From Clostridiales bacterium (GTDB lineage Bacteria; Bacillota; Clostridia; Lachnospirales; WQUN01): a DNA stretch of 40,651 nucleotides. The notes beneath the pieces were generated by a model, which worked only from the letters and a program-made list of their open reading frames with translations, searched no databases and had not been told where the DNA came from. The stretch is taken from NCBI GenBank assembly GCA_031271295.1, contig JAISVZ010000172.1:1-40651 (forward strand), given 5' to 3'. Of this stretch, positions 1 to 40,651 are shown piece after piece (the first letter of the stretch is position 1; every line of letters begins with the position of its first letter). Made by a program: the position numbers and the translations under genes.

Positions 1-1
1 T

Positions 2-100
2 GTGCAAATTCCGAATAAAAAAACTCAGATTGGCGAAATTCTTAATTGCCAGAAAGAAATATATGACGCCTTTGGAATCAACACGCCTTTATCGTTATGA
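2..100 (+). CDS. C-terminal fragment of an ORF entering from the left edge
   Basis: An open frame runs from the window edge to a TGA at 98-100, giving about 32 residues ending ...FGINTPLSL. It is too short to name. The tail has the charged, helical look of some transposase C-termini, but that is only an impression. It lies in the same reading frame as the following ABC transporter gene, separated by the TGA and nine codons, so the two may meet at an old recombination junction. It could also be non-coding. Confidence 0.3.
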   Translation: MQIPNKKTQIGEILNCQKEIYDAFGINTPLSL

Positions 101-127
101 GTTGACGGGAATCCGGGCTTAAAGGCT

Positions 128-1843
128 GTGCCGTTTTCAGGTATATCCGGGATTATAAATTACCTTGTTCAAGGGCTATTCCCCGCCTTTACTGCCTTTG
201 TGTTATCTAAACTGTTTAATGATGCCTACAATTTGTCTCAAGGAACAGATACATTGCAATCTATCATTATGTATGGAGCATTATTTGTGATGGCATACGC
301 CGTTGTTTATATTTTACAATTAATTTGCAGTATTACAATTAACGCGGGGGTATATGAAAAATGCACAAGTTATTATAATATGCAAATATCCGAAAAAACT
401 GCCAAACTTCCGCTGATATATTTTGAAAACAGTGAAATATTAAATTTACAAAGCAGAGCAAAATACTGTGTTAATGAAGAAACTTTGAGCGCGTTGTATA
501 TGTCGTCTGCGGTTTTAATTACGAATATTATTAGCGTTATTTCAACTATAATGGTATTATCAGTATATAACATTTGGTTTTTTCCAATTTCATTGTTGAG
601 TGTTTTACCTTATTTCATAGCAAGAATTATAAGGGGAAAAGAATTTTATTTACTAAAAAGGAGACAAGCAAAAAAAAGCCGTCGATTAAGCTATTTGTGG
701 GGATTGTTTAATAATAAGCAAACTGTTAAAGAAATGAGGGTAATGGGGTTTGAAAATTATGTTACTGACAAGTGGATTGAAATAAGGGATGAAGTAAATG
801 AAGAATTATGGCAGCATAACATTAAAGATGCGATATCACTGCTCTTTTGTGACGCGCTAAAAATTATAGGTTATGGACTAAGCATATTGTTAGCATTAGT
901 GTTAGTTTTAAAAGGCAGCGTTTCCATAGGCGTTTTCGGAGCTTGCATTGCGGCATTTACGGCAATGCAGGAATCTATTAAGTCTTTCCTGATAAATCTT
1001 GGAAACCTTCCCGAAAAAGCGGCATTAGCAAATGACTATTTTGAGTTCTTGGATTTGGAAGAAGAACATAACGGTAAAACCGTATTTTCAGGTATTAAAA
1101 ATGCAATTAACATTAGCAACCTTAGTTTCAAATATCCGAATAGTGAGAATTTTGCTTTAAAAAATATCTCCCTCACAATAAAAAAAGGCGAAAAAATAGT
1201 AATCCTCGGCGTCAATGGGAGCGGGAAAACTACGCTGTCAAAAATGATATTAGGTTTATATCCGCCCGATGAAGGGGAAATTTACTACGACAATATTTTA
1301 CTTAGCGAAATAGAAAGAGAATCGCTTTACAATCATATATCCGCCATATCACAAAATTTTGTGGAATACAGTTTAAGTTTGCGTGAAAATGTTGCTATTT
1401 CTGACCTTAAGAAAATTTCGGACGATTTAGCTATTACCGAAACAATTAAAAATGTTGGATTAGAGGAATTATTGACATTAAGCAATGGATTAGAAACGCA
1501 AATGGGACGAGAATTTGGCGGAGAGGAGCCCTCCGGCGGTCAATGGCAAAAACTTGCTATTGCGCGTGGGCTTTTTAAGCCGAGCGAATTTATAATACTT
1601 GACGAACCTACCAGCGCATTAGACCCTATAATCGAAACCGAAATATTAAAGCAATTTATTGAAATAGCGGAAAATAAAACAGCTATTATCATATCCCATA
1701 GAATAGGGCTTTGTAAACTTGCCGACAAAATTGTCGTAATGAAAGACGGACAGATATGTGAGATAGGCACACATATCAGTTTAATCAACAGTAACGGTGA
1801 ATATAAAAGGTTATATACCTCACAGGAACAATGGTATCGTTAA
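128..1843 (+). CDS. ABC exporter, membrane domain fused to ATPase domain, probably 5'-truncated
   Basis: A 571-residue half-transporter: an N-terminal transmembrane domain with about five or six hydrophobic segments (residues 1-310), then an ATP-binding domain. Visible motifs are Walker A GVNGSGKTT (about 361-369), a Q-loop AISQNF, the signature PSGGQ (about 468-472), Walker B FIILDEPTSALD (about 487-498) and the H-loop ISHR (about 522). The type resembles peptide/bacteriocin or lipid exporters; the substrate cannot be told. The start used is a GTG with no good ribosome binding site. The protein begins inside what should be the first membrane helix, so roughly 15-25 residues of a normal N-terminus appear to be missing. 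An in-frame TGA lies 30 bases upstream. It may be a functional shortened form or a decaying gene. It ends just before a strong terminator. Confidence 0.8.
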   Translation: MPFSGISGIINYLVQGLFPAFTAFVLSKLFNDAYNLSQGTDTLQSIIMYGALFVMAYAVVYILQLICSITINAGVYEKCTSYYNMQISEKTAKLPLIYFENSEILNLQSRAKYCVNEETLSALYMSSAVLITNIISVISTIMVLSVYNIWFFPISLLSVLPYFIARIIRGKEFYLLKRRQAKKSRRLSYLWGLFNNKQTVKEMRVMGFENYVTDKWIEIRDEVNEELWQHNIKDAISLLFCDALKIIGYGLSILLALVLVLKGSVSIGVFGACIAAFTAMQESIKSFLINLGNLPEKAALANDYFEFLDLEEEHNGKTVFSGIKNAINISNLSFKYPNSENFALKNISLTIKKGEKIVILGVNGSGKTTLSKMILGLYPPDEGEIYYDNILLSEIERESLYNHISAISQNFVEYSLSLRENVAISDLKKISDDLAITETIKNVGLEELLTLSNGLETQMGREFGGEEPSGGQWQKLAIARGLFKPSEFIILDEPTSALDPIIETEILKQFIEIAENKTAIIISHRIGLCKLADKIVVMKDGQICEIGTHISLINSNGEYKRLYTSQEQWYR

Positions 1844-1861
1844 ATTTTGAAATACAAAAAG

Positions 1862-1898
1862 GCGCTTTGCGGGACGTTTTCCCGCGAAGCGCTTTTTT
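1862..1898. terminator. Bidirectional Rho-independent terminator
   Basis: A 13-bp stem (1862-1874 with 1880-1892, one G-U pair, 5-base loop) is followed by a run of Ts on the plus strand. On the minus strand it is followed by a T-rich stretch (complement of the As at about 1855-1860). It ends the ABC transporter transcript and can also end the minus-strand gene at 1969-2646, so the two genes converge on it. Confidence 0.85.
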
Positions 1899-1968
1899 CT
1901 GCTATGCGTTTTTTAAAATCAGCACGCTTAAAGCCGTTTTCAAAAAAATGATGGTTCAATGTTCTGCG

Positions 1969-2646
1969 TTACTGATAAGACTTAGTTTTGTCAACATATT
2001 CGCTTTTTTTGCCGCCCTTTGTGAAAATGTAAATACCGAACCCTATAATTGCGGCTGGTAAAAGCATAGAAAACATACCGTGACCGTGGTATCCGGTTAA
2101 ATCCTCAAAAAAATCAAAAAATCTTGAAACCATGCCGGATCCCGCAGCTAATACGCAGAAAATCAAAACGGGCAGCCTGTAGCGGTACAAGAAACCTGTG
2201 AATTCGGAAATTGAATCCTCCATGGCCTCACCGTGAATAATGCGCGTTCTTAAATTAAACGCATCGAAGAAACAGCTAATATACACTATGGGAATTAGGA
2301 AGCCGAAGTATCCCGTAAGCCCCGAGGTAAAAATTATGGAAAGGAAAAAAACCGACATCATAAACAACCCGCGTTTCATATAACCAAGATACATTTGCCC
2401 TGCACCCGGCATACAAACGCTGAAAATAAATGTTAGAAAAGCGTTTGGCACATGTTTTGGCACCGGGGAAACTTTTCTTGGCGAAGCGGCGTAGCCCGCT
2501 TCCGGCCTTTTTTCAATTGCGCTACTGATACAGCGCTTGCAAACCACTTTCGAATCTAAAACAACGGAACACTCCTGACACAATAACTCCCCGCAAATGT
2601 TGCAGCGGTGTACCGCTTCCCTGTCCGGATGATAACTGCAATTCAT
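1969..2646 (-). CDS. Membrane protein with N-terminal B-box-like zinc finger and TM2-like region
   Basis: A 225-residue protein of unknown function. Residues 1-45 carry a Cys/His-rich segment (C3, H6, H13, C15, C18, C23, C26 and a later CKRC pair) like the B-box-type zinc fingers found at the N-terminus of some bacterial membrane proteins. The rest has four or five hydrophobic segments. The first includes PGAGQMYLGYMKRG, a motif typical of TM2-like or DUF5683-type small membrane proteins. The start is supported by GGAGG 8 bases upstream. It stands alone on the minus strand and converges with the ABC transporter. The cytosolic finger may bind protein or metal; this is inference. Confidence 0.75.
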   Translation of the reverse strand: MNCSYHPDREAVHRCNICGELLCQECSVVLDSKVVCKRCISSAIEKRPEAGYAASPRKVSPVPKHVPNAFLTFIFSVCMPGAGQMYLGYMKRGLFMMSVFFLSIIFTSGLTGYFGFLIPIVYISCFFDAFNLRTRIIHGEAMEDSISEFTGFLYRYRLPVLIFCVLAAGSGMVSRFFDFFEDLTGYHGHGMFSMLLPAAIIGFGIYIFTKGGKKSEYVDKTKSYQ

Positions 2647-2906
2647 AATAAGCCTCCATTCCGCCGCCGGTTTTTGCTAAGTGAAACCTTGCGGCAAAAA
2701 ATATTTTTAATTTAGAATTTGTGCTCTGCGACCTTACGCGAAGAACCGCGCGCGCTTGCATTTGGCGTAAAATCGCTCCGAGATAAACAAATATACGCGA
2801 GCATAGCGGGAAAGGTTTGAAATAATTTAAAATGAGTTTATTAAAAGTTTTAATATTGGCTGTTTGTAGCGAGTTTTGAGAATAGCGGACAAACTGTTAA
2901 AGCTCT

Positions 2907-2938
2907 TCGAATGATGACATTTCTTTGTCATCATTCGA
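2907..2938. repeat. Perfect 13-bp inverted repeat
   Basis: The arm at 2907-2919 is the exact reverse complement of 2926-2938, with a 6-base loop. Only a mixed TTGTTCTT follows it, so it is a poor terminator. It sits directly upstream of the promoter candidate for the broken HAD gene and could be an operator, an mRNA hairpin or a leftover of a small repeat element. Confidence 0.6.
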
Positions 2939-2967
2939 TTGTTCTTCGGCATGTTCCGTGTTATCAT
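2939..2967 (+). promoter_or_regulatory. Weak sigma-A-type promoter candidate for the HAD pseudogene
   Basis: TTGTTC (2939-2944) and TATCAT (2962-2967) are separated by 17 bases. The match is moderate, and the -35 box touches the end of the inverted repeat at 2907-2938. Supported only by spacing and position. Confidence 0.3.
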
Positions 2968-3023
2968 AGATTTGGTTTAAATAGCAAATTATCGTGCCAA
3001 CGTAAAGTGCGGGAGGTTTTTGT

Positions 3024-3697
3024 TTGAAATACAAAGCGGTTTTTTTAGATTTTTACGGTACACTTGTGCATGAGGACGACAGAGTAATTGAGGATATAAC
3101 GCGGAAACTAAGCGCAAATTCCCAATTACCGAGTACGCCGAAGGAAATTGCCTCGTAATGGTGGGAGCAGTTTCGCCACCTGTTTGAAAACAGCAGCGGC
3201 GCTAACTACAAAACACAAAGGGAATTGGAAACCGAATCCGTTCTAAAGACTGTAGAATTTTTTAAGTGCGCAAATGCGGATTTAAAATTTGACGAAGAAT
3301 TGTTTAACTATTGGGTCAAGCCCGATATATTTGAGGATACGTTTTTGTTTTTGGAGCAAAACCCTCTGCCGGTATGTATTGTGTCAAACATCGACAGAAA
3401 CGATATTTTACGCGCGATTAAACATCACGGTATGGCTTTCGAAAATGTTGTTACCAGCGAAGACGCGAAATCTTATAAGCGCAGCCCGAAATATTTTTAA
3501 CGGCTTTGGATAAAATGAGGGTGCTTCCCTCGCAAGTGCTGCATATCGGCGATTCTTTAAGTTCGGATGTTGCGGGCGCTTACAATTTGGGAATAGATTC
3601 ATTTTGGCTGAACAGGAAAAAAAGGAACGCTGCGTATAATTGTTCGGCAACTTTTGTGGGAAATAACCTTACCGATGTGATTGAAGTGCTGAAATGA
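3024..3697 (+). pseudogene. HAD-superfamily hydrolase, broken by a stop and a frameshift
   Basis: Joining three reading segments gives a HAD phosphatase of about 224 residues. It starts at a TTG (3024) with GGGAGG upstream. Motif I reads FLDFYGTLVHEDD, motif II is in VCIVSN, motif III has a lysine in SYKRSP, and motif IV is GDSLSSDVAGA. An in-frame TAA at 3156-3158 interrupts the cap region. At about 3486-3500 the frame ends in SPKYF-stop, while the next frame continues LTALDKMRVLPSQ. Adding one base near 3489 would restore the usual SPEIFLTAL sequence, so a single-base deletion is likely. Two independent lesions argue for a true pseudogene rather than one sequencing error. Confidence 0.85.
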
Positions 3698-3742
3698 TGA
3701 AGAATAAGGCGCAACGGCAGCCGCCTTATACGCAGGAGTCAA

Positions 3743-3790
3743 ATAAAAAACAACCCTCCGCAAAGCAAAGAAATGCTTTGACGGGGGTTG
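3743..3790 (-). terminator. Terminator of the rubrerythrin gene
   Basis: An imperfect stem of about 16-17 bp (3751-3767 with 3774-3790) is followed on the minus strand by TTTTTTAT (complement of 3743-3750). The plus-strand side has no T-run, so it acts for the minus-strand gene 3826-4368. Confidence 0.8.
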
Positions 3791-3825
3791 TTCAATAAAT
3801 CAGTTACACTCATAAATTTCTTTGC

Positions 3826-4368
3826 TTAATAATTAACAGCCCTAAGTTCGAAATAAGCCTGCGGGTGCGAGCAAACCGGGCATTTTTGCGGCGCTTTTTC
3901 GCTGTCTGAGATGTGCCCGCAGTTGCGGCAAATCCATACGGTTTTGAAAGTCTTTTCAAAAACCACGCCTTTTTCGATGTTATCAAGAAGCTTAAGGTAA
4001 CGTTCCTCGTGCTCCTTTTCTATCTGACCAACGGATTCGAACAAAAACGCAATATCCGCGAAACCTTCCTCTTTAGCTTCCTCCGCCATACGTTTGTACA
4101 TTTGGGCCCATTCCTCGTGTTCTCCGCCTGCTGCAAGCTTTAAGTTCTCCGTTGTTGCTAAAATTTCTCCGCCGCATAACAGCTTAAACCAAAGTTTTGC
4201 GTGTTCCTTCTCGTTTCCGGCGGTTACTTCAAAAAATTCGGCTATTTGCTCATAGCCTTCTTTTTTTGCCTTGGACGCGAAGTAAGTATACTTATTGCGC
4301 GCCATACTTTCTCCCGCAAACGCTTCAATTAAATTCTTTTCGGTTTTGCTTCCTTTTAAATTGGGCAT
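3826..4368 (-). CDS. rbr: Rubrerythrin
   Basis: A 180-residue rubrerythrin, a cytosolic non-haem iron protein that reduces hydrogen peroxide in anaerobes with electrons from rubredoxin/NADH. The N-terminal four-helix ferritin-like domain (about 1-140) shows the diiron ligands in EAFAGESMAR, NEKEH and IEKEHEER. The C-terminal rubredoxin-like domain (about 143-180) has two Cys pairs, CRNC and CPVC, for one iron. Length and domain order match the family. AGGAGGA lies just upstream of the ATG, with a clear promoter and terminator, so it is a single-gene unit. Its presence fits an anaerobic or microaerophilic host. Confidence 0.95.
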   Translation of the reverse strand: MPNLKGSKTEKNLIEAFAGESMARNKYTYFASKAKKEGYEQIAEFFEVTAGNEKEHAKLWFKLLCGGEILATTENLKLAAGGEHEEWAQMYKRMAEEAKEEGFADIAFLFESVGQIEKEHEERYLKLLDNIEKGVVFEKTFKTVWICRNCGHISDSEKAPQKCPVCSHPQAYFELRAVNY

Positions 4369-4463
4369 ACATTTCCTCCTAATATATTATTTGAAATTAT
4401 GCCGCCGGTAATTGCAAAGTCATTATTAATTTTTCGGCGCATAGTTTCTCTTTTTCTTTATTC

Positions 4464-4491
4464 AGTATAGTTGAAAATAATTAATTGTCAA
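4464..4491 (-). promoter_or_regulatory. Promoter of the rubrerythrin gene
   Basis: On the minus strand a perfect TTGACA (complement of 4486-4491) is followed after 16 bases by TATACT (complement of 4464-4469). Transcription would start at about 4457, giving a leader of about 90 bases. No clear PerR box was recognised. Confidence 0.65.
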
Positions 4492-4580
4492 TTTGGGTAT
4501 TGCCGCAAAAATTCGCGTGAAAATTCGCAAACGAATGCCATTCGCGTTAATTCCGTTTTGCGTAAAAAAAACCATTTTCC

Positions 4581-5570
4581 TTATCCCATTCTCTGCCGCA
4601 AATAATCCGCTCTTTCTTGCCAAAGCTTTGTATCGTGGCTACGCTTTTCAATGTTATATCTTTCAATTACCGGAATTAAGTATTTTGAAAATTTTATCGC
4701 GCCCCGGTAATTTAAATGAAAAATATCATAAAAATCATTTTCCATATCAAAACCGATTTTATCTTTTTCGTCGTTAAAATTATAGTACGCAGCCAAACCC
4801 TTCGTATCTCTCTCAAGGTATTGGTAATATTCGGGGTTTAGCGGTTTATACATGGGCGTAGAATACAAAATTAGCTGTGCTTCGTTTTTTTCACACAAAT
4901 CTGCAATTTTTATCAGAGTTTTTAAATTTCCGTCATATGTTTTTTTACTATAATCCGTAAGGCTTCTGTCTCGGTTTTTATCCTGCGCTACGGTATCTTT
5001 CAAAAAGGTGTAACCCGCAAGTAAATCTATTTTATATTCTTTTTTGAGTTCTTCCTTCTTTTTTTCGTTAAAATAGTCTGCCCACAGTTCATGGTAATTA
5101 TACGGCGGGAACAGGCAGCCCAAACGTTCCGCGCCTTCCGCTGCAAATAGCGAAGCCATTACGCGGTTTTCGGAATATGGCATGTAGCTTATATTTATTC
5201 TGGTGTAATCTGTAAATTCGGAAAAAAACATAGCCGATGTTTCCAAAAAAACAAGCTTTGGGCTTTGGGTTTTAAACGCTTCTTTCATATAATAATAGGT
5301 TTGCTTAATTGTAAGCTGCGGCCCGGCCATAACGAAGGAGCTGTAGCCGGTTTCATCGTAAATTACCGAGGGTACGGCGTTACAGTACGCAAGCGAACTG
5401 CCGAAAAACATAATATCCGCCGTGTTCTTTTCCTCAAGCAAATACTGCCGCCATAAACAGCCGTAGCCGTCCCTGTAGGGGAGGGTTTTTTCGGAAAAAA
5501 TATTTACCGCATAAATTATTGCTAAAAAAAACGCTGAAATTAAAATTGCTTCCCGAATGATTTTTAACAA
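4581..5570 (-). CDS. Membrane-anchored SGNH-hydrolase-like protein
   Basis: A 329-residue protein with one N-terminal membrane anchor (ILISAFFLAIIYAVNIF) and an outside domain. The GSS motif in FFGSSLAYCN is the expected SGNH serine block, and DIFHLNYRGA near the C-terminus is the DxxH-L-N block of DltD/AlgX-type SGNH proteins. Such proteins often modify cell-wall polymers or exopolysaccharide by acyl transfer or hydrolysis; the substrate here is unknown. The TTG at 5570 was chosen because AAGGTG lies 7 bases upstream and the anchor follows at once. A longer frame up to 5648 has no good ribosome binding site. No acyltransferase partner gene is next to it, and it stands upstream of rbr in the same direction. 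Confidence 0.7.
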   Translation of the reverse strand: MLKIIREAILISAFFLAIIYAVNIFSEKTLPYRDGYGCLWRQYLLEEKNTADIMFFGSSLAYCNAVPSVIYDETGYSSFVMAGPQLTIKQTYYYMKEAFKTQSPKLVFLETSAMFFSEFTDYTRINISYMPYSENRVMASLFAAEGAERLGCLFPPYNYHELWADYFNEKKKEELKKEYKIDLLAGYTFLKDTVAQDKNRDRSLTDYSKKTYDGNLKTLIKIADLCEKNEAQLILYSTPMYKPLNPEYYQYLERDTKGLAAYYNFNDEKDKIGFDMENDFYDIFHLNYRGAIKFSKYLIPVIERYNIEKRSHDTKLWQERADYLRQRMG

Positions 5571-5738
5571 AGTATCACACCTTAAAATAGTTTGCACACT
5601 TCTCCAAATGATTGCAGATGCATAAATTTTTCGAATATATATTACCACAATTATTAAAATTGCTTAATACTTTTTTTGCGGTAACGAATATTGTGTTATC
5701 TTTGTTACATATTTTTGCCGTCTGATATTTATATTTTC

Positions 5739-5767
5739 TTGACATTATTTTTAGATGGTAATACAAT
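5739..5767 (+). promoter_or_regulatory. Strong sigma-A-type promoter of rny
   Basis: A perfect TTGACA (5739-5744), 17-base spacer, and TACAAT (5762-5767). The expected start is near 5774, giving a leader of about 90 bases with two small hairpins (near 5776-5796 and 5810-5825) before the rny ribosome binding site at 5854-5859. Confidence 0.8.
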
Positions 5768-5858
5768 TATAAAAATATCAGCCCAGATATTTTTTAGTAT
5801 TTGTCGGCGGTCAAGTGCCGTATAAATATTTTATGTACTTTGAAAACTAAATCAGGAG

Positions 5859-7430
5859 GTGATAATTATACCATTTGAAATAAGTGCGTTAACCGTAATA
5901 CTATTTGTGGTAATTTTTGTGTTTTCCGTAATAATCGGTTTTTTTATCGGTGGTTTCTATAGAAAAAGAGTTGCAGAATCTAAAATCGGCTCCGCCGAAA
6001 TAGAGGCAGAGCGTATTATAGAAGAGGCCAAAAAAGCATCGGAGGCAAGAAAGAAGGAAATACTTCTTGAGGCTAAAGAGGAAAGTATCAAAACAAAAAA
6101 CGAAGCCGAAAAAGAAGCAAAAGAAAGGCGAAACGAAGTTTCGAGAACGGAAAAGAGGCTGCTTCAAAAGGAAGAGTCGTTAGACAGAAAAAGCACCCAA
6201 ATTGAAAAAAAGGAAGAAGCAATACAAAGGAAAATGGAGAATTTAGACGCTCAAAACGAAAAGCTTAAAACTGCGGTGGAGCAGCAGCAAGTTCAGCTTG
6301 AGAAAATTTCAGGGTTTTCCGTGGAACAGGCAAAAGCTTACCTTATTTCAAGCGTTGAAGAAGAGGTAAAGCTTGAAACGGCAAAGCTCGTTAAGGACCT
6401 TGAGGCTAAGGCAAAGCAGGAAGCGGATAAAAAGGCGAAGGATATTCTGGCAACCGCGATACAAAGGTGCGCTGTGGATCACGTTACAGAAACAACGGTA
6501 TCGGTTGTAGCTCTGCCAAACGATGAAATGAAAGGCCGAATTATTGGGCGTGAGGGGCGTAATATCAGAACGCTTGAATCTCTTACGGGGATAGACCTTA
6601 TCATTGACGATACGCCGGAAGCGGTTATCTTGTCCGGGTTCGACCCTATGAGAAGAGAAATTGCAAAAATTGCGCTTGAAAAACTAATTTTAGACGGCCG
6701 GGTGCATCCGGCGCGTATAGAAGAAATGGTAGAAAAGGCAAGAAAAGAAGTTGAGACTATGATTCGCGAAGAAGGAGAGGCCGCCACATTCGAAACGGGA
6801 GTTCACGGCATCCATCATGAATTAATAAAATTATTGGGCAAAATGATGTTTAGAACGAGTTATGGTCAGAACGTACTGAAACATTCAATTGAGGTTGCAC
6901 ATTTAAGCGCCCTTATAGCGTCGGAACTCGGCGCGGACGTAGGGCTTGCAAAACGCGCGGGTTTACTTCACGATATCGGCAAATCTGTGGATCACGATGT
7001 TGAAGGTTCCCATGTAAGTATAGGCGTAGCTTTGTGCAGGAAGTATAAAGAATCGGATATCATCTTAAATGCCGTGGAAGCTCACCATGAGGATGTAGAA
7101 CCAACTAACATAATTTCCGTTATTGTACAAGCAGCGGATGCCATCTCCGCCGCAAGGCCGGGAGCACGGCGCGAAACCTTGGAATCGTACATTAAGAGGC
7201 TTCAAAAGCTTGAGGCAATTGCGGATTCCTTTAAAGGGGTGGAAAAATCCTTTGCGATACAGGCGGGCAGGGAACTGCGCATAGTTATTATTCCAACGGA
7301 TGTCAGCGATGCGGAAATGCCTCTGTTTGCGCGCAAAGTCGCTAAAAAAATAGAGGAAGAGTTAGAGTACCCAGGGCAGATAAAGATAAATCTTATCAGA
7401 GAAACAAGAGCTATAGAATACGCAAAATGA
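5859..7430 (+). CDS. rny: Ribonuclease Y
   Basis: RNase Y is a membrane-anchored endoribonuclease that starts mRNA decay in Firmicutes. The 523-residue frame shows an N-terminal membrane helix, a long charged coiled coil (about 30-200), a KH RNA-binding domain with [12 protein letters not shown] (about 225-290) and an HD domain with LLHDIGKS (about 365-372) for metal-dependent cleavage. The start is odd. The GTG at 5859 overlaps the AGGAGG (5854-5859) itself, and no ATG lies near. The optimally spaced in-frame codons are ATT (5865) and ATA (5868), so initiation may be non-canonical, making the true protein two or three residues shorter. It has its own promoter and terminator and is not part of the flagellar operon, though it lies directly upstream. 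Confidence 0.95.
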
Positions 7431-7440
7431 AAACCATACG

Positions 7441-7472
7441 AAAAAAGAAGCGGAGATTTCGCTTCTTTTTTT
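7441..7472 (+). terminator. Terminator of rny
   Basis: The stem AAGAAGCG/CGCTTCTT is extended by flanking A-T pairs, has a 7-base loop and is followed by a T-run. It begins about 10 bases after the rny stop codon and separates rny from the flagellar operon. Confidence 0.85.
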
Positions 7473-7852
7473 CACATTATCTTTTTGCGCGTAAATAGCG
7501 AATAAATTTTTCGCTTTGCGTGTTTGTAAGAAATGAGAAATAATGGCGCCGCAGCGGGTGGAAATTCTATGTTTTATGGCGGTTATTCTATGAAATTTTC
7601 CGGGAGAGATTGCACATTTTTTCTTAAAAAGATAGCATTTAAACCCTAAGGTTAAAGAAATTAATTGGAAAAAGATAAAAAATTGTCTAAAATTTCACCG
7701 CTGGAAATAAAAATTTGTTGTAAATTTGTAAAACATATGGTAACATACGATTGATTAAGTGGATTTTCATTAATGCGCGAATTCATAGTGCGTAATTTTT
7801 GATGACGATTAAATATTATTTTCGGCTTTTGGCACCCGTTAGGAGGCAGGGT
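7473..7852 (+). other. Leader region before the flagellar operon, no gene seen
   Basis: An AT-rich stretch of 380 bases between the rny terminator and the flgB start. No open frame with a ribosome binding site was seen. I looked for the conserved parts of a c-di-GMP-I riboswitch, common in front of clostridial flagellar operons, and did not recognise one. A clear FliA-type promoter (TAAA...GCCGATAA) was also not seen. The region should hold the main operon promoter. Confidence 0.6.
7718..7746 (+). promoter_or_regulatory. Candidate promoter of the flagellar operon
   Basis: TTGTAA (7718-7723) and TAACAT (7741-7746) are spaced 17 bases apart, each matching four of six consensus bases. It lies about 107 bases upstream of flgB. 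It is the best match seen in the leader, but AT-richness makes chance matches likely. Confidence 0.35.
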
Positions 7853-8230
7853 ATGATAATTGAGAGAATGTTTAACCAGCCGTCCGTTATCGGCGCGGCA
7901 ATGAACGCGTTAAGTTTGCGTAATGATGTTATTCAGAACAATATTGCGAATATAGATACCGTTAACTTTAAAAAAAGCGAGGTTTTTTTCGAGGAATCTC
8001 TGCAAAAAGCTGTTGATAATATGAGTAAAACCGGCGAAGTGGATTTGTCGCATGTAAGGCCCCAGGTTAGCCGGATACATGAAAACTTCAGCCAAAGGCT
8101 CGACAGCAACAACGTTGATGTTGATACCGAAATGGCGTACCTTTACCAAAACGGTTTAAAATACGAAACACTCGCCGCGGGTATCATGAATTATTATAAA
8201 AGAATCAACTCTGTTCTTCTGGGCAGGTAA
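7853..8230 (+). CDS. flgB: Flagellar basal-body rod protein FlgB
   Basis: FlgB forms the proximal rod next to the MS ring and export gate. The 125-residue protein has the N-terminal rod/hook signature NNIANIDTVNFKKSEV, a disordered middle, and a C-terminal helix (YLYQNGLKYETLAAGI) typical of FlgB. The ATG at 7853 was chosen because AGGAGG ends 6 bases before it. A longer frame from 7799 adds residues not typical of the family. It is the first gene of the operon and is followed 16 bases later by flgC. Confidence 0.95.
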   Translation: MIIERMFNQPSVIGAAMNALSLRNDVIQNNIANIDTVNFKKSEVFFEESLQKAVDNMSKTGEVDLSHVRPQVSRIHENFSQRLDSNNVDVDTEMAYLYQNGLKYETLAAGIMNYYKRINSVLLGR

Positions 8231-8246
8231 TTAGGGAGGGAATAAC

Positions 8247-8696
8247 ATGTCTTTTTTTAACGCTATAAATACAAGCGCAAGCGGCTTAACCGCTCAGCGT
8301 TTAAGAATGGATATAATTTCAGAAAACCTTGCCAACGCAAATACAACAAGAACCGAGGACGGCACTCCTTTCAAGCGAAAGGTTGTGTTGTTTCAGGAAA
8401 GGCAGCAGGCAACAACATTTGAGCAATTTTTTGCGCAGGCAACCGGAAAGGCGGCTATTAAATCCGCCGGGGTGCGTGTATCCGAAATTGTTCGCGACGA
8501 AAAAGCGGGCCCCAAAATTTACGACCCGTCCCACCCCGACGCGGACGCGGAAGGTTATGTGGAGCAGTCTAACGTTAACGTTGTAGAGGAAATGGTTAAC
8601 TTAATTTCCGCCAGCCGTTCCTACGAGGCAAACATTACCGCTATAGGTACTTCAAAGTCTATGCTTGCTAAAACTCTTGAAATGGCAACAAGGTAA
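8247..8696 (+). CDS. flgC: Flagellar basal-body rod protein FlgC
   Basis: A rod subunit of 149 residues, usual family length. The N-terminus [20 protein letters not shown] followed by [10 protein letters not shown] is the shared rod/hook motif. The C-terminus [20 protein letters not shown] is the rod/hook C-terminal signature. Exported through the flagellar type III system without a cleaved signal. AGGGAGGG precedes the ATG. A 61-base gap separates it from fliE. Confidence 0.96.
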
Positions 8697-8757
8697 CGCT
8701 TAGCTCAGTGCGTAAGCGCGGTTTTAAAATTAATAAAAATTTGGGGAGCTACATAAA

Positions 8758-9066
8758 ATGGATGCTATAAACGGTTTGGGAAGAATAAACGAACTTGGGT
8801 TTTATAAACCGGTTAAGGAAACTGCCGAGGTTAATAAATCCGCGTTCGAAGGCTTTTTTCAAGCGGCTCTTAACGCCTTGGACGGTGCAAACGAAGCTCA
8901 GCTAAATTCCGAAAAGTTGTACTTGGATTTGGCAACAGGCAAAACAGACGATGTTCTTGCGGTAATTTTAGCTCAGGAAAAGGCTACCGCTTCGCTGAAT
9001 TTTACAGTGCAGATTACCAACAAGGTTATTGAAGCGTACAGGGAAATAATGCGTATGCAGATGTAA
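8758..9066 (+). CDS. fliE: Flagellar hook-basal body complex protein FliE
   Basis: FliE (102 residues) is the adapter between the MS ring/export gate and the rod. The C-terminal half shows the family pattern: DDVLAVILAQEKATASLNFTVQI followed (in about 10 residues) by a helix EAYREIMRMQM ending the protein, as FliE normally does. GGGGA lies upstream of the ATG. It sits in its conserved position between flgC and fliF. Confidence 0.93.
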   Translation: MDAINGLGRINELGFYKPVKETAEVNKSAFEGFFQAALNALDGANEAQLNSEKLYLDLATGKTDDVLAVILAQEKATASLNFTVQITNKVIEAYREIMRMQM

Positions 9067-9109
9067 TGTTACTTAAAAAGGTAAATCAGTTTGTGAAAGA
9101 GGTGAGCGG

Positions 9110-10756
9110 ATGCAGCAGCGGCTGTTAACTTTTTGGAACGGCGTTAAGGATAGATGGAATTCTCTTACGAATTCAGGTAAATTAAAAATAGTTTTATCTG
9201 TTTCTGCGGTAATAATTGCTCTTGCGGCGCTTATATATTTTGCCGTAAAACCAAGGATGACTGTTCTTTTAAGCGGGTTGGAATTTACCGCCGGTATGGA
9301 TGGTACATCCTTGCTTGAGGCTGAGGGCATACAAAGCGAGTTTGATAAAGGTGAACTTCGGGTACGTGAAGAGGACGCGAGCCGTGCGGCGAAACTTTTA
9401 ACCGACAGCGATTCCACGATACTTAGAAGCGAGGATACGTCCTTCGCCAACGCCATGAACCTTATAACAATGGGTACAACCGAGGCAACAAGGCGCGAAA
9501 TAATGTTAAACCAAAAGCAAAATGAGCTTGCTAACGATTTGCGAATGTACGACGGCGTTGTGTCCGCCGTGGTAACGCTCTACATTCCGCCGGACGACAG
9601 GTTTTTTATCAGAGAGGAACAAAAGGCTACATGCGGCGTTATTCTAAACACGGATAAAGAAATCTCAGGAACCATAGGCGAAAATATGGCTCGCTTTATA
9701 TGTAAAGGCATAAAAGGCCTTAACATGGAAGATGTTATAATTACAAACCAAAACGGCGAAACAATATATTCCGGCGCAAGCGAAGCGGAACTTGGTTCGC
9801 CCGAACAGTACGAACTTGAACGGCTTCAAAAAGCGGATATCGAGCGGCAGGTAAGAAATCAGGTTGCCCCTATGTACGATACTTCCAGCATTCTTCTTAA
9901 ACTCGACATTAATAACGACAGGCTTCAAGAGGAAATGCTTCGCTATGAGGACCCTAACCCCACGGAAGGTCAGCAAGGTTTTCCAACAACCGAAAGCTCC
10001 ATGCAGTCTTCGGTAACGGGAGGTTCCCCGCAGGATGCTCCCGGTATAGACGCTAACGATCAGGTAGGCCCAACATACAATATAGGGGAGGATGCCGTTG
10101 CCAGCGCCAAAACAAAAGAAGAACAGGTTAGCTACGTTTACGACGAAATAAGAACTTCAAGAAACCAGGCGCTCGGAGTTATTAATTACGGCAACTCCGC
10201 GCTTTCAATAAAACTCATTCAAAAACAGGAATACTACGAAGAGGACCTGCCGCAGTACATACAGGAAAACGGTTTGCCGGAAACTACAACTTGGCGGCAA
10301 TTTCAAAACGGTACGCAGGAATTCATTCAACTTGAAAACGACGCTAATTTAGAAAATATACGTACAAACATAAGCGTAGGTACGGGTATTAACAACGTGC
10401 ACTTAATAGCGTTTCGTCAGTCACTATTTTTCGACAGCCCGGTGCCGCCGGTTAACTATCAAAACTACATAATTTTGGCTATTTTGGCTCTTCTTATTCT
10501 GCTTCTGCTTTACGGGTTCGTTAAGAAAACCCAGCAGGACGAGGTTACAGAGGTGGAGCCGGAATTATCCGTAGAGGACTTGCTTGTGAGCACTCAGCTT
10601 GAGGAAGAAAAAGAAGCGACAACCGCAGAACAGCTTGCGGGTATTGAATTTAACCAGCAATCCGAGGCGCTTAAGCAAATTGAGAACTTTATAAACGAAA
10701 GGCCGGAGGCAGTGGCACAGCTTTTGCGTAACTGGATGAACGAGGAATGGGAGTGA
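9110..10756 (+). CDS. fliF: Flagellar MS-ring protein FliF
   Basis: FliF builds the membrane MS ring on which the whole motor is assembled. The 548-residue protein has two membrane helices, at about 26-46 and 450-470. Between them is the large outer region with ring-building motifs, starting with the family block FANAMNLITMGTTEATRREI and a flexible P/G/Q-rich insert (about 285-330). The cytosolic tail after the second helix ends with NERPEAVAQLLRNWMNEEWE, the helix that docks into FliG. AGGTGAG precedes the ATG, and fliG begins 4 bases after the stop, consistent with coupled translation of these tightly bound partners. Confidence 0.97.
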   Translation: MQQRLLTFWNGVKDRWNSLTNSGKLKIVLSVSAVIIALAALIYFAVKPRMTVLLSGLEFTAGMDGTSLLEAEGIQSEFDKGELRVREEDASRAAKLLTDSDSTILRSEDTSFANAMNLITMGTTEATRREIMLNQKQNELANDLRMYDGVVSAVVTLYIPPDDRFFIREEQKATCGVILNTDKEISGTIGENMARFICKGIKGLNMEDVIITNQNGETIYSGASEAELGSPEQYELERLQKADIERQVRNQVAPMYDTSSILLKLDINNDRLQEEMLRYEDPNPTEGQQGFPTTESSMQSSVTGGSPQDAPGIDANDQVGPTYNIGEDAVASAKTKEEQVSYVYDEIRTSRNQALGVINYGNSALSIKLIQKQEYYEEDLPQYIQENGLPETTTWRQFQNGTQEFIQLENDANLENIRTNISVGTGINNVHLIAFRQSLFFDSPVPPVNYQNYIILAILALLILLLLYGFVKKTQQDEVTEVEPELSVEDLLVSTQLEEEKEATTAEQLAGIEFNQQSEALKQIENFINERPEAVAQLLRNWMNEEWE

Positions 10757-10760
10757 GTAA

Positions 10761-11786
10761 ATGGCGGCATCAGTGGCTTCAATAGCCGATATAGCGGGAA
10801 AGGAAAAGGCCGCGATTTTGCTTATCGCACTGGGGCCGGAAAAATCGTCTCAGGTTTTTAAATACCTAAAAGAGGAAGAAATTGAAACTTTAACTCTTGA
10901 AATAGCGAACATTTCCACAGTAATGCCCGCCGTTAAAGACGCTGTTGTGGATGAATTCTATCAAATATGTATAGCGCAGCAGTATATCGCCGAAGGCGGA
11001 ATTATTTACGCCAAACAAATTCTTGAGCGCGCGCTCGGCGAATCGAAAGCGTACGAGGTTATCAGTAAGCTTACGGTATCCTTGCAAGTTCGCCCGTTCG
11101 ATTTTATACGCAAAACGGAGGCAACACAGCTTCTTAACTTTATTCAAAACGAGCATCCTCAAACCATAGCAATGATACTTTGCTACTTAAAACCGAAACA
11201 GGCCGCTGAAATTCTGTCGGAACTGCCGCCGGATAAACAGGCGGATGTTACAAGAAGAATAGCCCTTATGGACAGAACCAGCCCGGATGTTATAAAAGAG
11301 GTGGAACGCGCTTTGGAGAAAAAGCTATCGGCTCTTATGACGGAGGATTTTACAACTGTTGGCGGTATAGATTCCGTTGTGGAAATTTTAACGGGTGTGG
11401 ATCGCGGTACGGAAAAATACATACTGGAAACTCTCGAAACCGAAGACGCGGAACTTACCGACGAAATCAAGAAGAAGATGTTCGTATTCGAGGATATTAT
11501 TACATTAGACAACCGCTCTATTCAAAGGGTTCTTCGCGAAATTACAGACAACAGAGAGCTTGCCGTTGCGCTTAAGGGCGCAAAAGCGGAGGTTCAGGAT
11601 GTTATTTACGCCAACCTTTCAAAACGCCTTGGCGCTATGATAAAAGAAGATATGGATTTTATGGGTCCTGTGCGCAGGTCAGACTCCGAGGAAGCCCAGC
11701 AGAAAATTGTTAACATTGTGCGAAGGCTTCAGGATACGGGTGAAATTATTGTTGCCCGGGGCGGAGGGGATGAAATAATTGTCTAG
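10761..11786 (+). CDS. fliG: Flagellar motor switch protein FliG
   Basis: FliG forms the top of the C-ring and meets the MotA stator to make torque. The 341-residue protein has the N-terminal FliF-binding domain (AAILLIALGPEKSSQVFKYL), the central EHPQTIAMIL motif (FIQNEHPQ, about 131-138) that binds FliM, and the C-terminal torque helix with charged residues in LDNRSIQRVLREI. Length matches the family. A GGAGTGAGT stretch at the end of fliF serves as its ribosome binding site. It overlaps fliH by 8 bases. Confidence 0.97.
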   Translation: MAASVASIADIAGKEKAAILLIALGPEKSSQVFKYLKEEEIETLTLEIANISTVMPAVKDAVVDEFYQICIAQQYIAEGGIIYAKQILERALGESKAYEVISKLTVSLQVRPFDFIRKTEATQLLNFIQNEHPQTIAMILCYLKPKQAAEILSELPPDKQADVTRRIALMDRTSPDVIKEVERALEKKLSALMTEDFTTVGGIDSVVEILTGVDRGTEKYILETLETEDAELTDEIKKKMFVFEDIITLDNRSIQRVLREITDNRELAVALKGAKAEVQDVIYANLSKRLGAMIKEDMDFMGPVRRSDSEEAQQKIVNIVRRLQDTGEIIVARGGGDEIIV

Positions 11787-12552
11787 GATATTAAAATCAT
11801 CCTCGGTAATGTTAGATGAAAGCAATGTTATAAGTGTTGATGTTATGGACGAGGTTTTGCTTAGGCTTAAGCAGGAAGAAGAGGAAAAGCGCTTGTCCGA
11901 AGAGGAAGCCAAGCACAAGTCCGAACAAATTTTGGCCTTTGCCGAAAGCGAAGCGCAAAGGTTAAAAGACGAAGCCTTAGCTGACGCGGAAAAAGAAGCG
12001 GCGGTTATTATTTCAAAAGCAAACGCCGAGTCTGCAAAAATTAAAAAAGAAGCGTATCAGGAGGCTTATGAAAACGGGCTTAGTAAGGGCGAAGAAGAGG
12101 CAAACATTCTAATTAAAGATGCCGAGCAAATAAAAGCCGATGCGTATATTGAAAAAAATAAAATTTTAAATTCGGCGGAACCGGAAGCTGTGGAACTGAT
12201 ATCCGATGTTATTAAAAAGCTTATAGGCGATATTTACGAGGTTAACCCCGGTGTAATAATGTTTTTAATAAGGCAGGGGCTGGCGCAGGTAGCCGCCGCA
12301 GGGGATATCACAATTCATGTTTCAAGGCAGGATTACGACGAGCTTATACCCAATAAAGAGGAAATTCTGGCTTTGGCGGAAGCGGGCACGAAAATTGATA
12401 TTTTGAGGGATGTTTCGCTCAACCGGTCGGACTGCGTAATTGAAACTCGTTTCGGTAATATAGATTGCAGCCTTAACCGGCAATATGAAGCTTTAAAGGA
12501 AAACCTTTATTATATATGCAAAAACAGGTTTGCCGAAAATGACGGCATGTAG
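11779..12552 (+). CDS. fliH: Flagellar export ATPase regulator FliH
   Basis: FliH is the peripheral stalk that links the FliI ATPase to the export gate and C-ring. The 257-residue protein has a long E/K-rich coiled coil with Ala at regular spacing (about 25-140) and a C-terminal globular part like the V/F-ATPase delta/E subunits (about 150-257, including DCVIETRFGNIDCSL). The start is a TTG inside the end of fliG, with GGAGGGG 9 bases upstream, so translation is coupled to fliG. Sequence is weakly conserved in this family; position between fliG and fliI adds much of the confidence. Confidence 0.9.
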   Translation: MSRILKSSSVMLDESNVISVDVMDEVLLRLKQEEEEKRLSEEEAKHKSEQILAFAESEAQRLKDEALADAEKEAAVIISKANAESAKIKKEAYQEAYENGLSKGEEEANILIKDAEQIKADAYIEKNKILNSAEPEAVELISDVIKKLIGDIYEVNPGVIMFLIRQGLAQVAAAGDITIHVSRQDYDELIPNKEEILALAEAGTKIDILRDVSLNRSDCVIETRFGNIDCSLNRQYEALKENLYYICKNRFAENDGM

Positions 12553-12563
12553 GGGCAAAGCTA

Positions 12564-13874
12564 ATGGATACTATTAATCTCGGTAAATACAGGCGCGCTT
12601 TAGAAAAGGTGTACATAAAAAAGTTAGGACGCGTTTCTCAGGTAGTTGGGCTTACTATAGAATCTATAGGGCCGGACGTTAACCTTGGAAGCTCATGCGA
12701 AATAAAGGCCAATAAATACGCGCCGCCGGTTATGTCCGAAGTTGTGGGTTTTAAAAACAACAACATTTTGCTTATGCCGTTGGGCGATATGAGCGGAATC
12801 GGGCCGGGCGCGATAGTTGAAGCTTCAGATAAACCCATTACCGTTAAAATATCGGATAAACTTTTGGGACGCGTGCTGGACGGCTTGGGTAAACCCATGG
12901 ACGGTAAAGGGCCAATTGTTACCGGGGACGATTTTAAAGTTACAAACCCGCCTCCAAACCCCTTAACAAGAAAGCGGATACACGAACCGTTAGAGCTTGG
13001 AATAAAGGCGATAGATGCCCTTTTAACCGTAGGTAAGGGGCAAAGAATTGGTATTTTCGCCGGAAGCGGCGTGGGCAAAAGCACGCTTATGGGTATGATA
13101 GCCAGAAACACTAAGGCGGATATAAACGTAATAGCGCTTATAGGAGAACGCGGCAGGGAAGTTAGGGAATTTTTAGAGAAGGACTTGGGCGAGGAAGGGT
13201 TAAAGCGTTCGGTTGTGGTTATAGCCACATCGGATAAACCGGCTCTTGTAAGGCTTAAAGCCGCCGATGTTGCAACTTCGGTTGCGGAATACTTCAGAGA
13301 ACAGGGAAAAGACGTTATTCTGCTTATGGACTCGTTAACTCGTTACGCAATGGCGCAGCGCGAAGTTGGTTTGGCAACCGGCGAACCGCCTGTTTCAAGG
13401 GGTTACACGCCGTCCGTGTTCGCGGCTATGCCAAAGCTGTTAGAGCGTGCGGGCACTTCGGATAAGGGTTCGGTTACCGGGCTTTACACCGTTTTAGTGG
13501 ACGGCGACGATTTAACGGAACCGGTTACGGATACGGCGCGCGGCATACTGGACGGGCATATTGTTTTGGCAAGGAAAATAGCCAACCGCAACCAATACCC
13601 CGCGATAGATGTTTTGGCAAGCATTTCCCGCGTTATGACCGACGTTGTTTCAAAGGAACACAAAGCGGCCGCAAACCTTATGAAGAAGGTAATGGCAATA
13701 TACGCTGACGCGGAGGATTTAATAAATATAGGCGCATACGTTTCCGGAAGCAATCCCGATATAGACGACGCAATAGCAAGGTATCCTGCAATAAGGGGTT
13801 TTATTACGCAAAGTGTGGAAGAGGCGTTTGAGTTTAAGCAAACCGTTGCGGATATGATTAAAATAGTATCGTAG
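12564..13874 (+). CDS. fliI: Flagellum-specific ATPase FliI
   Basis: FliI is the cytosolic ATPase that prepares flagellar substrates for export and is related to the F1 beta subunit. The 436-residue protein has Walker A GIFAGSGVGKSTL (about 163-175), the catalytic glutamate region ALIGERGREVREF (about 192-204) and Walker B VILLMDSLTRYAMAQREV (about 251-268). The start ATG has AGGGG upstream. It lies between its partners fliH and fliJ, with 10-11 bases on each side. Confidence 0.98.
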   Translation: MDTINLGKYRRALEKVYIKKLGRVSQVVGLTIESIGPDVNLGSSCEIKANKYAPPVMSEVVGFKNNNILLMPLGDMSGIGPGAIVEASDKPITVKISDKLLGRVLDGLGKPMDGKGPIVTGDDFKVTNPPPNPLTRKRIHEPLELGIKAIDALLTVGKGQRIGIFAGSGVGKSTLMGMIARNTKADINVIALIGERGREVREFLEKDLGEEGLKRSVVVIATSDKPALVRLKAADVATSVAEYFREQGKDVILLMDSLTRYAMAQREVGLATGEPPVSRGYTPSVFAAMPKLLERAGTSDKGSVTGLYTVLVDGDDLTEPVTDTARGILDGHIVLARKIANRNQYPAIDVLASISRVMTDVVSKEHKAAANLMKKVMAIYADAEDLINIGAYVSGSNPDIDDAIARYPAIRGFITQSVEEAFEFKQTVADMIKIVS

Positions 13875-13883
13875 GTTGAGGCT

Positions 13884-14330
13884 ATGGCTAAGTTTGTTTT
13901 TAGGTTTAAAAGTTACTTAAGCGTAAAGGAAAAGGTTGAGGACCAAAAAAAAATAGCTTACGGCAAAGCGCTTAAGCAGCTTGAGGAAGAAAAAAGAAAA
14001 AAGCGCGAAATGATAAACGAACGCGAAAACGCGATAAATTCTTTTAAGGAAAAATTACAAAAAAGAATAAGCGCTGCGGATACTCAAATGCACAACAACT
14101 TTTTAGCATACATAAAAGAAGCAATTTCAAAGCAGGAAAAGGTTATTAAAGCCGCAGAAAACGAAGCTGAGAAAAAGCGGTTGGAACTGGTAGAGGCTAT
14201 GAAAGAAAGAAAAACCTTGGAGAAACTCAAGGAACGTGATTACGAGGAATATGTAATTGAATCCAAAAAAGAAGAGGAAAAAATTACCGACGGGGTTGTA
14301 AGTTACAAATACAGTAATCGCGGTATTTGA
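13884..14330 (+). CDS. fliJ: Flagellar export protein FliJ
   Basis: A 148-residue, highly charged two-helix coiled-coil protein (FRFKSYLSVKEKVEDQKK at the start, then E/K-rich heptads). FliJ is the central stalk of the FliI ATPase ring and carries export chaperones. The family is poorly conserved at the sequence level, but length, coiled coil and position directly after fliI fit. The ribosome binding site is a moderate TTGAGG. Confidence 0.9.
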   Translation: MAKFVFRFKSYLSVKEKVEDQKKIAYGKALKQLEEEKRKKREMINERENAINSFKEKLQKRISAADTQMHNNFLAYIKEAISKQEKVIKAAENEAEKKRLELVEAMKERKTLEKLKERDYEEYVIESKKEEEKITDGVVSYKYSNRGI

Positions 14331-14345
14331 CGGAGGTTAGAATAA

Positions 14346-15143
14346 ATGGCGGCAAAAGTTAAGGAGCAGCCCTTAATTGAAGAAGAAATTGAACAGGCCG
14401 GAGGTAATAAAAGCCCCAAGCAAAAAAAGCAAAAAGCGCCGAAGGAAAAAAAGAGCCGTGCAAGGCGAGGCCCCGGTGCGGGCGTTGTGGTTGTAATTTT
14501 CATTTTGCTCATAGTTGGCGCGTTGGCGGCTGTTATTGGTTTTAATTTATTCGGGCTAAGGGACAGGTATTTGGCTCCGTTAGCCGCCGACATTCCAATT
14601 GTAGGCAATTTAATCCCCCCTGCGGATTCCGAGGCCGACAGTGTTGCCGAAGCGGATTTACAAGCGCAAATAAGGGATTTAGAGTATCAGGTAACGTCGT
14701 TGCAAAGGGAACTTGACGATGCCGGCAGGAATTTGGAACTAAGGCAGGAAGAAATAGATAGGTTAAGTGTTTTTGAACAGCAGTGGTCTGAGAACCAAGA
14801 AGCAAGGGATGAGTTTGACAGAATGGTTGCTTTAAATAACCCGCAGGCTTACGCGGCGTATTATGAAAGCATTTCGCCGGAAAACGCGGAAATTTTATAC
14901 CCCGAAGCAAAACAGGACGCTGTAGTTCAAAGGGAAATTAGCCGATATTTAACAACAATAGATGAAACTGACGAAAGCAGTACCGCGCAGGCTTTAGAGC
15001 AGCTTGTACCAACGGATTTGGATATGGTTGTTTCCATATTAAAAGGAATAACCGAAGAGCGAAGCGCCGCGATACTCGATGAAATGTCGGCGGAAAACAG
15101 TGCCGCGATATTGAAAAGGTGGTTTCCGTTAGGAACGCCTTAA
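14346..15143 (+). CDS. YlxF/MotE-like membrane protein with MgtE_N-type C-terminus
   Basis: A 265-residue protein in the position of Bacillus subtilis ylxF. It has a very basic cytosolic N-terminus (KQKKQKAPKEKKSRARR, residues about 24-40), one membrane helix (about 45-65), a coiled coil (about 95-135) and a C-terminal helical repeat domain. There LEQLVPTDLDMVVSILKGI and RSAAILDEMSAENSAAIL follow the MgtE_N/FliG-like pattern of paired helices. Related domains occur in the MotE chaperone of alpha-proteobacteria; a role in stator or hook assembly is inference. An AGGTTAG site precedes the ATG. It is 15 bases after fliJ and 32 bases before fliK. Confidence 0.8.
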   Translation: MAAKVKEQPLIEEEIEQAGGNKSPKQKKQKAPKEKKSRARRGPGAGVVVVIFILLIVGALAAVIGFNLFGLRDRYLAPLAADIPIVGNLIPPADSEADSVAEADLQAQIRDLEYQVTSLQRELDDAGRNLELRQEEIDRLSVFEQQWSENQEARDEFDRMVALNNPQAYAAYYESISPENAEILYPEAKQDAVVQREISRYLTTIDETDESSTAQALEQLVPTDLDMVVSILKGITEERSAAILDEMSAENSAAILKRWFPLGTP

Positions 15144-15175
15144 CAATAAAAAATTGATCCAAAGGAGGTGAAAAA

Positions 15176-16624
15176 ATGGAAATAACATCAATTTACGCGC
15201 AAAACCAGAACGTAAAAACCGAAGGTCAGTTTATTCCGGAAAAAAAGCAGGATTCCAATTTTGAGGATTTTATTTCAAAGGCGGAAACAAAAAACGCCGA
15301 GTTGCAAAAGGCAAACGAAAGCAGGCCGAATGATAACCGGGCTAAAGGGCAAAACGTTAAAGGCAAAAAGGGCGCAGAGGTTGCAAACTCTGAAAAAAAG
15401 GTAACCAATGAAAAACCTGAGGATTCACCGGAAACCGAAAAGGCCGAAGCGGAAAAGCCGGAAACAGCCGAAACGAAAAAAACCGATACTGAAACAGCCG
15501 AAACGGAAAAAACAGACGAGAACACCGAAACCAAAACCGAAACCGAAGTTGAAGCTGAAAAAACTGAGGTAACCGAAGAAACGGCGGTTCAGGCAGAGGT
15601 AGCTGCCGTGCTATTAAACAGCCAAATTGTTTTCGCGATAGCTAAAGAGCTAAATGTTTCGCCGGAAGAGGTTTCAAAAATACTTGAAAAACTGAACATT
15701 ACCGCCGCCGATCTTACGGACAGCGAGGTATTGGGGAGTTTTGTAAGGGAATTTTTCGGAGTTTCGTCCAATGTTGAACTGCTTAACTTGCCTAATGTGA
15801 AGGAAGTGTTTGCCGGAATAACCGAAGCTGTTTCAAAGGCCGTGCCGGAGCAGGTTAAACATGTTGAAAGCCCGGCGGCAATGGTTGTAAAAGCGGAAGT
15901 GAACACGGAAGTAAAAACGCAGGAAGTTTCAACCGCAGATACCGAAGGCTTAACAATACGGCAAGAATCCGCCAAAGTTATAGAACAGGACGCTCCAAAA
16001 CAGGAGAATACGAGGCAGGCGGGCGGGCAGCAAAGCGAAGGCGAAGGCTATCAGAATTTGGAGCCGGGTTTTGAGGATGCGGTTGCCGCAGAGGTTCCGG
16101 TTAATGACGAAAACGTAGTGGTATCCGGTAATACAATAAGCCAAAGCGCCAGAATTGTTACCGCAGAGGGCAGAATTGCAAGTGCGCGCGCTTACAGCCC
16201 AACGGAAATAATTAACCAGGTAACGGAGCAAATTAAAGCGGATATTAAAGGCAGCGCTTCGGAAGTTAAAATGCTTTTAAGGCCGGAATCGTTAGGGGAG
16301 CTTACGCTTAAAATAGCTGTTGAAAACGGTATAGTTACCGCACAGTTTACGGCGGAAAGCCAGCGAGTAAAAGAAATTATCGAATCTAATTTCGCTCAGC
16401 TTCAAAGCGCTCTGTCGCAGTCAGGTATGAATGTTGGCGCACTTTCAGTTTCGGTATCAAACGATAACGAAAACGAGGCTATGCAGGCATACGAACGCGA
16501 GCGCCAAAAAAGCGCGAGGCGTATAGGCAAAATAATATCCGATTTGGGTTTTGCCGTAGCCGAAGAAGCGCAGATAGTTAGCGAAGAGGATGTTTTAAAC
16601 ACCCAGGTTAATTTAACGGTGTAG
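15176..16624 (+). CDS. fliK: Flagellar hook-length control protein FliK
   Basis: FliK is the exported ruler that measures hook length and switches FlhB to filament export. The 482-residue protein begins with a disordered region, very rich in E, K and T (about 40-140), which is the usual ruler part. It ends with the conserved Flg_hook domain (about 355-430: VKMLLRPESLGELTLKI, then AQFTAESQRVKEIIE). A perfect AAAGGAGGTG lies just before the ATG. The E/T/K tract is built from repeated GAAAC-type units in the DNA and is a likely place for length change between strains. Confidence 0.93.
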   Translation: MEITSIYAQNQNVKTEGQFIPEKKQDSNFEDFISKAETKNAELQKANESRPNDNRAKGQNVKGKKGAEVANSEKKVTNEKPEDSPETEKAEAEKPETAETKKTDTETAETEKTDENTETKTETEVEAEKTEVTEETAVQAEVAAVLLNSQIVFAIAKELNVSPEEVSKILEKLNITAADLTDSEVLGSFVREFFGVSSNVELLNLPNVKEVFAGITEAVSKAVPEQVKHVESPAAMVVKAEVNTEVKTQEVSTADTEGLTIRQESAKVIEQDAPKQENTRQAGGQQSEGEGYQNLEPGFEDAVAAEVPVNDENVVVSGNTISQSARIVTAEGRIASARAYSPTEIINQVTEQIKADIKGSASEVKMLLRPESLGELTLKIAVENGIVTAQFTAESQRVKEIIESNFAQLQSALSQSGMNVGALSVSVSNDNENEAMQAYERERQKSARRIGKIISDLGFAVAEEAQIVSEEDVLNTQVNLTV

Positions 16625-16640
16625 AATGGAGGTAAGAAAT

Positions 16641-17705
16641 ATGGCAGTAGATGATGTTTCCGCGTACACAGGTTTATGGGGAGCGGTTCCGAAAAAAACC
16701 TCGGGAACTTCGGCGGCAAATAAAACCAATGAAGTGGAAGTTACCAGAAACCCGAACAGTTCGTTGGATAAAAACGCGTTTTTAAATTTACTAGTAACTC
16801 AAATGAAATACCAAGACCCGTTAAACCCTACCGATGATAAGCAATTTTTGGCACAGATGGCGCAGTTTACGGCACTTGAGCAAATGCAGAATATGAACGC
16901 CACAACAAGCAAAAGCCAGGCTTATTCAATGATAGGCAAGGAAATTTACGCCGAAAAGTATAACAAAGAAACGTTTACAACCGAGGAGGTTGAGGGCAGT
17001 GTTGCCGCAGTTACAATGAAAAACGGCTCTCCGTATCTTCTTGTTATGACGCAGGCGAGCGATACTCCGGTTGAAGTTCCTCTGGAGGATGTGGTGGAAG
17101 TTTACGATACAAGCGCGGCAGCTTCCGCAGATAAAATGCAGAGCATTTACGATTCGCTTTCAGTAAGCCAAAACATGGCGCTTATCGGTAAGTTTGTACA
17201 GGCGGTAACCGAGGATGCGGACGGCAACCCGATTTTTGTTGAAGGCAAGGTGGATTCCGTTAAATTCTTCAACGGTCAGGCAGTGCTTGTTGTTGGGGAT
17301 AAGCAGGTTTTCGGAAATGAAATTATGTCTGTTGGCGATGAAATGCAGGTAATAGGAAGCAAAGTTTCCGTAAACAAAAAGGACGAGGTAACGGGGCAGT
17401 ACTCACCGTATATTGAAAACGGAACCGTTTCGGGCGTTAAGTTTGGCGGGAAGGATAACAACGAGGTTTACCTTGTTACGGACGGCAACGATATAAGGCT
17501 GGATTCGTTAAACGAAGTTGTTTATTTAACCGAAGCCGGTAAATACGTAGGCAAGCAAGTTTCCGACGGCGTCGTTAAAGGAACAATCGCTGATGTTGTA
17601 ATTCAGGATACCAAGGTGTTTGTTAAGGTATTAACCGGTACAGACGAAGAGGGAGCTGAAACCTACGGTTACGTTGAGTTTTCAAAGGTAAGGGGCAAGG
17701 CGTAA
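16641..17705 (+). CDS. flgD: Flagellar hook assembly/capping protein FlgD, extended form
   Basis: FlgD caps the growing hook and helps insert FlgE subunits. The N-terminal signature LDKNAFLNLLVTQMKYQD (about 39-56) and PTDDKQFLAQMAQFTALEQM are diagnostic. The ATG at 16641 was chosen because GGAGGT lies 7 bases upstream; the ATG at 16626 is before that site. At 354 residues it is far longer than the B. subtilis form (about 140). The extra part, from about residue 97, consists of four similar modules. Each opens with an I/V-G-K/S-x-V type motif and contains a VxGxVxxV strand pattern, probably small beta-barrels. Confidence 0.93.
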   Translation: MAVDDVSAYTGLWGAVPKKTSGTSAANKTNEVEVTRNPNSSLDKNAFLNLLVTQMKYQDPLNPTDDKQFLAQMAQFTALEQMQNMNATTSKSQAYSMIGKEIYAEKYNKETFTTEEVEGSVAAVTMKNGSPYLLVMTQASDTPVEVPLEDVVEVYDTSAAASADKMQSIYDSLSVSQNMALIGKFVQAVTEDADGNPIFVEGKVDSVKFFNGQAVLVVGDKQVFGNEIMSVGDEMQVIGSKVSVNKKDEVTGQYSPYIENGTVSGVKFGGKDNNEVYLVTDGNDIRLDSLNEVVYLTEAGKYVGKQVSDGVVKGTIADVVIQDTKVFVKVLTGTDEEGAETYGYVEFSKVRGKA

Positions 17706-17744
17706 TAAGCAGCCATACAAAGGTAAAAAGTTTTTGTAATTGTC

Positions 17745-18146
17745 ATGGAAGGCGTGGTGGTTGTTATAAATATTTTATACAATAATTTATTGGTAAACGA
17801 AACGGCGAAAAATCCCGCGCCGCAAAGCAGCCAACCGCTGCAAAACAAAACAGCCGGGGATTTTCAAAGGGTACTTGAAAGCAAAATTGAGGAAAGTACC
17901 AAAATTCAGTTTTCAAAACATGCAAGCTTAAGGCTTTCAGCCAGGAATATTAACTTATCCGGCGAACAGATTCAAAGAGTTGAAAGCGGCATGAAAAAGG
18001 CAAGGGAAAAAGGTATTAAGGATTCGCTTGTTATGGTAGACGATGTTGCTTTGGTGGTAAATGTTAAAAGCAAACTGGTTATTACCGCAATAAGCGCTGA
18101 TACCGACAACGTATTTACTAACATCGACGGCGCGGTAATAGTATAA
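17745..18146 (+). CDS. Small flagellar operon protein, TIGR02530-like
   Basis: A 133-residue cytosolic protein of the kind found just before flgE in many Firmicute flagellar operons. Family assignment is from memory of the pattern, mainly the block FSKHASLRLSARNINLSG followed by the alternating strands DSLVMVDDVALVVNVKSK and the ending TNIDGAVIV. Function is unknown; position between flgD and flgE suggests a hook-related role. The start is uncertain. The ATG at 17745 has no ribosome binding site, while GTG codons at 17754 and 17757 follow a GGAAGG, so the protein may begin three or four residues later. Confidence 0.85.
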   Translation: MEGVVVVINILYNNLLVNETAKNPAPQSSQPLQNKTAGDFQRVLESKIEESTKIQFSKHASLRLSARNINLSGEQIQRVESGMKKAREKGIKDSLVMVDDVALVVNVKSKLVITAISADTDNVFTNIDGAVIV

Positions 18147-18220
18147 GCCGGACCACTTGTGGAGGCTTCCTGCCCAGAATGGCTGAAGGGCAAAACCGCG
18201 AAATAAGGAGGTTTTTTATC

Positions 18221-19585
18221 ATGATGCGTTCTATGTTTTCCGGAGTTTCCGGGTTGCGCGTTCATCAAACAAAAATGGACGTTATAGCAAATAACATTTC
18301 AAACGTTAACACAACAGGTTTTAAAAGCAGCAGGGTAACATTTGCGGAAATTTTCGCGCAAACAACACGCGGCGCAAGCGCCGCTAACGACAATACGGGC
18401 CGCGGCGGCACAAACCCAATGCAAATTGGGCTTGGCACAACCGTTGCAAGTATAGACTTATCCACAGTTCAAGGCGCGGCTCAGCGTACGGATAACCCAT
18501 ACGACCTTATGATTCAGGGCGAAGGTTTCTTCATCGTTGGGGACGACAGCGGCGTTAAATTTACCCGCGCGGGCGCGTTTACTTTGGATGAGGCGGGAAA
18601 CTTTGTAAATCCGTCCGGGCTTAAAGTATACGGATGGGACAGAAAGTGGAATGAGGAAAATGCGGATTGGGAAATTGAAAGAGGGCAGGTTCAGCCAATT
18701 ACAATTTCGGGCGATAAATGGTACGCTCCGCCGGCAACCACCACACAAATTGATTTCACGGATAACTTAAACGCTGTTGAAGACGGCGCTGACGGGTTTA
18801 GTATGCAATTTAATTTTTACGACAGCTTGGGAAACAGGTTTGTTGGAACAATTACCTTTCAGCTACCCGACGACGGCGGCGTAGACGCGGGCAGCACAAC
18901 ATGGAATTACACAATAAGCCCTGAGGTGTATTTGGCGGGTGATACCGACGCAACCTACACCGTTGACTTTGCGACAACATCCGGCACGGTAGTTTTCGGA
19001 ACAAACGGCTTGGTTCAATCCATTACTCCGCCCGGCGCGGATGCTAATGATTTTCGTGTTCCGGTAGCCGCCACAACCATTACCCCGGAGGATGGCTCAC
19101 CTACGCTTCCCGCCTCCACGCTTGGAAACGATGCTAACCAAATAGTTTTCGATTTTGGCGGGTTAACCCAGTTCGGCGACAAAAAAACCAACGCCACTTC
19201 CGAACACGCGGACGGGCACGGCCCAGGCGCTTTAATTAACGTTTCGGTTGGAACCGACGGTATAATAACCGGGCTTTATTCCAACAGCGAATTGGCTATT
19301 TTAGGGCAAATTCCGGTTGCAACATTTAAAAACCCGGCGGGTCTTGAAAAAGCCGGCGACAGTTTGTATCTGCCTTCCGCAAACTCCGGCGAGTTTGACG
19401 GCATTGGCGAGGAAATTGCGGCCACGGGCGGCAAAATAATGGGCGGCGTGCTTGAAATGTCGAATGTGGATTTATCTCAGGAATTTACGGAGATGATAAC
19501 AACGCAAAGAGGTTTTCAGGCCAATTCAAGAATAATTACAACCTCTGACGAAATGCTTCAGGAATTGGTTAACCTTAAACGGTAA
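18221..19585 (+). CDS. flgE: Flagellar hook protein FlgE, first copy
   Basis: FlgE polymerises into the curved hook that joins rod and filament. The 454-residue protein has the N-terminal signature SGVSGLRVHQTKMDVIANN and TGFKSSRVTF, domain D1 with NPYDLMIQGEGFFIV, and the C-terminal helix FTEMITTQRGFQANSRII, all conserved in hook proteins. The ATG at 18221 was chosen because AAGGAGG lies 9 bases upstream and the second copy begins with the same residues. A 14-residue longer frame from 18179 lacks a site. The central outer domains (about 190-350) differ strongly from the second copy. Confidence 0.95.
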   Translation: MMRSMFSGVSGLRVHQTKMDVIANNISNVNTTGFKSSRVTFAEIFAQTTRGASAANDNTGRGGTNPMQIGLGTTVASIDLSTVQGAAQRTDNPYDLMIQGEGFFIVGDDSGVKFTRAGAFTLDEAGNFVNPSGLKVYGWDRKWNEENADWEIERGQVQPITISGDKWYAPPATTTQIDFTDNLNAVEDGADGFSMQFNFYDSLGNRFVGTITFQLPDDGGVDAGSTTWNYTISPEVYLAGDTDATYTVDFATTSGTVVFGTNGLVQSITPPGADANDFRVPVAATTITPEDGSPTLPASTLGNDANQIVFDFGGLTQFGDKKTNATSEHADGHGPGALINVSVGTDGIITGLYSNSELAILGQIPVATFKNPAGLEKAGDSLYLPSANSGEFDGIGEEIAATGGKIMGGVLEMSNVDLSQEFTEMITTQRGFQANSRIITTSDEMLQELVNLKR

Positions 19586-19624
19586 CTTTAACTTTACGCA
19601 TAGCGGTTAGGAGGCGGTAATAGT

Positions 19625-20935
19625 ATGATGCGGTCTTTGTTTTCCGGAGTTTCCGGGCTTAGGGTACATCAAACCAAAATGGATGTTATCGCGAATAACA
19701 TTTCAAACGTAAACACTACAGGGTTTAAAAGCAGCCGCGTAACATTTGCGGAGATTTTTGCCCAGGCGCTTAGAGGCGCAAGCTCATCAAACGAAACCAC
19801 GGGGCGCGGAGGCGTCAACCCTATGCAAATAGGGCTTGGCGCAACCGTTGCCGGTATAGACTTACAAATGAATACGGGTGCGGCGCAAAGAACGGATAAC
19901 CCTTTCGACCTTATGATTCAAGGCAGCGGCTTTTTCATCGTTGGGGACGATAGCGGCTTAAAGTTTACAAGAGCCGGAGCGTTTAACTTCGACGAAAGCG
20001 GAAACCTTGTTAACTCTTCGGGGCTTAAGGTTTACGGCTGGAGCCGCACAATGAATGAGGACGGCGAATATGTTGCCGAAAGAGGTCAGGTTACGCCAAT
20101 CTCGATAACGCAGGAAATGCGCCAGGCACCACCAATGGCAACAACAAAAATTGAATTTTCCGAAAATTTGAACGCCGCGGAAAACAGAACCGAACCCCAT
20201 TCATGCACAATGACTTTTTACGATTCCTTGGGGCACAGGTATGTAACCGAAGTATCCTTTGCCTTTAACGAGGAGGCGTCCGGTACGGATTCTTCAACTT
20301 GGGATGTTACAATTAAGCCGGAAATGTACAATCAGGAAAACCCGGACGATATTGTTACGTTAACAGGGAACCTTTCAACACAGCTTGTGTTTGATACGGA
20401 CGGCAAACTTGTTAACCCTCAAAGTGTGGATTTGTTTATTTTAGAGGGCGGTACGGACCCCGCCTCCACATTCGGCGACGAAGAGGGTAAAATTGTGCTT
20501 GATATGTCCGGTTTAACTCAGTATGGGGAAAAGCCAACGGGCGCAACCGCTGAAACGGCAAACGGGCACGGCCCCGGAAACTTAAGCGATATTTCAATAG
20601 GTTCCGACGGCAAGGTTACAGGGCGTTATACAAACGGAGATATGGTTTTGCTTGCGCAAATATCCGTAGCTCAGTTTCAAAACCCGGCGGGGCTTGAAAA
20701 AGCGGGCGACAGTTTATTTCTGCCAACAGCCAATTCCGGCGAGTTCGACGGCATAGGCGAGGACGTTCAGTTAAGCGGGGGTAAAATAATGGGCGGAGTG
20801 CTTGAAATGTCTAATGTGGATATGTCTCAGGAATTCACCGAGATGATAACAACGCAGCGCGGCTTTCAGGCAAATTCCCGTATAATTACAACATCGGATG
20901 AAATGCTTCAAGAGCTTGTTAACCTTAAGAGATAA
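19625..20935 (+). CDS. flgE: Flagellar hook protein FlgE, second copy
   Basis: A 436-residue paralogue of the gene just upstream, 39 bases after it, with its own AGGAGG site. The first about 130 residues and the last about 85 are almost the same as in copy one, including the final 35 residues. The middle (about 160-345) is clearly different. At DNA level the conserved ends differ at many third codon positions, so the duplication is not recent and both copies have been kept under selection. It may form a distinct part of the hook or an alternative hook subunit. A true FlgF/FlgG rod identity is less likely because of length and close match to copy one. Confidence 0.93.
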   Translation: MMRSLFSGVSGLRVHQTKMDVIANNISNVNTTGFKSSRVTFAEIFAQALRGASSSNETTGRGGVNPMQIGLGATVAGIDLQMNTGAAQRTDNPFDLMIQGSGFFIVGDDSGLKFTRAGAFNFDESGNLVNSSGLKVYGWSRTMNEDGEYVAERGQVTPISITQEMRQAPPMATTKIEFSENLNAAENRTEPHSCTMTFYDSLGHRYVTEVSFAFNEEASGTDSSTWDVTIKPEMYNQENPDDIVTLTGNLSTQLVFDTDGKLVNPQSVDLFILEGGTDPASTFGDEEGKIVLDMSGLTQYGEKPTGATAETANGHGPGNLSDISIGSDGKVTGRYTNGDMVLLAQISVAQFQNPAGLEKAGDSLFLPTANSGEFDGIGEDVQLSGGKIMGGVLEMSNVDMSQEFTEMITTQRGFQANSRIITTSDEMLQELVNLKR

Positions 20936-20951
20936 CGCACATAGCCTGCGA

Positions 20952-20988
20952 GCGTGCGGCGGGGGTTAAAACTCCGCCGCCGCAGCGC
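20952..20988 (+). promoter_or_regulatory. GC-rich hairpin between flgE and flbD
   Basis: GCGTGCGGCGG (20952-20962) pairs with CCGCCGCAGCGC (20977-20988) with one bulged base around a 14-base loop. No T-run follows, so it is unlikely to be a terminator. In an otherwise AT-rich spacer it is probably an mRNA stability or processing element that separates the highly expressed hook genes from the motor genes downstream. Confidence 0.6.
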
Positions 20989-21020
20989 GGCTTGGTTGCA
21001 GCGATAAAGGGGAAAAGAAT

Positions 21021-21212
21021 ATGATAAGTATTACAAAGCTTAACAATATGGAAGTAATTATTAACTGTGAATTGATAGAATCTATAGAAGCAACGCCGGA
21101 TTCGACAATAAGTATGACAACCGGCAAAAAATTTATTGCCAAAGAATCAATAGATGTTATAATAGAAAAAGTTATTGCGTTTAAGCGGAGAATAAACACA
21201 GACATTAAATGA
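21021..21212 (+). CDS. flbD: FlbD/SwrD-family flagellar protein
   Basis: A 63-residue protein with the FlbD pattern ISITKLNNMEVIINCELIESIE and TTGKKFIAKESIDVIIEKV. The Bacillus subtilis member SwrD (YlzI) raises motor torque and is needed for swarming. It follows flgE and precedes the stator genes, as in many Firmicutes. AAAGGGG lies upstream of the ATG. The stop codon overlaps the ATG at 21209. Confidence 0.92.
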   Translation: MISITKLNNMEVIINCELIESIEATPDSTISMTTGKKFIAKESIDVIIEKVIAFKRRINTDIK

Positions 21213-21226
21213 AGGGGTCGGTAGGC

Positions 21227-22036
21227 TTGGATATAGCGTCGATTATAGGGTTTGTTGCTGGAACAGTTTTCATTCTTGTATCTATCTTTTGGGGTGCGGA
21301 TTGGCAAATTGCCAAAACCGGGGTTTTTATCGACATACCATCTGTTATGATAACTATAGGCGGTACAATTGCCGGTGTTATTCTTGCCCACCCGTTCGAT
21401 AAGCTTGCCTCAGGGCTTAAAGCTATTAAAAAAATTTTTGTAGTTACTAAGAGCGACCCTGCCAGAGAAATTGCAAATATTATTACATTGGCAAATATGG
21501 CGAGAAAAGAGGGTATTTTATCCCTTGAAGAAGCCGTTTCGGATATGGAAGACGAATTTTTAAAAAAAGGAATAATGCTTATTGTAGACGGTACGGATCC
21601 GGAGCTTGTGCGTAACATTCTGGAAACCGAAATGTCTTACATAGAAGGAAGGCATAGCGACGCGCGCGGCGTTTGGGAGCTTATAAGCGCACAAGGCCCT
21701 GCCTGGGGTATGATTGGAACACTCATCGGGTTGGTACTGATGCTTATGGACCTTAGCGATTTGGCGATGCTTGGCCCTTCAATGGCAATTGCAATTATTA
21801 CAACTCTTTACGGTTCAATTATCGCGAACTTTATCGCAAACCCGGTTATTAATAAGCTTAAAATATACAACGGCGAGGAAATGCACATTAAGGAAGTTTT
21901 GGTAGAGGGTATATTATCCATTCAAGCAGGCGAAAACCCGCGTATTATCGAGGAAAAGCTTAGAGCGTTTCTTTCCCCAACACTGCGCCGCGGTATGGAT
22001 AACGAGAAAAATGAGCCAAAAGGCGGCGATGAATAA
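21227..22036 (+). CDS. motA: Flagellar motor stator protein MotA
   Basis: MotA, with MotB, forms the proton (or sodium) channel that drives rotation. The 269-residue protein shows four membrane helices and the cytosolic loop that touches FliG (about 70-150, with AREIANIITLANMARKEG). The third and fourth helices contain GPAWGMIGTLIGLVLML and GPSMAIAIITTLYGS. The TTG at 21227 is preferred: GAAGGGG lies 9 bases upstream and the protein then starts MDIASIIG, as MotA usually does. The ATG at 21209, overlapping flbD, has no site and would add six residues. It overlaps motB by one base. Confidence 0.95.
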   Translation: MDIASIIGFVAGTVFILVSIFWGADWQIAKTGVFIDIPSVMITIGGTIAGVILAHPFDKLASGLKAIKKIFVVTKSDPAREIANIITLANMARKEGILSLEEAVSDMEDEFLKKGIMLIVDGTDPELVRNILETEMSYIEGRHSDARGVWELISAQGPAWGMIGTLIGLVLMLMDLSDLAMLGPSMAIAIITTLYGSIIANFIANPVINKLKIYNGEEMHIKEVLVEGILSIQAGENPRIIEEKLRAFLSPTLRRGMDNEKNEPKGGDE

Positions 22037-22869
22037 TGGCAAGAGAAAGGAAGCAAGAGGAAGGTTCCTCCGGCGCGCCGGAATGGATGGCAACCTACAG
22101 CGATTTGGTTACGTTGCTGTTTTGTTTTTTTGTTCTTCTATACGCCATGTCCAAACCCGATGTTAACAAACTGCTTCAAATATCGCAATCCATAGGGCAG
22201 AACCTTTCAATTATTGATTGGTCAAGCGGCACGACAATTTTGGAAGCAATGGGTAACGGCATAATAGAAATGCCCCTTATTACGGAATCCGGCAGCGGCG
22301 GTAAAAGCAAAGAAGGGGATTCGGGCGAGGTAGCCGACACTCCTGAAAACGTCAGCCCGCAGGGGGATTTTCCCACATATCAGGAGTTTAGCACGTTTAA
22401 CAATGTGCAAATAGAGGCAACGGCGCATTCTTTAAAGTTTAACCTCGGCGATATGTTATTCGACAGCGGGAGCGACATTTTAAAGCCGGAAGCAACAGAA
22501 ATTCTGGATTTTGTTACACGGGAATACTTAGGCAATTATCCGGATTACGAAATTTATATTGAAGGCCACACCGATAACAGGCCAATTTCAACCGCAAGGT
22601 TTCCGGATAACTGGTCGCTGTCATCGGGCAGGGCTGAAAGTGTGGGAAGGTACTTTATTGAATTCTGCGCTGTGGCGCCGGAGCGGATTACCGCAATAGG
22701 GCGGGGCGAATACCAGCCCATAGCCACAAACGATACCGCAGAGGGCAGGCAGCAAAACAGGCGTGTGGAAATAAGAATTGTTAAGTCGATAGCGGAAGAA
22801 AGCGAAATAACATCTTCAATAAGCGAGGAGGAGCGGGAAATTACCGCTCTGACGAATATTGAAGGCTAA
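22036..22869 (+). CDS. motB: Flagellar motor stator protein MotB
   Basis: MotB anchors the stator to peptidoglycan and carries the ion. The 277-residue protein has one membrane helix (about 24-42) starting with the ion-binding aspartate D23 in ATYSDLVTLLFCFF. The C-terminal OmpA-like peptidoglycan-binding domain (about 150-260) has EGHTDNRPI and NWSLSSGRAESV. A serine/glycine-rich linker lies between. AGGCGG upstream and the one-base overlap with motA indicate coupled translation. Ion type cannot be decided safely from sequence alone. Confidence 0.96.
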   Translation: MARERKQEEGSSGAPEWMATYSDLVTLLFCFFVLLYAMSKPDVNKLLQISQSIGQNLSIIDWSSGTTILEAMGNGIIEMPLITESGSGGKSKEGDSGEVADTPENVSPQGDFPTYQEFSTFNNVQIEATAHSLKFNLGDMLFDSGSDILKPEATEILDFVTREYLGNYPDYEIYIEGHTDNRPISTARFPDNWSLSSGRAESVGRYFIEFCAVAPERITAIGRGEYQPIATNDTAEGRQQNRRVEIRIVKSIAEESEITSSISEEEREITALTNIEG

Positions 22870-22942
22870 GAACAGTCGAGTATAAAGTATGCAAAAATGC
22901 CGGTTAAAATTTTGGCGTTCGCATTTGAAGGAGAGATAACTT

Positions 22943-23467
22943 TTGGATAAGAACAACATTATGATGATAGTTATAATAGCCTTGCTCGTTATCTTGCTTG
23001 GGACAATAGGTTTTGTATCCGTTTACGCGCTAAGGGTTATAGGTAACCCTGCCGCCGTAGCAAGTGAAGCGGCAAGCGAAGCGGAAAACGAATCAACCAT
23101 TCCCTCTCAGGAAAACTTGGTTAGCGTGGATTACGCAACCCCGATAAAAGGTTTAATTACGGATTCCAACGACGGTACCCATGCCATTACTTTTAAAGTT
23201 TCAATAGGTGTGGATAACTCCGAAAAAAAGCTTGAGAAGGATATCGAGGAGTTGCAGGCTCTTTTAACTTCAAGGGAGAATGTAGTTAAGTCGTTTATAA
23301 GCGAAATTATTTATCATCACGACCACGGCGAGTTTGGAGCCAATTCCGGAGCTATGCAGGCAACGCTTGAAAGCGAAATTTTGGAAAGGTTGCAACTTGA
23401 GTTTGCGTCGGATAAAATAGTGGCTGTATATTTAAGCGATTATCTCTATCAGTCAATGCAGAATTAA
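22943..23467 (+). CDS. fliL: Flagellar basal body-associated protein FliL
   Basis: FliL surrounds the stator and supports its function. The 174-residue protein has a single N-terminal membrane helix (about 5-30), an A/S/E-rich linker and an outer domain of the FliL type (FKVSIGVDNSEKKLEKDIEE and a C-terminal KIVAVYLSDYLYQ). The start is a TTG with AAGGAGAG upstream; no better ATG exists before the helix. The 73-base gap after motB holds no gene. Confidence 0.92.
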   Translation: MDKNNIMMIVIIALLVILLGTIGFVSVYALRVIGNPAAVASEAASEAENESTIPSQENLVSVDYATPIKGLITDSNDGTHAITFKVSIGVDNSEKKLEKDIEELQALLTSRENVVKSFISEIIYHHDHGEFGANSGAMQATLESEILERLQLEFASDKIVAVYLSDYLYQSMQN

Positions 23468-23485
23468 TTAGGGGCAGGTGAGTTT

Positions 23486-24469
23486 ATGGGCGATATTCTC
23501 TCGCAAAGCGAAATAGACGCTTTGCTTAATTCATTATCTTCCGGCAGCGCGGCTTCGTCCGGCCTTTTGGGGGATCCTAAAGCTAAAAAAACCGTAGATT
23601 ATGATTTTGCAAGGCCGTCTAAATTCAATAAAGAACAGCTTAAAACGCTGGAAATTATTTTTGAAAACTACGCAAGAATGGTTTCCTCGTTTTTAACCGG
23701 TTATTTGCGCACAACAACCAATATTGAAGTTGCAAACGCTGAGTTATTAACTTATAATGACTTCAATGCGTCTATTTCAAACCCTGTAATATTGGCGGTT
23801 GTGGAACTTAGTCCGCTTAAAGGCTTAATTATACTTGATTTATCGGCAAATATAGGTTACTCTATTATAGATAGAATTTTAGGCGGTCCGGGTTTAGCTC
23901 TTGAAAAGCTAAGGGATTTTTCCGAAATAGAGGTTATCCTCCTTGAGAGGTTAGTTTCGCAAATGCTTGTTTACCTTATAGAACCTTGGGAAAGCATTAC
24001 AAATATTCAGCCTAAGCTTATGCGGCTTGAAACCAATTCCCAGTTTGCGCAAATAATATCCCCCGGCGAAATGATAGCTCTTGTTACGCTTAATATAAAA
24101 GTGGGCAGCGTTGAGGGGTACATGAACTTCTGCCTCCCGCATTACTGTATGGAACCTATTATGGATAGGTTAAATACCGGGTACAGGTTTGGCTACATTA
24201 GCGAAGAAGCGGATGATACTTTTAAGGAAACTCTTGAAAGCCGCTTAGAACGCGCAATGATTCCGGTATCGGTAACAATTGGGCGCACAAACGTTTCGGT
24301 TGGCGAATTTATTGGTTTACAGGTTGGTGATATTATACCGCTTGATTCATACTATACCTCCGATATGGATGTATTGGTAGGAAATTTACTTAAGTTCCGG
24401 GCAAAACCCGGTGTAAGCAAAGGTAAAAATGCTATTCAGATTACTACTTTGGTAAGGAAGGAGGAATAG
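23486..24469 (+). CDS. fliM: Flagellar motor switch protein FliM
   Basis: FliM is the middle of the C-ring and binds CheY-P to change rotation. The 327-residue protein starts with the CheY-docking motif MGDILSQSEIDALLNSL. It continues with a CheC-like middle domain that lacks phosphatase residues and has the block GGPGLALEKLRDFSEIE. It ends with a SpoA/FliN-like C-terminal domain (about 245-325). AGGTGAG precedes the ATG. It overlaps nothing and is 2 bases from fliY. Confidence 0.97.
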   Translation: MGDILSQSEIDALLNSLSSGSAASSGLLGDPKAKKTVDYDFARPSKFNKEQLKTLEIIFENYARMVSSFLTGYLRTTTNIEVANAELLTYNDFNASISNPVILAVVELSPLKGLIILDLSANIGYSIIDRILGGPGLALEKLRDFSEIEVILLERLVSQMLVYLIEPWESITNIQPKLMRLETNSQFAQIISPGEMIALVTLNIKVGSVEGYMNFCLPHYCMEPIMDRLNTGYRFGYISEEADDTFKETLESRLERAMIPVSVTIGRTNVSVGEFIGLQVGDIIPLDSYYTSDMDVLVGNLLKFRAKPGVSKGKNAIQITTLVRKEE

Positions 24470-24471
24470 GT

Positions 24472-25815
24472 TTGGGTGATATGTTATCGCAGGCGGAAAT
24501 TGACGCCTTGTTGGGCGGGCCTTCGGAAGAACCGGAAGAAGATGAAGTTTCCGAGCCTGAAATGCAAGCCTCACCTATGGCCCAGAGTTTACCGGATAAT
24601 TCAGAAGGTATTCTTACAGTTGAACAAAAGGATATTTTAGGTGAAATAGGCAATATAAGCATGGGTACAGCCGCAACTACACTGTTTGCTCTGCTGGGGA
24701 AAAAGGTTTGGATAACAACCCCGGTAGTTCACGTAAGTAAGTGGGGCGATATTCAAAACAGTTACAGAAGGCCGTGCGTGGGTACAAGAATAGATTATAA
24801 GGAGGGCTTAAAAGGCTCCAATATTCTTATTTTAAACCAGCACGACGTAAAAGTTATTACAAACCTTATGATGGGCGGCGACGGCAGCGTAGCTGAGGAC
24901 GCGCCTCTCGACGATATTGATTTAAGCGCAATAGGTGAGGCTATGAACCAAATGATAGGCTCCGCGTCCACCTCGCTTTCTTCGCTTATTAAATTGAAGA
25001 TTGACATCGATACTCCGAATTCGTTTTTAATGGATTTTTCCGACAGCGAATATTTTGAGTCTGTTAACTTCGATAAGGATGAAAATATAGTAAGTATTTC
25101 TTTCCGTATGGAAATAGACACCTTGATAGACAGCCAAATAATGCAGATACTTCCTGTTCAGTTTGCTGTTGACATGGTGGAAAAAATAAAGGTTGATATG
25201 CTTGGAGGAAGTTCTGTGCAAAGTGCTAAAGCACCGGCTCCGTCGCCGGCTCCCGCTCCGCAAATGGCTCCGAGTGCGCCGCAATACGAAGCTCCCGCTC
25301 CGCAAATGGCTTCGAGCGCGCCGCAATACGAAGCACCGCCTCAGTACCAGCAGCCGCAATACGAAGCGCCGCCTCAGCAAATGGCGCCGCCTCAGTATCA
25401 GCCGCAGCCGCAAATGGCACCGCCTCAGTATCAGCAGCCTTACGAGCAACAGCCAATGTATTACCAGCAGCCGCCATACCAGCAATCGGCACCGCCGCCG
25501 CAAAACGTAAACGTGCAGCCGGTAAAATTCCAGAATTTCGATGTTTCCTCCGTTATGCAGCAAAAGGAGAACATGGGAATAATTATGGATGTTCCGCTGG
25601 AGGTTACGGTGGAACTTGGCAGAACGTCGAAAAAAATAAAAGATATTTTGGAATTTACGCCGGGTACAATTGTGGAGCTTGATAAACTGGCAGGCGAACC
25701 TATTGATATTTTGGTAAACGGTAAATTTGTTGCCAAGGGCGAGGTTGTTGTTGTTATGGACGAGAATTTTGGCGTCAGAATCACTGATATTATCAGTGTA
25801 GAAGATAGAATATAA
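24472..25815 (+). CDS. fliY: Flagellar switch/CheY-P phosphatase FliY
   Basis: FliY is the Firmicute form of FliN: a C-ring protein that also dephosphorylates CheY-P. The 447-residue protein has an N-terminal CheY-docking motif MGDMLSQAEIDALLGG, almost the same as in FliM. The CheC-type phosphatase domain (about 50-240) keeps both active pairs, E58/N61 and E156/N159. A P/Q/A/Y-rich linker (about 250-345) follows, then the SpoA/FliN domain (about 370-447, with PLEVTVELGRTSKKIKDIL). Both phosphatase sites look intact. The start is a TTG with GGAAGGAGG upstream. Confidence 0.96.
   Translation: MGDMLSQAEIDALLGGPSEEPEEDEVSEPEMQASPMAQSLPDNSEGILTVEQKDILGEIGNISMGTAATTLFALLGKKVWITTPVVHVSKWGDIQNSYRRPCVGTRIDYKEGLKGSNILILNQHDVKVITNLMMGGDGSVAEDAPLDDIDLSAIGEAMNQMIGSASTSLSSLIKLKIDIDTPNSFLMDFSDSEYFESVNFDKDENIVSISFRMEIDTLIDSQIMQILPVQFAVDMVEKIKVDMLGGSSVQSAKAPAPSPAPAPQMAPSAPQYEAPAPQMASSAPQYEAPPQYQQPQYEAPPQQMAPPQYQPQPQMAPPQYQQPYEQQPMYYQQPPYQQSAPPPQNVNVQPVKFQNFDVSSVMQQKENMGIIMDVPLEVTVELGRTSKKIKDILEFTPGTIVELDKLAGEPIDILVNGKFVAKGEVVVVMDENFGVRITDIISVEDRI
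25236..25500 (+). repeat. Short imperfect tandem repeats in the fliY linker
   Basis: The DNA for the FliY linker repeats units such as CCGCAATACGAAGC (three times) and CCGCCTCAGTA(T/C)CAG, giving protein blocks of the APQYEAP and PPQYQQP type. This explains long open frames on the opposite strand, which are not genes. Confidence 0.8.
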
Positions 25816-25838
25816 TTTTTTCAAGGAGAGGATATTTA

Positions 25839-26204
25839 ATGTCGGATAAGACAATTTTATTGGTTGATGACGCTGCGTTTATGAGGATGATGCTTAAAGA
25901 TATCTTAACAAAAAACGGTTACGATATCATTGGCGAAGCTGAAAACGGTGTGAAGGCTATTGAAAAATATAACGAGCTTAAGCCAAAATTGGTTATTCTT
26001 GATATTACCATGCCCGAAATGAACGGAATTCAAGCGGCAAAAGGTATTAGGCAGATGGATCCGAACGCGCTTATTATTATGTGTTCCGCCATGGGTCAGC
26101 AGGCTATGGTTATTGAATCCATTCAAGCCGGCGCAAGGGATTTTATCGTTAAACCGTTCCAGCCCGACCGCGTTTTAGAGGCGGTACAAAAAGTTATCGG
26201 ATAA
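25839..26204 (+). CDS. cheY: Chemotaxis response regulator CheY
   Basis: A 121-residue single receiver domain. The acidic pair D10/D11, phospho-acceptor D55 (LDITMPEMNG), S83 and K105 (VKPF) are all present. Phosphorylated CheY binds the FliM and FliY N-termini to set motor direction. AAGGAGAG precedes the ATG. Its place between fliY and fliO is the usual one in Firmicutes. Its kinase CheA is not encoded in this window. Confidence 0.96.
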   Translation: MSDKTILLVDDAAFMRMMLKDILTKNGYDIIGEAENGVKAIEKYNELKPKLVILDITMPEMNGIQAAKGIRQMDPNALIIMCSAMGQQAMVIESIQAGARDFIVKPFQPDRVLEAVQKVIG

Positions 26205-26214
26205 GGGTTTTTAT

Positions 26215-26634
26215 ATGAGAGTACATAACTTGGCGTTTTTAACGACAATGCGGGGGAATGACTGGAATTTCATAGGCCAGTCATTTCTTCTGGTTTTTAT
26301 TTGTGTTTTAATTTTTGGGGGCACTTATTTTATTTCTAAGTATATTTCCCGCGCAAAAATATCCGGAAAGATGCGCGGTAACCTTGGCATTATTGAAGTA
26401 ATAGGCGTGGGGCTTCAAACAACCGTGCAGCTAATTAAAGCCGGGAAAAAATATATACTGATAGGTGTAAGCCGTGACAGAGTTGACTTCTTGGCGGAGC
26501 TATCCTCGGAGGATATTGAGATGCCGGCGGAAAGTAAGATAATGGGCAAAATTGGGTTCGATAAATATTTGCAGAAATTTATGAACCGGGATAAACCCGG
26601 CGGCAACGGTGATGATAATGACAAACCTGAATAA
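26215..26634 (+). CDS. fliO: Flagellar biosynthesis protein FliO (FliZ type)
   Basis: A 139-residue protein with one membrane helix (about 20-42) and a cytosolic beta-rich part with IIEVIGVGLQTTVQLIKAG and KYILIGVSRDRVDFLAEL, the FliO pattern. FliO helps assemble the FliP ring of the export gate. The ribosome binding site is weak (ATAAGGG). It overlaps fliP by about 23 bases, implying coupling of the two products. Confidence 0.88.
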   Translation: MRVHNLAFLTTMRGNDWNFIGQSFLLVFICVLIFGGTYFISKYISRAKISGKMRGNLGIIEVIGVGLQTTVQLIKAGKKYILIGVSRDRVDFLAELSSEDIEMPAESKIMGKIGFDKYLQKFMNRDKPGGNGDDNDKPE

Positions 26635-27379
26635 AATAAAAACATGCGCAGTGTTTTTATTATTTTTTTTAATTTTTTTTACTGTATGTACAAAAGTATA
26701 CGCTACGGTACCTGCCGTAGATATTAATGTTGCACCTTCCGACAACCCGGCTTCCGTCGCAACCTCAATTCAGCTTCTATTTGTTGTAGCTATTGTAACA
26801 CTTGCGCCTTCGCTGCTTATGATGGTTACATGTTTTCCTAGAATCCTCATATGTTTTCACTTCGTTCGCGCGGCGCTGGGTACTCAGCAAGTGCCGCCCA
26901 ACCAAATTCTTATTGCCTTGGCCTTGTTTATGACTTTCGCTTATATGGGTAACACCTTTACACAAATAAATGACGATGCCCTGCAGCCGCTTATAAACGG
27001 GGAAATAACCCAAGAGGTTGCATTTGAGCGGGGAATGGAGCCTATACGCGAATTTATGGGCAGAAACGTTACCTATTCTGACGTTGCTCTTTTTATGGAT
27101 TTAACCGGGCGCGAAACCGTTTCCGATATTGCCGAGGTACCGAACGAGGTTTTAATTCCCGCGTTTTTGCTTGGGGAAATTACAAAGGGTTTTGAGTTTG
27201 GAGTAAATGTTTATTTACCTTTTATAGTTATTGATATGGTTGTGGCATCCATACTTATGGCAATGGGTATGATGATGCTTCCGCCCGCTATGATATCCTT
27301 GCCGTTTAAAATTTTGCTTTTTATTTCGGTTGGCGGCTGGTCGCTTACGGTAGAGAGCATTATGAAAACATTCGCGTAA
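26612..27379 (+). CDS. fliP: Flagellar export gate protein FliP
   Basis: FliP is the main ring subunit of the flagellar export gate. The 255-residue protein has a hydrophobic, signal-like N-terminus and the conserved blocks TCFPRILICFHFVRAALGT and PPNQILIALALFMTF, then INGEITQEVAFE and a final membrane region with VVASILMAMGMMMLPP. The start lies inside the end of fliO. GTG 26609, ATG 26612 and ATG 26618 are all in frame; ATG 26612 is used here but the exact choice is uncertain. Confidence 0.96.
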   Translation: MIMTNLNKIKTCAVFLLFFLIFFTVCTKVYATVPAVDINVAPSDNPASVATSIQLLFVVAIVTLAPSLLMMVTCFPRILICFHFVRAALGTQQVPPNQILIALALFMTFAYMGNTFTQINDDALQPLINGEITQEVAFERGMEPIREFMGRNVTYSDVALFMDLTGRETVSDIAEVPNEVLIPAFLLGEITKGFEFGVNVYLPFIVIDMVVASILMAMGMMMLPPAMISLPFKILLFISVGGWSLTVESIMKTFA

Positions 27380-27456
27380 AAAAATATAGTTATTATTGCG
27401 TGAAATAAAAAGCTTTCGTTATTAAAAAAAATCCGGTTGAAAGGAAGGCGCAGAGT

Positions 27457-27729
27457 TTGGGAGACAGCAGTACAATAGACATTATGCGCAGCGCTTTAAC
27501 TGCGGTTATGACCGCGTCCGCGCCGCCTCTTATAGCGGGTTTGGTTGTGGGTATTGTTGCGAGTATTTTTCAAACGGTAACATCCATTCAAGAGCCTACG
27601 CTTGCGTTTATTCCAAAAATTATCGCGGTTATGGTTGCGCTTATTATTTTCGGGTCTTTTATGGCGTCGGTTTTGCAGGAGTTTACGCTTGAAATTTTCG
27701 GCAGAATTCCGAACATTATAAACTCCTGA
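27457..27729 (+). CDS. fliQ: Flagellar export gate protein FliQ
   Basis: A 90-residue protein with two membrane helices. The pattern LIAGLVVGIVASIFQTVTS followed by QEPTLAFIPKIIAV is diagnostic of FliQ. Four copies normally join FliP and FliR in the gate. The start is a TTG with GAAAGGAAGG upstream. A 77-base AT-rich gap separates it from fliP. Confidence 0.95.
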   Translation: MGDSSTIDIMRSALTAVMTASAPPLIAGLVVGIVASIFQTVTSIQEPTLAFIPKIIAVMVALIIFGSFMASVLQEFTLEIFGRIPNIINS

Positions 27730-27744
27730 GAGGGCGGTGCGGCA

Positions 27745-28551
27745 GTGCTTAACTTCTCGTCTGCGGTTGCGATTATAGATTTATTCGAAAATATAGATAT
27801 TCTGCTGCTGATAATGGTTCGCTGCGTCGGTTTTTTTGTTTTGCTGCCTATATTCTCCGGAGCCAATGTTCCGGCGTATACCAAAATAGCCTTTTCGCTT
27901 TTGACATCATACCTTGTATTTTCGTCCGGTATTGTTACGGAGGTTACCTACGACCCGTCAACGCTGGGCTATTTTTATTTACTTGTAATTGAATTTTTAA
28001 CCGGTTTTGTTTTGGCGTTTGCGGTATACATTGTTTTTATGGCTTTTTACATGGCCGGGCAAATTATAGACTATCAAATTGGGTTTTCAATGGTTTCCGT
28101 TTTAGACCCTGTTACTCAAATTCAGGTTCCCATAACAGGCAACTTGCTTTATATGCTTATACTGCTTACGCTTGTAACAACACACGGCATAAACCATATT
28201 ATAGGCGCTTTTTTGTACAGTTTTGAAAAAATACCGCCGGGCGGAGCAAATATGCTTGCAAACGAAGGCATGTTAAACATGGCCGTTGATATAATAGTGA
28301 ATTTTATGGTTGTTGGGGTAAAAATTTCAATGCCGATTTTGGGTACAATTTTGGTTTTGGATGTTGGGCTTGGAATTTTGGTTAAGGCCGTTCCGCAAAT
28401 GAATGTTTTTGTGGTGGGTATGCCAATAAAACTGCTTATAGGTTTGGCGGTTTTTATTATAATAGTTCCTATATTCTCAACTATTTATGAAAATATTTTC
28501 TGGGAATCCTACAGGAATTTGCAGAATTTTACGGAAGTGATGCCTCCTTGA
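27745..28551 (+). CDS. fliR: Flagellar export gate protein FliR
   Basis: A 268-residue multi-span membrane protein of the FliR family, with PIFSGANVPAYTKIAFSLL near the N-terminus, YQIGFSMVSVLDPVTQIQV in the middle and VVGMPIKLLIGLAVF near the C-terminus. It completes the FliP5-FliQ4-FliR1 gate. The GTG start has AGAGGGCGG upstream. Its stop overlaps a possible TTG start of flhB. Confidence 0.95.
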   Translation: MLNFSSAVAIIDLFENIDILLLIMVRCVGFFVLLPIFSGANVPAYTKIAFSLLTSYLVFSSGIVTEVTYDPSTLGYFYLLVIEFLTGFVLAFAVYIVFMAFYMAGQIIDYQIGFSMVSVLDPVTQIQVPITGNLLYMLILLTLVTTHGINHIIGAFLYSFEKIPPGGANMLANEGMLNMAVDIIVNFMVVGVKISMPILGTILVLDVGLGILVKAVPQMNVFVVGMPIKLLIGLAVFIIIVPIFSTIYENIFWESYRNLQNFTEVMPP

Positions 28552-28568
28552 TTTTAAAAGACGGAAAT

Positions 28569-29660
28569 ATGTTAAAGTACAACCTTAGTTTTTTCGACGG
28601 CGGCGGTGAGAAAACCGAACAGCCAACCGCGAGGAAAAGGCACAAGGCGCGTGAGGAAGGTCAGGTTGCCCGAAGCCAGGAAATAGGTACCGCGGTTTTG
28701 TTTATTGTGGTTTTTTTTGCGCTTCGCACGTTTGCGCCTTCCATGTACGCCAATTTGGAGGCGCTTTTTCGCTTTAGTTTTGTAAGGCTTTCGGAATTGG
28801 GGCTGGTTTACGATGCCGAATATATGACAAGTTTTCTTACATACTTGTTTATGCAGGCAATGCTTGTTGCCGCGCCAATTTTCGCGCTTACAATGGTTTC
28901 CGGCGTGGTTGTAAATGTTGCGCAGGTAAAGTGGGAGCCAACTTGGAAGCCTTTAAAGCCAAAGTTTTCAAAAATGAACCCTCTTTCGGGCATAAAGCGC
29001 CTTTTTTCAACTCAGGTTTTTATGGAGCTTATAAAATCTATTTTTAAGCTTATTATTTTGGGGTATGTTGTATACAGCACTTTTATGGACGAAGCGTCTA
29101 TGTTGCCGTCGCTTGCGGTTATGGATCCGTTTCAGGCATTTATTTACATAGGTAACGTTATAGTGGATTTGGGAATAAGAATTGGCTTTTACTATTTGGT
29201 TATTGCCGCGCTGGATTATTTTTATCAAAGATACAAGCACAATAAAAGCTTAAAGATGACAAAACAGGAAGTAAAAGAAGAATGGAAGATGACAGAGGGT
29301 AACCCGCAAATTAAGGGTAAAATTAAGCAGAAAATGAGGGAAGCCTCAATGCGCCGTATGATGCAGGAGGTGCCGGGGGCGGACGTTATTATTACAAACC
29401 CCACGCATTACGCGGTGGCGCTTAAATACGACAGGGAAGTTTCCAGCAACGCCCCTATTGTTGTTGCCAAAGGTGTGGATTATTTGGCAAGAAAGATAAA
29501 GGAAAAGGCAACGGAAAGCGGAGTTGAAATTGTGGAAAACAAACAGCTTGCCCGCGCAATATACAATACCGTTGATTTGGGAAGAGAAATTCCCCCCGAA
29601 CTTTATCAGGCGGTTGCGGAAATACTGGCATATATTTATAAATTAAAAAATAAACACTAA
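28569..29660 (+). CDS. flhB: Flagellar export switch protein FlhB
   Basis: FlhB controls the switch from hook-type to filament-type export. The protein (363 residues from the ATG at 28569) starts with the family pattern MLKYNLSFF and GGGEKTEQPTARKRHKARE. It has four membrane helices and a cytosolic domain with the self-cleavage site NPTH (N277-H280). The ATG at 28569 fits the family N-terminus but has only a weak GACGGA site. A TTG at 28548, overlapping the fliR stop, would add seven residues and has GGAAG upstream. Confidence 0.95.
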   Translation: MLKYNLSFFDGGGEKTEQPTARKRHKAREEGQVARSQEIGTAVLFIVVFFALRTFAPSMYANLEALFRFSFVRLSELGLVYDAEYMTSFLTYLFMQAMLVAAPIFALTMVSGVVVNVAQVKWEPTWKPLKPKFSKMNPLSGIKRLFSTQVFMELIKSIFKLIILGYVVYSTFMDEASMLPSLAVMDPFQAFIYIGNVIVDLGIRIGFYYLVIAALDYFYQRYKHNKSLKMTKQEVKEEWKMTEGNPQIKGKIKQKMREASMRRMMQEVPGADVIITNPTHYAVALKYDREVSSNAPIVVAKGVDYLARKIKEKATESGVEIVENKQLARAIYNTVDLGREIPPELYQAVAEILAYIYKLKNKH

Positions 29661-29695
29661 TATCTTAAAAAATACTACAATTTTATTAATTTCTG

Positions 29696-29704
29696 TGTTA
29701 AAAT
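29696..29704 (+). promoter_or_regulatory. Possible internal extended -10 promoter before flhA
   Basis: The 83-base gap between flhB and flhA holds TG-T-TAAAAT (29696-29704), which fits an extended -10 element, but no good -35 box lies 16-18 bases upstream. It could give extra expression of flhA and later genes. Confidence 0.25.
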
Positions 29705-29743
29705 GATGGTGGGGTTTTGTAAAATTATATAGAGGTTGATGTT

Positions 29744-31801
29744 ATGACTTTTAGGCTAAAACTCAAAGAATCGGTTATTGGCGTAATTATTCTCGGAATA
29801 ATAAGCTTAATTATTATTCAGCCTTCCGCCGACGTTTTGGATGTTTTAATAATTATAAATTTATTTGTATCCATGATGATTATGTTAAACGCGTTATATT
29901 CCAACGACGCGCTCGACATGTCTCTTTTCCCAACGATTCTGCTCATTACAACCGCGTTTCGTCTTATTTTAAACCTTGTTTCCACAAGGCTAATCCTTCA
30001 AGACGGGGATCCGGGCGTGGTTGTTAACACATTCGGAACCTTTGTTACGGGCGGCAACATGGTTGTAGGAATAATAATGTTTATAATAATTGTTATAGTT
30101 AATTTTATGGTTATAACAAAAGGTTCGGAACGTGTTGCGGAAGTTACCGCAAGGTTTACACTTGACGCTATGCCCGGTAAGCAAATGGCCATAGACGCGG
30201 ATTTAAACACCGGCCTAATAGACGAAGAGGGCGCAAAAGAGCGGCGTAAAAAAATACAGGATGAAGCCAATTTTTACGGCGCTATGGACGGCGCTTCAAA
30301 GTTTGTTAAGGGCGATGCTATCGCGGGTATTTTAATTACGTTTATAAACATAATAGGCGGCGTTACAATAGGCGCGTTGGGGCTTGGCACAGGGGAACCA
30401 CTTACAATAATGGAGGCTCTTCAAAAGTACGCGCTTTTAACCGTAGGCGACGGGCTTGTTAGCCAAATTCCCGCTATTATGATTTCTTTGGCAATGGGTC
30501 TTTTGGTTACGAAGGCAAATTTGGATTCCGACGTTTCAACTCTTATGGTGCGTCAGCTTTTCGGCAATTCTTTGGTTTTATACATAGGCGGGTTCGTGCT
30601 TGTTGTGCTTGGCGCGGTAACACCACTTCCAACCGGTCCGTTTTTAATATCGGGGCTCGTTTCAATAATTTACGCTACATATTTAGATAGGCAAAAGCAG
30701 CTTGTTGCAATTAAAACCGAAATTACCGCGGAGGATTCCGAGGCCGAGGAAATACGCAGGCCGGAAAACGTTGTTTCGCTTCTTAGTGTGGATCAAATTC
30801 TGCTTATATTCGGTTACGGCTTAATTCCGCTTGTGGACGCAAGCCAAGGCGGGGATTTATTGGATAGAGTTGTTATGATAAGGCGGCAGGTGGCGCTGGA
30901 ACTTGGCGCGGTTGTGCCGGTTATCCGCTTAAGGGACGATATTAAGCTTTCGCCTAACGAATACCGAATATTAATAAAGGGCATTGAAGTAGCCGGCGGC
31001 GATATCATGTTCGACCATTACATGGCAATGAACCCCGGTTATGTTGAAGAGGAAATTGACGGCATTGAAACAGTGGAACCGTTTATGGGCCTGCCCGCTT
31101 TGTGGATTTCCGAATCGCAAAGGGAACGCGCGGAAGCTCTTGGCTACACAGTTGTAGACCCTCCGGCAATTATCGCCACACACTTAACGGAAGTTATAAG
31201 GGGGCATTTGCACGAGCTGCTTACAAGGCAGGATGTGCAGTCGCTCATTAACCATGTTAAGGAAGCTCACCCGGTACTTGTGGACGAACTTATTCCCAAA
31301 CTTTTAACAATAGGCGATGTTCAAAAGGTGCTTGCAAACCTGCTTCACGAGGGGCTTTCAATTAGGGATTTGGTAACGATTCTTGAAACTCTTGCGGACT
31401 ACGCCGCCATGACAAGGGATATGGATATGCTAACCGAATATGTGCGGCAGGCTCTAAGGCGTTCAATTTCGCAGCGTTACTTCGATTCTGATTCGAACAC
31501 GGTTATTACCTTAGACCCTGAGTTGGAGCAAAAAATTATGTCCAGCGTTCAGCAGTCGGAGCAGGGCTCATACCTCGCGCTGGATCCCGGTACAACCCAA
31601 AAAATATTCGATAACCTGAATTCGGAGGTAGTGAAACTAACATCCATGGGGCTTCAGCCAATAATTCTAACCTCGCCTATAGTGAGGGTTTACTTCAAAA
31701 AGTTAGTTGAACAGGTTGCGCCCGATTTGGTGGTGCTTTCATATAACGAAATAGATTCCAAAGTGGAAGTACAGGCTATTGGGATGGTGAGTATTGCGTG
31801 A
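29744..31801 (+). CDS. flhA: Flagellar export gate protein FlhA
   Basis: FlhA is the large export gate protein; its cytosolic ring receives substrate-chaperone complexes. The 685-residue protein has eight membrane helices (first about 310 residues). The conserved FHIPEP-type region reads RFTLDAMPGKQMAIDADLN and GAKERRKKIQDEANFYG between helices. The C-terminal domain (about 345-685) includes VVDPPAIIATHLTEVIR. AGAGGTTGATG precedes the ATG. The stop overlaps the flhF GTG start. Confidence 0.97.
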   Translation: MTFRLKLKESVIGVIILGIISLIIIQPSADVLDVLIIINLFVSMMIMLNALYSNDALDMSLFPTILLITTAFRLILNLVSTRLILQDGDPGVVVNTFGTFVTGGNMVVGIIMFIIIVIVNFMVITKGSERVAEVTARFTLDAMPGKQMAIDADLNTGLIDEEGAKERRKKIQDEANFYGAMDGASKFVKGDAIAGILITFINIIGGVTIGALGLGTGEPLTIMEALQKYALLTVGDGLVSQIPAIMISLAMGLLVTKANLDSDVSTLMVRQLFGNSLVLYIGGFVLVVLGAVTPLPTGPFLISGLVSIIYATYLDRQKQLVAIKTEITAEDSEAEEIRRPENVVSLLSVDQILLIFGYGLIPLVDASQGGDLLDRVVMIRRQVALELGAVVPVIRLRDDIKLSPNEYRILIKGIEVAGGDIMFDHYMAMNPGYVEEEIDGIETVEPFMGLPALWISESQRERAEALGYTVVDPPAIIATHLTEVIRGHLHELLTRQDVQSLINHVKEAHPVLVDELIPKLLTIGDVQKVLANLLHEGLSIRDLVTILETLADYAAMTRDMDMLTEYVRQALRRSISQRYFDSDSNTVITLDPELEQKIMSSVQQSEQGSYLALDPGTTQKIFDNLNSEVVKLTSMGLQPIILTSPIVRVYFKKLVEQVAPDLVVLSYNEIDSKVEVQAIGMVSIA

Positions 31802-33066
31802 AAATAAAAAAGTATACCGCTTCTACTGAACAGCAGGCTATCGAAATGGTTAAGGACGAACTTGGTCTTGACGCGCTTGTTTTAAACATAAAAAAAATTC
31901 AGCCCAAGGGGTTTACCGCACTTTTCAGGAAAGCTACCGTTGAGGTAACCGCGGCTTACGAGGAGAAAACAAAGCAGTTAAAAAAGGAAAGCGCTCCGCT
32001 TCCGGTATTAAACGGCAAGGCTTCGGCAAACGGTAAAAATGTTTTAAGCGGTATAGCGCAGCAAAACGCAAACCCGCCGGAGGTTAACGAAGCGGTGTTA
32101 TTGGATTTAAAGGCTGATGGCGGCGGTACTAAAAGCAATGAACGGCAAAAGTTAGCGTCCGCGCAGATGAGAATTAATATGTTAGAACAGGAGCTTGACA
32201 GTAAGGAAAGCTTGCTGGAAAAGGCCGCAAGCCTGCTTGCCGCATCCGCTTATAAGGCGGCTCCTGAAAACCGCAAGTACAGTAACAACATGCTTCAAAT
32301 TTTTTACGACGCTCTTATAAACCAAGGCGTAACGGGCGAAATTGCAGAGTTTTTGCTAAACGACGTAAGCCGTTTGGCGGACGATACGGATTTAGAGGTT
32401 ATAGTAAGAGTTGTATACAACAATATTTTGAACATATTCGGTGAAACTCCGGAAGCTAAAGCTCCGGGTAAGGGGGTGTACCTTTTTTTAGGGCCAACCG
32501 GCGTTGGTAAAACCACAACAATAGCAAAGCTATCATCCAAGTTTGTTTTAGCGGAGGGTAAAAAAGTGGGGCTTTTAACTGCGGATACCTACCGTATTGC
32601 CGCTGTGGAGCAGTTAAAAACCTATGCCGAGATACTGGGAATTGATATTGGAATTATTTACAACGCTGCGGATTTACGCGAGCTTTTGCCCAAAATGAAG
32701 AACTTTTCAGATTTGGTGCTTGTGGATACCGCCGGGCGTTCCCACAGAAACGAAAACGCTGTTGGCGAACTAAACGAACTTTTATCCGCCGTTCCCGAAG
32801 CGAGGCGTTTTTTAGTTTTAAGCCTTACAACTAAATATGACGATTTAATAAGTATAGTAAACGCTTATTCCGAACTGAGTGATTTTGATTTGATTTTTAC
32901 CAAAGCGGACGAAACCTTATATTTGGGTTCTATGCTGAATATCTGCTATATAACCGGTAAAAAAATATCCTATATTACCAACGGGCAAAATGTGCCCGAC
33001 GACATTATGGCTGTTAAGCCGGAGCAGATTGCCAAGTCGCTGCTTGGATTGGGAGGTGCGTTGTAA
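31798..33066 (+). CDS. flhF: SRP-type GTPase FlhF
   Basis: FlhF sets the number and position of flagella together with FlhG. The 422-residue protein has the B domain at the N-terminus (MKIKKYTASTEQQAIEMVK), a low-complexity stretch, an N-domain helix bundle, and the G domain with GPTGVGKTTT (about 231-240), DTAGRS and FTKADE. The start GTG overlaps the flhA stop (GTGA), with GATGGTGAG upstream. It overlaps flhG by one base. Confidence 0.96.
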   Translation: MKIKKYTASTEQQAIEMVKDELGLDALVLNIKKIQPKGFTALFRKATVEVTAAYEEKTKQLKKESAPLPVLNGKASANGKNVLSGIAQQNANPPEVNEAVLLDLKADGGGTKSNERQKLASAQMRINMLEQELDSKESLLEKAASLLAASAYKAAPENRKYSNNMLQIFYDALINQGVTGEIAEFLLNDVSRLADDTDLEVIVRVVYNNILNIFGETPEAKAPGKGVYLFLGPTGVGKTTTIAKLSSKFVLAEGKKVGLLTADTYRIAAVEQLKTYAEILGIDIGIIYNAADLRELLPKMKNFSDLVLVDTAGRSHRNENAVGELNELLSAVPEARRFLVLSLTTKYDDLISIVNAYSELSDFDLIFTKADETLYLGSMLNICYITGKKISYITNGQNVPDDIMAVKPEQIAKSLLGLGGAL

Positions 33067-33956
33067 TGATGGTAGACCAGGCCGAAAGCTTGAGGAACAT
33101 AGTTAAGCAGAGGCAGGAGGTTATACAGCCGCCAAAAGTTCAAGTAACATCGCGCGTAATAACCGTAACAAGCGGAAAAGGCGGTGTTGGTAAATCCAAC
33201 TTTACGGCAAACCTTGGCATTTCGCTTTCAAAAACCGGCAAACGTGTGGTTATTATAGACGCGGATTTTGGTTTGGCGAATATTGAGGTTTTATTCGGGA
33301 TTATCCCTCAGTATTCTTTGGCTAACGTGCTGAGCGGGCAAAAGGAATTAAAGGATATTATTTCGGAAGGGCCGCACGGCGTAAAATTTCTTTCGGGCGG
33401 TTCCGGCCTTAGGGATTTGGCGAATATCAACGAGCGGCAAATGACATATATTATAGAAAAGCTTTCATATTTGGACAGCGTTTCGGATATCATTTTAATA
33501 GATACAGGAGCGGGTATTTCGGATTCTGTTTTAAATTTTGTTAAAGCTTCAAAGGAAGCGGTTATAATAACCACTCCGGAGCCCACATCCGTTACGGATG
33601 GGTACGCTATAATAAAAGCGGTTAGGGAATCGAACGGTGATATGCCGGAAATAAAGGTAATAATAAACCGCGTTGACGATTCAAAAGAAGGGTTTGAAAT
33701 TTTCGACAAAATCAGCAAGGTTGCAAAGAGGTTTTTAGAGGTTGACTTAACGAATTTGGGGTACATACCTTACGACAATAACGTTATTAGGGCGGTTAAA
33801 TCTCAACAGCCACTCATTATGACATACCCAAATTCGGAGGCATCGAAGGCAATAGAGGCAATTGCCGGGAGGTTGCTTGATTCATCCCTGCCTCTTGTTG
33901 AACAAAAGGCGGGCATAAAAGGGTTTATGCGAAGGTTATCGGGTATTTTCAAATAA
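33066..33956 (+). CDS. flhG: MinD-like ATPase FlhG (YlxH)
   Basis: FlhG is the ParA/MinD-type ATPase that activates FlhF GTPase and limits flagellar number. The 296-residue protein has an N-terminal DQAESLRNIV helix that fits the FlhF-activating segment, the deviant Walker A TSGKGGVGKSNF (about 35-46), a switch DADFGLANIEVL and IDTGAGIS. The C-terminus (KGFMRRLSGIF) looks like an amphipathic membrane-targeting helix. GGGAGGTG lies upstream, within the end of flhF. Confidence 0.96.
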   Translation: MMVDQAESLRNIVKQRQEVIQPPKVQVTSRVITVTSGKGGVGKSNFTANLGISLSKTGKRVVIIDADFGLANIEVLFGIIPQYSLANVLSGQKELKDIISEGPHGVKFLSGGSGLRDLANINERQMTYIIEKLSYLDSVSDIILIDTGAGISDSVLNFVKASKEAVIITTPEPTSVTDGYAIIKAVRESNGDMPEIKVIINRVDDSKEGFEIFDKISKVAKRFLEVDLTNLGYIPYDNNVIRAVKSQQPLIMTYPNSEASKAIEAIAGRLLDSSLPLVEQKAGIKGFMRRLSGIFK

Positions 33957-33981
33957 GGATGGTTGGAGGCTGGATACTTTA

Positions 33982-34671
33982 ATGTTGTTTGATAATATAA
34001 AGGCGGGCGACAGATTAGAAATTACGAAAAAGAATTCAAAACCGAATATTAAACCGGCAACATATGTTAGCCAGGTTGAAGAGGTTATACCGGCGAAAAG
34101 CCAGGTAGTTATATTCTCCCCCATTTCATACGGGGAAATTATAAGAATTGATAAAGACGAGTACACAATGCTTTTTTACTGCGAAAAGGGTATGATGCAG
34201 TTTTCGGCTGTGGGTATTACCAATGTTAAGGATTCCGGCCAGAGCTTTGCGGTACTAAAGCTTACGAACAAAGGCGAACGCATACAGCGCAGGTATTTTT
34301 ACCGGCTGGATTGCATAATTCCCTTTAAATTCGGAATTTTAGAAAGGGACAAAATGAATACCGCAAAAAGAAAAGATTTATTCTCGAACGTCAGCTTAGA
34401 GGGAATAATTAAGGATATTTCGGGCGGCGGTATAAGGTTTTTATCCAACGAGGAAATAGAGGCGAATATGTACATTTGCTGTATAATTCCTGTTGAAAAT
34501 GAAGTTTTGCTTCCCATAGGCAGAGTGTTAACAAAACAGCATTTCCCGAAATCCAACTATAAGTATCAGTACAGGTTGCTGTTTGAAGCTATCCTCCCCG
34601 AGGACCAGGAGAGGATTGTACAATACGTATTTAACGAACAGAGAAAAACATTAGGGCGTACAAGAGATTAA
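33982..34671 (+). CDS. PilZ-domain c-di-GMP receptor, YcgR/DgrA-like
   Basis: A 229-residue cytosolic protein with an N-terminal YcgR-type domain (about 1-95) and a PilZ domain (about 100-220). The c-di-GMP-binding motifs are intact: RxxxR as R104-YFY-R108 and DxSxxG as D145-I-S-GG-G150. In Bacillus the related YpfA/DgrA slows motility by acting on the motor when c-di-GMP is high. Its place inside the flagellar operon supports the same role. The ATG at 33982 has GGAGG at a long distance (12 bases), so the start is moderately certain. Confidence 0.92.
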   Translation: MLFDNIKAGDRLEITKKNSKPNIKPATYVSQVEEVIPAKSQVVIFSPISYGEIIRIDKDEYTMLFYCEKGMMQFSAVGITNVKDSGQSFAVLKLTNKGERIQRRYFYRLDCIIPFKFGILERDKMNTAKRKDLFSNVSLEGIIKDISGGGIRFLSNEEIEANMYICCIIPVENEVLLPIGRVLTKQHFPKSNYKYQYRLLFEAILPEDQERIVQYVFNEQRKTLGRTRD

Positions 34672-34744
34672 AGTTAGCAATCATTAAGGCCGGTTTCGCG
34701 AAAATTCCGCTCTGCCGGGCTTGCATCCAAGGAGGTTGATGAAA

Positions 34745-35365
34745 ATGGCAGGTGTTGAAAACTACGGTGATATTCACTTTGACGTTTTAAAGGAAATTGG
34801 AAATATTGGCGCGGGTAACGCGATAACGTCATTGTCTAAAATGCTTAATAAAAAGGTTGATATGCGGGTACCGAAGGTTAGCCTTGTGGATTTTAAATTC
34901 ATATCGGATTTTATTGGAGGCCCGGAAAATTTAATTATTGGTATCTTAATAGGTTTATCCGGCGATGTTAACGGCATTATGATGTTTTTGGTTGAAAAGA
35001 ACAGCGCTCACAGGCTGATAGACATTTTGTTTTCTTCAACTTCGGCAAACGAAAACGACGATTTTTCCGAAATGGAATTATCCGCGCTTCAGGAAGTAGG
35101 CAACATTTTATCAGGTTCTTATTTAGGCTCGTTTGCTACACTCATTAATAAATCCATAATTCCGTCCATACCGTATTTGGCAATTGATATGGCCCAGGCA
35201 ATACTTAGCGTGCCCGCAATTGAATTTGGCAAGGTTTCGGACAAGGTACTGCTTATAGAGTCGCTGTTTGAGGCGGAAAATAAAGACGTTTCCGGTTTTT
35301 TTGTACTCGTTCCAGACCCGCCTTCGTTTCAGACTATTTTAACGTCTTTAGGGGTAATGATATGA
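34745..35365 (+). CDS. cheC: CheY-P phosphatase CheC
   Basis: CheC removes phosphate from CheY-P and works with CheD in adaptation. The protein (206 residues from the ATG at 34745) keeps both active pairs, E17/N20 in LKEIGNIGAGNA and E117/N120 in LQEVGNILSGS. AAGGAGG at 34729-34735 is 9 bases from this ATG but only 3 from the alternative ATG at 34739, so 34745 is preferred. It overlaps cheD by 4 bases (ATGA). Confidence 0.95.
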   Translation: MAGVENYGDIHFDVLKEIGNIGAGNAITSLSKMLNKKVDMRVPKVSLVDFKFISDFIGGPENLIIGILIGLSGDVNGIMMFLVEKNSAHRLIDILFSSTSANENDDFSEMELSALQEVGNILSGSYLGSFATLINKSIIPSIPYLAIDMAQAILSVPAIEFGKVSDKVLLIESLFEAENKDVSGFFVLVPDPPSFQTILTSLGVMI

Positions 35366-35850
35366 TTAATAATGCAATTATCGTTGGTATGGCTGACTTG
35401 AATGTTACAAAGGCGCCGGGTATACTCACAACACTTGGGTTGGGTTCTTGCGTTGGTATTGCAATTTACGACCCTACCACCAAAATTGCCGGGCTGGCGC
35501 ACATAATGCTTCCCGATTCCACGCAGATACAAAACAATTCAAATATCGCCAAATTTGCTGATACAGCAATGGTTAAGCTAATAAACGATATGGTAATGCT
35601 TGGAGCAAAAAAACTTAATATGAAGGCGAAAATAGCGGGCGGGGCGCAAATGTTCGCTTTCGATTCCACAAATTCCAGCATGAGGATTGGCGAACGCAAT
35701 GTGGAAGCAGTTACAAGAAATTTGCAAATGCACAAAATTCCGCTTATAGCCAAAGAAGTTGGGGAGAACTTCGGGCGGACGGTGGAACTTTACGCGGATA
35801 CGGGCAATTTCTTAATAAAAACAATTGGGCACGGAAACAGAACTATTTAG
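35362..35850 (+). CDS. cheD: Chemoreceptor glutamine deamidase CheD
   Basis: CheD deamidates chemoreceptor glutamines and is sequestered by CheC when CheY-P is high. In the 162-residue protein the catalytic C30 (LGSCVGIAIYD) and H47 (GLAHIMLP) are 17 residues apart, with T24 six residues before the cysteine, as in the known enzyme. The protein continues with KIAGGAQMF and SMRIGERNVEA, also family blocks. Translation is coupled to cheC by the ATGA overlap. Confidence 0.96.
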   Translation: MINNAIIVGMADLNVTKAPGILTTLGLGSCVGIAIYDPTTKIAGLAHIMLPDSTQIQNNSNIAKFADTAMVKLINDMVMLGAKKLNMKAKIAGGAQMFAFDSTNSSMRIGERNVEAVTRNLQMHKIPLIAKEVGENFGRTVELYADTGNFLIKTIGHGNRTI

Positions 35851-35862
35851 GGATGGATTATT

Positions 35863-36132
35863 TTGATTGATTTTATTCATATTTTCATTTGCATTATAGC
35901 TTCAGTTGTATACATAGTAGCCGCTCTTTTAACCGGAGAGCTGCCGGATGTTATTTTAATGCGGCTTGTTTTTATTATGGTAATTTCCTATATAGCGGGT
36001 TTAATGCTGCGCGCGTATCTTAGAAGAACGGTGTTTAAAAAAGAAGATGATAAATTAATTGAGGAAGGAGCGGCTAAAGAAGATACCGTTAGCGCCGCTT
36101 CCGACGACGATTTTGATTCAGACGATTTCTGA
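35863..36132 (+). CDS. Small membrane protein of unknown function
   Basis: An 89-residue protein with two hydrophobic helices (about 5-25 and 33-52), a basic stop-transfer segment (RAYLRRTVFKK) and a very acidic cytosolic tail ending DDDFDSDDF. I do not recognise the family. It starts at a TTG with AGGGATGG upstream and lies 12 bases after cheD and 17 before fliA. The setting suggests a motility role, perhaps regulation of the sigma factor or the chemotaxis array; that is inference only. Confidence 0.75.
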   Translation: MIDFIHIFICIIASVVYIVAALLTGELPDVILMRLVFIMVISYIAGLMLRAYLRRTVFKKEDDKLIEEGAAKEDTVSAASDDDFDSDDF

Positions 36133-36149
36133 GGGGCTAAGCATTATAA

Positions 36150-36935
36150 ATGCCCGAGGGGGTTATATTACCGGTGGACAACATTGATAAAATATGGCAG
36201 GAATACTCCTTAAAAAAGGAAACGTCACTTAGAGATAAGCTGATATTGCATTACTCGCCGCTTGTAAAATATGTGGCGGGGCGTTTAAGCATTCATTTAA
36301 ACCAGCATGTTGAATATGACGATTTAATAAGTTACGGTATTTTTGGCCTTATTGACGCTATAGACAAGTTTAAGTACGAAAAGGGCGTAAAGTTTGAAAC
36401 ATACGCTTCTTTGCGTGTACGGGGAGCAATAATAGACAGCATCAGAAAAATGGATTGGGTGCCAAGAACGTTGCGCAAAAAGAACAAAGAGCTGGATTTG
36501 GTGTATCATGAGCTTGAATCGGAATTGGGGCGTGCGCCTACCGATGAGGAACTTTCGGTAAAGCTTTCCATAACGGTGGAGGAAACAAGGGATTTGCTTA
36601 AAAAATCGTCGGTTGTTTCCTTAATTTCGCTGGACGATTATTTAGACGCAAACCACGAATCCAATTTTTTTGACAAAAACCCAGACCACATGGAGAACCC
36701 GGAAACTAAATATGAAAGCACTGAAGTTAAGCAAATGCTTGCGGACGCTATAGATAAGCTTTCAGAAAAAGAGAAAAAGGTAGTTACACTGTATTATTAC
36801 GAAGAACTCACACTTAAGGAGATAAGCCATATTATGGGAGTGTCGGAATCGCGTATATCTCAAATTCATTCCAAGGCGGTATCGAAGCTTAGCGTGAAGC
36901 TTGGGAGATTTAAGTCATTGTTATATTTGCCTTAA
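36150..36935 (+). CDS. fliA: Flagellar RNA polymerase sigma factor FliA (sigma-28/SigD)
   Basis: The 261-residue protein shows sigma region 2 (YDDLISYGIFGLIDAIDKF and KFETYASLRVRGAIIDSIRK with DWVPR), region 3 and region 4 (LTLKEISHIMGVSESRISQI). The DWVPR block is typical of sigma-28/WhiG. It directs late genes such as flagellin and chemoreceptors. Coding sigma-28 near the end of the main operon is the same arrangement as sigD in Bacillus. The start is uncertain: ATG 36150 has a distant GAGGGG, while GTG 36174 has GAGGGGG 11 bases upstream and would give MDNIDKIWQEY. Confidence 0.95.
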   Translation: MPEGVILPVDNIDKIWQEYSLKKETSLRDKLILHYSPLVKYVAGRLSIHLNQHVEYDDLISYGIFGLIDAIDKFKYEKGVKFETYASLRVRGAIIDSIRKMDWVPRTLRKKNKELDLVYHELESELGRAPTDEELSVKLSITVEETRDLLKKSSVVSLISLDDYLDANHESNFFDKNPDHMENPETKYESTEVKQMLADAIDKLSEKEKKVVTLYYYEELTLKEISHIMGVSESRISQIHSKAVSKLSVKLGRFKSLLYLP

Positions 36936-36964
36936 AAAATAAACTAAAGCGGAGGCGATTAGTT

Positions 36965-38578
36965 ATGGGTAGTCCAAAGAACGTTTCGCTTAAAATAAAG
37001 GAAGACGGAGTTTATTTGCTAATAAACCGCGCCGAGGGGGAAAAGGTTACGCGCGGCGATGTACTTAGCGTTGTTGAATCCAACTTTATTAAGGATATAG
37101 ATTTCGTTGCGGTAAATTCTATTTTCAAAAGTGACGACCTGTTTTTTGAAACTTTGATTTCCCGCAATACCGATGTTTTGGTTAAGAAGGAAAGCGCGAG
37201 GGTAACAGTTGAGGCAAACCGAATGTCCGCCTCGGTTACTTTTATAGAACCTCTTAACAGCAGCGATCTCATGGAATTTGAGGATTTTAAAAATATTCTG
37301 CGCGAGCAAAAAATAGAGTACGGGTTTGAAGAAGAAAACCTAAGGGATATTTTCAGTAAAAGAGTATACAATATGCCGTTTGTTATAGCCAAGGGGCTTG
37401 AACCTATAGACGGGATAAACGGTTATATCCAGCGTCATTTTACTTTGAAGGAAAAAAATTTCAGGCCAAAACACTTAGACGACGGCACAGTGGATTTTAA
37501 ACAGCTTGATATTATAGACATCGTAAAAGAAGGTACCTTGTTATTGGAGCAAATACCCGCTATTCCGGGTGTGGACGGAATGAACGTGCTTGGAAAAACT
37601 ATAGCGCATAAGGTGTGCAAACCCGCTCCTTCTATACCCAAAACCAAAAACACGCGGCTTTCGGAAGATGGTTCGAAGTTATTCGCGGGCTTAAGCGGGC
37701 AGATTGTTGTTAACGAAAACAAGGTAGAAATTTTCCCGGTGCTTCAAATAAGCAAGGATGTGGACAATTCCGTTGGAAATGTGGATTTTGTGGGTTCGGT
37801 TTCAATTAACGGAAATGTTTTAACGGGTTTTACCGTAAAGGCAGAGGGAAGCATAGAAGTGCACGGTGTTTTGGAAGGCGGAGAGCTAATTGCCGGGGGC
37901 GATATAGTTTTAACCGGCGGCGCACAGGGTGTGGAGAAGGCCTCAATAAAAGCGCGGGGCAACATTCACGCCAAGTATATTGACCAGTGCACCGTGTATG
38001 CGGGCGGCGATATCTATACGGATTTTATCGTATACTCAAGGGTTAAATGCGGCGGAAGTGTGGAGCTTTCCGGAAAGAAGGGGCTTCTTTTGGGCGGAAG
38101 CGTTTCGGCCAAAAACCAGATTATTGCCGATGTTATAGGCGCTAATTTATCCGCCTCAACCGAAATTGAGCTGGGTTTTGAACCCGACGATTTCGAGCGT
38201 TACAAAGGGCTTTTAAACCAAATGGAAGAAGCTCAGGAGGAATACAACAAGCTTTTACAAAAGGAAAACATTCTTTCCCAGCAGGCAAAGAGAAGCAAAC
38301 GTCCCGAAGAAATGGATCTAATCCAAACCAACAAGGAATATACAAAGCAGTATTACGAAAACAGAATTGAGGAACTGCAAAACCAAATTGCCGCGCTAAC
38401 ATCTATGGAAAACCCGGAGGAGGTTTACATACACGTTAACAAGGTAATACACGCAGGCGTAAAGGTTGTAATAACTAACGCTCAAACGTATATATTGGAA
38501 CGCCAAAAGGCGTGTAAAATATTAAATATCGGGGGGCGTATTAAAAGTATATCGTTGGATGAGGTTTCGGCGTCGTAA
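36965..38578 (+). CDS. FapA family protein (DUF342)
   Basis: A 537-residue protein of the FapA/DUF342 family, common in flagellar operons of Firmicutes and other bacteria. The N-terminal half is alpha/beta. The middle (about 260-400) is a right-handed beta-helix-like stretch with repeated G-S/N-V-x-G turns (SVSINGNVLTGFTVKAEGS, then GGDIYTDFIVYSRVKCGGS). A coiled coil follows (about 410-475), then a short strand domain. Polymer-like bactofilin-type assembly is a suggestion from the fold; the exact job is unknown. GGAGGCG lies upstream of the ATG. Confidence 0.9.
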   Translation: MGSPKNVSLKIKEDGVYLLINRAEGEKVTRGDVLSVVESNFIKDIDFVAVNSIFKSDDLFFETLISRNTDVLVKKESARVTVEANRMSASVTFIEPLNSSDLMEFEDFKNILREQKIEYGFEEENLRDIFSKRVYNMPFVIAKGLEPIDGINGYIQRHFTLKEKNFRPKHLDDGTVDFKQLDIIDIVKEGTLLLEQIPAIPGVDGMNVLGKTIAHKVCKPAPSIPKTKNTRLSEDGSKLFAGLSGQIVVNENKVEIFPVLQISKDVDNSVGNVDFVGSVSINGNVLTGFTVKAEGSIEVHGVLEGGELIAGGDIVLTGGAQGVEKASIKARGNIHAKYIDQCTVYAGGDIYTDFIVYSRVKCGGSVELSGKKGLLLGGSVSAKNQIIADVIGANLSASTEIELGFEPDDFERYKGLLNQMEEAQEEYNKLLQKENILSQQAKRSKRPEEMDLIQTNKEYTKQYYENRIEELQNQIAALTSMENPEEVYIHVNKVIHAGVKVVITNAQTYILERQKACKILNIGGRIKSISLDEVSAS

Positions 38579-38596
38579 TTAGAAAGAGGTGATTTT

Positions 38597-38908
38597 ATGG
38601 CTATAAGACCGGTAGATTTACAGCTTTTAGTTCACAAAACAGTGGATACGAACAGGACGGAACAGGGGGAGGCGAGAAGGCCGGAGGTTGCGCACCAGCA
38701 GTTTTCTCAGGTAATGCAAAAACACGCGGAAGCTGAAACGCATCAGGTAATACAATCTAACAAGGCGGAACAGGCGGATATTGAAAAGGATGGCAGCGGT
38801 CAGAATAAATACGAGCGCAGAAAAAAAAGCGGCAAAAGCTCCGGCGAAAAACCCGCAAAAAGCGCGGCTAAACAAGAAGGTATAAGTATGTTTGATGTCA
38901 CAGTATAA
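38597..38908 (+). CDS. Small polar protein of unknown function in the flagellar operon
   Basis: A 103-residue soluble protein, no membrane helix. The start MAIRPVDLQLLVHKTVDTNR and the ending ISMFDVTV look ordered, while the middle is Q/E/H-rich and then strongly basic (ERRKKSGKSSGEKPAKSAAK). The N-terminal pattern resembles short proteins that follow fapA or fliA in clostridial flagellar operons, but no function is known to me. GAAAGAGGTG upstream supports the start. It lies 18 bases after fapA. Confidence 0.75.
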   Translation: MAIRPVDLQLLVHKTVDTNRTEQGEARRPEVAHQQFSQVMQKHAEAETHQVIQSNKAEQADIEKDGSGQNKYERRKKSGKSSGEKPAKSAAKQEGISMFDVTV

Positions 38909-38922
38909 TAAGGGGCACATTT

Positions 38923-39570
38923 ATGGATTTGATACAGGTTTTGCTGCTTATTTGCGCCGCGGCGGGTATTGCTATGATGATATTTGCCGTTATGCGCTTT
39001 GGAAGCGAAAATGATTCCGGCGCGGGTGATTATTTCGAAGCGGGAAATACAATAAAAGCAATAGACTCTTCCGTTGACGAAGCGGAAAAGGTTATTGACG
39101 ACTTGAATAAATTTGCGGAATCGGTAATGACGGATATTGATAACAAACATAAGGAACTGCTTTTTGTTTACAATTTAATTGACGAAAAGCATAACGACCT
39201 TAAACGTATGTATTCCGGCACCGAAATTCGTTCCTTTGGTGCGGATATGCCGGTTAATTCTTATGAAGCGGACGAGGAAAAGCGCGGTTTAACAGAGCAT
39301 AGTTCGAATAAAGGAAAAAAACGCAAAGATTCGGATTTTGGAGCGTTATCGGGCGGTGCGGGAAAAAAAGACCGCCGCAGTGAGGAAGAAATTAAGCAGG
39401 ACGGCGGCGACGATGCGCCTATAATGAGTATTAACCCGAAGTACGACGAGGTTATAAGTTTGCACGTAAAGGGATTATCGGTATCCGAAATATCTAAAAA
39501 CCTGAATATGGGGCAGGGAGAGGTTAAGTTAATTCTTGAGCTTTCAAGCCGGAATAGGATGAGATCATGA
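38923..39570 (+). CDS. SwrB-like membrane protein with C-terminal helix-turn-helix
   Basis: A 215-residue protein with an N-terminal membrane helix (about 3-23), a cytosolic coiled coil (about 40-95), a charged low-complexity part and a C-terminal segment DEVISLHVKGLSVSEISKNL followed by GQGEVKLILELS. This last part looks like a small helix-turn-helix of the DUF6115 kind. Bacillus SwrB (YlxL), which follows sigD and helps complete the basal body, has the same layout, so a similar role is inferred from architecture and position. AAGGGGC lies upstream of the ATG. It overlaps the next gene by 4 bases (ATGA). Confidence 0.8.
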   Translation: MDLIQVLLLICAAAGIAMMIFAVMRFGSENDSGAGDYFEAGNTIKAIDSSVDEAEKVIDDLNKFAESVMTDIDNKHKELLFVYNLIDEKHNDLKRMYSGTEIRSFGADMPVNSYEADEEKRGLTEHSSNKGKKRKDSDFGALSGGAGKKDRRSEEEIKQDGGDDAPIMSINPKYDEVISLHVKGLSVSEISKNLNMGQGEVKLILELSSRNRMRS

Positions 39571-40415
39571 AAATGAAAAGTTTTATGTTCGGGCTGGGGT
39601 TCGGGCTTTTAATCGTTTCGGTTATATTTTATTTTATTTACGGATATCAGGTTAAGGCAAACAACTGGGAAAATGACGCGGCAAAAAACGCAACGGACGC
39701 GGAAATTATGCAGCGCGCGCAGCAGCTTGGTATGGTTTCCGCAATTGAAGCGGAGCCCACCGAAGAGGAAATAATAGATTTGGCAACGCGCCTTGGAATG
39801 GTTTCCGCGCAGGAGGCGGAGCCGAGCGAGGAAGAAATAATTGAACTTGCATCGGATTTAGGAATGGTTTTTGCGCAAGGCGGGAAAAACGGCGAAGCGC
39901 AGAGCGGCGGTTTAACGAATGATGTTACGGATGAAAGCGAAAGCGGCGCGGCTTTAAGTGTGGTTTCCGGCTTAGGTGAGAACGATAGCGAGGCGGGCAG
40001 CGTGGGCGATGATGCAGGTGAAACTTCTATGGGAACCGGGTTTAACCGGGACGACGGCGCAGATGAAGGGGAAGCCGTAAATACCGGCGGAGGTTTTGCG
40101 GCAAATAATGAGAACGCGGACGGAAACGGCGATGATGGCGGAAGCGGCGAAGGGTTAAGCGCACTTGCGTCCGGGGAAGTTATTACGGATGAAAACGGCA
40201 GAATAGCGGTGGATATCCCGGAAGGGTTAAACGCGTATGAAGTTGCGGTTTTGCTAAGGAGTAAAGGTATTATTTCGGAGGAAAACATTTTTATAGATTT
40301 TTTAAACGAACGCGGGTTAACAAGAATTATTCAGTACGGCAGATATTATTTTTTTGAGAACGAGGATTTGGAAGAGATAGCGGAGAAGTTTAGAATAGCG
40401 GCGTTAAACAGTTAA
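39567..40415 (+). CDS. Membrane protein with three 22-residue repeats and a YceG/MltG-N-like C-terminus
   Basis: The last gene of the operon, 282 residues, coupled to the one before by an ATGA overlap. It has an N-terminal membrane anchor (about 6-27) and three tandem repeats at 43-64, 65-86 and 87-107. These follow the pattern (T/S)xxEI(M/I)xxAxxLGMVxA, with EAEP ending the first two units. A long D/E/G/N-rich disordered region follows (about 108-205), then a C-terminal domain (about 212-282). There IPEGLNAYEVAVLLRSKGI followed by YGRYYFFENEDLEEIAEKF resembles the small N-terminal domain of the MltG/YceG transglycosylases. The catalytic part of MltG is absent. A wall-facing role linked to flagella is inference. 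Confidence 0.75.
   Translation: MKMKSFMFGLGFGLLIVSVIFYFIYGYQVKANNWENDAAKNATDAEIMQRAQQLGMVSAIEAEPTEEEIIDLATRLGMVSAQEAEPSEEEIIELASDLGMVFAQGGKNGEAQSGGLTNDVTDESESGAALSVVSGLGENDSEAGSVGDDAGETSMGTGFNRDDGADEGEAVNTGGGFAANNENADGNGDDGGSGEGLSALASGEVITDENGRIAVDIPEGLNAYEVAVLLRSKGIISEENIFIDFLNERGLTRIIQYGRYYFFENEDLEEIAEKFRIAALNS
39693..39887 (+). repeat. Three tandem 66-base coding repeats
   Basis: Units at 39693-39758, 39759-39824 and 39825-39887 encode the 22-residue repeats of the last operon gene. Units two and three are most alike (GAAGAAATAAT and GGAATGGTTT are shared). Confidence 0.85.
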
Positions 40416-40416
40416 G

Positions 40417-40472
40417 AAAAGCGGATTTCGGCTTTGGGTTTATAAACCGAGGTTGTAAAATCCGCTTTTTTG
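40417..40472 (+). terminator. Terminator of the flagellar operon
   Basis: The 12-base arm AAAAGCGGATTT (40417-40428) pairs perfectly with 40458-40469; the inner part pairs further with G-U pairs, and a T-run ends it. It starts 2 bases after the last stop codon. The remaining 179 bases to the window edge show no supported gene. Confidence 0.9.
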
Positions 40473-40651
40473 TTGTTGATATTGAACATAATTTTAAACG
40501 TTGTACAAAATGCGGTTTAGCACGGCGTATGCAACCTAAACTCCCAACATAATTAGCACATACACATAGCAGATAAAGATAAAAAGCCTCATAATCCACT
40601 ATTTATCTACAAACAAACACAAGATTACATCTTGATAACCTTCATAAGTAT

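Follow-up and report, generated by a model that had tools for sequence, protein, structure and literature searches.

The final gene of the flagellar operon in a contig of a Clostridiales bacterium encodes a protein of 282 residues, termed T282, that combines one membrane helix with a C-terminal domain homologous to the LysM-like N-domain of the transglycosylase MltG. As far as gene order and sequence can tell, comparison of loci supports the T282 family as a conserved component of flagellar operons in many Bacillota. We propose, with a probability of roughly 0.4, that T282 is a non-enzymatic tether, anchored in the membrane, which ties the export/basal-body complex of the flagellum to nascent peptidoglycan or to the enzymes that synthesize it.

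The window, that is, the whole stretch of 40,651 nucleotides analysed here, represents an entire contig (C93); the draft genome to which it belongs measures 3.69 Mb. Between 28.5 and 40.4 kb the gene order is flhB, flhA, a gene with an SRP54-type GTPase domain (flhF by context), a ParA/MinD-type gene (flhG by context), a PilZ gene, cheC and cheD, followed by an 89-aa gene, a flagellar-type sigma factor, fapA, p103, DUF6115 and T282. The distal part of this block comprises the following features:

36150-36935, + strand: flagellar-type sigma factor, sigma28 by context (sigma-70 regions 2-4)
36965-38578, + strand: fapA (PF03961, PF20250)
38597-38908, + strand: p103, a small conserved protein of the block without curated family (Pfam and NCBIfam searches, comparison of loci)
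38923-39570, + strand: DUF6115 protein, SwrB/FipA-like, the constant upstream neighbour of T282 (PF19610, E 4.4e-23)
39567-39570, + strand: ATGA overlap of the T282 start with the DUF6115 stop codon (sequence)
39567-40415, + strand: T282 gene with ATG start, last in the flagellar operon (open reading frame)
40415-40471, + strand: hairpin with U run, probable terminator (folding)

The DUF6115 protein of the window consists of a helix, a coiled part and an HTH-like end, and it matches DUF2802 weakly (E 0.0017, under the cut-off). From the ATGA overlap we infer that translation of T282 is probably coupled to that of DUF6115. The hairpin located 3′ of T282 is 57 nt long and folds with -27.6 kcal/mol (z -6.2), none of 200 shuffles being as stable; it is not among the matches of a short-loop terminator scan. 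Together with the conserved place of the gene in other loci, the overlap and the hairpin agree with the initial annotation, which had regarded T282 as a regular part of the operon in front of its terminator. Between 35800 and 40651, neither sigma-70-type promoters (6 versus 9.5 in shuffles) nor short-loop terminators (5 versus 5.4) were found in excess, and an Rfam search of 36900-40651 yielded no match at the gathering score.

Some further observations concern the neighbourhood and the genome. The 89-aa gene (35863-36132, + strand) located between cheD and the sigma factor encodes two hydrophobic stretches, the second of which contains an arginine, followed by a tail of polar residues; no notable Pfam or NCBIfam match was obtained, and by eye the protein fits the type-1 FlgV described in the available text of PMC11607428. 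The same text places 'YjfB' in the operon block that here holds p103 (38597-38908, + strand), which recurs between fapA and DUF6115 in many of the loci compared. In addition, the genome contains a second, partial FlhA-type (FHIPEP) match (G000:C17:9281-9886, - strand) covering family positions 323-530 with an E value of 8.8e-25.

The C-terminal part of T282 corresponds to a single feature:

40179-40412, + strand: MltG-N (LysM-like) domain, modelled as residues 205-282, the fold covering residues 213-281 (profile, model)

As a single sequence, T282 matched the Pfam family YceG weakly (E 0.0033, 17.4 bits versus a cut-off of 32.4). In contrast, the signal of the family was strong: at E ≤ 0.01, 17 of 19 full-length members and 95 of 97 family C-domains matched YceG, and the C-domain profile retrieved Listeria Lmo1499 from the PDB (4iiw, E 2.6e-12). 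The second row of the latter search, 8vd6 (E 1.4e-7), is a repeat protein matched through five short helices of about 6 bits each and was disregarded. Alignment of the C-domain with the MltG N-regions of 21 loci by hhalign, one row of which is a wrong sub-match, resulted in a probability of 99.5% over 75 columns. Modelled alone, the domain reached a mean pLDDT of 91.4, and in the full-length model residues 211-280 showed block means of 94-97. Residues 213-281 are modelled as beta-alpha-alpha-beta-alpha, and this fold resembles 4iiw (TMq 0.82; Z 12.6, rmsd 1.9, 70 residues aligned) and the second MltG structure 8yoa (Z 8.4). Weak VIA structure rows corresponded to injectisome needle-complex entries (Z 2.5-2.9), classical LysM chains appeared in Foldseek only at an E value of 4 or worse, and T282 matched none of the LysM families in Pfam at E ≤ 10. 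Thus, the C-terminus does not lack a predicted fold, an outcome that the initial annotation had named as speaking against it (pLDDT 91), and the relationship to YceG/MltG that it had suggested emerges from the family profile.

The Pfam match spans positions 1-62 of 275 and the protein then ends, so that the catalytic YceG domain with its glutamate is absent from T282. A separate, full MltG is encoded in the same genome by an open frame of 398 codons, which covers YceG positions 1-272 of 275. T282 is therefore rejected as a wall-cutting enzyme. Since 28 of 57 family members match the NCBI MltG model (E ≤ 0.001) without possessing the catalytic domain, such proteins should not be called transglycosylases in annotation. 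A comparison by column of 97 family members with 20 MltG proteins revealed opposite mean charges at position 237 (-0.44 in the family versus +0.60 in MltG), position 243 (-0.43 versus +0.60) and position 273 (+0.22 versus -0.85). The core of the fold is common to both groups, and one face has changed from basic to acidic around 237-243; the ligand may therefore differ from that of MltG, and the acidic face speaks against binding of glycan pure and simple. As a separate observation, two stand-alone MltG-N proteins with another N-terminus (MEKLKD type) are encoded at L054:1495-2007 and L059:1498-2058, both on the - strand. Flagellar neighbours were tested for and not seen in these two loci, and the proteins possibly constitute a second non-catalytic MltG-N family.

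The N-terminal part of the protein is composed of a helix, three repeats and a linker:

39582-39638, + strand: core of the membrane helix, residues 6-24, with the GLGxG signature of the family (hydrophobicity; helix 3-40 in the model)
39687-39752, + strand: box copy 1, residues 41-62 (profile, register; helix 44-53 in the model)
39753-39818, + strand: box copy 2, residues 63-84 (profile, register; helix 66-75 in the model)
39819-39884, + strand: box copy 3, residues 85-106 (profile, register; helix 88-97 in the model)
39885-40181, + strand: acidic, glycine-rich linker, residues 107-205, net charge -20, predicted to be disordered (composition, model)

This architecture bears out the membrane anchor, the 22-residue repeats and the MltG-N-like domain described initially. 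Residues 6-24 form the only hydrophobic segment of T282. The linker of about 100 residues is modelled with low confidence and almost no structure, and because of its length the middling quality of the full-length model (mean pLDDT 73.5, pTM 0.38) is as expected. The three repeats follow each other in an exact register of 22 residues with pairwise identities of 12, 15 and 8; their sum (35/66) was reached by none of 20,000 shuffles of the same stretch. A profile of the family box scored 33.5, 23.3 and 29.9 on the three copies, compared with a best score of 2.4 in 11,275 windows from the other long open reading frames of the window. This best match outside the family lies in the flhA frame (29744-31801, residues 454-470); it may be due to chance or may provide a lead to a partner surface.

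Throughout the family, the membrane helix is followed by a box of the type (M/L)(S/T)DEEIIxRAxELGMV, and within the N-half conservation is highest in the GxGxG of the helix and in the box. Counted with one regular expression, the box is present in 96 of 118 full members, namely once in 81, twice in 13, three times in one (T282) and four times in one; in 22 members none was found by this expression. Since full members usually carry a single box, the repeat of T282 is, judged by sequence, a local multiplication (triplication) of this family-wide juxtamembrane element. The suggestion that the repeats are copies of the helical motif in the C-terminal domain did not withstand a profile scan with control. 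On the C-domain of T282 the best box score was -21, a value equalled or surpassed by 313 of 11,275 control windows, and the median score of the family C-domains was reached by 20% of 135 control chunks of 75 aa. Homology between box and C-domain is thus not supported by the sequences, and the likeness of the two is that of a helix ending in glycine.

With regard to topology, the net charge before the helix exceeds that behind it in 105 of 118 full members. When K and R alone were counted, the segment before the helix contained more of them in 55, fewer in 48 and equal numbers in 15 of these 118 proteins, and seven short forms that were checked gave an ambiguous result. The linkers of the family are rich in E, T, S and P and contain almost no cysteine. 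Together with the bias in net charge, this composition fits an outward location of the C-terminus.

No curated family naming T282 was found in Pfam, NCBIfam or PHROGs (the latter at E ≤ 0.01). Among relatives, 27 of 61 genomes, that of the window included, gave a match. The 26 other loci comprise two true MltGs and 24 family members, and the family gene adjoins DUF6115 in 22 of these 24, the other two (L010, L021) being located at contig ends. Homologues thus stand beside flagellar genes elsewhere; their absence there had been named beforehand as speaking against a role in the operon. A sigma-factor scan of GTDB genomes provided loci with record titles, of which the best 80 of at least 575, mostly Lachnospirales, were inspected. 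DUF6115 was seen in 76 of these best 80, and was accompanied by the full form in 67, by the N-part only in 6 (two of them close to a contig end) and by no copy in 3. Two of the last three end at a contig edge; the third (L173), from a MAG of the Defluviitaleaceae that ranks first by sigma-factor match among the best 80 of at least 575, lacks a copy behind DUF6115. The full form is also encoded at locus L201, which belongs to a strain named Lachnoclostridium phytofermentans.

At the level of the class, FlhA scored over the cut-off in 112 of 291 genomes, and 112 regions downstream of flhA were obtained from 111 of the FlhA genomes. DUF6115 is present in 74 of these regions, with a full form in 36, a short form in 19 (five of which came from a motif search), none in 18 and one region at an edge. 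The remaining 38 regions, some of them cut by contig ends, show no visible DUF6115; three of them (L141, L143, L148) nevertheless contain a short form. Among the 18 regions without a copy, 12 continue, by eye, with the gene of ribosomal protein S2, the order behind swrB of B. subtilis, and a further three (L127, L133, L150) retain a helix-only remnant. Across the phylum, the full profile has matches in 288 of 299 genomes; many of the matches listed are confined to the C-domain and lie in frames of about 330-440 aa, like MltG itself. In all 20 phylum loci examined outside the class, which are hand-picked high scorers (match reaching the N-half, or short-frame type) and give no rate, the sigma factor and DUF6115 lie directly upstream, as does fapA in 12. 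Two of the phylum loci (L279, L289) show no clear box, and in two others (L280, L281) the frame as called begins downstream of the helix. In Butyrivibrio sp. NC3005 (L234:10565 onwards), a T282-like protein of 374 aa occurs with a DUF6115 protein of 609 aa, and p103 was not found.

A profile of helix plus box matched 83 of 291 genomes at E ≤ 0.001. FlhA is present in 77 of these, out of 112 FlhA genomes in total, and the other 6 belong to the 179 genomes without it (odds ratio 63; Fisher 3e-35; no correction for relatedness). Of the six genomes without FlhA, G131 and G297 carry DUF6115 beside the match, in G102 the match lies inside a frame of 532 aa, and G088, G120 and G240 belong to one family with weak matches; a few of the 77 matches in FlhA genomes are likewise weak and inside long frames (e.g., G191, G292). 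No match was obtained in 35 FlhA genomes. The short forms, of 45-86 aa, consist of the helix and one box, occupy the same place in the operon and occur in several families of the class. In one family (f76) a short form exists alongside the full form, and the window's own family contains short forms with two boxes (L007, L013, L025). A tree of the C-domain had too few columns, with 3 of 57 inner branches starred, and said no more than that a single origin is not rejected (AU p 0.53). Since the full form occurs phylum-wide and one origin of the C-domain is not rejected, loss of the wall domain would be a simpler history than its gain. As the C-domain is absent from the short forms and the gene from some flagellated genomes, both are dispensable for flagella as such.

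Several known systems resemble T282 in part. The transglycosylase MltG/YceG (PF02618; Lmo1499, PDB 4iiw) shares with it the single membrane helix and the LysM-like N-domain; unlike MltG, T282 lacks the catalytic YceG domain and has boxes, a long linker and a place in a flagellar operon. According to the available parts of the respective papers, MltG of E. faecalis supports growth without its catalytic domain but not without the LysM domain (PMC12288455), and the LysM domain of B. subtilis MltG has been proposed to bind or hold the nascent strand (PMC8135044). SwrB of B. subtilis, FipA (DUF2802) and DUF6115 are, like T282, single-helix membrane proteins of flagellar operons, but they have a cytoplasmic HTH-like or DUF2802 end, and T282 matches none of these families. 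In the accessible text, SwrB is described to activate the flagellar export apparatus through FliP (PMC4526659) and to raise, via FliP, the chance of a basal body becoming fit for secretion (PMC4526659; PMC13344023), and FipA, a DUF2802 protein, to bind FlhF (PMC11620751). FlgV (Nat Commun 2024, PMC11607428) is, as far as the available part of the article describes it, likewise a small, recently recognized membrane protein of the same block (sigma28, FapA, YjfB, TM+HTH), but has two helices and a cytoplasmic tail; a term search of its main text did not return MltG, YceG, LysM or transglycosylase, and its section 8 names no MltG-like gene. AgmT of Myxococcus xanthus, according to the portion of PMC11444678 at hand, belongs to the MltG family and is required for coupling a motility machine to peptidoglycan. 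In contrast to T282, it needs lytic activity, lies outside the machine and serves gliding; its lytic mode cannot apply to T282, which lacks the catalytic domain. From partial texts, the C. difficile genes behind sigD (CD0267-CD0272) drop in a sigD mutant, probably by polarity (PMC3865298), and fliA is the most distal gene in the revised annotation of Lachnospiraceae motility loci of Eubacterium/Roseburia (PMC3720852). Among the titles and abstracts listed from PMC, outside of which most subscription papers lie, no description of T282 was found, and no mention of DUF6115 was found in the PMC literature.

In the tether model, the N-terminus of T282 would lie inside and the rest outside. Helix and box would bind the flagellar membrane complex, most likely the export/basal-body complex acted on by the coupled DUF6115 (SwrB-like) protein, and the linker would give the C-domain the range to contact nascent glycan strands close to the membrane, or their synthases, a role modelled on the proposal for the LysM domain of MltG itself. 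As a consequence, the growing rod would be held or placed at sites of wall synthesis, or the finished basal body seated in the wall; those lineages that encode just helix and box would have lost the wall part while retaining the flagellar one. The homology and fold of the C-domain, the place behind DUF6115, the association with FlhA, the bias in net charge and the composition of the linker count for this model, as do the cited findings on the LysM domain of MltG and on SwrB. The changed charges at 237, 243 and 273, the K+R counts, which favour neither topology, and the lack of the C-domain or of the whole gene in some flagellated genomes count against it, as does the nearest precedent in motility, AgmT, with its lytic mode outside the machine. 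Of the initial suggestion of a helper that senses or opens the wall, the opening enzyme falls with the catalytic domain, and a helper or tether that touches the wall is the best guess from models and sequences.

Alternatively, the working part could be helix plus box, acting as a small membrane protein that partners or regulates DUF6115/SwrB and the export gate, with the MltG-N domain as an often lost accessory. Short forms at the same operon place in 19 of 74 class regions with DUF6115, also beside full forms (f76 and the window's family), and the conservation of GxGxG and box in the N-half argue for this explanation. However, the full form has a phylum-wide distribution and the tree does not reject a single origin of the C-domain, so that this domain seems long kept; we consider the explanation rather unlikely. 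The kept structural core together with the change of sign on the face around 237-243 would also suit a C-domain that has moved off glycan and serves as an adaptor for a protein outside the membrane, such as a rod or stator part or a PBP; yet no partner protein was indicated by any analysis, and we consider such an adaptor improbable. Finally, an MltG domain without catalytic part beside a full MltG in the same genome might act as a decoy, drawing nascent strands or synthases away from MltG in competition and thereby sparing glycan length near flagella. The changed face makes competition for the same site less likely and nothing else speaks in favour; we regard a decoy as very improbable.

The tether therefore remains our preferred reading. 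Tentatively, T282 may even found a phylum-wide flagellar component, in which the strand-holding module of MltG, freed from the enzyme, links the export/basal-body complex to nascent peptidoglycan and couples rod growth to wall synthesis in Gram-positive bacteria. If this were true, lineages without T282, or with helix and box only, would have to solve the wall problem otherwise. To our knowledge, the passage of Gram-positive flagella through the thick wall and their seating in it are poorly understood, and a conserved operon protein that carries a module of wall synthesis without the enzyme is a direct candidate for how these flagella meet the wall. The T282 family may thus represent an unnamed and possibly overlooked part of building the flagellum or holding it in the wall.
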